From Teichococcus aestuarii (GTDB lineage Bacteria; Pseudomonadota; Alphaproteobacteria; Acetobacterales; Acetobacteraceae): a stretch of 64,000 nt of DNA. The stretch is taken from contig NZ_PDOA01000001.1 in the NCBI RefSeq assembly GCF_003116135.1, positions 62,001-126,000 of the forward strand. Reading direction: 5' to 3'. A model generated the notes under the pieces. The model was given only the letters and a program-made list of their open reading frames with translations, searched no databases and was not told the DNA's origin. Positions within the stretch are counted from its first letter, which is position 1; every line of letters starts with the position of its first letter. Both the position numbers and the translations under genes were made by a program. Below, piece by piece: positions 1 to 64,000 of this stretch.

Positions 1-1
1 G

Positions 2-337
2 CGCGAGGACCCGGAGTGGACCCGCCGCTACCACTCGACCGACCCGGACGAGAAGGCCTTCGGCGCGCGCGTCGAGATCATCTTCAAGGACGGCACGAGG
101 CTGGTGGACGAGATGGCGGTGGCCAACGCCCACCCGCTGGGGGCGAAGCCCTTCGGCCGCGAGGACTACATCCGCAAGTTCGAGATCCTGACCGAGGGGC
201 TGATCACCCCGCGCGAGAGCCGCCGCTTCCTGGAGGTGGTGCAGGACCTGCCGCGCCTGGAGGCCGGCGAGCTGCACCTGCTCAATGTCAGCCTGCCGCG
301 CGGCGCGCTGGCCGAGGGCAAGCCGGGCATCTTCTGA
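2..337 (+). CDS. prpD: MmgE/PrpD family protein, C-terminal part (2-methylcitrate dehydratase)
   Basis: The reading frame enters from the left edge of the window and stops at TGA 335-337, so only about the last 111 residues are present and the start lies outside. The visible part has the C-terminal PrpD pattern: a strand around VEIIFKDGTRL, a conserved PLG turn, then a helix ending in a loosely conserved tail. In the methylcitrate cycle PrpD dehydrates 2-methylcitrate in the cytoplasm. The next gene on the same strand is the methylcitrate synthase prpC, 104 bases away, which is the main reason for choosing PrpD over other MmgE/PrpD members. Catalytic residues are not in the window, so substrate assignment rests on context. 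Confidence 0.8.
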   Translation, partial: REDPEWTRRYHSTDPDEKAFGARVEIIFKDGTRLVDEMAVANAHPLGAKPFGREDYIRKFEILTEGLITPRESRRFLEVVQDLPRLEAGELHLLNVSLPRGALAEGKPGIF

Positions 338-360
338 CCCGCCGCGGCTGATCCCCCGCC

Positions 361-390
361 GGCCGGGGCGCGCCACCATGCGCCCCGGCC
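361..390 (+). terminator. Hairpin between prpD and prpC
   Basis: An 11-bp perfect GC-rich stem (361-371 with 380-390) encloses an 8-base loop and is followed by TCTCCTCT. It sits 23 bases after the prpD stop and 51 bases before prpC. It could be a partial terminator, an mRNA-stability hairpin or a processing site. No long T run follows, so full termination is doubtful. Confidence 0.45.
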
Positions 391-441
391 TCTCCTCTGC
401 CTGGCCCGCCCGACAAGAACACCAAGGAAGGAACGACACCC

Positions 442-1578
442 ATGAGCGACACCCAGCCCGAGATCCGCAAGGGCCTGGTCGGCGTCATCGCCGATGTCTC
501 CGCCGTCTCGAAGGTGATGCCGGAGACCAACAGCCTGACCTATCGCGGCTACGCGGTGCAGGATCTCGCCGAGCAGTGCAGCTTCGAGGAGGTGGCCTAC
601 CTGCTGTGGAACGGCGAGCTGCCCAATGCCGCGCAGCTGGCCGGGTTCCGGCGCGAGGAGGCCGCGCAGCGAGGCATCAGCCCGGCGCTGCACCAGGTGA
701 TCCAGGCCTTCCCGCACGATGCCCACCCGATGGACGCGATCCGCACCGCGGTGAGCTTCCTCGGCATGGAGGACCCCGAGGCGGCGGATACCTCCGAGCC
801 CGCCACGCGCCGCAAGGCGATGCGGCTGCTGGCCAAGATCCCGACCGCCATCGCCGCCGCGCACCGCGCCAGCAAGGGACAGGCGCCGGTGGAGCCGGAC
901 CCGAAGCTCACCTTCGCCGAGAACTTCTTCCATGTCGTGTTTGGTAAGGTTCCGCAGCCCGAGGTGGTGAAGGCCTTCGACGTCTCGCTGATCCTCTACG
1001 CCGAGCACGGCTTCAACGCCTCCACCTTCACCGCCCGCACCGTGACCAGCACGGGCGCCGACCTGCACGGCGCCGTCACCGCCGGCATCGCCGCGCTGAA
1101 GGGGCCGCTGCATGGCGGCGCCAACGAGGCGGTGATGCACATGCTGGCCGAGATCGGCGAGCCGTCGAAGGCGGTGGCGTGGCTGGAGGGCAAGTTCGAC
1201 CACAAGGCGCTGGTGATGGGCTTCGGCCACCGCGTCTACAAGAACGGCGACAGCCGCGTGCCCACCATGACGAAGTACGCCGAGAAGATGGCCGAGGTGG
1301 TGGGCGACCGCCGCTGGATGGAGATGAGCCGCCTGCTGGCCGGCGCCATGCTGGAGCGGAAGAACATCCACCCCAACCTCGACTTCCCCGCCGGCCCCGC
1401 CTACCACCTGATGGGCTTCGACATCCCGCTCTTCACGCCGATCTTCGTCGCCAGCCGCATCACCGGATGGGCGGCGCATGTCATCGAGCAGGCGGCGGAC
1501 AACCGCCTCATCCGCCCGCTCTCGCACTACACGGGGGCCGCGCAGCGCAGTGTGCCGGCGCTCTCGGCGCGCGGCTGA
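442..1578 (+). CDS. prpC: 2-methylcitrate synthase (citrate synthase family)
   Basis: 378 residues. The enzyme condenses propionyl-CoA with oxaloacetate to 2-methylcitrate and CoA, the first step of propionate breakdown. The citrate-synthase catalytic triad is visible: His224 in PLHGGANEA, His263 in [12 protein letters not shown] and Asp314 in NLDFPAG. The short N-terminus lacking the extra beta-sheet domain of the longer citrate synthases is typical of PrpC. The ATG at 442 is preceded by AAGGAAGG at a good distance. It follows prpD, and a second, longer citrate synthase (gltA, 41316-42623) is present in the window, supporting a separate role for this one. PrpB and the PrpR regulator are not in the window. 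Confidence 0.92.
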   Translation: MSDTQPEIRKGLVGVIADVSAVSKVMPETNSLTYRGYAVQDLAEQCSFEEVAYLLWNGELPNAAQLAGFRREEAAQRGISPALHQVIQAFPHDAHPMDAIRTAVSFLGMEDPEAADTSEPATRRKAMRLLAKIPTAIAAAHRASKGQAPVEPDPKLTFAENFFHVVFGKVPQPEVVKAFDVSLILYAEHGFNASTFTARTVTSTGADLHGAVTAGIAALKGPLHGGANEAVMHMLAEIGEPSKAVAWLEGKFDHKALVMGFGHRVYKNGDSRVPTMTKYAEKMAEVVGDRRWMEMSRLLAGAMLERKNIHPNLDFPAGPAYHLMGFDIPLFTPIFVASRITGWAAHVIEQAADNRLIRPLSHYTGAAQRSVPALSARG

Positions 1579-1607
1579 TTCACTTTCGTTAAAGGCCTCC
1601 GCAGCAG

Positions 1608-1638
1608 GAACGCGGCGCCGGGTGACGGCGCCGCGTTC
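1608..1638 (+). terminator. Hairpin downstream of prpC
   Basis: A perfect 12-bp stem (1608-1619 with 1627-1638) around a 7-base loop starts 30 bases after the prpC stop. It is a strong structure but is followed by GCCGTTCC rather than a T run. The likely role is 3-prime end formation of the prp transcript. Confidence 0.5.
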
Positions 1639-2022
1639 GCCGTTCCGGGTCATCGCACTTTCCACGGCCCGCTATTGCAACGGTATCTGGCGGATTTCGT
1701 TGACAAGCAGATTGCGCGTGAAGATAGCGTGTTGCCGTCGCGTACCGGTTCCGCGCGATTCGCACGATCCATGTCAAGAGACGACGTGCGTTTCGGATGC
1801 CGGCGAGAGCGGCATGGTTCGGAAGGACAACTCGCATGGGCGGCCAGACAGGGCACCACACCGCGAAGGGCCATCGGCCAATCGGGTGCGGAGCCTTTTC
1901 GTCGCGCCCGCTGCGGCCAGGGCTTTCCGGAGCGTGCAGCGCAGGCGGCAGGGCGAAGGCGGTGCGAGGCTGCCCCGCCACGCCGGGCGGCATCGGTTGA
2001 TAAGAGACAAGGAGTCCAGCAC
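1639..2022. other. Intergenic region with possible promoter
   Basis: This 384-base stretch between the prpC hairpin and the histone H1-like gene holds no convincing gene. A TTGACA hexamer lies at 1700-1705, with GATAGC 17 bases further on (1723-1728, 3 of 6 matches to TATAAT), a weak sigma-70 candidate. If used, it would give a 5-prime leader of nearly 300 bases. The region around 1670-1760 is visibly less GC-rich than its surroundings, as expected for a promoter. An AAGGAG ribosome-binding site stands at about 2008-2013. Confidence 0.35.
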
Positions 2023-3168
2023 ATGAGCGAAGACAACACCGGCAGCCCGCCCCGCGCGCTGCCCATGGCGATGAGCACCAGCCGACGCAGCGCCGCCACG
2101 CGGAAGGCGAGCACCGCAGGCCGCAAGGCGCCGGCCAAGGCCACGGCCGCGGCCAAGAAGCCCGCCACGCGCGGCACCGCCAAGGCGGCCGCCAGCAAGA
2201 CCACGGCGAAGAAGCCGGCGGCCAAGACGACCGCGAAGCCCGCCACCCGCAAGGCCGCCGCGCCGAAGGCAACCGCGACGCGCAAGAGCGCCGCCGCCGG
2301 CAAGACCACGACGACGCGCAAGGCCGCGACGACGCGCAAGGCCGCCGCGCCGAAGGCGACCGCGACGCGCAAGAGCGCCGCCGCTGCCAAGAGCACGACG
2401 ACGCGCAAGGCCGCCGCGCCGAAGGCGGCCGCGACGCGCAAGAGCGCCGCCGCTGCCAAGAGCGCGACGACGCGCAAGGCCGCCGCGCCGAAGGCGACCG
2501 CGACGCGCAAGAGCGCCGCCGCTGCCAAGAGCACGACGACGCGCAAGGCCGCCGCGCCGAAGGCGGCCGCGACGCGCAAGAGCGCCGCCGCTGCCAAGAG
2601 CGCGACGACGCGCAAGGCCGCCGCGCCGAAGGCGACCGCGACGCGCAAGAGCGCCGCCGCTGCCAAGACCGCGACGACGCGCAAGGCCGCCGCGCCGAAG
2701 GCGACCGCGACGCGCAAGAGTGCCGCCGCTGCCAAGAGCACGACGACGCGCAAGGCCGCCGCGCCGAAGGCGGCCGCGACGCGCAAGAGCGCCGCCGCTG
2801 CCAAGAGCACGACGACGCGCAAGGCCGCCGCGCCGCGCAAGAGCGCTGCCGCCCAGGCCTCCGCCGCGCCGCAGGCTGCGGCTCCCGTCCGGCGTCGCGC
2901 CGCGGCGCCGCGCAAGCCGAAGCAGGACGTCGTGACGCTCGGCGAGACCATGATCGACGCGCTGACGGAGATGCCCCGCCAGGCCGCCGCCATGGCCGAC
3001 ATGATGATGGGCAACAACAGCGACCAGGACGCCGAGCCCGCCCCGAAGGCGGTGCGCCCGCGCCGGAAGAAGGCTGCCGAGGCGCCGGCGCCGGCACCGG
3101 AAGCCGAGCCCGCCTCGCCCGCCGCGGCGGAGTCGGATGCTCCGGACGAGACGCCCGCCGGCAGCTGA
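2023..3168 (+). CDS. Histone H1-like Lys/Ala-rich repeat protein
   Basis: 381 residues. After about 20 ordinary residues the protein becomes an Ala/Lys/Thr/Arg-rich tract to about residue 300, built on a 23-residue repeat (KSAAAAKSTTTRKAAAPKA then ATR). A short conserved-looking helix follows (DVVTLGETMIDALTEMPRQ) and then an acidic Pro/Ala tail. The highly basic low-complexity body resembles bacterial H1-like nucleoid proteins and the DNA-binding tails of PhaF-type phasins, so DNA or polyanion binding is likely. No enzymatic domain is visible. The start at 2023 is chosen for the ribosome-binding site AAGGAG just upstream; the frame stays open further upstream but has no good start. A terminator follows at 3191. 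The repeat number probably varies between strains. Confidence 0.8.
   Translation: MSEDNTGSPPRALPMAMSTSRRSAATRKASTAGRKAPAKATAAAKKPATRGTAKAAASKTTAKKPAAKTTAKPATRKAAAPKATATRKSAAAGKTTTTRKAATTRKAAAPKATATRKSAAAAKSTTTRKAAAPKAAATRKSAAAAKSATTRKAAAPKATATRKSAAAAKSTTTRKAAAPKAAATRKSAAAAKSATTRKAAAPKATATRKSAAAAKTATTRKAAAPKATATRKSAAAAKSTTTRKAAAPKAAATRKSAAAAKSTTTRKAAAPRKSAAAQASAAPQAAAPVRRRAAAPRKPKQDVVTLGETMIDALTEMPRQAAAMADMMMGNNSDQDAEPAPKAVRPRRKKAAEAPAPAPEAEPASPAAAESDAPDETPAGS
2284..2835 (+). repeat. 69-bp in-frame tandem repeat array inside the H1-like gene
   Basis: Units begin with AAGAGC at 2371, 2440, 2509, 2578, 2647, 2716 and 2785, exactly 69 bases apart. A first, longer copy starts at 2284 and carries an extra 18 bases. 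Units alternate at one codon pair (Ser-Thr versus Ser-Ala), giving a weaker 138-bp period that suggests duplication of two units at a time. Because 69 is a multiple of 3, loss or gain of units keeps the frame. Confidence 0.92.
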
Positions 3169-3190
3169 TCCGCGGGATGTGAGGGATGGA

Positions 3191-3220
3191 AAGGCGCCGT
3201 GGCGACACGGCGCCTTTTCT
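3191..3220 (+). terminator. Rho-independent terminator after the H1-like gene
   Basis: A perfect 10-bp stem AAGGCGCCGT / ACGGCGCCTT (3191-3200 with 3207-3216) has a 6-base loop and runs into TTCTTG. It lies 22 bases after the H1-like stop and separates it from the dehydrogenase gene. This is one of the most canonical terminators in the window. Confidence 0.8.
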
Positions 3221-3311
3221 TGTGGCCGGGGCGGCTTTCCGGCATGGCCCGGCTGCCTTAGCCTCGGCGCGCCGCGCGGCTTCGGCCGCGCCCGTCATCC
3301 GAGGAACGTCC

Positions 3312-4295
3312 ATGACTGAGAATCTGCACCGCGTCCTGTATCTGAGTTATGCGCCGGAGGCGGTCTACGCCATGTGGCGCAAGGCGCTGCCCGAGGGATG
3401 CGAGCTGCTGACCCTCTCGGCCAACAGCGACGCGGAGCGGCTGGAGAAGCTCGCCATCGCCGATGCGGTGATCGTGGCGCCCGCCGTGCTGCGGCCCGAA
3501 TGGGTGGAGAAGGCGCCGCGCCTGAAGCTGGTGCAGCACCAGGGCGTGGGCTGGCAGGGCGAGACGCCGATCCCGGAGCTGCGCGCGCGCGGCATCCGCC
3601 TGGCCATCAACCCCTCCGGCACGGCCGATGTGGTGAGCGAGCACGCGCTGGCGCTGATGTTCGCCTGCCTGCGGCATATCCCGCGCACCGACGCGGCGAT
3701 GCGGCGCGGCGAGTGGCTGGGTACGGCGCTGCGCACAGTCTCGCGCAACCTGCGCGGCCGCACGGTGGGCATCGTCGGCATGGGGCGCATCGGCTCGGCG
3801 GTGGCGGCGCTGCTGCAGCCCTTCAAGGTGCGCGGCCTCTACGCGGACCCCTATCAGAAGCTGCCGGAGGGGCTGGAGCTGGCGCTGGGCTTCCGCCGCG
3901 TGGAACTCGGCGAGCTGCTGCGCGAGTCCGAGGTGGTGACGCTGCACCTGCCCGCCACGCCGGAGACGCACCACCTGTTCAGCGACGACACCTTTGCGCG
4001 GATGCGGCGCGACGCGGTGCTGATCAACTGCGCCCGCGGCGCGGTGGTGGACGAGGCGGCGCTGGCCCGCGCGCTGAAGGCCGGCACCATTCGCGCCGCG
4101 GGCGTGGACGTGTTCGAGCCCGAGCCGCCGCGCCCGGACAACCCGCTCTTCGCGCTCGACAACGTGGTGCTGACGCCGCATGTCGCCGCCGGCACGCTGG
4201 ACGCCATGCAGGCCAAGGTCGCCGGCGCCACCGCCAATATCGGCCGCTTCTTCCGTGGCGAGGCGCTGCAGGACGAGATCGACCTCTCGGCCTGA
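3312..4295 (+). CDS. D-isomer-specific 2-hydroxyacid dehydrogenase
   Basis: 327 residues, the usual family length. It reduces or oxidises a 2-oxo/2-hydroxy acid using NAD(P). The Rossmann motif GMGRIGSAV lies in the middle. The catalytic Arg is in NCARGAVVDE, the Glu in GVDVFEPEP and the His in TPHVAAGT, so the full Arg-Glu-His set is present. The SerA-type regulatory ACT domain is absent. The ATG at 3312 is chosen because upstream in-frame ATGs fall in or before the terminator at 3191-3220. Glyoxylate/hydroxypyruvate-type or phosphoglycerate-type activity are both possible; the sequence does not decide the substrate. No operon partner is close enough to help. Confidence 0.87.
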   Translation: MTENLHRVLYLSYAPEAVYAMWRKALPEGCELLTLSANSDAERLEKLAIADAVIVAPAVLRPEWVEKAPRLKLVQHQGVGWQGETPIPELRARGIRLAINPSGTADVVSEHALALMFACLRHIPRTDAAMRRGEWLGTALRTVSRNLRGRTVGIVGMGRIGSAVAALLQPFKVRGLYADPYQKLPEGLELALGFRRVELGELLRESEVVTLHLPATPETHHLFSDDTFARMRRDAVLINCARGAVVDEAALARALKAGTIRAAGVDVFEPEPPRPDNPLFALDNVVLTPHVAAGTLDAMQAKVAGATANIGRFFRGEALQDEIDLSA

Positions 4296-4357
4296 GCCGG
4301 CGGAGGGTTTACCCGCCCGGGCGGAAACCCGGCGGCCGCGCCGTGGCTTGAACGGCC

Positions 4358-5326
4358 ATGCGCGTAAAGGTCATCATCAATGGCGGCGGCGGCTCGGTGC
4401 GCGGCGAGGATCTCTCGCTGCGCATCGCCACCGCCTTCGCCCGGCATGGCGCCTGCGCCAGCATCACCCAGGTCGAGGGGGAGGCGCTGGAGAAGGCTAC
4501 CCGCGCCGCGCTGGCGGGGCGGTGGGACGCCATCGTGGCCGGCGGCGGCGACGGCACCATCGGCACCGTCGCCGGGCTGCTGGCAGGGCAGGAGACGCCG
4601 CTCGGGGTGTTGCCGCTCGGTACCCTCAACCACTTCGCCCGCGACCTCGGCATGCCGGACACGCTGGAGGAGGCCGCCGCCATCATCGCCGCCGGCCACC
4701 TTCGCACGGTGGATGTGGCGGAGGTGAACGGGCGGGTCTTCATCAACAATTCCTCGGTCGGCCTCTACGCCGACATGGTCTCGGAGCGCGACAGGCACCG
4801 CCGCCGCAGCGGCTGGCGCAAGGGGCCGGCCATGCTGCAGGCCTCGCTGCGGATCTTCTGGCGCTTCGGGCGGCGGCGCCTGCTGGTGCGCGCGGAGGGC
4901 CGGCAGGAGCGGCTGCGCACCCCGCTCGTCTTCATCGGCAACAATGTCTACGAAACCAGCCTGCCGCGCCCCGGCACCCGCCAGGCGCTGGATGAGGGCG
5001 TGCTCTGCCTCTGCGTCACGCGGCCGCGCAGCCGCCTCGGCATGCTGCGCCTGGCGCTGCGCGCCGCCTTCGGCCGGCTGCGGGAGGAGCGGGATTTCGA
5101 GATGCGGCGGGTGCCCGAGGTGGAGATCCGCAGCACCTCGCCCGTGCTGCGCGTCTCGCTGGATGGCGAGGTGGCGACGATGGCGACGCCGCTGCGCTAC
5201 CGCATCCGCCCCGGTGCGCTGCGCGTGCTGGCGCCGCCGCCCGGGGCCGCGCCGGGCGCGGTGCCGGAGCGCGTCAGCGCCGCAGCAGGCCGCCCGCCAC
5301 CAGCAGATCGGCCGTCGCCGGGCTGA
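4358..5326 (+). CDS. Diacylglycerol kinase-like lipid kinase (YegS/DgkB superfamily)
   Basis: 322 residues. The catalytic-domain signature GGGDGT is at residues 62-67, followed by the GVLPLGTLNHFARDLG nucleotide-binding loop and the conserved INNSSVGLYA segment, all typical of DAGK_cat lipid kinases. These phosphorylate a lipid hydroxyl (diacylglycerol or a sphingoid/ceramide-like lipid) at the membrane. Lipid identity cannot be read from sequence. There is no transmembrane segment. The Pro/Ala-rich C-terminus overlaps the 3-prime end of the convergent mgsA gene by 53 bases; the last 20 or so residues look unconserved, so the overlap may reflect C-terminal drift. Confidence 0.83.
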   Translation: MRVKVIINGGGGSVRGEDLSLRIATAFARHGACASITQVEGEALEKATRAALAGRWDAIVAGGGDGTIGTVAGLLAGQETPLGVLPLGTLNHFARDLGMPDTLEEAAAIIAAGHLRTVDVAEVNGRVFINNSSVGLYADMVSERDRHRRRSGWRKGPAMLQASLRIFWRFGRRRLLVRAEGRQERLRTPLVFIGNNVYETSLPRPGTRQALDEGVLCLCVTRPRSRLGMLRLALRAAFGRLREERDFEMRRVPEVEIRSTSPVLRVSLDGEVATMATPLRYRIRPGALRVLAPPPGAAPGAVPERVSAAAGRPPPADRPSPG

Positions 5327-5654
5327 AGGCGCAGGGCACGTCATAGACCAGCGCGATGCGCAGCAGCGCCTTGACGTCCACGTCATGCGCCTGCGGCGCC
5401 AGCGGGTCGGGGAAGAAGATCAGCGCCTCGATCTCCCCCTCGGCGATCATGCCGCCGATCTGCTGGTCGCCGCCGAGCGGGCCGCTCTTGACGGTGCGGA
5501 TGTCGAGGGCCGGGTTGCGCTCGCGCAGCACGCCGCCGGTGGTGGCGGTGCCGATGATGCGGTGCGGCGCCAGCTCCGCCGCGTGCCGCGCCGCCCATTC
5601 GGCCAGCGCCGGCTTCATGCGGTCATGCGCGACGAGGGCGAGGGTGATGGGCAT
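5274..5654 (-). CDS. mgsA: Methylglyoxal synthase
   Basis: 126 residues, at the short end of the family. It converts dihydroxyacetone phosphate to methylglyoxal and phosphate. Visible hallmarks are the phosphate-binding GTATTG loop (residues 35-40), SGPLGGDQQIG (57-67) with the catalytic Asp63, and FFPDPLAPQAHDVDVKAL with the conserved His. It is the last gene of a minus-strand operon after otnK and otnC, 13 bases downstream of otnC. OtnC makes DHAP, the MgsA substrate, so the order suggests a direct functional link. Its end overlaps the convergent lipid kinase gene by 53 bases. Confidence 0.9.
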   Translation of the reverse strand: MPITLALVAHDRMKPALAEWAARHAAELAPHRIIGTATTGGVLRERNPALDIRTVKSGPLGGDQQIGGMIAEGEIEALIFFPDPLAPQAHDVDVKALLRIALVYDVPCAFSPATADLLVAGGLLRR

Positions 5655-5667
5655 GGCCGCGCGCGCC

Positions 5668-6300
5668 TCAGCCGAAGGTGCTGAGCAGGTCGTCCACCTG
5701 CGCCGGCGTCAGCTCCCGCGCCGGCATGCCGCGCAGCATCAACGCCAGCTTGGCGGATTCCTCCAGCTCCTCGGCGGTATAGACGGCATCGACCAGCGTC
5801 TTGCCGGAGACCACCGGGCCGTGATTGGCCAGCAGCAGCGCGCGCGCCTCCAGCGCCGCCTGATGCACCGCCGGCTCCATGGCGGAATCGCCGGGGCGGT
5901 AATAGGGCACGATCGGCAGGCGGCGGCCGACGCGCATGACGAAATAGGGCGTCAGCGGCGGGATCGGCGCATCCTCCCCCGGTGCCGCGAGGCAGCCGAT
6001 GGCGGTGGCACAGGTGGAGTGCAGGTGCACCACGGCGCCCGCCTCCGGCCGCGCGGTCAGCACGGCGCGGTGCAGGAACACCTCCTTCGAGGGCTTGTCG
6101 CCACCGAGATGCGACCAGTCCGGCGCCAGCTTGCTGATGCGTGCCGGGTCGAGCCGGCCGAGGGAGGAGTTGGTCGGCGTCATCAGGTAGCCATCGGGCA
6201 GCCGCACGCTGATGTTGCCGGCGCTGCCGACGCTGTAGCCGCGGGCGAAGAGGCTGGCGCCGAGCTCGCAGAGCAGGTCGCGCAGGTCGGATTCAGTCAT
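5668..6300 (-). CDS. otnC: 3-oxo-tetronate 4-phosphate decarboxylase (class II aldolase family)
   Basis: 210 residues, class II aldolase/adducin fold. Zinc-binding histidines are visible in VVHLHSTCATAIG and LLANHGPVV. In the characterised Otn pathway OtnC decarboxylates 3-oxo-tetronate 4-phosphate to DHAP. Family members also include fuculose- and ribulose-phosphate aldolases, but the 4-base ATGA overlap with otnK upstream points to the tetronate pathway. The isomerase OtnI and the dehydrogenases that make 2-oxo-tetronate are not seen nearby. The N-terminus SDLRDLLCELGASLFARGYS is the usual family start. Confidence 0.83.
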   Translation of the reverse strand: MTESDLRDLLCELGASLFARGYSVGSAGNISVRLPDGYLMTPTNSSLGRLDPARISKLAPDWSHLGGDKPSKEVFLHRAVLTARPEAGAVVHLHSTCATAIGCLAAPGEDAPIPPLTPYFVMRVGRRLPIVPYYRPGDSAMEPAVHQAALEARALLLANHGPVVSGKTLVDAVYTAEELEESAKLALMLRGMPARELTPAQVDDLLSTFG

Positions 6301-7565
6301 GCCGTGAACGCCTTCAGGAAGAAATCGCGGGCGCCGAAATTGCCCGATTTGAGCGCGAGGTGCAGGCCGGCCGGCTCCGCCCCCGCCGTTTCGGCATAGG
6401 TCCAGGGCACGCCGGGGTCGATCTGCGGGCCGATGCGCAGCGTGGCGATGCCGAGCCGCTGCACCACCGCGCCCGAGGTCTCGCCGCCCGCCACCACCAG
6501 CCGCCCGACACCGCGCGCGACGAGCGCGGCGGCGATGCGGGCCAGCGCCCTCTCCACCAGCGCGCCCGCCGCCTCGCGGCCGAGCGCCTGCTGCAGCGCC
6601 GCCACCTTCTCCGGCGGGGCGGAGGCGGCGATGACCACGGGCCGCGCCTCGGAGAGCTTCCCCTCCATCCAGGCCTCGGCCTCGGCGAGCAGCGCGGCGG
6701 CGTCGGGCGTGGCCAGCGGGTCCAGCTCCAGCACCGGCACGTGCAGCCGCGCCAGCCCGATCTGCGCCAGCGTGGCGCGCGAGCAGGAGCCGGCCAGCAC
6801 CGCCATGGCGCCGCGCGGCGCGGGCAGGGCGTCGGCGTCCGAGCGGTCGGGCAGCAGGCCCTGGTCGCGGAAATTCTGCGGCAGGCCCATGGCGATGCCG
6901 GAGCCGCCCGTCACCAGCGCATGCCCGGCGCAGGCGCGGCCGAGCGCGTGCAGATGCGCCTCCGTCACCGCGTCGGTGATGGCGTAGCGGCGGCCGCCAT
7001 CGCGCAGCCGGGTGAAGGCCTGGCGGATGGCGGTCTCGCCCTGCTCCACCACGGCGAAGGGCACGAGGCCGACGCCGCCCTCCGTCTGGCGCGAGAGCAC
7101 GCGCACCAGGTTGGCGTCGCGCATCGGCGTCAGCGGGTGGTTCTCCATGCCGCTCTCGCTGAGCAGCGCGGCGCCGACGAAGAGGTGGCCCTGGAACACG
7201 CTGCGCCCATTCGCCGGGAAGGCCGGGCAGGCGATGGCGAAGCCGGATTGCAGCCGCTTCAGCAGCGCATCCGCCACCGGGCCGATATTGCCCGCATCCG
7301 TGCTGTCGAAGGTGGAGCAGTACTTGAGGAAGATCTGCCTCGCGCCGGCGGCGAGCAGCGCCTCGCAGGCGGCGAGGCTCTCGGCCACCGCCTCGGCGGC
7401 CGGCGCGGTGCGCGACTTCAGCGCGACGACGACGGCATCCGCCTCCGGCAGCGGGCCGTGCGGCACGCCGATCACCTGCACCGTCGTCATGCCATGGGCA
7501 ACGAGCATGGCGGCGAGATCGGTGGCGCCTGTGAAATCGTCTGCGATGCAGCCGAGCAACGGCAT
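6297..7565 (-). CDS. otnK: 3-oxo-tetronate kinase (four-carbon acid sugar kinase, DUF1537)
   Basis: 422 residues, normal for the family. The N-terminal domain begins with CIADDFTGATDLAAMLV, the acid-sugar-binding signature, and the C-terminal nucleotide-binding domain has GGETSGAVVQRLG. The enzyme phosphorylates a four-carbon acid sugar with ATP. First gene of the otnK-otnC-mgsA operon; a GAGGAG ribosome-binding site lies about 10 bases before the ATG. The 70-base gap to the methyltransferase gene upstream probably holds its promoter, though none is obvious. Substrate (erythronate- versus threonate-derived) cannot be decided from sequence. Confidence 0.85.
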   Translation of the reverse strand: MPLLGCIADDFTGATDLAAMLVAHGMTTVQVIGVPHGPLPEADAVVVALKSRTAPAAEAVAESLAACEALLAAGARQIFLKYCSTFDSTDAGNIGPVADALLKRLQSGFAIACPAFPANGRSVFQGHLFVGAALLSESGMENHPLTPMRDANLVRVLSRQTEGGVGLVPFAVVEQGETAIRQAFTRLRDGGRRYAITDAVTEAHLHALGRACAGHALVTGGSGIAMGLPQNFRDQGLLPDRSDADALPAPRGAMAVLAGSCSRATLAQIGLARLHVPVLELDPLATPDAAALLAEAEAWMEGKLSEARPVVIAASAPPEKVAALQQALGREAAGALVERALARIAAALVARGVGRLVVAGGETSGAVVQRLGIATLRIGPQIDPGVPWTYAETAGAEPAGLHLALKSGNFGARDFFLKAFTA

Positions 7566-7635
7566 CGGGGCAATTCTCCTCGCTCAGTTCCGGCGGCAGG
7601 GTAGCACGCCCCGCCGCCGGGACGAAAAAGCCCCC

Positions 7636-8529
7636 TCAGCGCCGCCGCTTCGGCGGCGGCGGCAGGGCCAGGAGGTCGGTGTGGCCGATACGGGCGGAGA
7701 GGCGGCCGCGCATCGCCTGGGCGCGGCGCGCCTCGGCCCAGGCGCGGATGGCGGGGCCATGGCCGCGCGGCAGGGCGGCGAGCGCCGCGCCGGCATGGCC
7801 CTCGGCCAGCGAGTCCGCCATCACCGGCGTGTTGGCGCCGATGATCCACGGGCTCGGCGCGGTGCGGACGGCGAAGCCGCGGGCGCGGAAGGCCGCCGCC
7901 ATGGCCGCCGGCGCCGCGGGGCCAAGCGCCGCGCCACCAAAACCCTTGTCGCGGATCTGGTCGCGGCGGAAGCCGCGCGCCAGCAGCCGGTCGGCCGGGT
8001 GGGAGGGGTAGAAGCCCTCGCGGCCATCGACGTTCAGCGCCGCGTAGAAGGGGATGGCGAGCGCCTCCGCCATGCGCCGCACCCAGCGGCGGGAGACGAG
8101 GTCGCACAGCGCGGTGCTGACGATGCCGTCCGCCTTCTCCAGCGGCAGGGCGCGGGGCCCGGCGGCGAGGTCGGCCACCAGCGCCTCGACGCGCCAGACG
8201 CCCTGCGGCGTGTGGACGAGCAGGGTGGTGTCGCGCGGCCAGGTGGTGGTCCAGCCGGCGAGGATGGCGCGCTCCTCGATGGTGGCGAAGGCGCGCTGCA
8301 GCAGGGCGGGGTCGGCATCCACCAGCGTCCAGTGCTGCGAGCGGCCGAGGATCGGCGCCAGCCAGCGCAGCAGGGAGCCGGTGCCGGCGCCGAGGTCGAG
8401 CAGGTGCGGGCGCGGCGGCAGCGCGTCGGCCAGGGCGAAGGCCAGGTCGGCGCTGCGGGCGCGGGCGTCGAAGGGCTCGCGCAGCGCCAGCCAGTCGCCG
8501 TCGAAGCCCTCGGGGGCGGGGCGGTTCAT
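7636..8529 (-). CDS. Class I SAM-dependent methyltransferase, last gene of the pterin-like cassette
   Basis: 297 residues. The SAM-binding motif I is HLLDLGAGTGSLLRWLAP near residues 42-60, followed by an acidic loop (TLVDADPALL) that would bind the ribose. The rest is poorly conserved to my eye, and the C-terminus ends in a Pro/Lys/Arg-rich tail. The start overlaps the stop of the glycosyltransferase gene by 4 bases (ATGA), so it belongs to the cassette RibD-like, dehydrogenase, QueD-like, GT4, methyltransferase. A role in methylating the cassette product is inference. No signal peptide or membrane segment. Confidence 0.8.
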   Translation of the reverse strand: MNRPAPEGFDGDWLALREPFDARARSADLAFALADALPPRPHLLDLGAGTGSLLRWLAPILGRSQHWTLVDADPALLQRAFATIEERAILAGWTTTWPRDTTLLVHTPQGVWRVEALVADLAAGPRALPLEKADGIVSTALCDLVSRRWVRRMAEALAIPFYAALNVDGREGFYPSHPADRLLARGFRRDQIRDKGFGGAALGPAAPAAMAAAFRARGFAVRTAPSPWIIGANTPVMADSLAEGHAGAALAALPRGHGPAIRAWAEARRAQAMRGRLSARIGHTDLLALPPPPKRRR

Positions 8530-9569
8530 CGGGCAGCCTGCTCCAGCTCGGCGGCGAAGGCGGTGGCGCGGTCGGCCCAGCGCGGCAGGCGCTGCCCGGC
8601 CTCCCAGGCGGCGTCGGCCATCTCGGCGCGCAGCGTGCGGTCGAAGATCGGGCGGCGCATGGCGCGGGAGAGGGCGGCGACATCGCCCGGCGCCGCGATC
8701 ACCCCCGCCGCCTTCGGCACCACGTCGGCGATGGCGCCGCCAGCGGTGATGGCCACGGGCAGGCCGCGCGCCAGCGCCTCGGCCGCCGCCATGCCGTAGC
8801 CTTCCCAGTGGGTGGCCAGGGCGAAAAGGTCGGCGCGGGCGTAGAGCGCGTCCAGCGCCTCCTGCTGCACCTCGCCGGCGAAGGTCACGCGCTGGTCGAT
8901 GCCCAGCTCCCGCGCCAGGGCGGCGAGGCCCTGGGCGTGCACCTTGTCGCGCGCGCCGCCGGCGATGGTCAGGGTCCAGTCGAGGTCGGGCAGGCGGGCC
9001 AGGGCGCGCAGCAGCACGTCATGCCCCTTGCGCGGCACCAGTACCGCCACCGAGAGGATGGCACAGCCGGGGCCGCCCGAGCCTTGCGAGCGCTCCGCCG
9101 GGTCGGTGCCCGGCTCGACCACGCCGATGCGCGCCGGGTCGGCGCCGAATTCCAGCGGCAGCCGGTCGGCGGTGAGGCGGGAGGTGGCGACGAGGCGGGC
9201 GAGCCGCGGGAAGAGCAGCGTCTCGCGCTGGCGCAGCTCCTCGCGCTCCTCCGGCGCGAAGCCGGGCTCGATCGCCGTCGGGTGGTGGATCAGCCCGACC
9301 GCGCCACGCGCCTCCAGCTCGTCGGCGAAGGGGGCGAAGGCGGGCAGGCCCAGCCCGTCGATGATCAGCCGCGTGCCCTCGGGGATGGCGTCCAGCGCGG
9401 CGCGGGCCGAGGCTTGGGCGGCGGCGTCGGGCAGCGGGTGGCGGCCTTCCAGCTCCACCACGCGCACCGCGTGGCCGGCCGCGCGGAAGCCCTGCACCAG
9501 CCGGCGGTCATAGCCATAGCCGCCGGAGATGGCGCTGAAGGGGCCGGGGACGAGAAGGGCGAGGTCCAT
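8526..9569 (-). CDS. GT4-type glycosyltransferase of the pterin-like cassette
   Basis: 347 residues, GT-B fold. The N-terminal domain opens with a Gly-rich loop (PGPFSAISGGYGYDRRL). The C-terminal domain has LSVAVLVPRKGHDVLLRA and the GT4 EX7E motif in HWEGYGMAAAEALARGLP, which binds the nucleotide-sugar diphosphate. The start lies 2 bases downstream of the QueD-like stop. A glycosyltransferase placed between a pterin-synthase homologue and a methyltransferase, far from any polysaccharide locus, suggests it glycosylates a small molecule rather than lipid or envelope; that is inference. Sugar donor unknown. Confidence 0.82.
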   Translation of the reverse strand: MDLALLVPGPFSAISGGYGYDRRLVQGFRAAGHAVRVVELEGRHPLPDAAAQASARAALDAIPEGTRLIIDGLGLPAFAPFADELEARGAVGLIHHPTAIEPGFAPEEREELRQRETLLFPRLARLVATSRLTADRLPLEFGADPARIGVVEPGTDPAERSQGSGGPGCAILSVAVLVPRKGHDVLLRALARLPDLDWTLTIAGGARDKVHAQGLAALARELGIDQRVTFAGEVQQEALDALYARADLFALATHWEGYGMAAAEALARGLPVAITAGGAIADVVPKAAGVIAAPGDVAALSRAMRRPIFDRTLRAEMADAAWEAGQRLPRWADRATAFAAELEQAAR

Positions 9570-9571
9570 CG

Positions 9572-9970
9572 TCAGACCGCGGCCTCGTAGGCGGCCCAGG
9601 CCAGCGGGCTCTCGCGCAGCAGCACCTTGATGGCCTCCACCTTGCGGCCGCTCTCGCCGAGCCGGCCATCCTTCACCGCCGCGCCGAGCCGGCCGTGGAT
9701 GTGCTGGCAGAGGAATTCCGTGCTGGTGTTCTGCCCGGCGAATTCGGGCACCGTGTCGAGGTTGCGGTAGTCGATCGCGTCCAGGATGCGGCGCAGCTCG
9801 ACGCGGGCGGCGGCGATGTCCACCAGCAGGTTCGACGCGTCCAGCCGGGCGGCGCGGAACTCGGCCTCCACCACGAAGGTGGCGCCGTGCACGCGCTGTG
9901 CCGGGCCGAATTCCTCGCCGCGGAAGCTGTGGGCGACCATGATGTGGTCGGCGACCGTCAGGCTGAACAT
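9572..9970 (-). CDS. Divergent 6-pyruvoyl-tetrahydropterin synthase / QueD homologue
   Basis: 132 residues, the normal length for the fold. The family outline is clear: an N-terminal His (AHSF, His14), the HG turn at His28 (VHGATFVV), the VDIAAAR segment matching the canonical DF/DL strand, NTSTEF matching PTSE, and a terminal Glu in LLRESPLAWAAYEA that would anchor the pterin ring. It differs from classical QueD: the HGH zinc motif is HGA, so the third zinc ligand is Ala30, the catalytic Cys just before it is absent (Gln25 region), and the DHxxLN motif reads DYRNLD. It is therefore probably a separate subfamily with altered chemistry. It overlaps the dehydrogenase gene by 13 bases. Confidence 0.8.
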   Translation of the reverse strand: MFSLTVADHIMVAHSFRGEEFGPAQRVHGATFVVEAEFRAARLDASNLLVDIAAARVELRRILDAIDYRNLDTVPEFAGQNTSTEFLCQHIHGRLGAAVKDGRLGESGRKVEAIKVLLRESPLAWAAYEAAV

Positions 9971-10989
9971 GCGCGGGTCAATCCTTGCTCTGGGGCGGCT
10001 GGCGCGGCGGCGCCGTAGGTGATGACGGGGCAGAGTGGCGCCGGATGGCCGGGCGGCGGCGGCGCCAGCAGCGCCGCCATGCAGGCCGGCAGCGCCTCGA
10101 ACGGCACGCGCGGCCCCACCAGCGCGTCCAGCACCGGGTCGGCCAGCAGGGAGAGGGCCAGCGCCATGCGCTCGGCATGGCTGCGGCGGCCGCGCATGGC
10201 GGGGGAGACGCTGCCCACCTGGCTGGAGCGCAGCGTCAGGCGGCGGGCGTGGAAGGCCTCGCCCAGGGGGAGGGAGACGCTGCGGTCGCCATACCAGGAG
10301 GCCTCGACGATGCGCGCCTCCATCGCCGCAAGCGTGAGCGCGGCGCGCAGCCCTTCCGGGCTGGCCGAGGCGTGCAGGATCAGCTCCTGCTCGGGCGGCG
10401 CCTGCTCCGGCAGGGCGAAGCGCGCGCCCAGCGCCTCGGCCACGACGCGGCGCGCCGGGTCGGTGTCCTGCACCGTGACGCACGTGCCGGGGAAGCGGCC
10501 GATGAGCCAGGCGCAGAGCAGCCCGACCACGCCGGCGCCGATCACCAGCACGCGCTCGCCGGGGATGGGCGCCGCGTCCCAGACGATGTTCAGCGCCGTC
10601 TCCATGTTGGCGGCCAGCACGGCGCGGTGGTCCGGCACCGCATCCGGCACGGGGCTGCACATCCCGGCCGGGGCCAGGAAGCGGTCCTGGTGCGGGTGCA
10701 GGCAGAAGACGCGGCGGCCCCGCAGGGCGGCCGGCCCTTCCTCCACCACCGCCACGGCGGCGTAGCCGTACTTGACGGGGAAGGGGAACTCGCCCTCCTG
10801 CAGCGGCGCGCGCATGGCCTGCCACTGGCTCTCCGGCACGCGGCCATGCAGCACCAGCCGCTCCGTGCCGCGCGAGACGCCGCTGGCGAGGGCGCGCAGC
10901 AGCGCCTCCTCCGGCCCGCGCGGCGGCAGGGTCTCGGCGCGGATCTCCCCCTGGCCGGGCGCCGTGGCCCAGAAGGCGCGCGCCCTCAT
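9958..10989 (-). CDS. BchC-like medium-chain dehydrogenase of the pterin-like cassette
   Basis: 343 residues, MDR (alcohol dehydrogenase-like) fold. The N-terminal half has SGVSRGTERLVLHGRVP, closely recalling BchC of bacteriochlorophyll synthesis, and lacks the Cys and His ligands of a catalytic zinc. The Rossmann motif is VLVIGAGVVGLLCAW, with an Asp (QDTD) that favours NAD over NADP. No bch or puf genes are in the window, so a bacteriochlorophyll role is not supported. It shares 4 bases (ATGA) with the RibD-like gene upstream and 13 bases with the QueD-like gene downstream. The substrate is probably an intermediate of the same cassette. Confidence 0.78.
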   Translation of the reverse strand: MRARAFWATAPGQGEIRAETLPPRGPEEALLRALASGVSRGTERLVLHGRVPESQWQAMRAPLQEGEFPFPVKYGYAAVAVVEEGPAALRGRRVFCLHPHQDRFLAPAGMCSPVPDAVPDHRAVLAANMETALNIVWDAAPIPGERVLVIGAGVVGLLCAWLIGRFPGTCVTVQDTDPARRVVAEALGARFALPEQAPPEQELILHASASPEGLRAALTLAAMEARIVEASWYGDRSVSLPLGEAFHARRLTLRSSQVGSVSPAMRGRRSHAERMALALSLLADPVLDALVGPRVPFEALPACMAALLAPPPPGHPAPLCPVITYGAAAPAAPEQGLTRACSA

Positions 10990-11843
10990 GGCGCCGCCGG
11001 CTCCGGCGGCTGTCCCGGCGCGGTGCAGACGGGGGTGCAGACGGCGGGGCGGGCGCGGTGCAGCGCGATGTCGAACAGCACGTCCTCGCCCAGGCTGTGC
11101 ACCGCCCAGGTGAAGCGCAGCCCGTCGGCAATGCGCGCCGCCTCGGGCAGGGTGAAGGCGGGGATGCCGGAGCCGAGCAGCACCGGCGCCACCGTCACGT
11201 GCAGCCGGTCCAGGCAGCCGGCGGCGAGGAAGCGGGAGACGGTGAGGCCGCCGCCCTCGACGAAGAGCCGCCGCAGCCCGCGCGCCGCCAGCAGCGGCAG
11301 CAGGGCGCGGAGATCGAGCCCGCCGATGGCGGCACGCGGCGCGCGCAGCACCTCGGCGGCGCCGTGCCGGTCGCTGCCGCCGGCATCCTCGGCGCAGACC
11401 AGCAGGGTGGGCGGGCCACCGGGGGCGAACAGGCCATAGCCGGTGCCGAGGCGCCGGTCCGTGTCCAGCACCACGCGCACCGGGCTGGGGCCGGGCACGG
11501 CGCGGGTGGTCAGGCGCGGGTCGTCGTGCCGCACCGTGCCGGCGCCGACCACCACCGCGTCGCTCAGCGCGCGCAGCCGGTGGGTGTGGGTGATGTCCCC
11601 CGCGCCGCCGATCCACTGGCTGGAGCCGGAGGCGGTGGCGATGCGCCCGTCCAGCGTCTGCGCCAGCCGCCCCAGCACCAGGCAGCCATCCGGCGCGCCG
11701 GGCGGGGCCAGCAGCGGGGCGAAGAGCGCCGCGTGGGGGTTGCCCTCCGGCACCGCGCCGCCGGCCGCGCGCTGGCGCAGCAGGGCTTCCCAGAAAGGGT
11801 CCGGCGGGACGGGGGCGGGGGCTTCGGGGGCGGTGGGGTGCAT
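10986..11843 (-). CDS. RibD C-terminal-type reductase, first gene of the pterin-like cassette
   Basis: 285 residues. The family is the RibD reductase half (dihydrofolate-reductase fold): GRLAQTLDGRIATASG, GAGTVRHDDPRLTTR for the pyrimidine-ribityl site and LFVEGGGLTVSRFL for NADPH. The deaminase half of RibD is missing; in its place is about 50 poorly conserved residues. In riboflavin synthesis this domain reduces the ribosyl group of a diaminopyrimidine phosphate derived from GTP. Stand-alone copies inside non-riboflavin operons suggest reduction of a related substrate. It opens the five-gene cassette, 116 bases after yhhQ on the same strand, so co-transcription with the queuosine genes is possible. 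Confidence 0.82.
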   Translation of the reverse strand: MHPTAPEAPAPVPPDPFWEALLRQRAAGGAVPEGNPHAALFAPLLAPPGAPDGCLVLGRLAQTLDGRIATASGSSQWIGGAGDITHTHRLRALSDAVVVGAGTVRHDDPRLTTRAVPGPSPVRVVLDTDRRLGTGYGLFAPGGPPTLLVCAEDAGGSDRHGAAEVLRAPRAAIGGLDLRALLPLLAARGLRRLFVEGGGLTVSRFLAAGCLDRLHVTVAPVLLGSGIPAFTLPEAARIADGLRFTWAVHSLGEDVLFDIALHRARPAVCTPVCTAPGQPPEPAAP

Positions 11844-11959
11844 CTGCCGGCTTCTATGCCGCAGCCCCGCCTTGGTTGCCAGAGCGACGCGGGAAACCGC
11901 GCCGCCCCTTCATCCGCCCGTCACACCCGGTGGCGCGGCGGGTCGCTCAGGCGGGCTGC

Positions 11960-12532
11960 TCAGGCGGGCTGTATGCCGCGGCGCGCATCGGCGCGGCGCA
12001 GCCAGGCGGCGAAGGGCAGGGCCAGCAGCACCATCCACAGCTTGCCCAGCACCTGCCCCGGCAGGTAGCCCAGGTCGCCGAAGGCGATGCCGAGGAAGAA
12101 CACGCTGTCCACCACCAGCCCGACCAGGCTGGAGGCCAGCACCGCCAGCACCAGGTTGCGCCGCTGCAGCGGCGTGTAGACCAGCAGGTCCGCCGTCTCG
12201 CTGAGCAGGAAGGCGGCGGCGGAGGCCAGCACCAGGGCGGGCGGCGCCAGAAGGGCGGAGATGGCGGTGCCGGCGGCGATCGCCAGCCAGGCGGGGGTCA
12301 GGCCGAGCCGGCGCTGCACCAGGTCCCGCAGCACCAGGGCGAGGCCGATCATCAGCACGCCGGAGGGGGCCATGACGCCGGGCGCCACCGGAATCAGGCA
12401 GGGGCCCTGCGGCACGCAGACGGTGCCGGCATGGCCGATCAGCCAGTTCGCGGCGGGGATGGTGAGCCCGAAGGCGATGAGGGCCGCGAACCCCTCGATG
12501 CGGCGCGTGTCGGTCATCTGCGAGTTTTCCAT
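11960..12532 (-). CDS. yhhQ: Queuosine precursor transporter (YhhQ/VUT family, DUF165)
   Basis: 190 residues with about six hydrophobic helices (for example FAALIAFGLTIPAANWL, GVLMIGLALVLRDLVQ and LVLAVLASSLVGLVVDSVFF). The RDLVQRRLG and DS..F residues in helices are characteristic of the family. The characterised members import preQ0/preQ1 through the inner membrane. It starts 33 bases after queC on the same strand, supporting the assignment. The first ATG (12532) lacks a clear ribosome-binding site; the ATG at 12517, five codons in, has a weak GGAA and may be the true start. Confidence 0.85.
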   Translation of the reverse strand: MENSQMTDTRRIEGFAALIAFGLTIPAANWLIGHAGTVCVPQGPCLIPVAPGVMAPSGVLMIGLALVLRDLVQRRLGLTPAWLAIAAGTAISALLAPPALVLASAAAFLLSETADLLVYTPLQRRNLVLAVLASSLVGLVVDSVFFLGIAFGDLGYLPGQVLGKLWMVLLALPFAAWLRRADARRGIQPA

Positions 12533-12565
12533 TGCTGGGCGGGAGCATCCGCACTGACGGAAGCG

Positions 12566-13255
12566 TCAGCGGCGCGACTGGTACTCCGCCCAGCCCCTCG
12601 CGCGCAACTCGCAGGCCGGGCATGCGGCGCAGCCATGCCCCCAGGGATGGCGCGCGCCGCGCTCGCCGCGGTAGCAGGTGTGGGTGCGCTCGACGATGTC
12701 CTCCACCAGCGGCTGCCCGCCGAGCTTCTCGGCCAGCTCCCAGGTCTCGGCCTTGCTCAGCCACATCAGCGGCGTGTGCAGCACGAAGCGGCGCTGCATG
12801 CCGAGGTTCAGCGCCACCTGCATCGCCTTGATGGTATCGTCCCGGCAATCGGGGTAGCCGGAGAAATCCGTCTCGCACATGCCGCCGACGATGTGGCGCA
12901 GCCCGCGCCGGTAGGCGAGCGCGGCGGCGAAGGTGAGGAAGACGAGGTTGCGGCCGGGGACGAAGGTGTTAGGCAGCCCGTCCGCCTGCATGGCGATCTC
13001 GGTCTCGCGGGTCAGCGCCGTGTCGGAGACGGCGCCGAGGGCGTCGAGCGCCAGGGTGTGGTCCGGGCCGAGGCGGGCCTGCCACGCCGCGGGCAGCGCC
13101 TCGCGGAAGGCGGCGCGGCATTCCAGCTCCACCCGGTGGCGCTGGCCGTAGTCGAAGCCCAGCGTCTCCACGCGGGGGAAGCGGTCCAGCGCCCAGGCCA
13201 GGCAGGTGGCGGAATCCTGCCCGCCACTGAACAGTACCAGCGCGCCCTCGTCCAT
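12566..13255 (-). CDS. queC: 7-cyano-7-deazaguanine synthase
   Basis: 229 residues. QueC converts 7-carboxy-7-deazaguanine to preQ0 with ATP and ammonia. The PP-loop [12 protein letters not shown] is near the N-terminus, [15 protein letters not shown] follows, and the C-terminal zinc site shows one Cys in HTCYRG and three in HGCAACPAC, as in the family. The start MDEGALVL at 13255 is chosen over an upstream ATG because GGAG stands just before it and the extra upstream residues are low complexity. First gene of the queC-yhhQ pair. QueE and GTP cyclohydrolase, needed for the earlier steps, are not in the window. Confidence 0.93.
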
Positions 13256-13326
13256 CGCCCCGCTCCTTCTCCTGGCTGCGCCGCCGGATTGCGGCGCGGC
13301 GGGGGCGGGCGTCAAGCGGGGCGGGC

Positions 13327-13641
13327 TCAGAACAGGCTGAACAGGCCCTTATCCTGCCGCTCGGCGCGCACCAGCAGGCGGGCCTGCTCGGCGGCGAAGG
13401 CGCGGCGCGCCTGCTGGCCGGGCATGGTGATGTTGCGCCGGCGGCACCACTCCTTGAACGGCTCCGGCCGCACGGCGATGCGGATGACGCGGTAGCCCTC
13501 GCCCATCGCCCGCGTCACATCCTGCTGCGCGCCGGAGAGCCAGTCATCGTAGTGCTCGCTCATGTCCGGCATGAAGTTGCGCAGGGCGTCGAAGGATTGC
13601 TGGTCGTACCAGGCGAAGCCCATGATCGGCTTGTCGCTCAT
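13327..13641 (-). CDS. Conserved-looking small protein of unknown function
   Basis: 104 residues, not recognised. It is soluble, with no signal peptide or membrane segment. It starts [23 protein letters not shown] and contains two Trp ([14 protein letters not shown]) and many charged residues; the C-terminal half is helical and basic. It sits alone between queC (71 bases downstream) and queG (165 bases upstream). Its ribosome-binding site AGAGG lies 7 bases before the ATG, inside the 3-prime arm of a 9-bp stem, so translation looks regulated by RNA structure. Codon use resembles the neighbours. Real gene likely; function unknown. Confidence 0.65.
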
Positions 13642-13648
13642 CGGGGTT

Positions 13649-13690
13649 CCTCTGCGGTGCTGGCCGGCCTGGCGCCGGCTTCCGCAGAGG
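13649..13690 (-). promoter_or_regulatory. Leader hairpin sequestering the ribosome-binding site of the 104-residue gene
   Basis: On the minus strand a 9-bp outer stem CCTCTGCGG / CCGCAGAGG (13690-13682 with 13657-13649) encloses a second stem of GCCGGC / GCCGGC. The AGAGG Shine-Dalgarno sequence is entirely within the 3-prime arm and its paired CCTCT is a natural anti-Shine-Dalgarno. There is no T run after it, so it is not a terminator. This could be a thermosensor, riboswitch expression platform or protein-binding site. It does not match the preQ1-I pattern I know. Confidence 0.5.
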
Positions 13691-13746
13691 TTCTACAAAA
13701 AATGAGACGGCGTGGCAGCGCCCTGTGCGCCTCTCAAGAAGCAGTT

Positions 13747-13778
13747 GATATCGTTGAACAAAAGGTTAACGCGATATC
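13747..13778. promoter_or_regulatory. AT-rich inverted repeat with GATATC arms
   Basis: GATATCG (13747-13753) and CGATATC (13772-13778) form inverted arms, and the inner sequences (TTGAAC and GTTAAC) are also partly complementary. The element lies between the queG stop (13807) and the start of the 104-residue gene (13641), in an unusually AT-rich patch. It may be an operator for that gene or the 3-prime hairpin of the queG transcript. Confidence 0.35.
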
Positions 13779-13806
13779 GGCCTCCCGCATCATCCCGCCG
13801 GGCTGC

Positions 13807-14872
<1,066 letters not shown>

Positions 14873-14886
<14 letters not shown>

Positions 14887-15340
14887 GGTAGTTCGGCACG
14901 TCCTGCGCCGGCACCCAAACGCCCTCGGGCGCCGCGCCGGTCTGCCAGAAGACGTCGATCGGGATGCCGCCGCGCGGATACCAGTAGCCGCCGATGCGCA
15001 GCCACACCGGGTCCAGCACCTCGGCCAGCCGGACGCCGATGCCCACCGTGCAGGCCTCGTGGAAGGCGCCGTGGTTGCGGAAGCTGGTGAGGTAGAGCTT
15101 CAGGCTCTTGCTCTCCACCAGCCAGTCGCCGGGGATGTAGTCGATGACGAGATGGGCGAAGTCCGGCTGCGCCGTCAGCGGGCAGAGCGAGGTGAACTCC
15201 GGCGCGGTGAAGCGCACGCAGTAGCGCCGGCCGGGATGCGGGTTGGGCACGCGCTCCAGCACCGCCTCCTCGGGCGATTGCGGCTGGCGCGTGGCCTGGC
15301 CGAGCATGGTCAGGCCGGAGACGTCGTGAGAAGCGGTCAT
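14873..15340 (-). CDS. queF: NADPH-dependent 7-cyano-7-deazaguanine reductase
   Basis: 155 residues, the short unimodular (YkvM-type) form. QueF reduces the nitrile preQ0 to the amine preQ1 with NADPH. The catalytic Cys is in [13 protein letters not shown], and the NADPH/substrate motif [20 protein letters not shown] is complete. A short N-terminal extension ([14 protein letters not shown]) is usual in alphaproteobacteria. It overlaps tgt by 4 bases (ATGA) and queG by 14 bases, so the operon order is firm. Presence of QueC and QueF together indicates preQ0 made or imported is converted to preQ1 in this cell. Confidence 0.94.
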
Positions 15341-16461
15341 ACGGGGGTCTCCTCGGGCTTGCGCCAGCCGGCTTCCAGGGCGGCGGCCTCCTCGGCCAGC
15401 CGGCCATCGAGGATGGCCTGGCGCAGCCGCGCCATCAGGCGCTGGTAGTAGCGGATGTTGTGCCAGGTGAGCAGGATCGGCCCCAGCATCTCCCCCGCCT
15501 TGAACAGGTGCTGCAGGTAGCCGAGGGAGTGGCGGGTGCAGGCGGGGCAGTCGCATTCCGGGTCCAGCGAGCCGGTGTCCTCGGCGTGGCGGGCGTTGCG
15601 GATGTTCACCACGCCGTGGCTGGTATAGGCGCGGCCGGTGCGGCCCGAGCGCGTCGGGATCACGCAATCGAACATGTCGACGCCGCGCATCACCGCGCCG
15701 ATCAGGTCGGAGGGCGTGCCGACGCCCATCAGGTAGCGCGGATGCGTCTCGGGCAGCATCGGCACGGAGAAGTCGAGGGTGCGGAACATCTCCGCCTGTC
15801 CCTCGCCGACGGCGAGGCCGCCGATGGCGTAGCCCTCGAAGCCGATCTCCGTCAGGGCGCGGGCGCTCTCGGCGCGCAGATCCTCGAAGACGCTGCCCTG
15901 CTGGATGCCGAACAGCCCGTAGCCCGGCCGCGCGACGAAGGCGGCGCGGGAGCGGGCGGCCCAGTCCATCGACAGCCGCATGGATTTTCCCGCCACCTCA
16001 TGCGTGGCGGGGAAGGGGGTGCATTCGTCGAAGCACATGGTGATGTCGGCATCCAGCAAATGCTGGATCTCGATGCTGCGCTCCGGCGTCAGGCGGAACT
16101 TCTCGCCGTTGATGTGGCTCTGGAAAGTGACGCCGTCCTTGTCCAGCTTGCGGAGCTGCGAGAGGGACATGACCTGGAAGCCGCCGGAATCGGTCAGGAT
16201 CGGGCCGTGCCAGTCCATCATTTTATGCAGGCCGCCGAGCCGGCCGACGCGCTCGGCACCCGGGCGCAGCATCAGGTGGTAGGTGTTGCCCAGCACGATG
16301 TTGGCGCCGGTGGCGCGCACCGCATCGGCCGTCATGCCCTTCACCGTGCCGGCGGTGCCGACGGGCATGAAGACCGGGGTGGCGACATCGCCATGCGCGG
16401 TGTGCAGCGTGCCGGCGCGGGCCTTGCCGTCCTGGCACTGGCAGCTCCAGTGGAGCGTCAT
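15337..16461 (-). CDS. tgt: Queuine tRNA-ribosyltransferase (bacterial TGT, inserts preQ1)
   Basis: 374 residues, normal length. TGT exchanges guanine-34 in GUN-anticodon tRNAs for preQ1. The substrate-pocket loop [13 protein letters not shown], the nucleophile-bearing [18 protein letters not shown] and the zinc site CDCPAC with a downstream His (LLTWHNI) are present. The ATG at 16461 overlaps the queA stop by 4 bases. Enzyme length and the zinc site match bacterial rather than archaeal TGT. Confidence 0.95.
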
Positions 16462-17561
16462 GGGGCGGTGTCCTCCCGGAACAGCAGGCTGGCATCGCCA
16501 TAGGAGTAGAAGCGGTAGCCCTGGGCGACGGCATGGGCATAGGCATCGCGCATCCGCGCCGTGCCGGCGAAGGCCGAGACCAGCATGAACAGGCTGGATT
16601 TCGGCAGGTGGAAATTGGTCAGCAGCAGGTCCGCCGAGCGGAACACATGCCCGGGCAGCAGGAAGATGTCCGTCAGGCCGCGAAAGGGATGGATGACGCC
16701 CTTCTCGTCCACCGCGCTCTCCAGCAGCCGCAGCGCGGTGGTGCCGATGGCGACGATGCGGCCACCCTTCGCCCGCGTCCCGTTGATGGCGGCGGCGGCG
16801 GCCTCGGTGATCTCGCCCCACTCGGCATGCAGCCTGTGCTCGCGCGGGTTCTCGGCGCGGATGGGCAAAAACGTGCCGGCGCCGACATGCAGCGTCAGCG
16901 AGACCTGCGCCACGCCGCGCGCCGCCAGCGCCGCCAGCAGGCGGGGGGTGAAGTGCAGGCTGGCGGTGGGCGCCGCCACCGCGCCGGGCTGCCGCGCGAA
17001 GATCGGCTGGTAGTCCTCCCGGTCCTCCGGGCGCGGGCCTTCGGGGCGGGCGATGTAGGGCGGCAGCGGGATCTCCCCCGCGCGCTCCAGCGCGGCGGCG
17101 AGCAGCCCCTGGTCGGGGCCGAAATCGAGCAGCACCGCGCCGCCCTCCTGCCGCTCCACCACGCGCGGCGCCAGCTCCGGCGCGCCCTCGATCGACAGGA
17201 TATCGCCGGGCCGCAGCTTCTTCGCGTTGCGGACCAGCGCGTGCCAGATGCCCCCCGCCTCGGCGCGGTTGAGCATGATTTCCAGCCGCGCCTCGCCGCG
17301 CCCGGCGCGCAGCCGCGCGGGGATGACGCGGGTGTCGTTCACCACCATCAGGTCGCCGGGGCGCAGCCAGTCCGGCAGCTCCAGCACGCCGGCATCGCGC
17401 ACGCCTTCGGGGGCGGCCACCAGCAGCCGCGCCGCGTCGCGCGGGCGGGCGGGGGACTGGGCGATCAGCGCCTCGGGCAGGGCGAAGTCGAAATCCTCCG
17501 CCCGCAGCTCGGGCTTTGGACCTGCATCCCGGCGGTCGGGAAGGGTGCTGGGCTGGGTCAT
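16458..17561 (-). CDS. queA: S-adenosylmethionine:tRNA ribosyltransferase-isomerase
   Basis: 367 residues. QueA transfers and isomerises the ribosyl group of SAM onto preQ1 in tRNA to give epoxyqueuosine. Family signatures seen are [13 protein letters not shown] near the N-terminus, [14 protein letters not shown]-like text ([15 protein letters not shown]), [17 protein letters not shown] and [19 protein letters not shown], ending with the [13 protein letters not shown] motif. The start [12 protein letters not shown] at 17561 has about 20 non-conserved residues before the conserved region; an upstream in-frame extension is low complexity and was not used. First gene of the queA-tgt-queF-queG operon; the divergent TPP-enzyme gene starts 133 bases away. 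Confidence 0.94.
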
Positions 17562-17694
17562 GGGATGGCGGGGCGGTAGCGGAGGGGGGCGGCAAAGGCA
17601 AGCACGGGCTTCACATGGCAGGCCGGAGGGGTTGCCGGCGCCGCCACCCGGGGGCAGGCTGACCGCCCATGAGGAAACGGGAAGAAACGACGCC

Positions 17695-19365
17695 ATGAGC
17701 CTGAAAGGGTGGGAGTGGCTGGCGCGCAGCATCGCGCGCTCCGGCCAGAGCCATGTCTTCTTCATCGACGCCGTGCTGCGGCCGACGCTGATGGCGCTGG
17801 AGGAACAAGGGGTGCAGCCGGTGCTGGCGCACTCGGAAAAGGGCGCCGCCTACATGGCCGATGGCTATGCCCGCGTCTCGGGCCGGCCCGGCATCGTCGC
17901 CGCGCAGTCGGTGGGCGCGGCCAACCTGGCGGCGGCGCTGCAGGATGCCTGGCTCGGCCGCGTGCCGATGCTGGCGCTGACCGGCCGCAAGCCGCCCCAC
18001 GCGCAGCACCGCAACGCCTACCAGGAGGTGGCGCACGCGCCGCTCTTCGCCCCCGTCACCAAGGCGGGCATGGCGGTGGAGGCGGCCTCCGACCTGCCGC
18101 GCCTGTTCCGCCAGGGCTGGGCCGCCGCCACCGCCGCGCCGCCGCGCCCGGTGCATCTCGACCTGAACGGGCTGATGGCCGAGATCGTCGAGCAGGGCGA
18201 CACCGGCGCCGAGGCGGCCGACCTTTCCGCCTGGACCGCGCCGCGCCACCGCCCCGTGGCCGATGCGGGCGACGTGGCGCGCCTCGCCCGCCGCCTGCTG
18301 GAGGAGCCGCGAATCGCCATCGTCGCCGGCGACGGCGCGGCGCTCTCCGGCTGCGGGGCGGAGCTGCTGGAGCTGGCCACGCGCCTCCAGGCGCCGGTCG
18401 CCACCAGCCTCGGCGCGCGCGGGCTGGTGCCGACGCGGCACCGGCTGCATGTCGGCGTCGTCGGCAGCTATTCGGCGCCGCCGGCCAACAAGGTGGTGCA
18501 TGGCGCCGGGCTGGTGCTGATGGTGGGAAGCGACGGCGGCGACCAGGTGACCCATGCCTGGCGCGTGCCCGCGCCCGGCACGCCCATCGTGCAGATCGAC
18601 GCCGACCCGCTGGAGCTGGACCGCTGCCCGGCGGAGATCTCCGTCTGCGGCGACCCGCGCGCGACGCTGGAGGCGCTGCTGGAGGTGCTCGGCACGCCGG
18701 AGCGCAACAGCGCCTTCCTCGACGAGGCCGCCGCCCTGGTGGCGGCGTGGCGGCAGGAGATGGCGCCGCGCCTGGCCAGCGACGAGACGCCGATCGACCC
18801 CGCCCGGCTCTGTGCCGAGATCTCCGCCGCCCTGCCGGAGGATGGCATCCTGGTGGCCGATACCGGCTATTCCGGCATCTGGACCGGCACGCTCATCGAG
18901 TTCAACGGCACGGGGCAGCAATATCTCCGCGCCGCCGGCTCGCTGGGCTGGGCCTTCCCGGCCGCGCTCGGCGCCAAATGCGCGGCGGGCGCGCGCAAGG
19001 TGGTCTGCTACAGCGGCGACGGCGCGCTCTACTACCACCTCACCGAGCTGGAGACGGCCAAGCGCCGCGGCATCGCGGTGACGCTGGTGGTGAACAACAA
19101 CCAGGGCTTCGGCCAGGGCTGGCCCAACCTGGTGCGCGCCGCCGGCAACCGGCCTGAGGTGGCGGGCACGCTGCTGCGCTTCGGCGCGCACACCGATTTC
19201 TGCGCGCTCGCCGCCGGCTTCGGCCTGCGCGGCATCCGCGTCGAGCGGCCGGAGCAGATCGGCCCCGCCCTGCGCGAGGCGATGGCATCGGACGAGACGG
19301 TGGTGGTGGAGGTGATGACCGGCATCGACCACCGCGCGCCCGAGCCCTGGACCCCGGAAGGCTGA
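17695..19365 (+). CDS. Thiamine-pyrophosphate-dependent enzyme (acetolactate synthase-like)
   Basis: 556 residues. The catalytic Glu of the N-terminal pyrimidine-binding domain is in HSEKGAAYMADGYAR, the central FAD/Rossmann-like domain follows, and the C-terminal TPP motif runs from GDGALYYHLTELETA to VVNNNQGFGQGW, matching the GDG-N pattern. The family includes acetolactate synthase, benzoylformate decarboxylase, glyoxylate carboligase and sulfoacetaldehyde acetyltransferase; none is a clear match. No small regulatory subunit is adjacent, so a biosynthetic IlvB role is unlikely. It starts an operon with a 3-hydroxyacyl-CoA dehydrogenase-like gene and an SDR. ATG 17695 is preceded by a purine-rich GGGAAGAAA. 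Confidence 0.82.
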   Translation: MSLKGWEWLARSIARSGQSHVFFIDAVLRPTLMALEEQGVQPVLAHSEKGAAYMADGYARVSGRPGIVAAQSVGAANLAAALQDAWLGRVPMLALTGRKPPHAQHRNAYQEVAHAPLFAPVTKAGMAVEAASDLPRLFRQGWAAATAAPPRPVHLDLNGLMAEIVEQGDTGAEAADLSAWTAPRHRPVADAGDVARLARRLLEEPRIAIVAGDGAALSGCGAELLELATRLQAPVATSLGARGLVPTRHRLHVGVVGSYSAPPANKVVHGAGLVLMVGSDGGDQVTHAWRVPAPGTPIVQIDADPLELDRCPAEISVCGDPRATLEALLEVLGTPERNSAFLDEAAALVAAWRQEMAPRLASDETPIDPARLCAEISAALPEDGILVADTGYSGIWTGTLIEFNGTGQQYLRAAGSLGWAFPAALGAKCAAGARKVVCYSGDGALYYHLTELETAKRRGIAVTLVVNNNQGFGQGWPNLVRAAGNRPEVAGTLLRFGAHTDFCALAAGFGLRGIRVERPEQIGPALREAMASDETVVVEVMTGIDHRAPEPWTPEG

Positions 19366-19370
19366 ACCCC

Positions 19371-20354
19371 ATGAACATCGCCATCATCGGCGCCGGGCTG
19401 ATGGGCCATGCGCTGGCGCTGGTCTTCGCTATCGGCGGCCACCGCGTGACGCTGACCGACACCAGCGCCGAGGCGCTGGCCCGTGCGCCTGGGCTGATGG
19501 AGAAGGCCCGCGCCACGCTGGAGGCCGCCGGCGAGGCGGGCGGCCTCTCGGCGGAGGATCTGCGCGCCCGCGTCACGCTACACGAGGGTCTCGCCGCCAC
19601 GGTGGCCGAGGCGGGGCTGGTGATCGAGGCCATCATCGAGAAGCCCGATCCGAAGCGCGCCCTCTACGCCGAGCTGGACCGGCTGATGCCGGAGGAGGCC
19701 ATCCTCGCCAGCAACACCTCCTATCTCGACGTCTTCCCGCTGATGCCGGCCCGCCGCCTGAAGCGCGCCATCATCATGCACTGGTACACGCCGCCCTATC
19801 TCGTCGACCTCGTCGATCTCGTCGGCAGCCCGGAATGCCCGGAGGCGCTGCTGGAGGAGGTGCGCGCCATGCTCGCCGCCATGGGCAAGGTGCCGCTGGT
19901 GATGCGCCGCTTCCTGCCCGGCTACATCGCCAACCGGCTGCAGTCGGCGCTCTCCCTCGAATGCTACCGGCTGATGGACGAGGGCTACGCCACGCCGCAG
20001 GAGATCGACGAGGCGATCATCCACGGCCTCGCGCTGCGGATGCTGCTGCTCGGCCAGATGGCCAAGGGCGATCTCACCGGCCTGCCGCTCTCCGCCCAGG
20101 CGCTGGCCAACCGCATGTACACGCCGCCCACGCCGAGCGGCCACAGCACCACGCTGGACGCCGCGCTGGCCGAGGGCCGCACCGGCGTCATGGCCGGGCG
20201 CGGCCTCTACGACTGGGGCCCCCCGGGGGAGGATTACGATCCCGCCGCCATCCTGGCCGAGCGGGACCGCCGGCTGCTCGCCCTCAAGCGCGCCTTCCGC
20301 GCGATCGGCCCGATGGCCGGATACGCGCATTCGCCCAGCAAGGAGCCCACATGA
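19371..20354 (+). CDS. 3-hydroxyacyl-CoA dehydrogenase family protein
   Basis: 327 residues. The NAD-binding motif IAIIGAGLMGHALALVFA opens the protein, EAIIEKPDPKRALYAELD and ASNTSYLDVFPL follow, and the catalytic His region reads IMHWYTPPYLVDLVDLV; the C-terminal all-helical dimerisation domain starts with RFLPGYIANRLQ. Length and the HWYTPP text (rather than HFFNPA) suggest a subgroup acting on small free acids, such as L-gulonate or carnitine-type dehydrogenases, rather than fatty acyl-CoA. It starts 5 bases after the TPP enzyme and overlaps the SDR by 4 bases, so the three probably act on one substrate. Confidence 0.83.
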   Translation: MNIAIIGAGLMGHALALVFAIGGHRVTLTDTSAEALARAPGLMEKARATLEAAGEAGGLSAEDLRARVTLHEGLAATVAEAGLVIEAIIEKPDPKRALYAELDRLMPEEAILASNTSYLDVFPLMPARRLKRAIIMHWYTPPYLVDLVDLVGSPECPEALLEEVRAMLAAMGKVPLVMRRFLPGYIANRLQSALSLECYRLMDEGYATPQEIDEAIIHGLALRMLLLGQMAKGDLTGLPLSAQALANRMYTPPTPSGHSTTLDAALAEGRTGVMAGRGLYDWGPPGEDYDPAAILAERDRRLLALKRAFRAIGPMAGYAHSPSKEPT

Positions 20355-21124
20355 TCCGCTACGAACTCTCCGGCCGCACGGCGCTGGTGACGGGGGGCGC
20401 CTCCGGCATCGGCCTCGCCACGGTGAAGCTGCTGGCCGAGGGCGGCTGCCGCGTCGCCATCAACCACCTGGCCGGCGACCCGCGCGGCGCCCAGGTGGTG
20501 GCCGAGCTGCGCGCCGCCGGCCATGACGTGCTCTCCGCCCCCGGCAATGTGGGCGACGCGGCGGACGGACCGCGCATGGTGGAGCAGGCGGTGGCCGATC
20601 TCGGCGGGCGGCTGGACTTCCTGGTGAACAACGCCGGCACCCCCGGCACCAGCAGCCTGATCCCGCCCTCCGCACTGGAGCGGCTGACCGAGGAACTGTG
20701 GCAGACGGTGCTGCAGGTGAACCTGCTCGGCGTGTTCCGCTGCGCCAAGGCGGCGGCGCCGGCGCTGAAGGCGGCGCGCGGGGCCATCGTCAACGTCGCC
20801 TCCATCGCCGGGCTCGACAGCCCCGGCAGCTCGATGGCCTATGGCGCCACCAAGGCCGGCGTCGTCAGCCTGACCAAGAATCTGGCGCGTGGCCTGGCGC
20901 CCGAGGTGCGGGTGAACGCGGTGGCGCCGGGCGCGGTCGATTCCTCCTGGATGGTGGAATGGACGGAGGAGCGCCGCGCGGCCTCGGCCAACAAGGCGCT
21001 GCTCAAGCGCCGCTGCCAGCCGGAGGACCTGGCCGAGGTCATCGGCTTCCTGCTCGCGGGGGCGGCGATGGTGACGGGGCAGACCGTGGTGGTCGATGGC
21101 GGGCTGACGCTGGAATCGCGCTGA
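20351..21124 (+). CDS. SDR-family NAD(P)-dependent oxidoreductase
   Basis: 257 residues, classical SDR. TGGASGIG is the nucleotide-binding loop, NNAGTPGTS the structural motif, VNVASIAG holds the catalytic Ser and YGATKAG the Tyr-Lys pair. The C-terminus VTGQTVVVDGG is also canonical. Third gene of the operon with the TPP enzyme and the 3-hydroxyacyl-CoA dehydrogenase-like protein (4-base ATGA overlap). Substrate unknown; a short-chain hydroxy or keto acid/sugar derivative is likely from its partners. Confidence 0.87.
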   Translation: MIRYELSGRTALVTGGASGIGLATVKLLAEGGCRVAINHLAGDPRGAQVVAELRAAGHDVLSAPGNVGDAADGPRMVEQAVADLGGRLDFLVNNAGTPGTSSLIPPSALERLTEELWQTVLQVNLLGVFRCAKAAAPALKAARGAIVNVASIAGLDSPGSSMAYGATKAGVVSLTKNLARGLAPEVRVNAVAPGAVDSSWMVEWTEERRAASANKALLKRRCQPEDLAEVIGFLLAGAAMVTGQTVVVDGGLTLESR

Positions 21125-21264
21125 GGCCGCCAGGCGCGCGCCGTCGCGGGCCGGACATGGAAAGTTCTTGCCGCGCCGGCGCGCCGCCAGCCATGGGCGG
21201 ATTGCCTTCCGCCATGGCCTGGGCTTCCCTGCGCCGTGGCATGGCCGGGGAGAGATTCCGCCGC

Positions 21265-22284
21265 ATGATCGATGCGCCCGCCATCAGGCCGCCTCGCGGC
21301 TACGGCCTGATCTGGGGATGGCACCCGGACAGCGACGCGCCGCTCGACGAGGCGGCCGTCGATGCGCTGCTGCGGCGGCACCCCGAGGGGGGCGGCCTGT
21401 GGCTGCACCTCGACCTGACCGACACCCGCGCCCGGCCCTTCCTGCAATCCCTGGCCACCCAGGCCCCGCGCGCGCTGCCGCCCTTCGCCGTGGAGGCGCT
21501 GCTGGAGCGGGCCGAGGCGCCGCACCTGGAACTCCGCGAGGGCGTGCTGTCCGGCGCGGTGCCGGATTTCCACCACGATGACGGGGCGGAGCCCGACCCG
21601 CAGCGGATGGGGCTGCTGACCGTGGCGCTGACGCCGGCGCTGCTGATCACCGCGCGGCGGCATCCGATGCGGGCGACGCATCACCGCGGCATCGTGGCCA
21701 TGCCGGGCGCCGAGCCGGCGGCGCGCTGGGACAGCATCCTGCGCGAGGTGCTGGCCGGCGTCGGGCGCTGCGGCGCCGGCATCGCGGCGCAACTGAACCG
21801 GATTGAGGAGGAGCTGCTGCGGGGCGAGGATGACCGCCGCGCGGAGCTTTCCGGCCTGCGCCGCGCGGCGCTGCTGCTGCACCGGCGCATCGAGCCGCTG
21901 GCCCTGGCCTATGAGGAGCTGGCCGAGGCGCCCGGCGGCTGGCTGGAGGCCGCCGGCCATGCGCCGGCGCTGATGGAACGCCGGCTCCGCATGGCGCTGC
22001 GCGTGACCCAGGGCCTGCAGGACCGTGGCCGCATCGCCCAGGACGAGCTGGCCTCGCTGGTCGCCGGTGAGGCCAACCGGCGCCTGCTGGTGCTGTCGAT
22101 CCTGACCGCCCTGCTGCTGCCGCCCAGCCTCATCGCCGGCATCTTCGGCATGAACACCACGGATCTGCCCGGCACCGAGGCAGCGGGCGGCTTCTGGTGG
22201 GCGCTGGGTGCCATCCTGGCCTCGGCCGTGCTGGCGCTGGGGCTGATGCTCGGCCTCGGTATCCTCGGGCGGCGGCGCCGGTAG
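21265..22284 (+). CDS. CorA/ZntB-type divalent metal transporter
   Basis: 339 residues. A cytoplasmic N-terminal alpha/beta domain is followed by a long helix and two C-terminal membrane helices; the first ends in the selectivity motif GMN within IAGIFGMNTTDLPG, and the second is WALGAILASAVLALGLMLG. The tail is Arg-rich and cytoplasmic. CorA-like proteins form pentameric Mg, Co or Zn channels; the length and weak N-terminus resemble ZntB more than classical CorA, but ion identity is not decidable. The start at 21265 (MIDAPAIRPP) follows GGGAGA; another ATG at 21241 in frame is possible. Confidence 0.82.
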   Translation: MIDAPAIRPPRGYGLIWGWHPDSDAPLDEAAVDALLRRHPEGGGLWLHLDLTDTRARPFLQSLATQAPRALPPFAVEALLERAEAPHLELREGVLSGAVPDFHHDDGAEPDPQRMGLLTVALTPALLITARRHPMRATHHRGIVAMPGAEPAARWDSILREVLAGVGRCGAGIAAQLNRIEEELLRGEDDRRAELSGLRRAALLLHRRIEPLALAYEELAEAPGGWLEAAGHAPALMERRLRMALRVTQGLQDRGRIAQDELASLVAGEANRRLLVLSILTALLLPPSLIAGIFGMNTTDLPGTEAAGGFWWALGAILASAVLALGLMLGLGILGRRRR

Positions 22285-22303
22285 TTCCCGGCGCGCGCTT
22301 CCC

Positions 22304-22341
22304 GGTCCATGCTCGCTGGTCCATGCTGGCCGGTCCATGCT
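22304..22341 (+). repeat. Three 14-bp direct repeats (iterons) GGTCCATGCT-N4
   Basis: The 10-mer GGTCCATGCT occurs at 22304-22313, 22318-22327 and 22332-22341, exactly 14 bases apart, with different 4-base spacers (CGCT, GGCC). The array lies between the transporter stop and the amidohydrolase gene and ends 5 bases before a sigma-54-like promoter. It is a likely binding site for a regulator; each copy also creates a non-functional ATG. Confidence 0.75.
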
Positions 22342-22345
22342 GCTC

Positions 22346-22359
22346 GGCACGGCTCTTGC
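22346..22359 (+). promoter_or_regulatory. Possible sigma-54 (RpoN) promoter before the M20 amidohydrolase
   Basis: GGCACG (22346-22351), a 4-base spacer, then TTGC (22356-22359) match the -24/-12 consensus TGGCACG-N4-TTGCW, with exactly 10 bases between the invariant GG and GC. Transcription would start near 22371, about 41 bases before the ATG at 22412. Chance matches are possible in GC-rich DNA. Confidence 0.45.
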
Positions 22360-22411
22360 GAGAAAGCCCGACAGCCAGACCTTCCCAATCCTGACCTCGC
22401 CGGATGAGACC

Positions 22412-23620
22412 ATGCCCCAGACCGATTCCGCCCGCTTCCTCCAGGACCTGCACGAACTGCGCCGGATCGGCGCGTTCAGGACCGGCGTGCACCGCCCGAC
22501 CTACTCGCCGCAGGACATGGAATCCCGCCGCTGGCTGATGCGGCAGATGGAGGAGGTGGGGCTGGAGGCCTCGATCGACGGCATCGGCAATGTCTTCGGC
22601 CGGCACAAGGGGGCGGGGCCGCACCTGCTGGTCGGCAGCCATATCGAGAGCCAGAACGAGGCCGGCTGGCTGGATGGCGCGCTCGGCGTGGTGGCGGGGC
22701 TGGCGCTGGCCCGCGCCGGCCTGCCCGTCGATGTCTGCGCCTTCGCCGACGAGGAAGGGCATTTCGAGGGCGGCTTCCTCGGCAGCCGCTCGATCATCGG
22801 CGAACTCTCCGAGGAGGAGATCGACCGCAGCCGCAACCGCACCGACGGCACGCCGCTGCGCGCGGCGCTGAAGGCGGCCGGGCTGGAGGGCCTGCCGCGC
22901 CTGCGGATCGACCCGGCCCGCTACAAGGGCTTCTTCGAGATGCATATCGAGCAGGGCACGCAGCTCGAGCGGGCCGGGCTTCAGGTCGGTGTCGTCAGCG
23001 GCATCGTCGCCATCTGGCAGTGGCGGCTGCTGGTGGAGGGGCAGCAGGACCATGCGGGCGGCACCACCATGGCCGAGCGGCGCGATGCGGGGCTCACGGC
23101 GGTGCGCCTGCTCGCCGCCATCGACGCCGAGTTCCCGCGCTTCTGCGGCGAGCGCAGCACCTGGACCACGGGGCGCATCACGCTGGAGCCGGGCGCCCCC
23201 AGCATCATCCCCGGCCGGGCCGACGTGCTGTTCCAGTTCCGCGACGTGTCGATGGACAGGCTGCGCGAGATGGAGGCGGGGCTGCGCAGGCTGGTGCAGG
23301 AGAGCAACCGCCGCGAGCGCTGCGAGACCACGCTGGTCAGCGTCGCCAAGGCCACCCCCGCGCTGTGCGACGAGGGGATGATGCGCGCCCTCTCGGCCGC
23401 GGCCGAGGCGCTGGCCCCGGGCGCCTGGCAGGTGATGCCGAGCGGCGCCGGGCACGACGCGCAGTACATCGCCAAGGTGATGCCGGCGGCGATGATGTTC
23501 GTCCCCTCCATCGGCGGCATCAGCCACCACTGGGCGGAGGACACGAAGGAGGAGGATCTGGCGCTCGGCATCGAGGTCCTGGCGGAGGCGGCGGCGCGCT
23601 TCCTGGCCGGCTCGAACTGA
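22412..23620 (+). CDS. M20-family Zn-dependent amidohydrolase (hydantoinase/carbamoylase type)
   Basis: 402 residues, typical of N-carbamoyl-amino-acid, ureidoglycolate and allantoate amidohydrolases. Metal ligands are visible in GSHIESQNEAGWLDGALGV, FADEEGHFEGG and EMHIEQG, and the dimer-interface motifs GAGHDAQ and SHHWAED are present. These enzymes release ammonia/CO2 from carbamoyl or ureido groups. The start MPQTDSARF is chosen because upstream residues derive from the iteron/promoter region. It stands alone on its strand (the next gene converges). A sigma-54-like promoter upstream would fit nitrogen scavenging. Specific substrate unknown. Confidence 0.85.
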   Translation: MPQTDSARFLQDLHELRRIGAFRTGVHRPTYSPQDMESRRWLMRQMEEVGLEASIDGIGNVFGRHKGAGPHLLVGSHIESQNEAGWLDGALGVVAGLALARAGLPVDVCAFADEEGHFEGGFLGSRSIIGELSEEEIDRSRNRTDGTPLRAALKAAGLEGLPRLRIDPARYKGFFEMHIEQGTQLERAGLQVGVVSGIVAIWQWRLLVEGQQDHAGGTTMAERRDAGLTAVRLLAAIDAEFPRFCGERSTWTTGRITLEPGAPSIIPGRADVLFQFRDVSMDRLREMEAGLRRLVQESNRRERCETTLVSVAKATPALCDEGMMRALSAAAEALAPGAWQVMPSGAGHDAQYIAKVMPAAMMFVPSIGGISHHWAEDTKEEDLALGIEVLAEAAARFLAGSN

Positions 23621-23641
23621 GGCGAGGCCGGCGGCGGGCCT

Positions 23642-24412
23642 TCAGTCCGCCGCCGTCACGCGGCGGGCGATGCCGCCCGCCAGCACCTCGGCCATGCACT
23701 GGTAGCCAAGGTCGTTCATGTGGAAGCCGTCGGCCGAGAGCATCAGCACCGGCTGCGGCAGCGCCTGCCAGAAGCGCATGATGGTGTAGCGCCGCATCAG
23801 CGGCAGCCGCTTCTCCGCCGCCACGGCGGCGATGCCCTCGACGAAATCCTCGTAGCGGTCGGCGTCGCGGATGCCGGGGAAGGATTGCGGGTCGATCAGC
23901 ACCAGGTCGAGCCCGCGCCGCTGCACCAGCTCCACCCCCTCGCGCAGCACCTGGGTGAAGGCCTGGGGGGTGATGCCGCGCAGCGCGTCGTTGGTGCCGA
24001 GCTGCCACAGCACCACGTCCGGCTGCCACTCCTCCACCGAGACGCGCATGCGGGCCAGGGTGGTGGAGGCCACCTCGCCACCCACGCCGTTGTTGCGCAC
24101 CGTCACCGCGATGCCGGGCAGCAGCCGCTCCAGCGCCGCCTTCAGCCGCGGCGGATAGGCATGGCTGGGGGAGGAGGCCCCCGCCCCCGCCGTGGTGGAG
24201 GAGCCGATGGCCAGGATGCGGATGGGCCGCTTCTCCTGCAGCAGCCCGGCCATGCGCGGCAGGGGGCGGCCGAGGTCGCGCAACTCGTCCGGCACGGTGC
24301 AGGCGGCGGGGACGTTGTCGGTGCCGACCGGCGGCGGCGCCTGGCCCCGGGCGGGGGCCGCCGCCAGCAGCGCGGCGCCGATCAGCGCCGCCATTCTCCG
24401 GCCGGCCCGCAT
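23642..24412 (-). CDS. Exported SGNH/GDSL-type hydrolase
   Basis: 256 residues. An N-terminal signal peptide (RAGRRMAALIGAALLAAAPARG) precedes the SGNH domain: block I IGSSTTAGAG (Ser), block II NNGVGGE (Gly), block III QLGTND (Asn) and block V DGFHMNDLGYQ (Asp-His). It likely removes acyl or acetyl groups from an extracytoplasmic carbohydrate. The start codon shares one base with the stop of the OpgC-like acyltransferase (TGATG), so the two are translationally coupled. Acyltransferase plus esterase in one operon suggests substituents added and trimmed on the same glycan. It converges with the amidohydrolase gene. Confidence 0.83.
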   Translation of the reverse strand: MRAGRRMAALIGAALLAAAPARGQAPPPVGTDNVPAACTVPDELRDLGRPLPRMAGLLQEKRPIRILAIGSSTTAGAGASSPSHAYPPRLKAALERLLPGIAVTVRNNGVGGEVASTTLARMRVSVEEWQPDVVLWQLGTNDALRGITPQAFTQVLREGVELVQRRGLDLVLIDPQSFPGIRDADRYEDFVEGIAAVAAEKRLPLMRRYTIMRFWQALPQPVLMLSADGFHMNDLGYQCMAEVLAGGIARRVTAAD

Positions 24413-25584
24413 CAGGAAGGCTGCACCGCGGCCGGCAGGCCGGCCGGGCTGCCGCCGCGCCGCTTCTCGGTGAGGCTCAGCAGCCCCGCGACCAGCATCT
24501 GGGTGGCGACCCCGGCGGTGACATAGGCGATGTCGAACACGGGACCGTCGAAGCCCGTCTGCTTCAGCGCCACGCCGGTGATGCTGACCACGAGCCCGGT
24601 GCAGAACACCGGCAGCGAATGGCGCCCCATCATCGCCAGCGGGTGGCGCGACGGCAGGCCGCGCGCCCAGCCCTGCAGCGGCGAGTGCGCCACCACGTAG
24701 CACAGCGCCAGGACATGCAGCAGCCGCGGCACGGACAGGAACTGCTTCTCCGGCACCGTCAGGAAATCCGGCAGCAGCGGGATCCAGCCGGCCGGCGGCA
24801 GGCCAGGGCCGCGCGTCACCACCAGCGCCAGCACCAGATAGGCCAGCGCCGCCCACCAGGCGCCACGGTGATAGGGCATGGCGGCGCCCAGCCGGTTGCG
24901 CCGCGCCCCCAGCGCGAAGCCGATGACGAACAGGAACTGCCAGGAGAGCGGATTGAAGAACCAGCCGCCGGGCAGCGGGTAGGCGGGCAGGTTGGTGCCG
25001 GTGAGCCCCGCCGCCGTGTAGAGCGCCGCCGAGAGCACCACCGCCAGCGACAGGCTGCGCGAGGCCACGAACAGCAGCAGCGGCAGCATGCCGATCAGCA
25101 CGAAGTAGAGCGGCAGGATGTTCAGGAAGCCGGGCTGGTAGGCGAGGGTGACGGCGGAGACCAGCGCCTCGGCCGGGTCCATCATCAGCGGCTCCAGCGC
25201 GATGACGGAGAACAGGCCGAAATCGCCCGTGCGGATGACGCCGAGCGCGAACACCGCGCCCCCCAGCACCACCAGCGCCAGGTGCGTGGTGTAGAGCCTG
25301 ACCGCGCGGCTGGCCACCTTGAGCGAGACGGCGAGCCGCTGGCCGATGGCATAGCGGCTGAAATAGGCGGCCGCCGCGGCGTAGCCGGCGAACATCACGA
25401 ACAGGTCGGCCGCGTCCGAGAAGCCGAAATTCTTGTGCGTCACATTCTCCAGGATGTTGCCGGAGACGTGGTTGATGAAGATCGTGATCAGCGCCAGGCC
25501 GCGCCAGACATCCAGTGCGGTGTCGCGTCCGGGCGGAAGCAGAGTGCCGGGCGACGCCGACGGGCTGGGCGGAGCGGCCGCCAT
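24412..25584 (-). CDS. OpgC-domain membrane acyltransferase-like protein
   Basis: 390 residues with about ten hydrophobic helices. The family-typical N-terminal sequence RDTALDVWRGLALITIFINHVSGN is present, followed by FSDAADLFVMFAGY as in OpgC proteins, which succinylate osmoregulated periplasmic glucans. Its start (25584) is preceded by AGGAGA; a longer in-frame upstream extension lacks this. No opgG or opgH is in the window, so the acceptor is unknown. The downstream SGNH hydrolase is coupled by a 1-base overlap. Confidence 0.85.
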   Translation of the reverse strand: MAAAPPSPSASPGTLLPPGRDTALDVWRGLALITIFINHVSGNILENVTHKNFGFSDAADLFVMFAGYAAAAAYFSRYAIGQRLAVSLKVASRAVRLYTTHLALVVLGGAVFALGVIRTGDFGLFSVIALEPLMMDPAEALVSAVTLAYQPGFLNILPLYFVLIGMLPLLLFVASRSLSLAVVLSAALYTAAGLTGTNLPAYPLPGGWFFNPLSWQFLFVIGFALGARRNRLGAAMPYHRGAWWAALAYLVLALVVTRGPGLPPAGWIPLLPDFLTVPEKQFLSVPRLLHVLALCYVVAHSPLQGWARGLPSRHPLAMMGRHSLPVFCTGLVVSITGVALKQTGFDGPVFDIAYVTAGVATQMLVAGLLSLTEKRRGGSPAGLPAAVQPS

Positions 25585-25724
25585 GGAACATCTCCTGCTG
25601 TTCTTGACCGGCACGGCGCAGGCCATGGCGGGCGGTGGCGCGGGGCGGCCTCGCGATGGAAATAGGGCGCGGGCGTTGCCGTTGCAGGGTGCGGGTGGTC
25701 AAGAGGCGGTGTGGCGTGCCCCGC

Positions 25725-26603
25725 TCAGGCGGGGGTGAGGTCCACCGCCACCTCCAGGCTGTGCCGGCCGCCGCCCAGGATGATGCCGCGCAGCGGCGAG
25801 ATGTCGTGGAAGTCCCGGCCCCAGCCCAGCACCACATGCTCGTCGCGCACCACCAGGTCGTTGGTGGGGTCGAGGTCCACCCAGCCATGCGCCGGGCCGA
25901 GCCAGGCCCCCACCCAGGCATGCGACTGGTCGGAGCCCAGATGCTTGGTGCCGCCCGGTGGCGGCAGGGTGCGGATATAGCCCGAGACGTAGCGCGCCGG
26001 CAGGCCGAGGCCGCGCAGCCCGCACAGCATCAGGTGGGTGAAGTCCTGGCAGACGCCCGCACGCTGCGCCAGCACCTGCGAGACCGGGGTGGCGATGCCG
26101 GTGACGCCGGCGCGGAAGGCGAAGTCCCGGTAGATGCGCGTGGTCACCTCCCGCAGCGCCGCCAGCACCGGGCGGCCGGGGGTGAAGGACTGCGCCACAT
26201 AGTCCCGCGCCCCGGCATGCTCGGGCAGCATGGGGGAGGGGAAGGTGAATTCCGCCACCGGGCCGCTGCGCGCCGCCTCGGCCGCCACCTGCTCCCAGGG
26301 CGGGGTCGCGGCGGCGGGCGGCGGCGGCGGGAAGGCGACGTCGATCTCCGCCTCCGCCACCACCTCGAAGCGGGCATGCGGCCGGTCGAGGAACAGCCAG
26401 GTGACGCGGTTGCCGAAATGGTCGAGGCCGGAGGAGACGCGCGCCGGCTCCGGCGCGCAGGCCAGCGTCTCCCACCGCAGCTGCTGGTGCGGCAGCGGGC
26501 GCGGCGAGAGGTGCAGCATGTGACTGGCCATGTCCACCGCCTCGGCATAGCGGTAGATCGTGGCGTGGCGGATGCGCCAGCGGCTCATACGGGGGTGGCT
26601 CAT
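25725..26603 (-). CDS. Transglutaminase-like protein of the ATP-grasp/alpha-E module
   Basis: 292 residues. A beta-rich N-terminal Bact_transglu_N domain (RIRHATIYRYAEAVDMASH) precedes the papain-like core with catalytic Cys185 (RAGVCQDFTHL), His228 (SHAWVGAW) and Asp near 245 (DLDPTND). Triad intact. The family includes cysteine proteases and peptide cross-linking enzymes. The start overlaps the ATP-grasp/alpha-E gene by 4 bases (ATGA), and it is the last gene of a three-gene operon. It is most likely a peptidase or amidase acting on the product of that module; function is not experimentally known to me. Confidence 0.87.
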   Translation of the reverse strand: MSHPRMSRWRIRHATIYRYAEAVDMASHMLHLSPRPLPHQQLRWETLACAPEPARVSSGLDHFGNRVTWLFLDRPHARFEVVAEAEIDVAFPPPPPAAATPPWEQVAAEAARSGPVAEFTFPSPMLPEHAGARDYVAQSFTPGRPVLAALREVTTRIYRDFAFRAGVTGIATPVSQVLAQRAGVCQDFTHLMLCGLRGLGLPARYVSGYIRTLPPPGGTKHLGSDQSHAWVGAWLGPAHGWVDLDPTNDLVVRDEHVVLGWGRDFHDISPLRGIILGGGRHSLEVAVDLTPA

Positions 26604-29131
26604 GCGGCGCCCCAGAACAGCACGGAGGGCTCCTCCGCCATCTCCTGCCCCAGCGACTGCGCGGGCGGCAGCAGCGCGAAGTAGCGGCGGCTGATGTTGT
26701 CCGACAGGGTGGCGACCTCGCCCGCCAGCGTGGCGAGGCGCGGGGCGATCTGCACGGCCGCCAGCGCCGGGTCGCGCGCCGCCTGCACGGCCAGGGGCAT
26801 GTCCTCCACCGTGGCCAGCAGCGCCTCGGCCTGCGGCAGCAGGTCGTGCTCCGGCCCGCCATCGATGTCGGTCAGCAGCCGGCGGATGGCGTGGAGCTGA
26901 AAGGCGAGGCCACGCGGGTTGCCGGGGTCGGCCAGCACCAGGTCCAGCGCCGGCGCGGGCTGCAGCACGCCGAGATAGCGGCTGCGGTAGGTGATGACGC
27001 TGTCGCACAGCTCCAGCGCCAGCCGCAGCCCGCCCTCGATGCGGCTGGCCGGCTGGTCCAGCGCGAAGCCGAGCTGCGCGGCGATGGCCTGGGCGCGCTC
27101 CACCCGCCGGCCGAGGTCGAGGAAGGCGTAGCCGCCGGCGCGCACCATGTTCTCCGCCGCCGCGCCCGCCACGCCGGCGGAGTAGCGCAGCACGCCGGCC
27201 AGCGCCTCCTCCAGCCCCTGCTGGCCGCGGTGCTGCGCCGCCGCCTGCACCTGCACGGCACGCAGCGGCAGGGTGAAGAGGGTGTGTATGTCGCCCGTCA
27301 GCCGGTCGCGCACCGCCTCGACGAGGCGGGCGATCTCGGCCATCTGCCGGCCGACGGCGCCGCCCTCGCGCAGCGCGCGCCACAGCGCCGCCTGCAGCGC
27401 GCCGCTGGCGGCGCCGCTCGGCATGTCCTCGGCCTGCACCAGCCCGGCATGGCGCAGCGCGGCGGAGAGCGCCGTCAGCTCGGCGAATTCGCGCGGCAGC
27501 AGCGGGCCGCGCTCCAGCCGCGCCAGCGCCGCGCGCATCAGCCGCGCCGCGCCTTCCAGCCGCTCCACGTAGCGGCCGAGCCAGAACATGTTGTCGGCCA
27601 CGCGGGAGGGCAGCTCGCCCGTGGCGCGGCGGATCGGCAGCGGCTGGCGGGGCAGGGCGGCGGGGCCGAGGATCGCGGCGCCCTCCTCGGCCAGCACCCA
27701 CACATCCTTGGCCAGGCCCTGCTGCGGCAGGCGGCCGGCCAGCGCCTCGGCATCGCCCGGCACGCGCGCAAGGCCGCCCGGCATCACCTGCCATTCCGCC
27801 CCGTCCTGCGCCAGGAACAGGCGCAGCACCACCGGGCGGGGGGAGAGGCGCTCGCCATCGGCGCAGGGGGCGACGGAAGGGGGCATGTCGCGCGTCGCCG
27901 CCCAGTCCTGCGGGCGCTCGGCCACGCGGCGCAGCAGCGCCTCGCGCGCCGCCTCCGGCATCCGCGCCGGGTGACGGGCGGCGGCGCCGCCGTCGAAGGC
28001 GGGGCGCAGCAGCCACTGGCCGGGGTCGCGCAGCACCATCGCCAGCGCCTCCGGCCCGGCCAGCCAGTGCGTCTCCGCCGAGGGCAGCAGCAGCGCCTCG
28101 CCCAGCAGGCGGCGGCAGAGCGCGGGCAGCAGCGCCGCCAGCGCCGGCGCCTCCACCATGCCGCAGCCAGGGGCGTTGACAATGCGCAGCGTGCCGTTGC
28201 GCGCCGCGTCCATCAGCCCTGGCACGCCGCCATGGCCGCCGAACTCCAGCGGGTCGAGGTGCCGCCCGTCCATCCGCCGCAGCAGCACATCGACCGGCTG
28301 CGGCCCCTTCAGCGTCTTGAGGAACAGGGCGCCGCCGCGCGCCGTCAGGTCGCCCGGCTCGACCAGGGCGCAGGACAGCTCGCCGGCCAGCAGCACATGC
28401 TCGAACCAGAGCGGGTGGTGCACCCCCGGGGTCAGCAGGGCGATGGCGGCGTTGTCCGGGCCGCGTGGCGAGAGGCGCTGGAGCGAATCCAGCCAGCGGT
28501 CGAAGAAGGGGCGCAGCGGGCGCACCTGCTGGCCGCGGAACAGGTTGGGCACCACGCGGGCCAGCATCCGCCGGTTCTCCTGCGCGTGGCCGATGCCGGC
28601 GGCACGGCTGGTGCGGTCGGCCAGCACGCGCCAGGCGCCGTCCGGGCCGCGCAGCAGGTCGGCGGCGTAGGTGGTCAGCAGCGGGCCGGCGGGGGCGCGC
28701 CCCTCGGCGCGGCAGGGGCGCAGGAAGGCGGGGTTGGCGAAGACCAGGGCCGGCGGCACCAGCCCCTCGGCCAGCAGGGCCTGCGGCCCGTAGAAATCGG
28801 CCAGCAGCCGCTCCAGCAGGCGCGCCCGCTGCGACAGCCCCTCGGACAGCGCGGCGAACTCGCGCGCCGGCAGCGGCAGCGGCACCGGGTCGCAGCGCCA
28901 GGCGCGGCTGGCCTGGGCGGCGCCGGGCAGCAGGGAGGTGATGCCCTCATCCTCGAAGGCGCGGTCCAGCCGGCGCGCCGCCTCGCCGATGCCGTTCCCG
29001 GCATAGTCCTGCGGCAGGTCGGAGAAGGCGGCCAGCAGGCGCCGCCAATGGGGCCGCACCTGGCCGCGGCCATCGACCATCTCATCGGGCACAGCGGGGG
29101 GCACGGCGGGGGGCGGTGCGGGAAGGTTCAC
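26600..29131 (-). CDS. Circularly permuted ATP-grasp / alpha-E domain fusion
   Basis: 843 residues. The first roughly 500 residues are the circularly permuted ATP-grasp ligase type (COG2308), including LLTTYAADLLRGPDGAWRVL and VVLRLFLAQDGAEWQVMPGG. The remainder, starting near SRVADNMFWLGRYVERLEG, is the alpha-E helical domain (COG2307). The two are often separate adjacent genes; here they are one polypeptide. ATP-grasp enzymes of this type are predicted to form amide or peptide bonds. The gene sits between two transglutaminase-type genes, 13 bases after the larger one, a repeatedly seen neighbourhood predicted to make and trim a peptide tag or conjugate. Substrate unknown. Confidence 0.88.
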   Translation of the reverse strand: MNLPAPPPAVPPAVPDEMVDGRGQVRPHWRRLLAAFSDLPQDYAGNGIGEAARRLDRAFEDEGITSLLPGAAQASRAWRCDPVPLPLPAREFAALSEGLSQRARLLERLLADFYGPQALLAEGLVPPALVFANPAFLRPCRAEGRAPAGPLLTTYAADLLRGPDGAWRVLADRTSRAAGIGHAQENRRMLARVVPNLFRGQQVRPLRPFFDRWLDSLQRLSPRGPDNAAIALLTPGVHHPLWFEHVLLAGELSCALVEPGDLTARGGALFLKTLKGPQPVDVLLRRMDGRHLDPLEFGGHGGVPGLMDAARNGTLRIVNAPGCGMVEAPALAALLPALCRRLLGEALLLPSAETHWLAGPEALAMVLRDPGQWLLRPAFDGGAAARHPARMPEAAREALLRRVAERPQDWAATRDMPPSVAPCADGERLSPRPVVLRLFLAQDGAEWQVMPGGLARVPGDAEALAGRLPQQGLAKDVWVLAEEGAAILGPAALPRQPLPIRRATGELPSRVADNMFWLGRYVERLEGAARLMRAALARLERGPLLPREFAELTALSAALRHAGLVQAEDMPSGAASGALQAALWRALREGGAVGRQMAEIARLVEAVRDRLTGDIHTLFTLPLRAVQVQAAAQHRGQQGLEEALAGVLRYSAGVAGAAAENMVRAGGYAFLDLGRRVERAQAIAAQLGFALDQPASRIEGGLRLALELCDSVITYRSRYLGVLQPAPALDLVLADPGNPRGLAFQLHAIRRLLTDIDGGPEHDLLPQAEALLATVEDMPLAVQAARDPALAAVQIAPRLATLAGEVATLSDNISRRYFALLPPAQSLGQEMAEEPSVLFWGAA

Positions 29132-29144
29132 CCCGCGCCCGGTA

Positions 29145-32100
29145 TCATGCGAGGCGGCGCAGGTCGAGCGTGCGGCGCAGCTCCGGCGAGTCCACCGGCG
29201 CCGGCGGCGTGCCCGCGCCCACGCTGTGGCCGAAGGGGAAGAAGCGGGCCCGGCGGCGCGCCTCCGCCTCGTTGGCGTTGACCGGGAAGCGCTCGTAGTT
29301 GCGCCCGCCCGGATGCACCACGTGGTGGGTGAAGCCGCCGAGGGAGCGGCCGGTCCAGCTGTCCCACAGGTCGAAGGTGAGCGGCGCCTGGGCGCGGATG
29401 GTCGGGTGCAGGGCGGAAGGCGGCGACCACGCCTTGAAGCGCACGCCGGCCACGAACTCGCCGGCGCGGCCGGTGGAGGCCATCGGCAGGGCGTGGCCGT
29501 TCACCGCCAGGGTGAAGCGCTCGGGCGCGAAGCCGCTGGCGCGCAGCTGCAGCCGCTCGGTGCTGCTGTCCACGAAGCGGGCGGTGCCGCCGCCGAAATT
29601 CTCCTCGCCCAGCACGTGCCAGGGCTCCAGCGCGTGGCGCAGCTCAAGGCCCACCCCATGCAGCGAGACCTCGCCCACCAGCGGGAAGCGGAAGGCGAAA
29701 TGCGGGTCGAACCACGCCGTCTCCAGCGGCGCGCCGAGGCTCCTCAGCTCCTCGATGGCATCGGCGAAATCCTGCGCCGCGTAGTGGGGCAGCATGAAGT
29801 CGTCGTGCAGCCGGCTGCCCCAGCGCACCAGGCGCCGCTCATAGGGCGTGCGCCAGAAGGCGGCCACGGCGGCGCGCATCAGCAGCATCTGCGCCGCCGA
29901 CATGCGGGGGTTGGGCGGCATCTCGAAGGCGCGGAACTCCACCAGGCCGCGCCGGCCGCCGGCATGGTCGGGCGAGTAGAGCTTGTCGATGCAGAACTCG
30001 GTGCGGTGGGTGTTGCCCGTCATGTCCGCCAGGATGTTGCGGAACAGCCGGTCGGTCAGCCAGGGCGGCGCGGGCTGGAAGGGCTTCACCTGCTGGAAGG
30101 CGATCTCCAGCTCGTTCAGCGAATCCTGCCGCGCCTCGTCGATGCGCGGGTGCTGGCTGGTCGGCCCGATGAACAGGCCGGAGAACAGGAAGGAGAGGCT
30201 CGGGTGGTTGTGCCAGAAGCCGAGCAGCGACTTCAGCAGGTCCGGCCGGCGCAGGAAGGGGCTTTCCTCCACCGAGGCGCCGCCCATCACCACGTGGTTG
30301 CCACCCCCCGTGCCGACATGCCGGCCATCGAGCATGAACTTCTCGGCCGCCAGCCCTTCCTCGCGCGCCAGGGCGTAGAGCTGCTCGGTGCGCGCCACAT
30401 GCTCGGCCCAGGAATGGGCGGGGTGGATGTTCACCTCGATCACGCCCGGGTCGGGGGTGATGGAGAAGCTCAGCAGGCGCGGGTCGGAAGGCGGGCCGTA
30501 GCCTTCCAGCACCACCTTGCGCCCCTGCGCGGCGGCGGTGTCCTCGATGGCGGCGGTCAGCGCCAGCCAGTCCTCCGCCATGTGCAGCGGCGGGTAGAAG
30601 ACATGGATCTTGCCCTCCCGCGCCTCGACGGTGAGGGCGGTGCGCACCAGCCCCGGCTCCTCCCGCCCGAGCACGGGGGCTTCCCGGCGCGGCGGCGGTG
30701 CCTGCCGCAGCGCGGCGGCGCCGGGCAGCGGGCCACCCGCCGTGCCAGCGGAGGGCAGGCCCTGGCCGGGGAGGGGCTGGTGGCGCAGCGGGAAGCCGGG
30801 CGCGCCCTCGCGCGGCGCCGGCGCGCCGGGCAGGGAGCGCTGGTCGTGCAGCGCCTGGGCGGAGGGGAAGGGGCCGGGCGGCGCGAAGGGGTCGCGCTCG
30901 AACTCCGCGGGGATGCTGGCGGGGTCGGCCCAGGGCAGGCTTTCCAGCGGCAGGCGGAAGCCGATCGGCGAGTCGCCGGGCAGCAGGAAGATCGGGTCGT
31001 CGTGCCGGAACAGCCACAGTCCGCTCTCCCAGCCCCCGTTCTCCCCGGAGCCGTCGGCGCGGCGGCGCAGCGGCAGGACGGAGCCGACCTCGGCCGAAAG
31101 CCCCTGGCCGAACACCTTGGCCAGCCGCGCCCGCTCCAGCGGGTCGCGCAGCTTCGAATCCTCGGCGACGACGTTGGCCGGCAGGCGCTTCTCCCGCCAC
31201 AGGTAGTGGTGGATGTCCTCATGGGCCGGCTGCACATAGCTCTCGGCCAGGCCCAGACGGGCGGCCAGGGCGCGCGCGAAGGCCCGCGCGTCCTGCGCCG
31301 TGGCGTCATCCGTGTCGTCGTCGCCGGCGAGGCGGGCGGGGTCCTGCCAGACCGGCTCGCCATCGGCCCGCCAGTAGGCGTTCAGCGCCCAGCGCGGCAG
31401 CTGCTCGCCCGGGTAGTGCTTGCCCATGGCGTGCTGCACGGCGGCGCCCGGCGCCCAGAGCGGCAGCAGCCGGTTGAGCAGCCGGTTGGCGTAGCGGCGC
31501 TTGCTGGGGCCGAGGGCGGCGGTGTTCCATTCCGGCGCCTCCTGGTCGGTGGCGCAGACGAAGGTGGGCTCGCCACCCATGGTCAGCCGCACGCCACCCT
31601 CGGCGAGCTGTGCGTCCACCGCCTCGCCCGCCGCCTGGATGGCGGCCCAGGCCGCTTCCGCGTAGGGGCTGGTGACGCGCGGCGTCTCGCGGATGCGGCG
31701 CACGCCCATGCCGAAGTCGAAGCTCACCTCGGCCTTGCTCATCAGGCCGGAGATGGGGGCGGCGGATTGCGGCTCCGGCGTCGCCGCCAGCGGGATGTGG
31801 CCCTCGCCGGCCAGCAGGCCGGAGGTGGCATCCAGCCCCACCCAGCCGGCGCCGGGCAGATAGACCTCGGCCCAGGCGTGCAGGTCGGTGAAGTCCTCGG
31901 TGGGGCCCTCGGGGCCTTCCAGCGGCTTCTGGTCGGCCACCAGCTGGATCAGGTAGCCGGAGACGAAGCGCGCCGCGTAGCCCAGGTTGCGCAGCAGCTG
32001 CACCAGCAGCCAGGCGCTGTCACGGCAGGAGCCGCGGCCCTCGGCCAGCGTCCGCTCCGGCGCCCAGACGCCCGGCTCCAGGCGCACGATGTAGGAGACG

Positions 32101-32564
32101 CGCTGGTTGATCAGCCCGTTCAGCCGCATCAGCATGCCGACGGTGCTCTGCCGCTCGCGCGGCACCTCGGCCAGCAGCCCCTGCAGCATCGGGCCGGGTG
32201 CCTCGGCGCGGCGGAAGGGGGCCAGCTCCTGCTCCAGCACCGGGTCGTAGGCGAAGGGCCATTGCTCCGCCTCCGGCTCCAGAAAGAAGTCGAACGGGTT
32301 GATGGTGGCCATGTCGGCCACCAGGTCCACCGTCACCTCGAAATGCCGCACCGGCTCGGGAAAGACGACGCGAGCGAGGAAATTGCCCTGCGGGTCCTGC
32401 TGCCAGTTCAGGAAGTGCGGACTGGGCTCGATCTTCAGCGCGTAGGAGAGGATCGGGGTCCGGGCATGCGGCGCCGGCCGCAGCCGGATCGTCTGTGGCC
32501 CCAGGCTGACGGGGCGATCATAGGCGTAGCGGGTGCGGTGCGTCAGCGCGACGTGAATCGACAT
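29145..32564 (-). CDS. Large transglutaminase-like/DUF2126 protein
   Basis: 1139 residues. An N-terminal Bact_transglu_N domain (VALTHRTRYAYDRPVSLGPQ) is followed by a transglutaminase core with the Cys in GRGSCRDSAWLLVQ, His in LHAWAEVYLPG and Asp in GLDATSG. The C-terminal two thirds are the DUF2126 domain, a glutamate-ligase-like fold with SLTMGGEPTFV-type text (VRLTMGGEPTFVCATDQE) and a His/Asn-rich segment HVGTGGGNHVVMGG. A Pro/Ala-rich low-complexity linker is near residue 600. First gene of the three-gene module. It is normal for the family in length. No signal peptide, so a cytoplasmic role is likely. Confidence 0.88.
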   Translation of the reverse strand: MSIHVALTHRTRYAYDRPVSLGPQTIRLRPAPHARTPILSYALKIEPSPHFLNWQQDPQGNFLARVVFPEPVRHFEVTVDLVADMATINPFDFFLEPEAEQWPFAYDPVLEQELAPFRRAEAPGPMLQGLLAEVPRERQSTVGMLMRLNGLINQRVSYIVRLEPGVWAPERTLAEGRGSCRDSAWLLVQLLRNLGYAARFVSGYLIQLVADQKPLEGPEGPTEDFTDLHAWAEVYLPGAGWVGLDATSGLLAGEGHIPLAATPEPQSAAPISGLMSKAEVSFDFGMGVRRIRETPRVTSPYAEAAWAAIQAAGEAVDAQLAEGGVRLTMGGEPTFVCATDQEAPEWNTAALGPSKRRYANRLLNRLLPLWAPGAAVQHAMGKHYPGEQLPRWALNAYWRADGEPVWQDPARLAGDDDTDDATAQDARAFARALAARLGLAESYVQPAHEDIHHYLWREKRLPANVVAEDSKLRDPLERARLAKVFGQGLSAEVGSVLPLRRRADGSGENGGWESGLWLFRHDDPIFLLPGDSPIGFRLPLESLPWADPASIPAEFERDPFAPPGPFPSAQALHDQRSLPGAPAPREGAPGFPLRHQPLPGQGLPSAGTAGGPLPGAAALRQAPPPRREAPVLGREEPGLVRTALTVEAREGKIHVFYPPLHMAEDWLALTAAIEDTAAAQGRKVVLEGYGPPSDPRLLSFSITPDPGVIEVNIHPAHSWAEHVARTEQLYALAREEGLAAEKFMLDGRHVGTGGGNHVVMGGASVEESPFLRRPDLLKSLLGFWHNHPSLSFLFSGLFIGPTSQHPRIDEARQDSLNELEIAFQQVKPFQPAPPWLTDRLFRNILADMTGNTHRTEFCIDKLYSPDHAGGRRGLVEFRAFEMPPNPRMSAAQMLLMRAAVAAFWRTPYERRLVRWGSRLHDDFMLPHYAAQDFADAIEELRSLGAPLETAWFDPHFAFRFPLVGEVSLHGVGLELRHALEPWHVLGEENFGGGTARFVDSSTERLQLRASGFAPERFTLAVNGHALPMASTGRAGEFVAGVRFKAWSPPSALHPTIRAQAPLTFDLWDSWTGRSLGGFTHHVVHPGGRNYERFPVNANEAEARRRARFFPFGHSVGAGTPPAPVDSPELRRTLDLRRLA

Positions 32565-32660
32565 GCAGGATCCCGGCGATCGTTCCTGCGGCGCAGCATA
32601 GACCGCGCCTTCGGGCCGGAGGAAATAAACCAGTCGGAATTAAACCGGTTGGGAGGCGGC

Positions 32661-33230
32661 TCAGCCGTCGCCGCCGGCGCGCCGGCCGATCTCGGCCGCG
32701 GCGGCGTTGGCGGCCGCTTCGGTCTCGCGCAGGGCGGGCAGGGTGGACAGGCGCTCCAGCGTCCCGAGTCCCGGCAGGCCGAAGCCCGGCCGCTCCAGCG
32801 CCGGCGCGGCCAGGAGAGCGCGGCCGCTCTCCAGCATCTCCGCCGCCTGCGTCAGCGCCGCCACCACCACCGCGGGGGAGGCGCCACCGCTGATGCCGAG
32901 CCGCGCCCGCACCGCCGCGCGCGCCTGGCCGAGCAGGACAACCACGTCCGGCGGCGTCTCGGGCGACCAGTAGGGGTCGCGCGCCAGCCCGTCGGTCAGG
33001 ATCTCGAGATCGGCCACCGCCGGGGCGGCGCGGCCGGGCTGCCCCCGCCAGCGCGACAGGTCGCCGAATTCCCAGGGCGCGCGCAGTGCCGCGGCGTGGA
33101 TGCGGTCGCCGAAGCCGACGGCGTAGCCGCCGATGCGGCGGTCGGCATCCTCGCCGCCGGCGCAGGCGGCCAGCAGGGGAAGGGCCAGCAGGGGAAGGAC
33201 AAGCAGGGAGAGGGCGTGGCGGCGTTGCAT
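32661..33230 (-). CDS. Putative lipoprotein of unknown function
   Basis: 189 residues. MQRRHALSLLVLPLLALPLLAAC is a lipoprotein signal (basic start, hydrophobic core, lipobox LLAAC), written here as MQRRHALSLL then VLPLLALPLLAAC. The mature part is helical and Ala-rich, with two recurring motifs of Asp/Pro-rich loops (ARDPYWSPETPPD). I do not recognise the family. It lies alone on the minus strand; hisZ diverges from it across a 215-base gap. An upstream extension in the same frame was rejected because it removes the signal from the N-terminus. Confidence 0.65.
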   Translation of the reverse strand: MQRRHALSLLVLPLLALPLLAACAGGEDADRRIGGYAVGFGDRIHAAALRAPWEFGDLSRWRGQPGRAAPAVADLEILTDGLARDPYWSPETPPDVVVLLGQARAAVRARLGISGGASPAVVVAALTQAAEMLESGRALLAAPALERPGFGLPGLGTLERLSTLPALRETEAAANAAAAEIGRRAGGDG

Positions 33231-33445
33231 GTCCTGCAGATAAGGCGCCGCCCGGGCGGGGCCAGGGGTGGGCGGCGCTGCGGGCGGGGCGGGGGCCTCG
33301 CGCCGCTGCGCGCAATGCCGGGAGCAGGCCCGCGCATCCGCGCGACGATCCGCCCTTGCCCCCGCCGCCTTGCGCTGCCACACAGCCGCCGTTTGCCCCT
33401 GACCCCGTGCCGCGCCCTTCGACCGGCGCCCCGGCCTCCGGAACC

Positions 33446-34591
33446 ATGACCGAAGACCTGCCCAACCCTGCCCTGCTGCCCTCCGGCCTCTCCGACCTGC
33501 TGCCGCCCGAGGCGGCGCGGGAGGCGGCGCTGGTGGAGGCGATGCTCGCGGTCTTCGCCAGCCATGGCTATGAGCGGGTGAAGCCGCCGCTGCTGGAATT
33601 CGAGGACAGCCTGCTGGCCGGCTCCGGCGCCGCCGTGGCCGAGCAGACCTTCCGGCTGATGGACCCGGGCAGCCACCGCATGATGGGGCTGCGCGCCGAC
33701 ACCACGCCGCAGGTGGCGCGCATCGCCGCCACCCGGCTGGCCGATGTGCCGCGCCCGCTGCGCCTTTCCTACTCCGGCCAGGTGCTGCGCGTGCAGGGCA
33801 GCCAGCTGGCGCCGGAGCGGCAGATCCCGCAGGCCGGCATCGAGCTGATCGGCGCCGATTCCGCCGAGGCGGATGCCGAGGTGGCGCTGCTCGGGGTCGA
33901 GGCGCTGGCGGCTGTCGGCATCGCCGCGCCGAGCCTCGACATCACGCTCCCCACCATGGCGCCCGCCCTGCTCGATGCCGCCGGGGTGCAGGGCGACCTC
34001 CGCCGCCGCCTCGCCCGCGCGCTGGACCGCAAGGACGCCGCCGCCGTGGCGGAGCTGGCCGCCATCGCCGGGCCGCCGGCCATCGGCCTCGCCGCGCTGC
34101 TCACCGCCGCAGGCCCCGCCGACCGGGCGCTCGCCGCGCTGCGCGACGCCGAGCTGCCGCCCGAGGCGCGCGCCATCGCCGACAACGCGGCGGCCATCGT
34201 CGCCGCCATCCGCGCCCGCGCGCCGGGCTTGCGCATCACGCTGGACCCGGTGGAGTTCCGCGGGCTGCAGTATCATGTCGGGGTGGCCTTCACCCTCTAT
34301 GGTCCGGGCAACACCGGGGAGCTCGCGCGCGGCGGCCGCTACCGCAGCGGCGAGGAGGCGGCCACGGGCATGACGCTCTATCCGGACGCGGTGCGCCGCG
34401 CGGCGCCCGCCGGGCCGCCGCCCCGCCGCGTCTTCCTCCCGCTGGGCAGCGACCCGGCGGCGGCGGCGCGGCTGCGCATGCAAGGTTTCATCACGGTGGC
34501 GGCGCTTTCGTCCGCCGACACGCCGCGGCAACTCCGCTGCGGCCACATCCTGCGCGGAGACAGCGCCGCGCCGATCGAGGAGATTGCTTGA
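33446..34591 (+). CDS. hisZ: ATP phosphoribosyltransferase regulatory subunit
   Basis: 381 residues, class II aminoacyl-tRNA synthetase-like fold without the tRNA-binding domain. Motif 2-like text is seen in [20 protein letters not shown] and [14 protein letters not shown], and [10 protein letters not shown] near the C-terminus corresponds to motif 3. HisZ pairs with the short HisG to catalyse the first step of histidine synthesis. It is shorter than HisS and directly precedes purA by 2 bases, a recurrent alphaproteobacterial arrangement. hisG is not in the window. The ATG at 33446 begins [15 protein letters not shown], a standard HisZ N-terminus. Confidence 0.9.
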
Positions 34592-34593
34592 CC

Positions 34594-35883
34594 ATGGCCA
34601 ATGTCGCCATCATCGGCGCCCAGTGGGGCGACGAAGGCAAGGGCAAGGTCGTCGACTGGCTGGCGAGCCGGGCCGATATCGTCGTCCGCTTCCAGGGCGG
34701 CCACAATGCCGGGCACACGCTGGTGGTGGGCAACCAGACCTACAAGCTGAGCCTGCTGCCCTCCGGCGTGGTGCGCGGCAAGCTCGGCGTCATCGGCAAC
34801 GGCGTCGTGCTGGACCCGGACGCGCTGCTGGGCGAGATCTCCCGCGTGCGGGGGCAGGGGCTGGATGTCGGCCCGCACAACCTGCGCATCGCCGAGAACG
34901 TGCCGCTGATCCTGCCGCTGCACCCGGCGATCGACAAGGCGCGCGAGGAAGCCCGCGGCGAGGCCAAGATCGGCACCACCGGCCGCGGCATCGGCCCGGC
35001 CTATGAGGACAAGGTGGCGCGCCGCGCCATCCGCCTCTGTGACCTGGCGGAGCCGGAGACCCTTTCGCAGAAGCTCGACGAGCTGCTGCTGCACCACAAC
35101 ACCCTGCTCAAGGGCCTCGGCGCCGCCACCTTCGAGAAGCAGGAGCTGCTGGACAAGCTGGTGGCGCTCGCGCCCAAGCTGCTGCCCTATGCCGAGGCGG
35201 TGTGGGAGCGGCTGGACGAGGCCCGCCACAGCAACAAGCGCGTGCTGTTCGAGGGCGCCCAGGCGGTGATGCTGGACGTCGACCACGGCACCTACCCCTA
35301 CGTCACCTCCTCCAACACGGTGGCGGGCAACGCGGCGGCGGGCGCCGGCGTTGGGCCGCACAGTGTCGGCACCGTGCTCGGCATCGCCAAGGCCTACACC
35401 ACCCGCGTCGGCTCCGGCCCGTTCCCGACCGAGCTGTTCGACGATGTGGGCAAGCGGCTGGGCGAGCGCGGGCGCGAGTTCGGCACCGTCACCGGCCGGC
35501 CTCGCCGCTGCGGCTGGTTCGATGCCTGCCTGGTGCGCCAGGCGGTGAAGGTGGGCGGCATCCAGGGCCTGGCGCTGACCAAGCTCGACGTGCTGGACGG
35601 CCTGGAGGAGCTGAAGATCTGCACCGGCTACCGGATCGACGGCGAGGTGGTGAAGCGCCTGCCCGCCGCCCTCGGCGCCCAGGCCAAGGCCGAGCCGATC
35701 TACGAGACGCTCGAAGGCTGGACCCAGTCGACCCAGGGCGCGCGCTCCTGGGCGGAGCTGCCGGCCACCGCCATCAAGTACGTGAAGCGCATCGAGGAAC
35801 TGGTGGAGGCGCCGGTGACGCTGCTCTCCACCTCGCCCGAGCGCGACGACACCATCCTCGTCAGCGACCCCTTCGCGGGCTGA
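34594..35883 (+). CDS. purA: Adenylosuccinate synthase
   Basis: 429 residues. PurA joins IMP and aspartate using GTP, the first committed AMP step. The P-loop [16 protein letters not shown] (catalytic Asp), [12 protein letters not shown] (His), [15 protein letters not shown], and [15 protein letters not shown] are all intact, as is the aspartate-binding loop [13 protein letters not shown]. The ATG at 34594 gives the conserved [10 protein letters not shown] start; a TTG two codons upstream overlaps the hisZ stop and is less likely. Co-transcribed with hisZ. Confidence 0.96.
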
Positions 35884-35891
35884 GGCGATGG

Positions 35892-35914
35892 GCCAGGGGG
35901 CCACGCCCCCTGGC
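35892..35914 (+). terminator. Hairpin downstream of purA
   Basis: GCCAGGGGGC and GCCCCCTGGC form a 10-bp stem around a 3-base loop, 8 bases after the purA stop. The flanking C-rich sequence repeats part of the arm. No T run follows, so termination efficiency is uncertain. Confidence 0.5.
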
Positions 35915-35987
35915 GCCCCCTGCCTGCAGCGGGGCAACCGGAACCGGTGACCGGCCGTTTTCCTGCCATCCCTTCATGGAGGCAGGC

Positions 35988-36494
35988 ATGGCCGGCACCG
36001 CCCGGAAGACCGATCCCGAACTCTGGGAGACGGTCAAGGCCAAGGTCACGCGCGAGGACAAGGGCGGCAGGCCCGGTCAGTGGTCCGCGCGCAAGGCGCA
36101 GCGCGCCACCGCCGAATACAAGGCGGCGGGCGGCGGCTACAAAGGCGCCAGGAGCGCCGACAACCATCTGAAGCAGTGGCAGGACGAGGATTGGGGCACC
36201 CGCTCCGGCGCGAAGAGCGCCGAGACGGGGGAGCGCTACCTTCCGCGCAAGGCGCGCGAGACCCTCAGCAAGGGTGAATACGACCGCAGCACCGCCAAGA
36301 AGCGGGCGGATACGCGCAAGGGCCGCCAGTTCAGCGCCCAGCCGCCGGATGTGGCGCGCAAGGCCGCCCGCGCCCGTGCCAGCGAAGCCCCCACGCGCGA
36401 GACGCTGATGCAGGAGGCGCGCCGCCGCGACATCCGCGGCCGCTCCCGCATGACCAAGGCGCAGCTTCAGGAAGCCCTGGAGAAGCACGCATGA
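35988..36494 (+). CDS. DUF5872-type small basic protein
   Basis: 168 residues, highly charged. The N-terminal region WETVKAKVTREDKGGRPGQW, the SARKAQRATAEYKAAGGGYK segment and the WQDEDWGTRSG motif match a conserved domain that I recall as DUF5872. The C-terminal end (RRRDIRGRSRMTKAQLQEAL) resembles a SAP/Rho_N-like nucleic-acid-binding helix-turn. GGAGG lies 5 bases before ATG 35988; an in-frame ATG at 35976 is less well placed. It overlaps the DUF3140 gene by 4 bases. Likely a stress or DNA-associated protein; function unknown. Confidence 0.75.
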   Translation: MAGTARKTDPELWETVKAKVTREDKGGRPGQWSARKAQRATAEYKAAGGGYKGARSADNHLKQWQDEDWGTRSGAKSAETGERYLPRKARETLSKGEYDRSTAKKRADTRKGRQFSAQPPDVARKAARARASEAPTRETLMQEARRRDIRGRSRMTKAQLQEALEKHA

Positions 36495-36844
36495 GCGGCG
36501 ACCGCGACGAGACCATCGTGGAATTCCGCAAGGTGGTGAACATGGCGCCCGCCGCGCTGCGCGAATGGCTTGGCGGCGAGGAAAGCCAGAGCGTCGGCAT
36601 GACGCCGGAGGGCGAGAGGGTCACCGGCAAGGGGCAGGGGGAGGCGGTGGGCCACCGGATGGGCCAGCGCATCCTGGAGATCAAGGCGCGCAGGCAGGCG
36701 GATCTGTCGGAGGAAGACCTGGCCGACATGCGCAAGGTCATCGGCTACGTCCACCGCCATGGCAAGCAGCGCCCGAAGGGCGATGTGACGGACACGCGCT
36801 GGCGCCATAGCCTGATGAACTGGGGCCACGACCCGCTCGCCTGA
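36491..36844 (+). CDS. DUF3140-type small protein
   Basis: 117 residues. The pattern VNMAPAALREWLGGEESQSVG near the N-terminus and MRKVIGYVHRHGKQRPKGD with TRWRHSLMNWGHDP at the C-terminus fit the DUF3140 family, found in bacteria with DNA-bound or stress contexts. Its ATG overlaps the previous stop by 4 bases (ATGA), so the two are coupled. A DNA-binding role is suggested by the WRHSLMNWGHD end, but not shown. Converges with rpoH; two hairpins lie between them. Confidence 0.75.
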   Translation: MSGDRDETIVEFRKVVNMAPAALREWLGGEESQSVGMTPEGERVTGKGQGEAVGHRMGQRILEIKARRQADLSEEDLADMRKVIGYVHRHGKQRPKGDVTDTRWRHSLMNWGHDPLA

Positions 36845-36866
36845 AACGCCTCCGCCTGAAACGCTT

Positions 36867-36887
36867 CGGGGCGCCAGTGGCGCCCCG
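36867..36887. terminator. Hairpin after the DUF3140 gene, shared with convergent rpoH
   Basis: A 9-bp stem CGGGGCGCC / GGCGCCCCG (36867-36875 with 36879-36887) with a 3-base loop lies 23 bases beyond the DUF3140 stop. It is symmetric and could stop transcripts from either side. No T run. Confidence 0.45.
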
Positions 36888-36917
36888 GAACTGCCGTGCG
36901 AGAGAGGGAGGCGGGTT

Positions 36918-36942
36918 CCAGGGGAAGGCCTGCTTCCCCTGG
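36918..36942 (-). terminator. Hairpin just downstream of rpoH
   Basis: CCAGGGGAAG and CTTCCCCTGG form a perfect 10-bp stem with a 5-base loop, 3 bases after the rpoH stop codon on the minus strand. On the plus strand it is followed by TTCTCACT, so it may also work for the DUF3140 transcript. Confidence 0.55.
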
Positions 36943-36945
36943 TTC

Positions 36946-37830
36946 TCACTCGGCCGTCAGGCGGCGTTCCATGATCTGCGTCTTCATGCTCTTCTGGAGC
37001 TTCTCGAAGGCGCGCACCTCGATCTGCCGCACCCGCTCGCGCGAGATGTTGTACTGCTGCGACAGCTCCTCGAGCGTGGTCGGCTCGTCCTTGAGGCGGC
37101 GCTCGATCAGGATATGGCGCTCGCGCTCGTTGAGCGTCTTCAGAGCCTCACCGAGAAGCTCGCGGCGGTTGGACATGTCCTGCCGCTCGGCGATCTCGGA
37201 TTCCTGGCTCTCGCTCTCATCGACCAGCCAATCCTGCCATTCGCCCTCGCTGTCGGCCCGCACCGGGGCATTCAGCGAATTGTCGGGCGAGGCCAGGCGG
37301 CGGTTCATCGACACCACGTCCTGCTCGGGAACCTGCAGCACGCGGGCGATCTTCTCCACCTGCTCCGGCTGCAGGTCGCCCTCTTCCAGGGCGGCCATCT
37401 GGCCCTTCAGGCGGCGCAGGTTGAAGAACAGCTTCTTCTGCGCGGCCGTGGTGCCCATCTTCACGAGCGACCACGAATGCAGGATGTACTCTTGGATCGC
37501 GGCACGGATCCACCACATGGCATAAGTGGCCAGGCGGAAGCCACGGTCGGGATCGAAGCGGCGGACAGCCTGCATCATGCCGACATTGCCCTCGCTGATC
37601 AGCTCACCGACGGGCAGGCCGTAGCCACGATAGCCCATGGCGATCTTCGCCACGAGGCGCAGATGCGAGGTGACGAGACGATGCGCGGCCTGCTGGTCGC
37701 CATTGTCCTTCCACTCCTTCGCCAGGCGGAATTCCTCCTCCGGCGAAAGCATGGGGAATTTGCGGATCTCCTGGAGGTAGCGGGAAAGATTGCCCTCAGG
37801 AGCAATAGGGATCATTGAAGTGGAAGCCAT
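36946..37830 (-). CDS. rpoH: RNA polymerase sigma factor RpoH (sigma-32, heat shock)
   Basis: 294 residues. RpoH directs transcription of heat-shock and proteostasis genes. Region 2 reads ISEGNVGMMQAVRRFDPDRG, with the TYAMWWIRAAIQEYIL core and the diagnostic RpoH box QKKLFFNLRRLKG; region 4.2 ends in TLEELSQQYNISRERVRQIE. An ATG at 37839 (three codons earlier) lies close to AGGAGG, while ATG 37830 is 12 bases from it; either could be the start. No ROSE-type leader hairpin is evident. Single rpoH seen in the window; alphaproteobacteria may have a second copy elsewhere. Its upstream neighbour rluD is on the same strand but ends in its own terminator. Confidence 0.93.
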   Translation of the reverse strand: MASTSMIPIAPEGNLSRYLQEIRKFPMLSPEEEFRLAKEWKDNGDQQAAHRLVTSHLRLVAKIAMGYRGYGLPVGELISEGNVGMMQAVRRFDPDRGFRLATYAMWWIRAAIQEYILHSWSLVKMGTTAAQKKLFFNLRRLKGQMAALEEGDLQPEQVEKIARVLQVPEQDVVSMNRRLASPDNSLNAPVRADSEGEWQDWLVDESESQESEIAERQDMSNRRELLGEALKTLNERERHILIERRLKDEPTTLEELSQQYNISRERVRQIEVRAFEKLQKSMKTQIMERRLTAE

Positions 37831-38030
37831 GGTCAGCATCTGCCTCCTGCACCGGCCGGGAGCCCCTGTGACGGCGAGCTCCGGGCGATAGGTCCGGTCG
37901 TCCCCGCGCAAGCCCTGACGCGCCGACCCGTCCAGGGGTCACAAGAATAAGGACGGTTCCGACGGCCGCGCCTTGGTGGTGGCACCCGGCGTTGGCGACA
38001 GGTGAACGCTACTCTTGTTGGCCGGGTTGC

Positions 38031-38059
38031 GCAAGAAAATCCCGACTGTAATAGTCGGG
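38031..38059 (-). terminator. Rho-independent terminator of the RluD-type gene
   Basis: On the minus strand a 7-bp stem CCCGACT / AGTCGGG with a 5-base loop (38059-38041) starts right after the stop codon and runs into ATTTTCTTGC (38040-38031). The stem and T run make a canonical intrinsic terminator that isolates rluD from rpoH. Confidence 0.8.
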
Positions 38060-39052
38060 TTACGCCGGGTTACTGTCCAGCAATGTGAGAAGGGCCTGCA
38101 TGTCGGGCGGCAAGGGCGCGGAGAACCGTAGCGCAGCGCCGGTTACGGGATGGTTAAAGCCAAGGGTTTCAGCGTGTAGCGCCTGCCGCGGAAAGGCCAG
38201 CAGCGTGTCCCGCGCCGCGTCCGGCAGACCCTTCGCGGCGGCCGGCAAGCGCCGCAGATAGACCGGATCCCCCACCAGCGGATGGCCGATATGCGACAGG
38301 TGCACACGGATCTGGTGGGTCCGGCCCGTGGCGAGTCGGCACCGCAGCAGGGCGCAGGCACTGCTCCAGGCACGTTCCGTCACGAAGCGTGTCAGCGCCG
38401 GCTTGCCGCCCCGGCTCACCACGGCCATGCGCTTGCGGTCGGTCGGGTGGCGGCCGACCGGCGCCTCGATCTCCCCCTGCCGCTTCGCGGGCACGCCCCA
38501 GGCCAGCGCCAGGTAGGACCGCTCCAGGTCGCGGTTGGCGAAGGCCTCGGAGAGGATCTGGTGCGCCACCGCGCTCTTCGCCACCACCATCACCCCGGAG
38601 GTGTCCTTGTCCAGACGGTGGACGATGCCCGGCCGCCTCTCGCCGCCGATGCCGGTCAGCTCCTCGCCCGCATGGGCGAGGAGGGCGTTCACCAGCGTGC
38701 CGTCCTGGTTGCCGGGGGCAGGGTGCACCACCAGCCCCGCCGGCTTGTCCAGCACGATCAGGTGGGCATCCTCGAACAGGATGGTCAGGGGAATGTCCTG
38801 GGCCAGCGGCGTGGCCGGCAGGGCCGCGGGCGGCGCCACGCGGTACAGCGCGCCGGGCCGCACCGCCTCGGACGGGTCGGTCAGCGGCGCGCCGTCGCGC
38901 GTCACATGCCCCGCCTCCATCAGCGCCTTGACGCGGGAGCGGGACAACGTGCCTATCGCGCCGGCCAGGAACCGGTCGGCGCGGCTGCCCGCATCGCCGG
39001 GGCCGGCGAGTATGTCATGGGGGCCGTCCGGCATGGGGCCGGGCTCGGCCAT
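38060..39052 (-). CDS. rluD: RluA/RluD-family 23S rRNA pseudouridine synthase
   Basis: 330 residues. An S4-type RNA-binding domain (SRADRFLAGAIGTLSRSRVK) is followed by the RluA catalytic domain with the Asp in HRLDKDTSGVMVVAK, plus YLALAWG and TGRTHQIRVHLSHIGHPLVG. RluD modifies U1911, U1915 and U1917 of helix 69; the exact target (RluD versus RluC) is not certain from sequence. The ATG at 39052 starts MAEPGPMPDGPHD; the 39034 ATG is an alternative. The divergent small membrane protein gene starts only a few bases away, so promoters must lie inside the coding sequences. Followed by an intrinsic terminator. Confidence 0.85.
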   Translation of the reverse strand: MAEPGPMPDGPHDILAGPGDAGSRADRFLAGAIGTLSRSRVKALMEAGHVTRDGAPLTDPSEAVRPGALYRVAPPAALPATPLAQDIPLTILFEDAHLIVLDKPAGLVVHPAPGNQDGTLVNALLAHAGEELTGIGGERRPGIVHRLDKDTSGVMVVAKSAVAHQILSEAFANRDLERSYLALAWGVPAKRQGEIEAPVGRHPTDRKRMAVVSRGGKPALTRFVTERAWSSACALLRCRLATGRTHQIRVHLSHIGHPLVGDPVYLRRLPAAAKGLPDAARDTLLAFPRQALHAETLGFNHPVTGAALRFSAPLPPDMQALLTLLDSNPA

Positions 39053-39056
39053 TTCG

Positions 39057-39371
39057 GTGCGGGGGGTGTCGGTGCGCGGGCTCAAGATTCTTGTGGTGGT
39101 GATGGGGGTGATGATCATCGTCGCCACGGTGGCGCTGGTGGTGGCGCTGGTGCAGCGGATGAACAGCGCCGCCGGCGGGGTCGCCAACGGGATCGCCAGC
39201 GGGGTTAGCACGGATCTCGCCCTGCGCCAGCCGCCTGGTTCGCGGATCGGTCAGATCGCCGTGCTGGATGGCCGGCTGGCCGTGTGGGTGGAGCGGCCCG
39301 ATGGCGCGCGGATCCTGCTGGTCGATCCGCGGGGCGGCCGCGTGGCCGGGGAGATCCGCCTGGGCGAGTGA
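39057..39371 (+). CDS. Small single-pass membrane protein, probably DUF6476-like
   Basis: About 104 residues if started at GTG 39057. One transmembrane helix ([20 protein letters not shown]) near the N-terminus is followed by a mature domain ending [16 protein letters not shown]. The pattern of a short membrane protein placed divergently from an RluD gene is common in alphaproteobacteria, and I recall it as DUF6476. Start is uncertain: ATG 39033 (overlapping rluD) and GTG 39057, 39066 or 39072 are all in frame; the GTG codons are favoured by a GGGGGG stretch. Function unknown. Confidence 0.6.
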
Positions 39372-39397
39372 GCCCGGGCTGCCGGAGGAGGAGGCCG

Positions 39398-39622
39398 ATG
39401 CCGCACCAGAAGCCGAACCTGCCGCAGAAGCCCTGCGCCGGCTGCGGCCGGCCTTTCGCCTGGCGCCGGAAGTGGGCGCGGGTGTGGGATGAGGTGCGCT
39501 TCTGCAGCCAGGCCTGCCGCGATGGGCGGCATCCCGCCGCCAAGGCGGCGGCACGGGAAAAAAGCGTTCCGGATGCGGAAATGGAACTTCGGCCTCTTGA
39601 TCGGGGCCGCACCACCCGATAG
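39398..39622 (+). CDS. DUF2256 zinc-ribbon small protein
   Basis: 74 residues. The domain reads [20 protein letters not shown] then [18 protein letters not shown]: two CxxC-like pairs (CAGC and CSQAC) with Arg/Trp-rich text in between, matching DUF2256. Probably binds zinc and perhaps RNA or protein. GGAGGAGGA stands about 6 bases upstream of the ATG. It is 26 bases after the small membrane protein and could be co-transcribed with it; the tRNA gene follows after 24 bases. The last 20 residues are unconserved. Confidence 0.78.
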
Positions 39623-39646
39623 AAGCCCCCTCACACGACGCCTCCA

Positions 39647-39722
39647 GTCCCCTTCGTCTAGAGGCCTAGGACACCGCCCTCTCACGGCGGTAACAGGGGT
39701 TCGAATCCCCTAGGGGACGCCA
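39647..39722 (+). tRNA. tRNA-Glu (anticodon CUC)
   Basis: A 76-base gene with CCA encoded. The acceptor stem GTCCCCT (39647-39653) pairs with AGGGGAC (39712-39718), discriminator G, then CCA. The anticodon loop CTCTCAC is closed by CCGCC / GGCGG, giving CUC at positions 34-36. The T arm carries GGTTCGAATCC. It follows the DUF2256 gene by 24 bases on the same strand. Confidence 0.96.
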
Positions 39723-40148
39723 AGGCTTTGTAGCCCTGGCCCGGTCTGGGCGTCTGTACATCCTTCCAAACGATCCTCCGCCGATGGCTGCCGTGCCTGG
39801 CCGGAGGCATATGCCTGCGGCATGGCCGCGGCTGCCGGGCAGGCCGTTCGGCGGGCCTTCGGGCGCTGCCGTAAACGCCCCGTGGCCTGCGCTGGCTGCT
39901 CAAGGCGGCGCGCGCACACGGCCCCCGCCAAGCGGAGACGGGGCCTGCGCAACAGCTCTGTTACAGACGCTTAACCGGATAACCCGGATCACAAGCTCGA
40001 GCACCTTGCTGCGTAATGAGTCTCAGACATGATCCGTGGATGAGAATTCACCAATTAACTGAATTTGTCGAAATCTTGCGATGATATGCTGCGCTGCTCC
40101 TGCCGTCCCGGTGGGTGCATCCACAAAAAGCACGGCAGCTCTCCGTCC
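39723..40148. other. Intergenic region between tRNA-Glu and the FemAB-like gene
   Basis: No gene is supported in these 426 bases. The last 150 or so bases (from about 39990) are markedly AT-richer than the surroundings, with CAATTAACTGAATTTG near 40052-40067, so they probably hold the promoter of the downstream gene, but no hexamer pair with good spacing was found. No repeat of the tRNA 3-prime end was seen, so there is no sign of an integration site. Confidence 0.5.
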
Positions 40149-41219
40149 ATGTCGACAAACCTCGTCATCTCCGACTGCGCCGCCGGCGTGGCGGAATGGG
40201 ACCGTTTTGCGCAGCGTTGCGGAGCTTCGTTTCGCTGCGCGCACGGGGCCCTGGCCCTCTGGCAGCTCGATCATCACCTGCCTTACCGGCTCCGCCTGCT
40301 CGAGATCCACGCGGTGCGTGGTGGCGAGCGGCGGAAGATCGGCCAGTGTGCCGTGGGCATCAGCCTGCGGCGGCGGGTCTTCGCCGATAGCCTGCAATTG
40401 CTGCCCGAGGAGCAGCAGCTGTGGCCCGAGGCGATGCAGGCGGTGCTCGGCCGGCTCGGGGCGGGCGAGTATCATTATGGCTCGCAATGGAGCCTCGAAG
40501 CGCCGCGCGAGGCCGATCTGGCCGCGATCCCCGGCGTCACCGTCACCGCGGTCGAGCCCATCACCGTGCATGCGGTCTCGTTCCGGGAATGGGGCAGCTG
40601 GGAGGCCTATCTGCGCGGCCTCAGCAGCAATGCCCGGCGCAACGCCAAGCGGGCGCAGGAGCAGTTCGCCGACCTGGCGGTGGAGATCCGGCAGGGGCGG
40701 GAGACGCTGCGCCGCTGGCCCGCCCTGCAGGCGCTGAAATCCATGCTGGCGGAGCGCAAGCAGCTCGACTTCCGGCTGGCGCGGCATTTCCTGCGCTTCG
40801 CCATGCGGCTGATGGCGCTGCGGCAGAACAACTTCCTCGCCGTGGCGCGGGGCGGCGGCGAGGACATGGCCGCCTTCGCGGGCATCGATTTCGGCCCCAA
40901 CACCTACTTCCTGGAATCCGGCGCGCGGGATACGCGCAACGGCACCGGCTGGCACCTGATGCTGACGATGCTGCAGCGGGCCTATGGCCGCGCGCCGGGG
41001 GGCTATTTCGTCATGGGCGCCCAGTATGCGCGCGACCCGGCCGATGAGGGGCTGCACTTCTCGCGCCGCCAGTGCCGCGCCGCGTTCCTGCCGACCAGCG
41101 AGGTCTCCTTCCGCTACGTCGCCGTCATGCCGAGCAACGTCGTGCCGTTGCAGCCGCTGCGCGCCGATCCGGTCCTGCCGGTGGAGGCTGAGGCGCTGAT
41201 CGCCGCCCGCACCGGCTGA
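40149..41219 (+). CDS. FemAB/BioF2-like GNAT-fold acyltransferase
   Basis: 356 residues. The C-terminal half contains WEAYLRGLSSNARRNAKRAQ, a helix typical of FemAB-like and BioF2-like acetyltransferases, followed by the GNAT-like core (MRLMALRQNNFLAVARGGG, then FLESGARDTRNGTGWHLM). It lacks a signal peptide. Such proteins transfer acyl or aminoacyl groups to small molecules or polysaccharides. It stands alone between a tRNA and gltA, with AT-rich DNA in front, so an accessory acquisition is possible. The start at 40149 (MSTNLVISDC) is preferred over longer frames without support. Precise substrate unknown. Confidence 0.65.
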   Translation: MSTNLVISDCAAGVAEWDRFAQRCGASFRCAHGALALWQLDHHLPYRLRLLEIHAVRGGERRKIGQCAVGISLRRRVFADSLQLLPEEQQLWPEAMQAVLGRLGAGEYHYGSQWSLEAPREADLAAIPGVTVTAVEPITVHAVSFREWGSWEAYLRGLSSNARRNAKRAQEQFADLAVEIRQGRETLRRWPALQALKSMLAERKQLDFRLARHFLRFAMRLMALRQNNFLAVARGGGEDMAAFAGIDFGPNTYFLESGARDTRNGTGWHLMLTMLQRAYGRAPGGYFVMGAQYARDPADEGLHFSRRQCRAAFLPTSEVSFRYVAVMPSNVVPLQPLRADPVLPVEAEALIAARTG

Positions 41220-41285
41220 ACTGCCCTGAAATGCAGCGCCCCGCCGCGGCAGGGCCGGGCGGGGCGTGTTCCAGTGCGTTGCCGG

Positions 41286-41307
41286 GCCCCGGGCGCGCGC
41301 CCGGGGC
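41286..41307. terminator. 22-bp perfect palindrome between convergent genes
   Basis: Between the FemAB-like stop (41219) and the gltA stop (41316, minus strand) lies a perfect 22-base palindrome (41286-41307) with arm GCCCCGGGCGC. A further GC-rich stem (GCCCCGCC / GGCGGGGC) sits at about 41238-41266. Together they probably act as a bidirectional terminator, although neither has a T run. Confidence 0.5.
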
Positions 41308-41315
41308 GGCCGGGT

Positions 41316-42623
41316 TCAGGCCCGGCTGTCGAGCGGCGTGACGTCGCGCTGCGTGGCGCCAGTGTAGATCTGGCGCGGGCGGCCGATGCGCTGGCCCGGC
41401 TCCTCGATCATCTCCTTCCACTGGCTCACCCAGCCCACGGTGCGCGCCACGGCGAAGAGCACGGTGAACATGTGGGTCGGGATGCCCATCGCCTTCAGGA
41501 TGATGCCCGAATAGAAGTCGACATTCGGGTAGAGCTTGCGGGAGACGAAATACTCGTCCGACAGCGCGATGCGCTCCAGCTCCATGGCGAGGTCGAGCAG
41601 CGGCTCGTCCTTGATGCCGAGCTCCCTCAGCACCTCGTGGCAGGTGGCCTGCATGATCTTCGCGCGCGGGTCGAAGTTCTTGTAGACCCGGTGCCCGAAG
41701 CCCATCAGCTTCACGCCGGAGTTCTTGTCCTTCACCTTCTCGATGAAGGAGGGGATGTTCTCGACGCTGCCGATCTCGTCCAGCATCTTGAGCACCGCCT
41801 CGTTGGCGCCGCCATGGGCGGGGCCCCACAGCGCGGCGATGCCGGCGGCGATGCAGGCGAAGGGGTTGGCGCCCGTCGAGCCGGCCAAGCGCACCGTGGA
41901 GGTGGAGGCGTTCTGCTCATGGTCGGCGTGCAGGACCAGGATGCGGTCCATGGCGCGGGAGAGGATGGGGTTCGGCTTCCACTCCTCGGCCGGCACCGCG
42001 TTCAGCATGTAGAGGAAGTTCTCGGCATAGCTGAGGTCGTTGCGCGGGTACACGAAGGGCTGGCCGATCGAGTACTTGTACGCCCAGGCGGCGATGGTCG
42101 GCACCTTGGCGATCAGGCGGTAGGCCGCGATCTCGCGCTGCTTGGCGTCCGAGATGTCGAGGCTGTCGTGGTAGAAGGCGGAGAGCGCGCCGACCACGCC
42201 GCACAGGATGGCCATCGGGTGCGCATCGCGGCGGAAGCCGTTGAAGAAGGTGCGCAGCTGCTCGTGCAGCATGGTGTGCAGCGTCACGCCGCGGTCGAAC
42301 TTCGCCAGCTGCTCCTTGGTCGGCAGCTCGCCGTAGAGCAGCAGGTAGGAGACCTCGAGGAAGTTCGACTTCTCGGCCAGCTGCTCGATCGGGTAGCCGC
42401 GGTAGAGCAGGACGCCCTGGTCGCCGTCGATATAGGTGATGGCGCTCTCGCAGGCCGCCGTGCCACCATAGCCGGGGTCGAAGGTGAAGACGCCGAGCTC
42501 GCTGTACAGCTTGCGGATGTCGAACACGTCCGGCCCGATCGAGCCCTGGATCAGCGGCAGTGTGGCGGATTTGTTGGATCCGTCGAGCGTGACGGTGACG
42601 GACCCTTTGGCCGTGCTGCTCAT
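41316..42623 (-). CDS. gltA: Citrate synthase
   Basis: 435 residues, the long Gram-negative type with the extra N-terminal beta domain. Catalytic residues are His in [14 protein letters not shown], His in [15 protein letters not shown] and Asp in NVDFYSGI. Catalyses acetyl-CoA plus oxaloacetate to citrate, entry to the TCA cycle. An AAGAGGA ribosome-binding site precedes the ATG. The other citrate-synthase family member (442-1578) is the PrpC type, so both pathways are represented. No neighbouring TCA gene. The long form is often hexameric and NADH-inhibited; that is family knowledge. Confidence 0.95.
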
Positions 42624-42777
42624 GGCGTCGTCCTCTTATCGGGGGGGCGGCGCCAGTCGGGCCGGCGCCGTCTATGATGCAGCGCAAGATTAGGCGTCGC
42701 CCCGCGGACTTGTCCATCCGGGGGGTGCATGGCTGGTGCCGCGAGGGCAGGATGGAACCCGGGTGGCGAAGGGCCGT

Positions 42778-43341
42778 TCAGGGGCGCGCGCGCCAGCTTT
42801 CCGGCGCGCCGGCGGGGTGGGACCAGAGGCCCCGCCCGGCGCTCCGCGCCGCGGCCTCGGCGGCCTGCAGGCCGGCCGCGCCGCTTTCGGCCAGCGCCCA
42901 GCCGGCGGCCACCAGGGCGGTGTTGGTCTCCACTCCGCCCGCCTCGCACACGCCGAGCGCCCGGCCGAAGCGGTCCCGCCCGCGCACGCGGCAGGCGATG
43001 TCGCTGCGCTGCACCAGCCGCGCCAGCGCCTCGGCCGCGGCGCCGCCGCAATCGAAGCCGACGCCGCCGGGCGTGGTGCAGGTCTGCCCGCGCGGGGGGG
43101 AGATCAGCCCGGCCAGGCGCAGCGTGCGCTCGCCCAGGCGCAGCGTGTCGCCATCCACCACCCGCACGCTGTCGGCGCTGGCCACCCAGTCCTGCTCGCG
43201 CGGGGCGGAGCCGAAGAGGTTGGCGGGAAGGCCGAGCCCGGCCATCGCCAGGGCCAGCATGGCCAGGCTGGAGCCGAGCGCGAAACCGCGCCAGCGGCGC
43301 GGTGCGGGGGCGGGGCGGAAGATGCGGCGACGGGTCAACAC
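42778..43341 (-). CDS. Thermonuclease-like protein with degraded active site
   Basis: 187 residues from GTG 43341 (TTG 43338 is an alternative). An N-terminal membrane/signal helix (GFALGSSLAMLALAMAGLGL) precedes an SNase-like OB domain: RVVDGDTLRLGERTLRLAGL and GRDRFGRALGVCEAGG. The Asp of DGDT and both structural Arg are kept, but the canonical DTPE (metal Asp and catalytic Glu) reads ISPP here, so hydrolysis by the classical mechanism is unlikely. It may be a binding protein. It lies 62 bases downstream of the CHAD gene on the same strand. Function unknown. Confidence 0.65.
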   Translation of the reverse strand: MLTRRRIFRPAPAPRRWRGFALGSSLAMLALAMAGLGLPANLFGSAPREQDWVASADSVRVVDGDTLRLGERTLRLAGLISPPRGQTCTTPGGVGFDCGGAAAEALARLVQRSDIACRVRGRDRFGRALGVCEAGGVETNTALVAAGWALAESGAAGLQAAEAAARSAGRGLWSHPAGAPESWRARP

Positions 43342-43403
43342 GCCGCAAAGCGTTAACCCAGCCGGGCGGGGAGATTCAAGCGCCGGTTGAAGACTCCCGG
43401 CGC

Positions 43404-44897
43404 TCAGCCATCGTCCCAGAAGGGTTCGGCCCGCAGGAAGCGGCGCCAGGCGCGCAGAGCGGCGGGCCGGGTGTCGCGCCCCGCCGAGAGCGCCCAGCCT
43501 TCCGCCAGGCCGATCGCCCAGCCCGGCGCGCCCGTGCCCTTGCCCCCCTGCAGGCTGGCCACCAGGGCGCGGGCCGCCACCGTGTCGTTGGAAAGCCCCA
43601 GCGCCTCCTGCAACGCGCCGATCCGCCGGAGGAAGCGCCGCGCCGGCTTGCCGGGCCAGAGCGGCGCGAACAGCTCCGCCACGTAGCGCAGCCTCTTGGC
43701 CTCCAGCCGCAGCTCGTGCAGGGCGTGGTCGTCCAGCGACTCGATCTCCCGCCCGCCCTTGAGCAGCTTGCGGCGGCGGCGCGCCAGCAGCCCGGCCGCC
43801 TGGGCGCGCAGCGGCGCCTCCGCCGCGGCGCCGTCCGGCGCCCCCCAGTCCCGCGTCGCCGCGAGGCGCACCGCCTGCCAGGCCAGGGTGTGGAAGGCCG
43901 GGCCCTCCAGGGTGGCGCGCAGCCGCGCATAGGCCTCCAGCCGGCGCTGCCCCGCCGCGCGCAGCAATTGCGCCCAGCGCCGGTCCGGCCCCAGCACCGT
44001 GGCCAGCTCGGCCCCCAGCCCGCCCAGGAACACGTCCCATTCGCGCGCCTCGCCCAGCCCCCGCGCCAGGTCCCGCAGCCCGGCATCGAGCGCGCGCAGG
44101 GCCGGCCCGTCCCGCATCGGGCGGAAGGCCTTCAGGCAGGAACGCAGCCGGCGGGCGGCGACGCGGAGCTGGTGCACCGCCTCCGGCCCGGCCTCCGGGC
44201 GGGCCAGCGGCGCCTGCGCCAGCAGCACATTCGTCAGGTGGGCGATGGCCAGCGCCAGCGCGTCGTCCGGCGTCGTGGCGCCGCCGAGGTCGGGCGCGCC
44301 CTTGCGGCGCGGGCGGGGCGGGGTGCCGCGGGCCAGGGCCAGCGCCAGCTCGTCCAGCCCGGCGGCGGCGGGCAGGCCGGGCAGGGCGGTGGCCAGGGCC
44401 AGCACCGCCTCCGCCGGCCCCTCCAGGGTCAGGAAGGCCACGGCCTGTTGCCGCTCGCCCGCGCGCAGCGTGCCGGTGCGCCAGCGGAGCGCGGCGCCGG
44501 CGGAATCGGGCGGCGACTGCGCCACCCGGCCCGCATAGTGCGCAACGGGCAGCAGCGCCGCCTCGCCCGCTTCCGCCGGCACCGCGTCCGCCGGGAGCAC
44601 GGTGCCCTCCGGCAGGGGCGTGCCCGGCAGGGACAGGCCGGCCATGGAGGTGCCGGAGGGCGTGGCGCCGGGCCGCGCAGCCTCATCCTCCGGCACGCGC
44701 AGCGGGCAGAGGCGGCGGCCGCCCCGCGCGCCGGAGCGCAACGCCAGCCCGGCCTTGGCCAGCGTGCCGCCGGCGCTGTCCAGCCAGTCCCAGGCCTCGG
44801 CGGTGGCGCGCGGCCGGCCGCGCGCGGCCAGGGCGGAATGCCGCCAGAGCTTCGCCGCCGCCTCGGGCGGCAGCGTCAGGTCAAGGCACAGGGTCAT
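43404..44897 (-). CDS. CYTH-CHAD domain protein (inorganic polyphosphate-linked)
   Basis: 497 residues. The N-terminal part follows a reduced CYTH-like pattern (triphosphate tunnel; MTLCLDLTLPPEAAAKLWRH) and the C-terminal CHAD domain has two conserved helical signatures, HQLRVAARRLRSCLKAFRP and ELRLEAKRLRYVAELFAP, with His and Lys/Arg that bind polyphosphate. CHAD proteins associate with polyphosphate granules. It starts 3 bases after the sixA stop on the same strand, so both are co-transcribed. The CYTH part is divergent in charged residues, so it may not hydrolyse triphosphate. Confidence 0.82.
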   Translation of the reverse strand: MTLCLDLTLPPEAAAKLWRHSALAARGRPRATAEAWDWLDSAGGTLAKAGLALRSGARGGRRLCPLRVPEDEAARPGATPSGTSMAGLSLPGTPLPEGTVLPADAVPAEAGEAALLPVAHYAGRVAQSPPDSAGAALRWRTGTLRAGERQQAVAFLTLEGPAEAVLALATALPGLPAAAGLDELALALARGTPPRPRRKGAPDLGGATTPDDALALAIAHLTNVLLAQAPLARPEAGPEAVHQLRVAARRLRSCLKAFRPMRDGPALRALDAGLRDLARGLGEAREWDVFLGGLGAELATVLGPDRRWAQLLRAAGQRRLEAYARLRATLEGPAFHTLAWQAVRLAATRDWGAPDGAAAEAPLRAQAAGLLARRRRKLLKGGREIESLDDHALHELRLEAKRLRYVAELFAPLWPGKPARRFLRRIGALQEALGLSNDTVAARALVASLQGGKGTGAPGWAIGLAEGWALSAGRDTRPAALRAWRRFLRAEPFWDDG

Positions 44898-44900
44898 CGT

Positions 44901-45434
44901 TCAGACGGCCATTTCCGGCAGGTCGTTCGGAGCCACGAAGCGTACCAGCCGGCCGCCGCCCGCCTCCAGCAGCCGCCAGGGCGCGGCGATGGCGAACTCG
45001 GCCAGCGCGCCCGTGGGGTAGCCATCGGCCAGGCGCTGCGTGCCGGGCGCCTTGCCGGCCATGCCCGCCGGCCCCGCCAGCGCCAGGGCGAGGTCGTGCA
45101 GGCCCGGGTTGTGGCCGATCAGCAGCAGGCTGCGGGCCGTCTCCGGTGCCTCGCGCAGCGTCTCCAACAGGCGCTGCCAGGGGGCCAGGTAGAGGTCGTC
45201 CATCGGCTCCACCATCGGGCTGTCCGGCAGCGGGGCCAGCGCCTCCAGCGTCTGCAGGGTGCGCCGGGCGGAGGAGACCAGCACGATGTCCGGCGACAGG
45301 CCGAGGCCGTGCATCACCCCCGCCATGGCGACGGCGGCGCGTTTCCCGCGCGCATTGAGCGGGCGGGCGTGATCCGGCAGGCTGGGATCGTCCCAGGAGG
45401 ATTTCGCGTGCCGTAGCAGGAGCAATTGCCGCAT
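44901..45434 (-). CDS. sixA: SixA-type histidine phosphatase
   Basis: 177 residues. The phosphoglycerate-mutase fold signature LLLRHAKSSWDDPSLPDHAR carries the catalytic His, LIGHNPGLHDLALALAG the second His, and SSARRTLQTLEAL the Arg-rich phosphate site. SixA removes phosphate from histidine phosphotransfer domains (PTS-Ntr/ArcB) in characterised bacteria. First gene of a pair with the CYTH-CHAD gene. Start at ATG 45434 gives the standard MRQLLLLRHAK. It diverges from the SDR gene over 144 bases. Confidence 0.85.
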   Translation of the reverse strand: MRQLLLLRHAKSSWDDPSLPDHARPLNARGKRAAVAMAGVMHGLGLSPDIVLVSSARRTLQTLEALAPLPDSPMVEPMDDLYLAPWQRLLETLREAPETARSLLLIGHNPGLHDLALALAGPAGMAGKAPGTQRLADGYPTGALAEFAIAAPWRLLEAGGGRLVRFVAPNDLPEMAV

Positions 45435-45578
45435 GTTCGGCAGTTTGGCACGCGGCGCGGCATCTGTCGCGGGGGAGGGCGCGCGGCAGGGGGCGCAGGG
45501 GCGTGGCCGGCGCGGGGTTCCGCTTCGCGGCGGGCCGCCCATCTGGCAGAAGGCGCAACAGAGACCGAGGAGATGCGG

Positions 45579-46316
45579 ATGGCCGAGCGGATCGTGGTGA
45601 TCGGTGCCACCGGGGGGGTGGGCGGTGCCCTGGCGCGGCGCCTTGCGGCACGGGGCGACGAGCCCTTCCTCATCGCCCGCGACGCCGCGCGGCTGGCGGC
45701 GCTGGCCGGCGAGCTGGGCGCCCCCCATGCCGCCGCCGACGCCACCGACCCGGAGGCGCTGGCCGCCGCCATCGGCGCGGCCGGGCCGCGCCTCGGCGGG
45801 CTGGCCTACTGCGTCGGCTCGATCCCGCTGAAGCCGCTGAAGCGGCTGACGGCGGCCGACTTCCTGGAAGCCTTCCGGCTGAACGCGATGGGCGCCGCGC
45901 TGGCGGTCCAGGCCGCGCAGCCTGCGCTGGCGGCGGGCGGCGAGGGGATGGGTGGCGCGGGGGTGGTGCTGTTCTCCTCCATCGCGGCGCGGGCGGGCTT
46001 CCCCAACCATGCCGCCATTGCCGCCGCCAAGGGCGCCGTGGAGGGGCTGGTGGTGGCGCTGGGCGCCGAGCTGGCGCCCGCCATCCGCGTCAACGCCATC
46101 GCGCCCAGCCTGATGCGCACCGAGATGGCCGCGCCCCTCACCGCCAACGCGCAGATGGCCGAGGCGATCGCGAAGCTCCACCCGGTGCCCCGACTCGGCA
46201 CGCCGGAGGATGCGGCGGCGCTGGCCGCCTTCCTGCTCTCGCCCGAGGCGGGCTGGATCAGCGGCCAGGTCATCGGCGCCGATGGCGGGCGCGCCACGCT
46301 GCGGAGCAAGGGCTGA
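45579..46316 (+). CDS. SDR-family protein with Tyr replaced in the active site
   Basis: 245 residues, SDR fold with the dinucleotide loop [15 protein letters not shown]. The Ser of SSIAARAG is present, and the Lys is in [10 protein letters not shown], but the position of the catalytic Tyr (YxxxK) is Ile. The C-terminus [11 protein letters not shown] is normal. Loss of Tyr suggests a different chemistry or a structural role. GAGGAG lies 6 bases before the second ATG (45579); the ATG at 45573 is less suitable. It ends with a TGATG overlap with the DUF6134-type gene. Confidence 0.75.
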
Positions 46317-46915
46317 TGCGCCGCCGCGCCCTGCTCGCCGCGCCGCTGCTGCCGGCCCTGCTGCTGGCCGCGCCGCCCGCGGGGGCGATGCCGGCCGGCG
46401 GCTACCGCTTCCGCGTGCTGCGGGAGGGGCGGGAGATCGGCACCCACAGCGTGCGGATGGAGCCGGGCGGGGTGACGCGCACCGTGGTGGCGCTGGAGGT
46501 GAAGCTGCTGTCCTTCACCGTGTTCCGCTACCACCACGACTATGCCGAGCGCTGGGAGGGCGGGCGGCTGGTGGGCTTCGCCTCGCGCCTGGAGAAGGAC
46601 GGCAAGGTGCAGCTGCTGGATCTGCGGTCCGGCGCCGAGGGGCTGCGCGGCACCGGGCCCGAGGGGGCCGTCGCCCTGCCCGCCACGGCGGCACCGCTTT
46701 CCTGGTGGGCGCCGGAGCACCTCGACCGCCCGCTCTTCGACGCCGGCAGCGGCCTGCTGCTGACCGAGCCGCCCTTGCGGGACCGGGCGGACGGGATGAC
46801 CCGCTGGCGCTGGCCGGCCCGCGACATGGTGGCGCTCTACGACGCCGCCGGCCGCTGGGTGGGCTTCACCATGCGCGGCGACGATGGCAGCGCCGTGCGC
46901 TACGAGCCCGCCTGA
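46316..46915 (+). CDS. Exported DUF6134-type protein
   Basis: 199 residues. A signal peptide ([24 protein letters not shown], split as [11 protein letters not shown] plus [12 protein letters not shown]) precedes a beta-rich domain beginning [20 protein letters not shown]. The family is known to me only as DUF6134, periplasmic proteins of unknown role that often follow SDRs or SRPBCC genes. The start codon shares one base with the SDR stop (TGATG), showing coupling. No lipobox. The C-terminal strand-rich part has [16 protein letters not shown]. Confidence 0.7.
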
Positions 46916-47016
46916 GGCGGCCTCGCGCCGCACATGCCTCGGCGACACAGCATTCACCATTGCTTCACCTCGTGCCGCACAAGAGGAATGAGCCGCCAGG
47001 ACAAGGAAGCTCCACC

Positions 47017-49083
47017 TTGCGTATCCGCACCTTCTTTCTTGTCTGCTTCTGCGGCGTGGCCGTGACGGGCGGCATCACCTCCCTCTGGCAGTCCGCCGAT
47101 GCGTGGGACGACTGGAGCCGGGCCAGCCGGGCGGGGCTGGCGACCCGCGCGGTCAGCGACGCGCAGCGCGCGCAGACGGCGGTAGCCGTGGAGGTCGGCG
47201 CCTACAGCCCGCTGCTGCGCAGCCCGGCCCCGGACATCGCCAGCTCACAGCGCGCCGCGCCGGAAACGGACCGGCTGCTGCGCCAGGCGGTGGAGAGCGT
47301 CGCCGCCGCCGGGCTCGACGCCGCCCCGGTGCGGGACCTCCTTGCCCGCGTGGCGGAGATGCGCGACCGCGGCCTGGCCGAGATGCGCCGGCCCCTGGCG
47401 GAGCGCGATGCCGCGATGCCCACCGCCGCCCAGCAGCTCCGCAACAGCGGCGTGGAGACCATGGCGCGGCTGGCAGCGGCGGCCTCCCGCCAGGTGGTGG
47501 AGATGGCGCCGGATGCCGGGCTGGTGCTGGAGGTGGCCAATGCCGTGATGGAGGCCCGCGATTTCGCCGGGCGGCGCAACACCGCCATCTCCTCCTGGGT
47601 TCTCGGCCAGCCGGTGACGGCGGCCGGAATGGACGCCGCCCTGCAGCAGACCGGACGCGTGGAGCAGGCCTGGCAGACGGCGCAGCGCCTGATCGCCGCT
47701 CTGCCGAGCAACCCGGCGCTTCAGGCGGCGCTGGAGGAGCAGCGCCGTGTCTTCCAGGGAGAGAGCGAGCCGCGCTGGCGCCAGCACCTCGAACGCGCCT
47801 GGCAGGCCCTGCAGGGGCGCCCTGTCATCTGGCCCATGCCGGCGGAGGAGTACCGGCCCTGGTCGATCGTGGCCCAGGCGCGGATGCTGTCGCTGCGCGA
47901 CGCGGCGCTCGACGGCGCGATGGCGCTGGTGGAGGCGGGCGCCGCCAGGGCCCGGCTGCGCCTCGCCGCGGCCCTTGGCCTGGCCATGCTGGCCGCCGCC
48001 ATGGCCGGGATCTCGGTGCTGCTGCTGCTGCGCCGGGTGGTGCTGCCGCTGCAGGCGCTCACCCAGCTGGTCACGCGCATCGCCGGCGGCGAGCTGAGCC
48101 TGGTCGTCCCCGGCCGTGACCGCCGGGACGAGCTTGGCAGCATGGCCTCGGCCATCGAGACGCTGCGCGCCAACTCGGCCGAGCGCCAGGCGATGGCGGC
48201 GGCGCAGCAGGAGGAGCAGCGCCAGCAGCTCGCCCGCGCCGAGCGGGTGGACACGCTGCTGCGCCGCTTCGAGGGGGAGACGGCGGAGGTGCTGCGCACC
48301 CTGGCGGCCTCGGCGGCGCGCATGGACTCGACGGCGGCGAACATGGTGGACATTGCCGCCAGCGGCAATGGCCGCGCCACGGCGGTGGCGCGTGCCTCGG
48401 AGCAGGCCAGCGGCAATGTGCAGACCGTGGCGGCGGCGGCGGAAGAGCTGACCGCCAGCATTGCCGAGGTGGCGCGCCAGGTGCGCGCCGGCGCCGCCCG
48501 CGCCCAGGCCGCGGCCGAGGCGGCGGCGAACACCGACCGCACGGTGCGCGGCCTCTCCGAGGCGGCAAGCCGGATCGGCGACGTGGTGCAGCTCATCAGC
48601 GGCATCGCCGGCCAGACCAACCTGCTGGCGTTGAACGCCACGATCGAGGCGGCGCGGGCCGGGGAGAGCGGCAAGGGCTTCGCCGTGGTCGCCGGGGAGG
48701 TGAAGAACCTGGCCAGCCAGACCGCCCGGGCGACCGAGGAGATCGGCCAGCAGATCGCCGCCATGCAGGCCGAGACGGGCCGGACGGTGCAGGCGATTGC
48801 CGAGATCGGGCGGATGATCCGCGAACTGAACGATGCGACCGGCGCCGTGGCGGAGGCGGCCCAGCAGCAGGCGGAGGCGACACAGGAGATCGGCCGCGCC
48901 GTGGCCGAGGCGGCCTCCGGCACGCAGGAGGCCTCGCACCACGCCGCCGGCGTCAGCGAGGATGCCGCGCGCACCGGTGCCGCCGCCGAGGAGGTGCGCG
49001 GCGCGGCCGGCGACCTCGCCCAGCAGTCCGGCGGGTTGCGCGTCCAGATGGACGGCTTCCTCTCCGCCTTGCGCGCCGCCTGA
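47017..49083 (+). CDS. Methyl-accepting chemotaxis protein with TTG start
   Basis: 688 residues. An N-terminal TM helix ([19 protein letters not shown]) is followed by a long, mostly helical periplasmic sensor of about 280 residues, a second TM helix ([23 protein letters not shown]), a HAMP domain ([20 protein letters not shown]) and the cytoplasmic signalling hairpin with [19 protein letters not shown] and [16 protein letters not shown]. No C-terminal CheR pentapeptide. The start is TTG 47017: AAGGAAG stands 7 bases upstream, and no upstream ATG fits. Sensory input unknown. A 7-bp hairpin GCGGCGG / CCGCCGC follows at 49085-49103. Confidence 0.88.
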
Positions 49084-49091
49084 GGCGGCGG

Positions 49092-50282
49092 CTACTCCGC
49101 CGCTTCCAGCCGCGAGCCGCCGGAGCGCACCACATCGCCCCGGCGTGGCGCGTGCAGCACCTCGGCCGTGATGCCGGGGATGTCCTTCACGCCGGTCAGC
49201 GCCATGCAGACATCCAGCTCCTTGCGGATGATCCGCAGCGCCTGGGCGACGCCCGCCTCGCCGCCCGCCGCCAGCCCGTAGAGCCAGGACTTGCCGATCA
49301 TGCAGCCCCTGGCGCCGAGGGCCAGCGCCTTCATCACGTCCTGGCCGGAGCGGATGCCGCCGTCGAACATCACCTCGATCCGGTCGCCCACCGCCTCGGC
49401 GATGGCGGGCAGCACGGAGATGGAGGAGGGGGCGCCGTCGAGCTGCCGCCCGCCATGGTTGGAGACGACCAGCGCATCCGCCCCCGTATCGGCGGCGATG
49501 CGGGCGTCGTCCACGTCCAGCACGCCCTTCAGGATCAGCTTGCCCGGCCAGATGGAGCGGATCCAGGCGACATCCTTCCAGGAGAGGGAGGGATCGAACT
49601 GCCCGGCGATCCAGTGCGAGAGGGTGTTGATCCCGTCCTTGGCGCCCGGCGCCTCGTTCAGGTTGCCGAAGGTCTTGCGCTTGCCGCGCAGCACTTCCAG
49701 CGCCCAGCGCGGCTTGGTCGCCACGTCGAGCATGTTGCGCACGGTGAGCTTCGGCGGCACGGCCAGGCCGTTCTTGATGTCCTGGTGCCGCTGGCCCTGG
49801 ATCTGCAGGTCCAGCGTCAGCACCAGCGCCGAACACCGGGCCGCGATGGCGCGCTCCACCAGCGAGCGGGCGAAGCCGCGGTCGCGCATCACGTAGAGCT
49901 GGAACCAGAAGGGCTTGCCCACCGCCTCCGCCACATCCTCGATCGAGCAGATCGACATGGTGGAGAGGGTGAAGGGAATGCCGAAGGCATGCGCCGCGCG
50001 GCAGCCATGGATCTCGCCATCGGCGTGGAACAGGCCGGTCAGGCCGGTGGGGGCGATGGCCACGGGCATGGCCACCGGCTCGCCCAGCATGGTGCTGGCG
50101 GTGCTGCGGTCGGAGACGTCGATCATCACCCGCTGGCGCAGCTTGAGGGCCGAGAGGTCGTCGCGGTTGGCGCGCAGCGTCGCCTCGTCATAGGAGCCGC
50201 GGTCGGCATAATCGAAGATGGCGCGCGGAATGCGCCGCCGTGCGATGCGGCGCAGGTCCTCGATGTTGGTGACGGGCGGCAT
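49092..50282 (-). CDS. lldD: FMN-dependent alpha-hydroxy acid oxidase/dehydrogenase (L-lactate dehydrogenase type)
   Basis: 396 residues. The FMN TIM-barrel family signature shows SNHGGRQLD (catalytic His and Arg) and GGIRSGQDVMKALALGARGC for the phosphate site. The family includes L-lactate dehydrogenase (LldD), glycolate oxidase and mandelate dehydrogenase; length and the N-terminal RRIPRAIFDYADRGSYDE favour a membrane-associated lactate dehydrogenase, but no lctP permease or LldR is next to it. A GGAG sequence lies upstream of the ATG. An inverted repeat at 50326-50346 could be an operator. Confidence 0.83.
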   Translation of the reverse strand: MPPVTNIEDLRRIARRRIPRAIFDYADRGSYDEATLRANRDDLSALKLRQRVMIDVSDRSTASTMLGEPVAMPVAIAPTGLTGLFHADGEIHGCRAAHAFGIPFTLSTMSICSIEDVAEAVGKPFWFQLYVMRDRGFARSLVERAIAARCSALVLTLDLQIQGQRHQDIKNGLAVPPKLTVRNMLDVATKPRWALEVLRGKRKTFGNLNEAPGAKDGINTLSHWIAGQFDPSLSWKDVAWIRSIWPGKLILKGVLDVDDARIAADTGADALVVSNHGGRQLDGAPSSISVLPAIAEAVGDRIEVMFDGGIRSGQDVMKALALGARGCMIGKSWLYGLAAGGEAGVAQALRIIRKELDVCMALTGVKDIPGITAEVLHAPRRGDVVRSGGSRLEAAE

Positions 50283-50768
50283 GGGGCTCTCCTCGATGGC
50301 GCCTGTTCCATCCGGCGCGGAGATTATGGCAAAAAGATTTTACCATACCTGCCGGATACCGACCATTCCTGATCCAATCCGGCCGCCACCCCTCGCCGCC
50401 GCCATCGCCGCCTGTCCGGGAAAGCCGATGCTGGAAGGCATCCCGTGCCCTGGCGACCGCCTGGCTCCCGAGCGCAACCTGGCCAGGGCGCCGGGTGTGT
50501 CGCGTCCATCGCCGCGGGAGGCGCGGGCGGCGCTGGAAGGGAAGGAGCCGGTGGAAGGAAACCACCCAGGGCGGCACCGCCCTGCGTGGTTCATGCACGG
50601 AATGGTGGGGACGCATGCCAGCGCCGCCCCAGCAGCCGGGGCGGCGGATGCGGCGCTGCACGAGGCCTCGCCAGGAGGATAGGCGCCTCGCCGCGGCACT
50701 CCGCAAGCGGGACCGGCACGGGCTGGCCGTGCCCTGAGCCGGCCGCCCCGCCCCCGGAGGTCGCGGTA
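50283..50768. other. Intergenic region between lldD-type and DUF2382 genes
   Basis: 486 bases without a convincing gene: frames here are low-complexity with no ribosome-binding sites. The left end carries an operator-like inverted repeat and the AT-rich promoter patch of the lldD-type gene. No terminator with a T run for the DUF2382 gene (stop at 50769) was seen. Confidence 0.55.
50326..50346 (-). promoter_or_regulatory. Operator-like inverted repeat upstream of the lldD-type gene
   Basis: ATGGCAAAA-AGA-TTTTACCAT: 9-base arms match in 8 of 9 positions, 44 bases before the ATG at 50282. The TGG...CCA symmetry recalls GntR/FadR-type operators used by LldR and PdhR. No regulator gene is adjacent. 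Confidence 0.4.
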
Positions 50769-51776
50769 TCAGGCGGGGTTACGCGGCATCGGGCTCGTCG
50801 TGCCGGAGCGGTCGTCTTCCACCTCCACCTCCTGGCGGCGCAGGTTCTCGTGCACCGTCTCCTGGCGCTGGCTGGCATCCTTGCTCAGCGAGATCTCCTC
50901 GACGACCCGGGCCTCCTTGGAAACGACCGCCTCCTCGCCATGCTCGACCGCCTCGATGGTACGCTCGCGGAAGGCGTCATCGGCATCGGTGAGGGGGCGG
51001 TCCACGGCATGGCGCTCGACGTTGACATGCTCGTCGCGGAGGGAGACCTGCTCGGTCGCCTGGGTCTCGACCACGTAGGAACGCACGCGCACCCGGCCCC
51101 GCTCCGTCTCGCGCTTGCCGACGCGAAGCTGCTCCTCGACCACCGGGATCACGTCGCGCTCGCCGCCCAGGACGGCGGCATCCCGCCTCGTCTGCGGCAG
51201 GTCGCTGCCGGTCCCGCCGCTACCGATCCGGTCGCTGCCGGCCCGATCGCTGCCGGCCTGGTCGCTGCCGGTGAGGCCCGCGATGCCGCCCGCGGCGACC
51301 GCGTCACCGCCCGCCGCAACCGCGCCACCGCCCATGCCGGCGCCGGAGGCGATGCCGACACCGCCCGGCACGGAGGTCATGCTCGGCGTGGAGGCGGAGG
51401 TGCCGGCGTTGTAGCCGCTCCAGCCGCTGCCCCGCCACTCGACCTCACGCGAGTCGAGATCCACGGCGCCATTGCTCTCGAACACGTCCATGGCGTGGTC
51501 CACCTGTTCGTCGGCCACTTCCACCGAGACGACGATGCCGCCGCGGCGAATGCCCTCGGAATAGGCGTAGCGGTCCTCGTCCGGCATGAAGAGGTTCTTC
51601 AGGGATGCCCAGACGCCCTGGTCCTCCTCGCCCTGCATGGTCCCCGTGGCAGCTTGCTCTTCCCGGCCATGGATGCGGACAAGATTGCGGTCCACCCCAT
51701 CATGGCTGGTCAGGTGGTCGACGACGTGCTGCGCCGCCTCGCGGGTGTCGAAAAGGCCGGTAATGGTGCAGGTCAT
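50769..51776 (-). CDS. YflT-N / DUF2382-C (YsnF/AvaK) stress protein
   Basis: 335 residues. The N-terminal 60 residues (TCTITGLFDTREAAQHVVDH) match the general-stress protein YflT domain. A Gly/Ser/Asp-rich linker includes five near-copies of GSDQA/GSDRA. The C-terminal DUF2382 domain begins near RDVIPVVEEQLRVGKRETER. This architecture is usual for YsnF/AvaK proteins induced by desiccation or osmotic stress. GAGGAG precedes the ATG at 51776. Second gene in a pair with another DUF2382 protein. No signal peptide. Confidence 0.82.
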   Translation of the reverse strand: MTCTITGLFDTREAAQHVVDHLTSHDGVDRNLVRIHGREEQAATGTMQGEEDQGVWASLKNLFMPDEDRYAYSEGIRRGGIVVSVEVADEQVDHAMDVFESNGAVDLDSREVEWRGSGWSGYNAGTSASTPSMTSVPGGVGIASGAGMGGGAVAAGGDAVAAGGIAGLTGSDQAGSDRAGSDRIGSGGTGSDLPQTRRDAAVLGGERDVIPVVEEQLRVGKRETERGRVRVRSYVVETQATEQVSLRDEHVNVERHAVDRPLTDADDAFRERTIEAVEHGEEAVVSKEARVVEEISLSKDASQRQETVHENLRRQEVEVEDDRSGTTSPMPRNPA

Positions 51777-51802
51777 GGGCTTCTCCTCAGATCGCCAATT
51801 CG

Positions 51803-52225
51803 TCACGAGATGTCTTTGCCCGGGTCGATGGAGGAATCGTCCGCTTCGGGTGCCAGCCGTTCGACAACGGCATGCTGAACCCGCCGCTCGACGGGTTGCC
51901 GCACCCATTCCTCCGTCTCGTCCATGCGGAGATGGATCTCTTCGCGCAGCACCAGCCGTTTCTCGACGACCAGCACCTCCTCGACCACCGGAATGATCAG
52001 GACGCCATCCACTTCCCGCGTCGGCGGAACCTCCTGGATTTCACGGTCGACCGGCACACGCTCCACGCTCGCATGGCTGCTGCGCAGGCTTTGCCCGACC
52101 TCCTCCGTTATGGTCCCGGTGCGGACCGAGACGCGCACGCGGCCTGTCTCGCGCCGGCGCGCCTCGACATGCAACTCCTCCTCCGCCAACCGCAGAACGG
52201 CTTCAGGGTCCGTCTGGGCCGGCAT
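51803..52225 (-). CDS. Short DUF2382 protein
   Basis: 140 residues. A single DUF2382 domain reads EEELHVEARRRETGRVRVSV then VERVPVDREIQEV and GVLIIPVVEEVLVVEKRLVL. It lacks the YflT domain of its neighbour. The ATG at 52225 is 7-8 bases after GGGAG; the ATG at 52231 is too close to it. First gene of the pair with 50769-51776, 26 bases apart. A possible EcfG promoter lies just upstream. General stress function inferred from the family. Confidence 0.82.
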   Translation of the reverse strand: MPAQTDPEAVLRLAEEELHVEARRRETGRVRVSVRTGTITEEVGQSLRSSHASVERVPVDREIQEVPPTREVDGVLIIPVVEEVLVVEKRLVLREEIHLRMDETEEWVRQPVERRVQHAVVERLAPEADDSSIDPGKDIS

Positions 52226-52253
52226 CGGCATTCTCCCGTGGCATCCGGGATAG

Positions 52254-52278
52254 AACCGCGGGAGGGCGCGGTTGTTCC
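52254..52278 (-). promoter_or_regulatory. Possible EcfG-type general-stress promoter
   Basis: On the minus strand GGAAC (52278-52274) and GGTT (52257-52254) are separated by exactly 16 bases; the alphaproteobacterial EcfG consensus is GGAAC-N16/17-CGTT, so one base of the -10 differs. The start would lie about 25 bases before the DUF2382 gene, and the gene family fits general-stress control. Confidence 0.45.
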
Positions 52279-52290
52279 GAACCGATTGCA

Positions 52291-52310
52291 GCAAAGGGGG
52301 AGAAACCCCC
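52291..52310 (-). terminator. Hairpin terminator after the metallophosphatase gene
   Basis: Minus-strand GGGGG-TTTCT-CCCCC (52310-52296) followed by TTTGC, starting 3 bases after the stop codon at 52314. Five GC pairs and a short T stretch fit an intrinsic terminator that closes the DNA-repair operon. Confidence 0.6.
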
Positions 52311-52313
52311 GTT

Positions 52314-53051
52314 CTACCAGGGCAGGTCGATCCAGGAGAGGTGGCCGCCCTTGCCGGCGCCGGTGTCGAGGAACACCGCCCGGCCGCCGGCGGCGGCCAC
52401 CGCCACATAGGGGCGGCCATCCAGGCTGCGCATCTCGTGCCCGCAATAGACGGTGATGCCGGAGGGGATGCGGTGCACCCAGTTGTGCAGCCGCTCCGGG
52501 TAGCCATCGGCGCGGGTGCGGCTGGTCACCTGGCCGAAGAGCGCGCGCGGCACCAGCCCCTCCGGCTTGTGGGTGCCGGCCTCGGGCGGCGAGGGTTCGC
52601 GCAGCATGCGCGGATGGAAGCCGCCATGCACGAACAGCCATGGCCCGAGCCGCAGCCAGGCCGGCGCCTGACCGATGGCCTCCATCGCGCGGGCCTTCAG
52701 CACCGGCCCGTCCGGCGCGGCCTCGAGCTGCGCCAGGGTGACGCCCAGCCCCTCGGGGTCCGGCCGCACCAGGGCGCCGGCCAGGGCACGGCGCAGCTTG
52801 TGGTCGTGGTTGCCCAGGATGAACAGGCCGCGCCCGGCATCGAGCAGGTCGCAGGCCATGCGCAGCGTGGCCGGATTGTCCGGCCCCCGGTCGGTCAGGT
52901 CGCCGAGCTGGAGGACGAAGAGCCGCTTTTCCGCCGCCCCCTCGATGGCGGCGGCGAAGGCGCGGGCGTCGCCATGCACGTCCCCCACCACGCGCAGCCC
53001 TGCGTAGTCGTTCCGGATCCGGGGCAGCAGCGCGGTGGCGGAGAGCGTCAT
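52314..53051 (-). CDS. PPP-type metallophosphatase (ApaH/Ser-Thr phosphatase-like)
   Basis: 245 residues. The three metal-binding signatures of the PPP family are intact: VVGDVHGDARAF, LQLGDLTDRGPDN and ILGNHDHKLRRAL; VHGGFHPRM and GHEMRSLDG complete the site. These bind two metal ions and act on phosphoproteins or on Ap4A-type nucleotides. Start overlaps the photolyase stop by 4 bases (ATGA), so it is the last gene of the lhr-pdeM-phrB operon; the substrate may therefore relate to DNA or RNA ends. Confidence 0.83.
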   Translation of the reverse strand: MTLSATALLPRIRNDYAGLRVVGDVHGDARAFAAAIEGAAEKRLFVLQLGDLTDRGPDNPATLRMACDLLDAGRGLFILGNHDHKLRRALAGALVRPDPEGLGVTLAQLEAAPDGPVLKARAMEAIGQAPAWLRLGPWLFVHGGFHPRMLREPSPPEAGTHKPEGLVPRALFGQVTSRTRADGYPERLHNWVHRIPSGITVYCGHEMRSLDGRPYVAVAAAGGRAVFLDTGAGKGGHLSWIDLPW

Positions 53052-54478
53052 TCCACCCCTTTCAACGATCTCAGGGCGGCCAGGGCACGGGCGCGCCCGG
53101 CCTCGTGATCGACCACCGGGTTGGGGTAGGTCCGGCCCAGCGCCACGCCGGCGCCGCGCAGCACCTCGGCGGGCGCCTCCCAGGGGCGGTGCAGCCACCT
53201 GTCCGGCAGCTTCGCCAGCTCGGGGACGAATTCGCGGACATACTGTCCGCCGGCGTCGAACTTCTCGCCCTGCATGATCGGGTTGTAGATGCGGAAATAG
53301 GGCGCGGCATCCACCCCGCTGCCGGCAATCCACTGCCAGTTCAGGCTGTTGTTGGCCAGGTCGCCATCCACCAGCGTGTCCCAGAACCAGGCGGCGCCGT
53401 CCCACCAGGGCTGCAGCAGGTGCTTCACCAGCAGGCTGCCGACGATCATCCGCACCCGGTTGTGCATCCAGCCATGCCGCCAGAGCTGGCGCATGCCGGC
53501 ATCGACGATGGGGTAGCCCGTCTGGCCCCGCTGCCAGGCGCGCAGCAGCGCCGGGTCCGGCTGGTAGGGGAATTTCGCGTATTCGGCGCGCAGCGGCTGC
53601 TCCGGCAGGGCCGGGTTGTGCCACAGCACGTGGTGGGCGAATTCGCGCCAGACCAGCTCCTTGCGGAAGGTCTGCCGGGCCGTCGTGTCGCCGATGCCGC
53701 CCGCCGCGTGCCAGGCCTGGCGCGGCGAGATCTCGCCCCAGTGCAGGTGCGGCGAGAGGCGGGAGGTGCCGTCCTCGCCGGGGAAGTCGCGCGCGCGGTC
53801 ATAGCCCTCGGCGATGCCGTCCACGAAGTCGCGCAGCCGGGCCCCGGCGCCATCCTCGCCGGGGGTCCAGTACTCGGGGAAGGCGGCGGCCCAGTCCGGC
53901 TGCCGGGGCAGCAGGCCGAGGCCGGCCAGCTTCTCGCCCTGGCAGGGGTGCTTCACGCCCTTCAGCCGGCCCGGCGCCGGGATGGGCGGCGGCGGGTCGC
54001 CCAGCGCCATGACGGCGCGCGAGAAGGGGGTGTAGACCGCGTAGGGCTTGCCCTGCTGGGTGCGGATGCGCTCCGGCTCCACCAGCAGGCCGGAATTGTG
54101 CAGCGCCAGCGTGCGGCCCTCGGCCTCCAGCGCCTTCGCCACCGCCTCGTCCCGCGCGCGCGCCCAGGGCGCGTAGAGGCGCCCCGCCTGCACCGTCCTC
54201 GCGCCGGTCGCGGCGGCGAGGCGCGGGATCAGCGTGGCGGCCTCGCCGCGCAGCAGCAGCAGCGGCGCGCCGGCCCGCTCCAGCGCGGCGGCGAGGGCGG
54301 CGAGGCTGTGATGCAGCCACCAGCGATGCGCGCCGCCCGGCGCCCAGCGCCCGGCGGCGGCATCGTCCAGGATATAGACGGGCAGCACCGGGCCGTCCGC
54401 GGCGGCATGCAGGGCGGGGTTGTCGGCCAGGCGCAGATCGTGGCGCAGCCAGAGCAGGGTGGGGGGTGTCTCGGTCAT
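53048..54478 (-). CDS. phrB: Class I deoxyribodipyrimidine photolyase
   Basis: 476 residues. The N-terminal DNA photolyase domain (TLLWLRHDLRLADNPALHAA) holds the antenna cofactor, and the C-terminal FAD domain has the signature region QTGYPIVDAGMRQLWRHGWM and SLNWQWIAGSG. Repairs cyclobutane pyrimidine dimers using blue light. Cryptochrome-like alternatives exist but the FAD/CPD signature is typical of class I photolyase. It overlaps pdeM (ATGA) and the phosphatase gene (ATGA). Confidence 0.93.
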   Translation of the reverse strand: MTETPPTLLWLRHDLRLADNPALHAAADGPVLPVYILDDAAAGRWAPGGAHRWWLHHSLAALAAALERAGAPLLLLRGEAATLIPRLAAATGARTVQAGRLYAPWARARDEAVAKALEAEGRTLALHNSGLLVEPERIRTQQGKPYAVYTPFSRAVMALGDPPPPIPAPGRLKGVKHPCQGEKLAGLGLLPRQPDWAAAFPEYWTPGEDGAGARLRDFVDGIAEGYDRARDFPGEDGTSRLSPHLHWGEISPRQAWHAAGGIGDTTARQTFRKELVWREFAHHVLWHNPALPEQPLRAEYAKFPYQPDPALLRAWQRGQTGYPIVDAGMRQLWRHGWMHNRVRMIVGSLLVKHLLQPWWDGAAWFWDTLVDGDLANNSLNWQWIAGSGVDAAPYFRIYNPIMQGEKFDAGGQYVREFVPELAKLPDRWLHRPWEAPAEVLRGAGVALGRTYPNPVVDHEAGRARALAALRSLKGVE

Positions 54479-55197
54479 GGCACCGATGTGGGCTCGGGCC
54501 GCGTCTTGGAGAGGGCCGCGAGGTGCTTCATCGGGCCGACGGCGAAGCTGAACAGCCGCTCCTTCCCCAGCAGGAAGGCACGGCCCCCGCGCGGGAACAG
54601 CGCCGCCACGGGCGGCGCGGTGATGGAGAGACCGCCCGTATAGGCGCCGAAGGCCGGCATCAGCAGCCGCCGCGCATCGGCGAGGAAGCAGGGGCGCTCC
54701 ACCGGGCCGCAGCGCGTGGGCATGGCGGCGCGGGGGTGGAAGTGGCCGCTGACCTCGCCGGGGCGGGCGCCGGGCTGCCCCTCGTGCCGGAACAGCAACG
54801 GGCCGAGGGAAAGCTCCTCCACCGCCTCGCCGGGCAGCGCCTCGGGCGGCAGCGGGTCGTGGTTGCCCAGCACCCAGCTCACCCGCCGCCCCGCCAGCAG
54901 GTGCAGCAGCGTGGCGCGGTCCGTGGCGTGCAGGCGGGCGGCGCCGGCGGCGTCGTGGAAGCTGTCGCCCAGGAAGACCAGATGCGCCGGGCCGTAGCGC
55001 CGCAGCAGCGCCGCCAGCCGCGCCAGCGTCTCCCGCGTGTCGTAGGGCGGCACCAGCTGGCCGCGCGCGGCGAAGTGGCTGCCCTTCTCCAGATGCAGGT
55101 CCGAGAGCACGAGCAGCTGTTGCGCCGGCCAGAAGAGCGCGCCGGCCGGATCGAGGGCCAGGCGTTCGCCAGCCAGATGCAAGGGAGCGGAAATCAT
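54475..55197 (-). CDS. pdeM: Ligase-associated DNA-damage-response endonuclease PdeM
   Basis: 240 residues. The calcineurin-like metallophosphoesterase motifs LSDLHLEKGSHFAARG, FLGDSFHDA, LGNHDPLP and SGHFHPRA are present. The family is annotated as one of four genes (PdeM, Lhr-type helicase, exonuclease, ATP-dependent ligase) in a bacterial DNA-repair cluster. Here the helicase gene lies 73 bases upstream but no ligase or exonuclease gene is nearby. A photolyase is next, coupled by an ATGA overlap. Likely nuclease or end-processing function. Confidence 0.86.
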   Translation of the reverse strand: MISAPLHLAGERLALDPAGALFWPAQQLLVLSDLHLEKGSHFAARGQLVPPYDTRETLARLAALLRRYGPAHLVFLGDSFHDAAGAARLHATDRATLLHLLAGRRVSWVLGNHDPLPPEALPGEAVEELSLGPLLFRHEGQPGARPGEVSGHFHPRAAMPTRCGPVERPCFLADARRLLMPAFGAYTGGLSITAPPVAALFPRGGRAFLLGKERLFSFAVGPMKHLAALSKTRPEPTSVP

Positions 55198-55270
55198 TGC
55201 TTCAACTGCGTTACCGGACGGAGGGCGGGGCGGGAAGGGGCGTTTTGGGGCGCGGGCGCCGATGCGGCGC

Positions 55271-57823
55271 TCAATGCGCGCCGTGGCGCAGCTTCTGCCG
55301 GGCGTAGCGCGGCGGGCGGCGCGCCCCGCGTGGCTCCCGGGGCGGGCGGGGCGTGGGGTGGGGGTCCAGCATCTCCAGCCCCAGCGTGCCGGTGAAGTGC
55401 TCGGCGCCCTCGGTTGCCTCCTCCACCAGCGCCTCTGCCTCGGCCAGCAGCGTGTCCTCGGCGGTGCCCGACACCCATTCCCGCCCCTCCTCGATCAGCG
55501 CCGGCACGGCGAGCGGCGAGACGCGCTCCAGCTCCACATGGCGGATGCGCCCCTGGATGCGCGCCAGCAGCGCGCCGATGCGGCCGACATCGGTGAGCCC
55601 CGCCGCCGCCTCGGCGCGCGTCGCGCGCAGCAGGATGTGGTCCGGCTGGTGGCGGCGCAGCACGTCGTAGATGAGGTCGGCGCCCATGGTCATCTGCCGG
55701 CCGGACTTCTCCTGGCCGGGGTGGTTCTTCTCCAGCAGCCCGGCGATGGTGGCGATGTTGCGGAAGGTGCGGCGCAGCATGGAGCTGTCGGCGATCCATT
55801 CCTCCAGCTCCTCGCCGAGCAGGTCCTCGGTGAAGAGGGCAGCGGCGTCGGCCACGGGAAAGGCGGACCATGTGGCCACCACATAGTCGGTGGCCAGGAA
55901 GCCGAGCGGGCCGAGCCCCAGCCGCTCCATCCGCTTGGTGACGAGCATGCCCAGCGTCTGGTGCGCCAGCCGCCCCTCGAAGCAGTAGGCCACGGTGAAC
56001 CACCGCCCGCCGCGCGGGAAGCTTTCTATCAGTAGCCCTTCGGCGGGGGGCAGCTCGGAGGCGTGGGCCTGGAGCTTCAGCCAGTCCCGCACGGGCGCGG
56101 GCAGGGCCCGCCACTGGCGCGGATCGGCCAGGATGCCGCGCACCCGGCGGGCGAGGTGGGTGGAGAGCGGCAGCCGGCTGCCGGCATAGGCGGGCACGCG
56201 CGGCTCGCCCTCGCCGCCGCGGCTGACGATGACGGCACTGACATCGAGCGCCTCGTAGCGCAGCACCTGGCCGCCGAAGATGAAGGTGTGCCCCGGCTCC
56301 AGGGTGGAGACGAACCATTCCTCCACCTCGCCCAGCACCGGGCCGCCGCGCAGCCGCACCTTCATCAGCGGCGTCTCGACGATGGTGCCGAGGTTCATCC
56401 GCAGCTGCCGCGCCACCTGGGGCCCGCGCACATGGACCAGCCCCTCGGCGTCCTGGAACAGCTTGCGGAACCGCTCATAGCCGGAGAGGGCGTAGCCGCC
56501 ATCCGCGACGAAGCGCAGCACGTCGTCGAAATCCTGGCGGGCGAGGGCGGCGTAGGGTGCGGCGCGGGTCACCTCGGCATAGAGGTCGTCGGGGTGGAAG
56601 GGGGCGTGGCAGGCCATGGCCAGGATGTGCTGGGCCAGCACGTCGAGCCCCCCGGGGCGGGGCGGGTCGCCATCCACCTCGCCGGCGGCCACGGCCTGCA
56701 CGGCGGCGCGGCACTCGATCACCTCGAAGCGGTTGGCCGGCACCAGCGCGGCGCGGCTGGCCTCGTCCATGCGGTGGTTGGCGCGGCCCACGCGCTGCAG
56801 CAGCCGCGCCACGCCCTTGGGCGCGCCGACCTGGATCACCTGGTCCACCGCGCCCCAGTCGATGCCGAGGTCGAGCGAGGCGGTGGCGACCACGGCGCGC
56901 AGCTTCCCCGCCGCCATCGCCGCCTCCACCTTGCGGCGCTGCTCGACGGTGAGCGAGCCGTGGTGCAGCGCGATGGGCAGGTTCTCCTCGTTCAGCCGCC
57001 ACAGCGCCTGGAAGGCCAGCTCCGCCTGGGCGCGGGTGTTGACGAAGACGATGCTCACCGCCGCCGCGCGCAGCCGGGCATAGACCTCGGGCATCGAGGC
57101 CAGCCCCATATGGCCGCCCCAGGGCAGCCGCCCCTCGGGGAGGATGACGTCGAGCGCCGGCGCGGCGCCGCCGGTGGCGCGCACCAGCCGCACGCTTTCG
57201 GGCCGGGCGTCCGGCGCCACCCAGGCGGCGATGGCCTCCGGGTGCGCCACGGTGGCGGAAAGGCCGACGCGGCGCAGCCGTGGCGCCAGGGTGGAGAGCC
57301 GCGCCAGGCAGAGCGCCAGCTGGTCGCCGCGCTTGCCGCCGGCCAGGGCGTGCACCTCGTCCACCACGGCGCATTCGAGATTGCCGAACATCGCCGCCGC
57401 CTCGGGCAGGGAGAGCAGCAGGGTCAGGCTCTCCGGCGTGGTGAGCAAAATGTGTGGCGGCTCGGCGCGCTGGCGGGCGCGGCGGTTGGCGGGGGTGTCG
57501 CCGGTGCGGGTCTCGATGCGGATATCGAGGCCCATCTCCTCGACCGGCGCCGTCAGGTTGCGGGCGATGTCCACCGCCAGCGCCTTCAGCGGCGAGATGT
57601 AGAGCGTGTGCAGCCCCTCATGCGGGGTGCCGGCCCGGGCCGCGCGGTGCAGGCCGGCCAGGCTGGGCAGGAAGCCGGCCAGCGTCTTGCCGCCGCCGGT
57701 GGGGGCCACCAGCAGGGCGGATTCCCCCGCCTCGGCGGCCGCCAGCATGGCCAGCTGGTGCGGGCGGGGGCGCCAGCCGCGCGCGGCGAACCAGCTTGCA
57801 AAAGGTTCCGGCAATGTTCGCAT
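55271..57823 (-). CDS. Ligase-associated Lhr-type DEXH helicase
   Basis: 850 residues. Superfamily 2 helicase motifs are clear: PTGGGKTLAGFLP (Walker A), VVDEVHALAGGKRGDQLALC (DEVH), VGLSATVAHPE, VFVNTRAQAELAFQ and QRVGRANHRMDE. The rest of the protein, with a winged-helix and C-terminal domain, matches Lhr-type enzymes, though it is shorter than the 1,500-residue core Lhr. In the known four-gene cluster it partners PdeM. The ATG at 57823 is favoured (MRTLPEPFASWFA); an in-frame upstream extension to 57937 is non-conserved. The C-terminal Arg/Pro-rich tail (RPPREPRGARRPPRYARQ) is unusual and basic. Confidence 0.88.
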   Translation of the reverse strand: MRTLPEPFASWFAARGWRPRPHQLAMLAAAEAGESALLVAPTGGGKTLAGFLPSLAGLHRAARAGTPHEGLHTLYISPLKALAVDIARNLTAPVEEMGLDIRIETRTGDTPANRRARQRAEPPHILLTTPESLTLLLSLPEAAAMFGNLECAVVDEVHALAGGKRGDQLALCLARLSTLAPRLRRVGLSATVAHPEAIAAWVAPDARPESVRLVRATGGAAPALDVILPEGRLPWGGHMGLASMPEVYARLRAAAVSIVFVNTRAQAELAFQALWRLNEENLPIALHHGSLTVEQRRKVEAAMAAGKLRAVVATASLDLGIDWGAVDQVIQVGAPKGVARLLQRVGRANHRMDEASRAALVPANRFEVIECRAAVQAVAAGEVDGDPPRPGGLDVLAQHILAMACHAPFHPDDLYAEVTRAAPYAALARQDFDDVLRFVADGGYALSGYERFRKLFQDAEGLVHVRGPQVARQLRMNLGTIVETPLMKVRLRGGPVLGEVEEWFVSTLEPGHTFIFGGQVLRYEALDVSAVIVSRGGEGEPRVPAYAGSRLPLSTHLARRVRGILADPRQWRALPAPVRDWLKLQAHASELPPAEGLLIESFPRGGRWFTVAYCFEGRLAHQTLGMLVTKRMERLGLGPLGFLATDYVVATWSAFPVADAAALFTEDLLGEELEEWIADSSMLRRTFRNIATIAGLLEKNHPGQEKSGRQMTMGADLIYDVLRRHQPDHILLRATRAEAAAGLTDVGRIGALLARIQGRIRHVELERVSPLAVPALIEEGREWVSGTAEDTLLAEAEALVEEATEGAEHFTGTLGLEMLDPHPTPRPPREPRGARRPPRYARQKLRHGAH

Positions 57824-57846
57824 CGGTGGGGGCGGATATGGCGGTG

Positions 57847-57871
57847 TTTCCACCCCCTGCCAAGCTTGGCC
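57847..57871. repeat. 25-bp motif near the lhr-type helicase start
   Basis: TTTCCACCCC-CT-GCCAAGC-TT-GGCC matches 58931-58955 (TTTCCACCCC-GG-GCCAAGC-CC-GGCC) in 21 of 25 positions with identical spacing. Both copies lie directly upstream of minus-strand genes, so a shared regulator or promoter element is possible. Confidence 0.4.
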
Positions 57872-57888
57872 TTTCCGGCCGGGGGCGT

Positions 57889-58389
57889 TTACTGCAACGC
57901 GCCCCAGCGATCGACCGCCGGCTCCGCGCTGGCCCATTTCCAGCCCTCCGCCTGGCGGCAGGCGGTGGCGACGAACAGCCCCTCGGGCGGCGCCTCCGGC
58001 TTGTCGCCGGCCACCGAGAACAGCACCTCGCGGCAGGCGGCCAGCGGCGTGTCGATCACCCGCGTCACCTGGAGCTGTCCGGCGGCGTCGCTGTAGCCGA
58101 AGGGCAGCTCGTGGGCGATCTGCCAGGGGCGGCTCTCGCCCGGCGCCATCTCGCCGGCGGCGCGGGCGATGGCGTCCTGCTCGTCCCGCTTCAGCCCGCG
58201 CATCCAGCCGCCGATGGCGGCGTTGGTGGCGGAGCGGACGCCGAGGCCCACCGCGTAGCCCACCGCCGGGTTGGCGGTGACGGCGCCGGTGGTGGCGCCC
58301 GAGACGCCGCCGGCGATGCCGCCGATCAGGTCGCAGCCGCCCAGCAGCAGCGCGCCCAGCGGCAGCGCCGCCAGGGAAAGGCGCCTCAC
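57889..58389 (-). CDS. Putative lipoprotein, paralogue of its neighbour
   Basis: 166 residues from GTG 58389. The lipobox LLLGGC follows a short hydrophobic stretch (RRLSLAALPLGA); the mature part has a Gly-rich stretch (GGIAGGVSGATTGAVTANPA) and a C-terminal domain ending EGWKWASAEPAVDRWGALQ. This end is nearly identical to that of the adjacent protein (58386-58880), so they are tandem duplicates. The GTG overlaps the upstream stop by 4 bases. Family not recognised; probably an outer-membrane lipoprotein. Confidence 0.7.
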   Translation of the reverse strand: MRRLSLAALPLGALLLGGCDLIGGIAGGVSGATTGAVTANPAVGYAVGLGVRSATNAAIGGWMRGLKRDEQDAIARAAGEMAPGESRPWQIAHELPFGYSDAAGQLQVTRVIDTPLAACREVLFSVAGDKPEAPPEGLFVATACRQAEGWKWASAEPAVDRWGALQ

Positions 58390-58880
58390 TGCAGCGCCCC
58401 CCAGCGCTCGGTGGCCGGCTCGGCGCTGGCCCATTTCCAGCGCGTGCCGTTCTGGCAGATGATGGCGGTGTAGAAATCGGCCGCCTGCTTCTCGGCCTCC
58501 ACCGAGAAGACGATCTCGCGGCAGCGCAGCGAGAGGGCGCCGATCTCGCGGCTGACCGTCACCTGCCCCGCGCGGTCCTCGGCGATGGGCAGGCTGTGGG
58601 CGATCGACCAGCGCGCCACGCGGCCCGCCGGCAGCGGCCCGGCGGCGCTGGCGATGCTGTCCTGCTCGGCGCGCTGCAGGCGGCGCTGGGTGTATTGCAG
58701 CCCCGCCCGCGCCGCCGACTGCACGCCGATGCCGATGCCGGCGGCCACCGCGCCATTGTCCGTCACCGCGTCGGCCAGGGCGGCGCCGCCGATGCCGGCG
58801 AGGTCGGCCGAGCCTTCCGAGAGCACGGCGTTGCAGCCCGGCAGGACTGCCAGCAGGGCGAGGAGGAACACGGGCTTCAT
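58386..58880 (-). CDS. Putative lipoprotein, first of a tandem pair
   Basis: 164 residues. The lipoprotein signal KPVFLLALLAVLPGC has a clear lipobox. The mature part has GSADLAGIGGAALADAVTDN, and the C-terminus ends RWKWASAEPATERWGALQ, shared with the downstream paralogue. The Gly/Ala-rich N-terminal mature region may form a helical hairpin near the membrane. It is the first gene of the pair; a copy of the 25-bp motif found near the helicase lies 50 bases upstream (58931-58955). Unknown function. Confidence 0.7.
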   Translation of the reverse strand: MKPVFLLALLAVLPGCNAVLSEGSADLAGIGGAALADAVTDNGAVAAGIGIGVQSAARAGLQYTQRRLQRAEQDSIASAAGPLPAGRVARWSIAHSLPIAEDRAGQVTVSREIGALSLRCREIVFSVEAEKQAADFYTAIICQNGTRWKWASAEPATERWGALQ

Positions 58881-58930
58881 CGTTGGGCATCCCTCCCGGG
58901 CCATGGGTCTGGCTTCCGGGATAGCCCGGT

Positions 58931-58955
58931 TTTCCACCCCGGGCCAAGCCCGGCC
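58931..58955. repeat. Second copy of the 25-bp motif upstream of the lipoprotein pair
   Basis: See 57847-57871. This copy lies 50 bases before the minus-strand lipoprotein start (58880) and 72 bases before the plus-strand DUF1264 gene (59027). Confidence 0.4.
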
Positions 58956-59026
58956 CTGGCCCGGAGGCGGGAACGAGCGCGTGCCCGCCCGGTTCCGCCC
59001 CCATCGCCACGGACCGGGAGGATACC

Positions 59027-59806
59027 ATGAACCGCCTGAAATCACCGACGGGCCGCCGCGCCTTCGGCGCCAGCCTGGCGGCCGGGGCCGGCGCCCTGCT
59101 CTGCGCCTGCGGCCAGGCGCGCGCCCAGCACGCGGCGGCGCCGGAGGTGCCGGGCGGGCCGCCCTCCACCCGCAGCCGGGCGCTCGGCGCGGGGGCGGCG
59201 CTGCTGCAGGCCAAGGCGCCGCTGAACGCCATGGACCTCTACCTGAACGGCTTCCACTTCTACGCCGACGAGGCGGGCCGCCCGGTCGAGGCGCACCACT
59301 ACTGCACCCACCTGACCGAGGAGATGCACCAGTGCGTCATCTTCGACAGCAACGAGGAAGGGGCGCGGCTGATCGGCATCGAGTACATCGTCTCGGAGCG
59401 GCTGTTCCGCGAATTGCCGGAGGAGGAGAAGCCGCTCTGGCACAGCCACCACTACGAGACCACCTCCGGCCAGCTGGCCATGCCCGGCGTGCCGGAGGCG
59501 GTGGAGACGGTGGCGATGCGCCAGCTCTCCACCACCTACGGCAAGACCTGGCACACCTGGCAGGTGGACCGTGGCGACGCCCTGCCGCTCGGCATCCCGC
59601 GGCTGATGATGGGCTACACCGCCGACGGCCAGCTCGACCCGGCGAAGCTCGCGGCGCGGGACGAGAAGCTGGGCATCGACACGGCGGCGAAGCGCCGCGC
59701 CCGCGCCGAGATCCCGGTGCCGGAGGTGGCCCCCGGCGCCAATGCCTGGGAAGGCGGCCAGACCCCGCAGCTCCGCCTCGAGCAGGTGCCCGTGCGGAAG
59801 CCTTGA
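59027..59806 (+). CDS. Exported DUF1264 (OBAP-like) protein
   Basis: 259 residues. The N-terminus carries a twin-Arg signal-like TGRRAFGASLAAGAGALLCA and a possible lipobox LLCAC. The core, VEAHHYCTHLTEEMHQCVIFDS and LIGIEYIVSERLFRELPEEE, matches DUF1264, known from plant oil-body-associated proteins and many bacteria. Function unknown. No operon partner; the pca operon converges from the other side. The start ATG 59027 follows GGAGG in ACCGGGAGGATACC. Confidence 0.8.
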   Translation: MNRLKSPTGRRAFGASLAAGAGALLCACGQARAQHAAAPEVPGGPPSTRSRALGAGAALLQAKAPLNAMDLYLNGFHFYADEAGRPVEAHHYCTHLTEEMHQCVIFDSNEEGARLIGIEYIVSERLFRELPEEEKPLWHSHHYETTSGQLAMPGVPEAVETVAMRQLSTTYGKTWHTWQVDRGDALPLGIPRLMMGYTADGQLDPAKLAARDEKLGIDTAAKRRARAEIPVPEVAPGANAWEGGQTPQLRLEQVPVRKP

Positions 59807-59814
59807 GCCTGCGG

Positions 59815-59846
59815 CCGGGGGAGGGGAAGCCCTTCTCCCTCCCCGG
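59815..59846. terminator. Inverted repeat between convergent DUF1264 and pcaB
   Basis: CCGGGGGAGGGGAAG (59815-59829) and CTTCTCCCTCCCCGG (59832-59846) pair in 12 of 15 positions across a 2-base loop. Lying between converging genes, it likely acts as a bidirectional terminator. Confidence 0.4.
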
Positions 59847-59852
59847 CGGTGG

Positions 59853-61205
59853 CTACGGGTCGAGCCGTTGCAGCACCCGGTCGATGAAGGCGTCCGTCGC
59901 GCCCAGATAGTTGGCCGGCTCGGTCAGCCGGGCGATGGCCGCCTCGTCGAGCGCCGCGCTGATGCATTCGTCGCGGCGCAGCGCCTCGGCCAGCGGGATG
60001 GAATCCGCCAGGGCCACGTCGCAGGCATGGTGCACCGCATCATGCGCCGTGCCGCGGCCGATCAGCTCGGCCAGCGCCATCATCACCGCCTCGGCCATGA
60101 TGAGGCCGCCGCTGGCATCGAGGTTGCGGCGCATCCGGGCGCCATCCACCGTCAGCCCCTCGGCGATGGTGACGGCCTGGGCCAGCGCGCCATGCGCCAG
60201 GGTGAAGGCCTGCGGCAGGGCCAGCGGCTCGGCCTGCCAGGGGCCGGTGCCGCGCTCCTGGTCCACCGCCATGGCGCCGAGCATCTGCGGCACCAGCGCG
60301 TGCACGCCACGCGCCTGCGCCAGCACGTATTCGCAGGCGATCGGGTTGCGCTTCTGCGGCATGGTGGAGGAGCCGCCGCGCCCCGGTGCGTGCGGCTCGA
60401 ACACCTCCGCCACCTCGCTCTGCATCAGCAGCATCACGTCCGTGGCGAGCTTGGAGAGCGCGCCGGTGAGCAGGCCGAGGAAGCAGACGGCCTCCGCCAT
60501 GGTGTCGCGCGCGACATGCCAGGGCGCGTCCGGCATGGCGAGGCCGAGCTCCTCCGCCAGCGCCTCCGCCACCTCCAGCCCACGCCCGCCCAGCGAGGCG
60601 AGGGTGCCGGCGGCGCCGCCGAACTGCACCTTCAGCAGGCGCGGCAGCAGCTGGTCCAGCCGCTCCCGCATGGTGATCAGCGGCGAGAGCCAGATGGCGC
60701 ATTTGTAGCCGAAGGTGACGGGCAGCGCGTGCTGCAGGTGGGTGCGCCCCGCCATCACCAGCCCGCGGTGCTCCCGCGCCTGCCGGGCCAGCGCCTGGTT
60801 CAGCCGGTCCAGGTCGGCGCCCAGCAGCGCGAAGGCCTCGCGCAGCTGGAGCACGATGGCGGTGTCCATGATGTCCTGGGTGGTGGCGCCCCAATGGGTC
60901 CAGCGCCCCGCCTCGGTGCCGGCGAGCAACGAGAGCTGCTTGACCAGCCCCACCACCGGGTAGCCGGTGTTGCGCGTGGCGCGCGCCAGCGCCGGCAGGT
61001 CCAGCTTCTCGATCGAGGCCACCTCGGCGATGGCCGTGGCGGCTTCCTCGGGGATGATGCCGAGCCGCGCCTGGGCGCGGGCCAGCGCCGCCTCCACCGC
61101 CAGCATCTGCCCGATGAAGGCCCGCTCGCCGATCACCGCCCGCATGGCATCGGTGCCGTAGAGGACGGAGAGCACGGCGCCATCGGCTGGGTTGACGGAA
61201 AGCAT
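59853..61205 (-). CDS. pcaB: 3-carboxy-cis,cis-muconate cycloisomerase
   Basis: 450 residues, fumarase/aspartase superfamily. The superfamily signature GGSSTMPQKRNPIACE (flexible catalytic loop) is intact and the family-specific ATTQDIMDTAIVLQLREA is present. PcaB cycloisomerises 3-carboxy-cis,cis-muconate to 4-carboxymuconolactone. It is the last gene of the pca operon, 5 bases after pcaG. Adenylosuccinate lyase is a related alternative, but context and the muconate-type motif favour PcaB. Confidence 0.93.
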   Translation of the reverse strand: MLSVNPADGAVLSVLYGTDAMRAVIGERAFIGQMLAVEAALARAQARLGIIPEEAATAIAEVASIEKLDLPALARATRNTGYPVVGLVKQLSLLAGTEAGRWTHWGATTQDIMDTAIVLQLREAFALLGADLDRLNQALARQAREHRGLVMAGRTHLQHALPVTFGYKCAIWLSPLITMRERLDQLLPRLLKVQFGGAAGTLASLGGRGLEVAEALAEELGLAMPDAPWHVARDTMAEAVCFLGLLTGALSKLATDVMLLMQSEVAEVFEPHAPGRGGSSTMPQKRNPIACEYVLAQARGVHALVPQMLGAMAVDQERGTGPWQAEPLALPQAFTLAHGALAQAVTIAEGLTVDGARMRRNLDASGGLIMAEAVMMALAELIGRGTAHDAVHHACDVALADSIPLAEALRRDECISAALDEAAIARLTEPANYLGATDAFIDRVLQRLDP

Positions 61206-61210
61206 GCGGC

Positions 61211-61765
61211 TCAGATCTCCAGGAACACGGTTTCGCCCTCGCCCTGCAGGCGGAGGTCGAGCACCCAGCGCGCCGCGCCCTCGGGGCGGGCGATCAGGGT
61301 GGCGCGGCGCTCCGGCTCGGCGATGGCGGCGAGCAGCGGGTCGGTCTCGTTCAGCGCCTCGCCCGCGAAGTAGAGGCGGGTGACGAGCGGCTTCAGCAGC
61401 CCGCGGGCGAAGATGGAGAGTGCCACATGCGGCGCCTGCCAGCCATTGCCGCCGCCGGCCGCCGGCACCGGGCCGGGGCGCAGCGTGACGAAGCGGTAGC
61501 GCCCCTCGCGGTCGGTGGCGCAGCGGCCGAAGCCGTGGAAGGCGCCGTCGTAGCGGCCATCCGCGTCGGCCTGCCAGATCTCCACCATCGCATCCGTCAC
61601 CGGGCTGCCGGCGCCGTCGGCGATGCGCCCGGCCAGCTCGATGCGGCTGGTGGCGAGGCCGGCATTCGGCCCGTCGGCACGCAGCAGGTCGGCCCATTCG
61701 GGATGGTCGATCAGGTGCCAGTAGGGGCCGGCGGTCTGGCTGGCGGTGGCGCGCGCGCCGCTCAT
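61211..61765 (-). CDS. pcaG: Protocatechuate 3,4-dioxygenase, alpha subunit
   Basis: 184 residues. The intradiol dioxygenase fold is recognised by SQTAGPYWHL near the N-terminus, VEIWQADADGRYDG and GRYRFVTLRPGPVPA. The alpha chain lacks the iron ligands of the beta chain, as expected. Together with PcaH it cleaves protocatechuate to 3-carboxy-cis,cis-muconate. ATGA overlap with pcaH upstream. Confidence 0.93.
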   Translation of the reverse strand: MSGARATASQTAGPYWHLIDHPEWADLLRADGPNAGLATSRIELAGRIADGAGSPVTDAMVEIWQADADGRYDGAFHGFGRCATDREGRYRFVTLRPGPVPAAGGGNGWQAPHVALSIFARGLLKPLVTRLYFAGEALNETDPLLAAIAEPERRATLIARPEGAARWVLDLRLQGEGETVFLEI

Positions 61766-62478
61766 TCCGGGTGGTCCTCCTCGAAGGGCGTCGCGGCACG
61801 GCCACGGAGCACGATATCGAACCGGTAGCCCAGCGCGTGGTTCGGCTGGGTGATGCCGAGGTCGAAGCGCGCCACGAGCCGCTCCCGCGCGGCGGCATCG
61901 GGCGTCGCGTTGAAGATGGGGTCGAGCGGCAGCAGCGGGTCGCCGGGGAAGTACATCTGGGTGATCAGCCGCTGCGCGAAGCCGGCGCCGAACAGGCTGT
62001 AGTGGATGTGCACCGGGCGCCAGGCATTGTGGTGGTTGCCCCACGGGTAGGCGCCGGGGCGGATGGTGGTGTAGCGGTACCAGCCTTCCTCGTCGGTGAA
62101 CACCCGCGCCTGGCCGGAGAAATGCGGATCGAGCGGCGCGTCGTGCGTGTCGCCCGGGTGGGCGTAGCGGCCGGCGGCGTTGGCCTGCCAGATCTCCAGC
62201 ATGGTGCCGCGGAGCGGGCGGCCATCCTCGTCCAGCACCCGGCCGGCGACAATGATGCGCTCGCCCACCGCCTCGCCGCCGGCATGGCGCGTCATGTCGG
62301 GCATCGGCGCGTAGAGGGCCGGGCTCATCGCCGGCGCGGTGGTCTCGGTGGGGCCGTGCGGCACGCGCAGCAGCGGGCGCACGGGGTGGCGCAGCCGCGT
62401 GCTGCCGTAATCCGGCACGTCGTAGCCCGGCTGGGTGCCGGGCCGGGGCCGGCGGTAGCCGGCCGGGCTTTCGGTCAT
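61762..62478 (-). CDS. pcaH: Protocatechuate 3,4-dioxygenase, beta subunit
   Basis: 238 residues. The non-haem iron(III) ligands are visible: two Tyr in WYRYTTIRPGAYPWGN and two His in VHIHYSLFG. LEIWQANAAGRYAHPGD is the family-typical strand. Iron-containing beta chain of the dioxygenase. ATGA overlaps on both sides (pcaL upstream, pcaG downstream) show one operon. Confidence 0.95.
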   Translation of the reverse strand: MTESPAGYRRPRPGTQPGYDVPDYGSTRLRHPVRPLLRVPHGPTETTAPAMSPALYAPMPDMTRHAGGEAVGERIIVAGRVLDEDGRPLRGTMLEIWQANAAGRYAHPGDTHDAPLDPHFSGQARVFTDEEGWYRYTTIRPGAYPWGNHHNAWRPVHIHYSLFGAGFAQRLITQMYFPGDPLLPLDPIFNATPDAAARERLVARFDLGITQPNHALGYRFDIVLRGRAATPFEEDHPE

Positions 62479-63632
62479 GTCGCTTCCTCCATGGCGCGCA
62501 GCGTCTCCTTGGCGAGCTTCAGCGCGTGATTGGCCACCGGCACGCCGGCATAGGCGCCCACCTGCAGCAGCAGCTCGGCCAACTCCTCCGGCGTCACGCC
62601 GGTCTGGCGCGTGGCCTTCACATGCAGCACGAACTCCTCATGCCGGCCGAGGGCTGCCATCATGGCGAGCGTCAGCAGGCTGCGCGCGTGGCGGGAGAGG
62701 CCGGGGCGGGTCCAGATCTGCCCCCAGACGTTGCGGGTGATATAGTCCTGGAAGGGCGCGTCCAGCGCCGTGACGGCGGCGCTGGCGCGCGCCACATGCG
62801 CCTCCCCCAGCACGGCGCGGCGCACGGCGAGGCCCGCCTCCAGCGGGTCCGGCGCGGGCGCGGCCAGGGCGCCGAGATGCGCCAGCATCGCCGCCGTCAC
62901 CGTCTCCGCCGCCTCGTAGTTCGGGATGTGCCGCATCCCTGGCAGAACGACGAGGCCGGCGCCGGGGATGCCGTCGCGCAGCGCCTCGGCCGCCGCGATG
63001 GGCGAGGCCGGGTCCAGCTCGCCCACCAGCAGGGTGGTGGGGGCGCGCACGCGGCCCTCCACCCCGGCGGCGCGCGCGTCGCGCAGGGCGGCGGCGGCGC
63101 CGGCATAGCCCTCCGCGTCGGTGCGCAGCAGCATGGTGCGCAGGCCGAGGCCGGAGGGCGCGTCGGGCTGCGACACCCAGCGCGGCATCACGGCATCGGC
63201 CAGCACCTGCGTGCCCTCGGCCCGCACGGCGTCGATGCGCGCCTGCCAGGTGGCAGGGTCCGGGTACTCCAGCGCGGCGCCGATCAGCAGCAGGGAGGCG
63301 ACGCGCTCCGGGAAGTCCGCCGCCAGCTGCAGCGCGATGCGCCCGCCGATGGACAGCCCCGCCACATGCGCGCGCGCGATGCCCAGCGCGTCGAGCAGCG
63401 CCACCACGTCCCGCGCCAGCCCCTGCATCGTGTGGTCGCCCGGCGTCACGCCGGTGAGGCCGTGGCCGCGCATGTCGGGGCGGATGACGCGGAAGCACCG
63501 CGCCAGGGCCGGGGCCTGCGGGTCCCAGACATGCTGGGTGGTGCCGATGGAGTGCAGCAGCACCAGCGGCGGCGCATCCTGCGGACCCTCGACGACGCAA
63601 TGGACCAGATGATCCGCAATCTGGATGAACAT
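62475..63632 (-). CDS. pcaL: PcaD-PcaC fusion (3-oxoadipate enol-lactonase / 4-carboxymuconolactone decarboxylase)
   Basis: 385 residues. The first 260 residues are an alpha/beta hydrolase of the PcaD type: GHGLTG and AHVAGLSIGGRIALQLA with the nucleophile Ser, and a His in GMRHIPN. Residues from about 265 form the PcaC carboxymuconolactone-decarboxylase domain (RHARSLLTLAMMAALGRHEE, HVKATRQTGVTPEELAELLL). Fusion joins two successive steps of the protocatechuate branch, as in PcaL of other bacteria. The ATG at 63632 (MFIQIADHLVHC) is chosen; upstream residues are non-conserved. First gene of the pca operon. Confidence 0.92.
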   Translation of the reverse strand: MFIQIADHLVHCVVEGPQDAPPLVLLHSIGTTQHVWDPQAPALARCFRVIRPDMRGHGLTGVTPGDHTMQGLARDVVALLDALGIARAHVAGLSIGGRIALQLAADFPERVASLLLIGAALEYPDPATWQARIDAVRAEGTQVLADAVMPRWVSQPDAPSGLGLRTMLLRTDAEGYAGAAAALRDARAAGVEGRVRAPTTLLVGELDPASPIAAAEALRDGIPGAGLVVLPGMRHIPNYEAAETVTAAMLAHLGALAAPAPDPLEAGLAVRRAVLGEAHVARASAAVTALDAPFQDYITRNVWGQIWTRPGLSRHARSLLTLAMMAALGRHEEFVLHVKATRQTGVTPEELAELLLQVGAYAGVPVANHALKLAKETLRAMEEAT

Positions 63633-63715
63633 GGCTTTTGCCGATCCGCCTTGTATCGATGTGCCGCGACGGTCGCGCCCGCGGTGGCGCCGGTCAATAC
63701 CCCGTGAAATGCGGC

Positions 63716-64000
63716 TCAGCCCAGCCACCGCACCAGTGCAAGGGGCAGCGCCGGAAAGGCGACGCAGAGCAGCAGCCTTACCACGTCCATGGCCAGGTAG
63801 GGCAGCACGCCGCGGTAGATGCGGGCCATCGGCACGTCCCGCGCCAGGGCGGCGACGACGAAGACGTTCAGCCCGATCGGCGGCGCGGTGAGGCCGATGC
63901 CCACCACCACCAGCACCAGCACGCCGAACCAGATCGCCGTCTCCTCCGGCGCCAAGCCGAAATCGAGCGCGGTGACGACGGGGAAGAAGATCGGCAGCGT
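63716..64000 (-). CDS. TRAP transporter large permease (DctM family), C-terminal part
   Basis: About 95 residues are visible; the start is beyond the right edge. Hydrophobic helices (IWFGVLVLVVVGIGLTAPP and LPYLAMDVVRLLLCVAFPAL) and the conserved PPIGLNVFVVAALARDVPM segment are typical of the DctM C-terminus. It imports an organic acid with sodium or proton coupling. It lies 83 bases upstream of pcaL on the same strand, so the substrate may be an aromatic or lignin-related acid; this is inference only. Confidence 0.83.
   Translation of the reverse strand, partial: TLPIFFPVVTALDFGLAPEETAIWFGVLVLVVVGIGLTAPPIGLNVFVVAALARDVPMARIYRGVLPYLAMDVVRLLLCVAFPALPLALVRWLG

Follow-up and report, generated by a model that had tools for sequence, protein, structure and literature searches.

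PTPS-IV is a published subfamily of COG0720 that carries an FGPAQ signature and corresponds to AGeNNT cluster-node 62, and the main-text section describing it (PMC5445326) gives it RibD_C (PF01872) and PF00925 neighbours, the latter called FolE2 there but GTP cyclohydrolase II by its Pfam name. For this subfamily, the same section mentions neither a product nor any dehydrogenase, glycosyltransferase, methyltransferase or phosphotransferase. Our analysis considered a window of 64,000 nucleotides from Teichococcus aestuarii, in which a five-gene unit shares with the published subfamily both the FGPAQ signature and the RibD_C neighbour. The PF00925 genes of the window genome lie on other contigs, and a PF00925 neighbour was found near 46 of the 148 loci examined here.

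SCO6650 of Streptomyces coelicolor (PDB entry 3d7j) scores 6.5e-61 with the family profile and is a clear PTPS-IV member, of the same subfamily as the window protein. In the respective studies, SCO6650 reportedly showed no PTPS activity, and SCO6655 reportedly gives a formamide product. The gap of five gene numbers between the two fits the gene order in other Streptomyces loci, and a listing in PMC2853524 has SCO6655 as a GTP cyclohydrolase II. Compared with this type, the window unit is without cyclohydrolase, creatininase, phosphotransferase and flippase-like genes. The archaeal ArfA/ArfB/ArfC route and bacterial BrbF (PMC9478397) resemble the actinomycete clusters in their altered cyclohydrolase and creatininase partner, a likeness that extends to the RibD_C reductase in 7 of 23 actinomycete loci. 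Relative to that route and to BrbF, the unit adds PTPS-IV, a dehydrogenase of the MDR superfamily, a GT4 glycosyltransferase and a methyltransferase, and is without a deaminase or a lumazine synthase.

Cyanobacteria and Chlorobium make pterin glycosides with GTP cyclohydrolase I, an active PTPS and sepiapterin reductase, none of which is among the window's five genes. A PTPS-like protein and a glycosyltransferase could likewise give a sugar-bearing pterin, as in the glycosides treated in PMC5683033. Within the open-access PMC literature, to which the search was confined, no product or report of the gene set was found, and the excerpts available of a 2026 pterin review (PMC13259868) and of an 8-azaguanine paper (PMC7109123) contained no mention of the unit.

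A conserved five-gene unit

The unit comprises five minus-strand genes at 7636-11843 (Table 1), with place and strand as in the initial annotation, whose one 2-base gap and overlaps of 4 to 13 bases were reproduced exactly when the spacing was recomputed (-4, -13, +2 and -4 bases from RibD_C to the methyltransferase). A transporter gene (11960-12532) lies 116 bases from the unit, and beyond it a queC-queA run extends up to 17561, in which the identities of queF, tgt, queG and queA come from visual inspection of the translations.

Table 1 Genes of the unit, with positions in the window, strand and profile evidence
Gene product	Position	Strand	Length and evidence
RibD_C-type reductase, predicted 2,5-diamino-6-ribosylamino-pyrimidinone 5'-phosphate reductase	10986-11843	-	285 aa; Pfam RibD_C 5.2e-38
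MDR-superfamily dehydrogenase, distant from BchC	9958-10989	-	343 aa; NCBIfam bchC 45 bits vs cut-off 291
PTPS-IV (FGPAQ) T-fold protein, zinc-site and catalytic residues replaced	9572-9970	-	132 aa; Pfam PTPS 5.6e-22
GT4-family glycosyltransferase	8526-9569	-	347 aa; Pfam Glycos_transf_1 1.2e-30
Class I SAM-dependent methyltransferase	7636-8529	-	297 aa; Pfam Methyltransf_25 5.7e-6, residues 44-87 only

When genome contigs representing one genome per species were scanned with sequence patterns, at least 589 stretches that encode a PTPS-IV relative were obtained, and 80 of our loci are the best-scoring, pattern-selected ones among these. The examined set consists of 148 strong loci; L076, L261 and L262, with weak PTPS matches and no cassette, were left out, while L145 and L037 have identical contig start coordinates and were taken as one genome, which the 148 therefore count twice. 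All co-occurrence counts refer to fetched stretches, many of which end at contig ends, and this should be considered when referring to the results below.

The five genes form a conserved unit. Near PTPS-IV, the class sample contains the MDR dehydrogenase in 43/44 loci, GT4 in 42/44, the methyltransferase in 38/44 and RibD_C in 35/44, and the held-out loci gave similar values (dehydrogenase 23/23, GT4 22/23, methyltransferase 21/23, RibD_C 20/23), with all five genes together in 17 of the 23. Among the 148 strong loci, the dehydrogenase is present in 145 stretches, GT4 in 141, the methyltransferase in 126 and RibD_C in 112. As a control, 16 regions around canonical PTPS paralogues of carrier genomes, three of them shortened and with one further paralogue (in G060) outside the set, contained none of the four partners. 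The class-sample, held-out and control counts bear out the initial annotation in treating the five genes as one unit, and its proposed search for co-occurrence within 6 kb was positive in 93 of the 94 complete loci found among the 148. A chance row of unrelated genes was rejected on the class-sample, held-out, control and 148-locus counts. Protein distances of the four partners correlate with those of PTPS-IV (Mantel r 0.72-0.84, shuffles at most 0.204), a measure in which co-inheritance and shared phylogeny are not separated.

Exceptions are few. Fewer than three of the four partners are present in 11 of the 148 loci, several of these at contig ends; L075 has the dehydrogenase alone, in the opposite direction; and one PTPS-IV relative on a plasmid is without the cassette. 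The initial annotation mentioned similar neighbourhoods in alphaproteobacteria, and these were indeed seen there, but the range given was too narrow, since the unit also occurs in other proteobacterial classes, actinomycetes and Gemmatimonadota. Carriers extend from members of the same class with genomes of 1.4 Mb up to Streptomyces, and in Methylosinus trichosporium OB3b the cluster lies on a plasmid. Found together again and again in bacteria that differ widely, the gene set appears to mark a widespread pathway.

Proteins of the unit and their partners

Judged by its residues, the window "QueD" gene is a member of the PTPS-IV subfamily. Its motif reads FGPAQRVHGA, and FGPAQ occurs in 143 of the 148 strong loci; the held-out L261 and L262, which are without it, are the two low scorers that also lack the cassette. 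Ala stands at the third zinc-ligand position of the HGH motif (giving HGA) in the window and in 125/125 aligned PTPS-IV proteins, 80 of which were found by patterns, one containing HGA and the others not. At the position of the catalytic Cys, the window has Ala, as do 124 of those aligned, with Ser in one. A Tyr stands at what we assume to be the position of the PTPS catalytic-triad His, while Glu85 and Glu120 are kept in 125/125 and Thr or Ser is found at 82-84 in nearly all. The PTPS-I/QueD motif CxxxHGH was not found, and the window protein scores 41.8 against a QueD cut-off of 89.25; the PTPS-II motif CxxxxxHGH and the PTPS-III motif ExxHGH are likewise absent from the window and aligned PTPS-IV proteins. 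The initial annotation was thus accurate in reporting the loss of one zinc ligand and of the catalytic Cys, both positions being Ala. With zinc-ligand and catalytic positions replaced, PTPS-IV is therefore not QueD, even though the four RefSeq records consulted for such proteins are annotated as 6-carboxytetrahydropterin synthase.

The window RibD_C is the second of two such genes in the genome, the other lying on contig C41. As had been noted from the sequence, the deaminase half is missing, Pfam showing the RibD_C domain alone; the same holds for the statement that neither this protein nor the QueD-like one is the housekeeping enzyme. The best PDB matches of its family profile are 6p8c (5e-46), which is named 2,5-diamino-6-ribosylamino-pyrimidinone phosphate reductase, and 2azn (1e-40), so that the protein, which has no deaminase and whose nearest solved relatives are archaeal-type diaminopyrimidine reductases, groups with the ArfC/RED type, but NCBIfam rib_reduct_arch gives 98 bits, below its cut-off of 186. 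A role as bifunctional RibD was rejected (109.5 bits vs cut-off 156.35, no deaminase domain, another RibD_C on C41). As RibD_C and DHFR belong to one fold superfamily, a dihydropterin substrate was considered. Because RibD_C is close to solved diaminopyrimidine reductases, its sequence favours a predicted reductase of the GTP cyclohydrolase II product 2,5-diamino-6-ribosylamino-4(3H)-pyrimidinone 5'-phosphate (DARoPP).

The initial annotation had proposed looking for GTP cyclohydrolase genes nearby, and it is type II that lies near the 46 loci mentioned above; a creatininase-family gene is near 35 of the 148. Together with RibD_C, these two partners hint at what the pathway takes in. At the residue aligned with 105 (Tyr) of 2bz0, the cyclohydrolases of actinomycetes carry Met in 11 copies and His in 7, and all 18 come with a creatininase gene. 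Tyr105 is kept in 23 copies, 9 of them with a creatininase, and 5 copies were unreadable. Replacement of Tyr105 presumably stops GTP cyclohydrolase II at the formamide, as in the SCO6655 type; the RibA of the window genome (L174, on another contig) keeps the Tyr. PMC9478397 describes a creatininase-annotated Sinorhizobium meliloti enzyme that deformylates the cyclohydrolase formamide intermediate. Proteins of the creatininase family serve several functions. The cluster creatininases match mycofactocin MftE best and the archaeal ArfB model weakly or not at all, and they are possibly deformylating partners. RibD_C was not found in the stretches of 16 of the 23 actinomycete loci, so that it is perhaps not obligatory or is encoded elsewhere. 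Neither RibA nor creatininase occurs in the stretch of any of the 49 Acetobacteraceae/Rhodospirillales-type loci, the window included, a group formed by record titles that counts in four MAGs titled only Proteobacteria.

For the remaining proteins, the substrates are guesses from broad superfamilies to which their sequences assign them. The MDR dehydrogenase has only a sub-threshold Pfam match, and the likeness to BchC, the bacteriochlorophyllide dehydrogenase, claimed in the initial annotation proved to be weak MDR similarity (45.2 bits, NCBIfam cut-off 291.25), on which grounds a BchC role was rejected. Foldseek searches with the models of the dehydrogenase (pLDDT 93.7; top matches including RspB and sorbitol and idonate dehydrogenases) and of the methyltransferase (pLDDT 96.2; many class I methyltransferases) returned broad superfamilies and named no substrate.

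Proposed pathway and its alternatives

We consider it somewhat probable, at a little under 60%, that the five genes are the core of a dedicated pathway from DARoPP to a glycosylated, methylated and perhaps pterin-like compound. As judged from the enzyme families, DARoPP would be formed from GTP by ordinary RibA in proteobacteria, in the window genome by the RibA on the other contig, and in actinomycetes by a RibA variant stopping at the formamide together with a creatininase-family deformylase. RibD_C would then reduce the ribose side chain to ribityl in an ArfC-type reaction that keeps the guanine-like 2-amino group. The third step is speculative: the MDR dehydrogenase might oxidise a side-chain hydroxyl, and the zinc-less PTPS-IV might bind the 2-amino-4-oxo head group through the kept glutamate and promote a cyclisation or rearrangement that yields a pterin-like bicycle. 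GT4 would add a sugar and the methyltransferase a methyl group, again going by family. The polyol dehydrogenases among the matches of the MDR model are in keeping with such an oxidation. Reducing and then oxidising one side chain seems superfluous when a simple Amadori rearrangement is considered, and this speaks against the proposal, as do the actinomycete loci without RibD_C, the lack of RibA and creatininase in the Acetobacteraceae/Rhodospirillales-type stretches, the MftE-like scores of the creatininases and the loci with few partners. The glycosylated, methylated, pterin- or lumazine-like product of the initial annotation is retained in part: sugar and methyl transfer are expected, but no lumazine synthase is encoded in the unit. 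The pterin nature of the product is speculative; the sequences fit a perhaps pterin-like compound as well as another diaminopyrimidine.

A different end product is suggested by membrane genes near the unit. A CDP-alcohol phosphotransferase, with what we take to be the catalytic motif of these enzymes in 55 of 56 cluster copies, is found in 56 of the 148 loci, and in 38 of 44 cases no more than 300 bases separate it from a core gene. An LPG_synthase_TM (flippase-like) protein is found in 37 loci, 35 of them with the phosphotransferase, and is equally close to a core gene in 26 of 26 cases. The two genes are seen repeatedly in actinomycetes, in Gemmatimonadota and in further classes of proteobacteria, and YceI-type and sulfatase-type genes occur in 18 loci each. 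These genes would suit a membrane lipid in which the phosphotransferase joins a pterin or pyrimidine head group to a phosphatidyl unit and which, once glycosylated and methylated, is flipped outward by the LPG-synthase-like protein, Acetobacteraceae using a reduced, soluble version or unlinked enzymes. We hold this possibility doubtful, as LPG_synthase_TM proteins have many roles, the class sample has the phosphotransferase in only 15 of 45 stretches and LPG_synthase_TM in none, and neither gene was found in the 49 Acetobacteraceae/Rhodospirillales-type loci. Moreover, of the three CDP-alcohol phosphotransferases of the window genome, the best reaches 30% over 115 residues (1e-4) against a cluster-type query, in a comparison where one of the three queries (L135) is an FkbM-type protein. 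The cluster phosphotransferase itself matched no solved structure at E 0.01 and no NCBIfam family at 1e-5. A more far-reaching form, a new class of membrane-anchored, sugar-bearing, methylated pterin or diaminopyrimidine acting as an outer-leaflet redox or signalling lipid, appears unlikely; here a riboflavin precursor would pass to a T-fold enzyme that has lost its zinc site and catalyses a new reaction, a polyol-phosphate side chain would be linked to phosphatidyl by the dedicated phosphotransferase and the product then flipped, while compact cassettes such as the window's would make a soluble form or use unlinked lipid-step enzymes.

Roles in known cofactor routes are disfavoured in comparison with the DARoPP-derived compound. 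Very improbably, the QueD-like gene supplies 6-carboxytetrahydropterin to the adjoining queC, queG, queF, tgt and queA, the other four genes being passengers or modifying the deazapurine. The proximity to the que run, the RefSeq naming, the lack of any other PTPS match in the window genome and the QueC and QueE matches of two genomes with PTPS-IV as their only PTPS (G229, G348) agree with this, but que query genes are near only 2 of the 80 fetched best-scoring loci (L080, L084), the class sample has a single QueG match near the unit (L047), and QueC gave no match better than 1e-6 in 21 of the 29 genomes with PTPS-IV alone. QueC better than 1e-30 is found in 24 of 45 carriers, including the window genome, which has no QueE match and thus not the QueC and QueE pair. 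All 16 carriers with a further PTPS also have QueC, so the paralogue is probably their QueD. Rare que adjacency, missing QueC or QueE and the replaced zinc-ligand and triad positions led us to reject a queuosine role, and the adjacency in the window looks incidental. A part in F420 synthesis, whose pyrimidine precursor is supplied by RibA and RibD_C, is most improbable. To our knowledge, F420 synthesis needs no such GT4 or methyltransferase. Nine of the 45 carriers have CofD-family genes, which in G246 and G326 share a contig with the unit and lie within about 7 kb of it, but the other 36, the window genome among them, have no such match, on which ground this role was rejected; the family also matches in E. 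coli, so that a match alone does not show F420. The relevant passage of PMC5041015, citing unpublished work, involves PTPS-IV in archaeal F420, though its subfamily may be a different, archaeal one. An alternative riboflavin branch, or flavin secretion, through the second RibD reductase is also highly improbable: RibA, RibD_C and the formamide-removing creatininase homologue are riboflavin enzymes, but the PTPS, MDR, GT4 and methyltransferase have no place in riboflavin synthesis. Neither a lumazine synthase nor a riboflavin synthase is among the five genes, and the other RibD_C gene, on C41, has a RibB-RibA fusion gene some 1.4 kb away. In favour of this branch, duplicate riboflavin modules have been proposed in S. 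meliloti (PMC9478397).

The initial annotation took no account of the published PTPS-IV class, of the SCO6650 structure or of the membrane- and lipid-type accessory genes. PTPS-IV presents a T-fold active site with replaced catalytic residues, of which a member is already in the PDB, and the evidence argues against its annotation as a queuosine enzyme in the four RefSeq records. A distribution as wide as this, with the dehydrogenase in nearly all strong loci, is the mark of a metabolite of broad use; no reported structure for it was found in the open-access PMC literature. Given a likely riboflavin-type pyrimidine input and likely tailoring steps, the product can be sought directly in laboratory strains with labelling and mass spectrometry.

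Conservation and setting of the five-gene unit

The window is part of contig C19 in a 5.2 Mb genome, which its relatives mark as a Roseomonas-like member of the Acetobacteraceae. The five minus-strand genes that the initial annotation had described were confirmed, with matching order and spacings (-4, -13, +2 and -4 bases, in order). The nearest named loci to this unit, among the best 80 of at least 589 stretches, belong to Roseomonas and Pseudoroseomonas. In these 80 loci, OtnK is matched in 41 and OtnC in 32, many of them from Acetobacteraceae, and the proximity of otnK and otnC to the cassette is probably lineage-specific synteny.

Features of the window locus, of other contigs of the same genome (fetched stretches L168, L174 and L175) and of plasmid records
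Feature	Location	Strand	Description
Five-gene unit	11843 down to 7636	minus	RibD_C, MDR dehydrogenase, PTPS-like, GT4, methyltransferase
Upstream flank	11960-17561		Vut_1 transporter, then queC-to-queA run (QueC, QueG, QueF, Tgt, QueA); only QueC and transporter assigned by Pfam, remaining que genes named by eye from translations
104-aa gene	13327-13641		between queC and queG
otnK, otnC	5668-7565		tetronate breakdown; downstream of unit
RibA	L174:1538-2827		Tyr at 105, long N-terminal extension; contig other than the unit's
RibB-RibA fusion	L168:8961-10076		DHBP synthase and divergent cyclohydrolase half; ~1.4 kb from other RibD gene, contig C41
Third GTP cyclohydrolase II homologue	L175:6443-7741		GTP_CH_N-type protein
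Methylosinus trichosporium OB3b pOB3b1			MDR, PTPS, GT4, hypothetical protein at methyltransferase position, RibD
Candidatus Thiodictyon syntrophicum pTs417			all five, CDP-alcohol phosphotransferase, cytochrome b
Streptomyces fungicidicus p1			phosphotransferase, MDR, PTPS, GT4, methyltransferase, creatininase, RibA; no RibD in stretch shown
Streptomyces anthocyanicus plasmid (L266)			PTPS-IV-like protein amid MEKHLA, cupin and MBL-fold genes; no cassette

A search of 385 genomes of the class with the PTPS-like protein gave matches in 46, of which 45 reach 2.4e-29 or better and the remaining one 7e-6. The 44 strong class loci besides the window's own contain the MDR dehydrogenase in 43 cases, GT4 in 42, the methyltransferase in 38 and RibD_C in 35, which should be read as matches inside the fetched stretches, some of which reach contig ends. 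One full-length stretch (L075) encodes an FGPAQ protein with an oppositely directed dehydrogenase as its sole unit partner, possibly a broken or rearranged cassette. A scan of genome contigs revealed at least 589 stretches encoding a PTPS-like relative, of which the best 80 (Acetobacteraceae, Streptomyces, Amycolatopsis, Actinomadura, Gemmatimonadota and others) were kept. In the phylum sample, 29 of 398 genomes matched; four of these (G000, G028, G107 and G189) had been part of the first set, and the profiles from earlier loci were applied to the 25 loci held out of profile building. The 23 strong held-out loci contain MDR in 23, GT4 in 22, the methyltransferase in 21 and RibD_C in 20, with all five genes in 17. 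In the two weak ones (L261 and L262), which lack FGPAQ, the partners are absent except for one 39-bit GT4-type match ~8 kb away; their PTPS proteins, at ~60 bits, are intermediate between PTPS-IV and canonical forms and are possibly another PTPS subfamily.

Taken over all 148 strong loci, MDR is present in 145, GT4 in 141, the methyltransferase in 126 and RibD_C in 112. Co-occurrence of the five families within 6 kb, a check proposed in the initial annotation, was found in 93 loci (all five at any distance in 94), and the four core genes without RibD_C occur together in 123, 122 of them with all four inside 6 kb. As a control, regions around further canonical PTPS genes in 16 carrier genomes (three stretches end at contig ends, and a third PTPS of genome G060 was left out) contained no MDR, GT4, methyltransferase or RibD_C of the unit types, and a RibA match in one. 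The PTPS-IV gene occurs in all 17 same-genus genomes examined (the window's included) and in 8 of 17 family genomes from other genera; no match was found in five additional family members in the class and phylum samples.

The PTPS-IV protein and its possible roles

In PDB, the family profile finds 3d7j (SCO6650) at 6.5e-61; the remaining PTPS/QueD structures score 1e-8 or worse. SCO6650 reportedly lacks zinc and PTPS activity and retains a pterin-type binding site. Among 125 aligned members, 80 of them chosen by patterns, one of which contains HGA, Ala occupies the third zinc-ligand position throughout and the catalytic-Cys position in 124 (Ser in one), Tyr, Phe or Leu stands in place of the His of the Cys-Asp-His triad in every member, and Glu120 and Glu85 are invariant. 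In a separate alignment of 31 members, none pattern-selected, H28, G29, A30 and A24 are also invariant.

A queuosine role for the PTPS-IV gene, which in the window has que genes nearby, is very unlikely, as que genes are near the unit in only two of the 80 fetched loci (L080 and L084; best 80 of at least 589), and 29 of 45 carriers have no second PTPS, 21 of these being without a QueC match better than 1e-6. QueE is matched in five of five dual-PTPS controls but not in the window's genome, nor in three related genomes, two from its genus and one from its family. No canonical QueD match was found in the window's genome either, despite QueC, QueG, QueF, Tgt and QueA, and its QueC may serve salvage of imported deazaguanine, e.g. 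CDG. Two genomes (G229 and G348) do favor a queuosine role, having QueC and QueE with PTPS-IV as the sole PTPS; a search beside their queC/queE (L221 and L220, respectively) for short reading frames containing HGH, HGA or HGY found none, and in them either another protein stands in for QueD or PTPS-IV has a second function. An F420 role is slightly less probable still, with a CofD-family match absent in 36 of 45 carriers, while a riboflavin role of the unit is about as improbable as the queuosine one, given another RibD gene in the window's genome (C41). The 104-aa gene within the que run has no match to Pfam or NCBIfam, but L080 and L084 have counterparts that are 56-63% identical to it.

Matches were found in 20 of 72,556 plasmid records. 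In the four examined (L263-L266), RefSeq gives the PTPS-IV-type protein the name 6-carboxytetrahydropterin synthase and a GO term for queuosine, most likely a misannotation of PTPS-IV-type proteins.

Pathway input

In the AGeNNT paper (PMC5445326), FGPAQ proteins are PTPS-IV, with PF00925, described there as FolE2, and PF01872 as neighbors. Under the Pfam name of PF00925, GTP cyclohydrolase II, the pathway belongs with riboflavin-type rather than folate-type chemistry. Among PDB entries, 6p8c and 2azn are nearest to the RibD_C family profile. The initial annotation had also suggested looking for nearby cyclohydrolase genes: a GTP cyclohydrolase II-type gene is found in 46 of 148 strong loci (a creatininase in 35), and in the window's genome such genes lie on other contigs. 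The residue aligned with Tyr105 of 2bz0 is Met or His in 18 copies, which all come from actinomycetes and are each accompanied by a creatininase gene; it is Tyr in 23, nine of them with creatininase, and five are unreadable. S. coelicolor SCO6655, a cyclohydrolase of the Tyr105-replaced kind, is said to end its reaction at the formamide, the formyl precursor of 2,5-diamino-6-ribosylamino-4(3H)-pyrimidinone 5'-phosphate (DARoPP). A creatininase-annotated S. meliloti enzyme takes formate off this intermediate to give DARoPP, and that report leaves open the function of more distant homologues (PMC9478397). The cluster creatininases also match the MftE model better than the archaeal ArfB one, and both points argue against a simple transfer of the deformylase function.

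Lineage-specific additions and the product

A CDP-alcohol phosphotransferase and a flippase-like LPG_synthase_TM protein near the unit make a lipid link possible. The phosphotransferase is found in 22 of 23 loci from actinomycetes, 4 of 5 from Gemmatimonadota, 3 of 3 from other proteobacteria and all 11 held-out ones from the phylum's other classes, the LPG_synthase_TM gene in 22 of 23, 4 of 5, 0 of 3 and 10 of 11, respectively; over the 148 loci they number 56 and 37, and 35 of the latter 37 hold both. However, the class sample has the phosphotransferase in only 15 of 45 loci and LPG_synthase_TM in none, and both are absent from all 49 Acetobacteraceae/Rhodospirillales-type loci. Given this patchy spread, the two genes extend the pathway in some lineages rather than define it. 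Also present in some of the loci are FkbM methyltransferase (19/148), YceI (18/148) and sulfatase-type genes (18/148). The literature consulted describes neither the fuller gene set, nor the correlation between the Tyr105 position and creatininase, nor the phosphotransferase/flippase-like association.

The predicted MDR dehydrogenase structure (pLDDT 93.7) has RspB and sorbitol, butanediol and idonate dehydrogenases among its best matches, besides other alcohol dehydrogenases, and these would suit a polyol side chain. The methyltransferase model (pLDDT 96.2) has a class I fold, and a structure search with it gave no informative neighbor. Together, GT4 and the methyltransferase imply a glycosylated, methylated product. 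The unit belongs to the published but uncharacterised PTPS-IV neighborhood, and the initial proposal of such a pathway has been strengthened, with a perhaps pterin-like compound that would be made from DARoPP.
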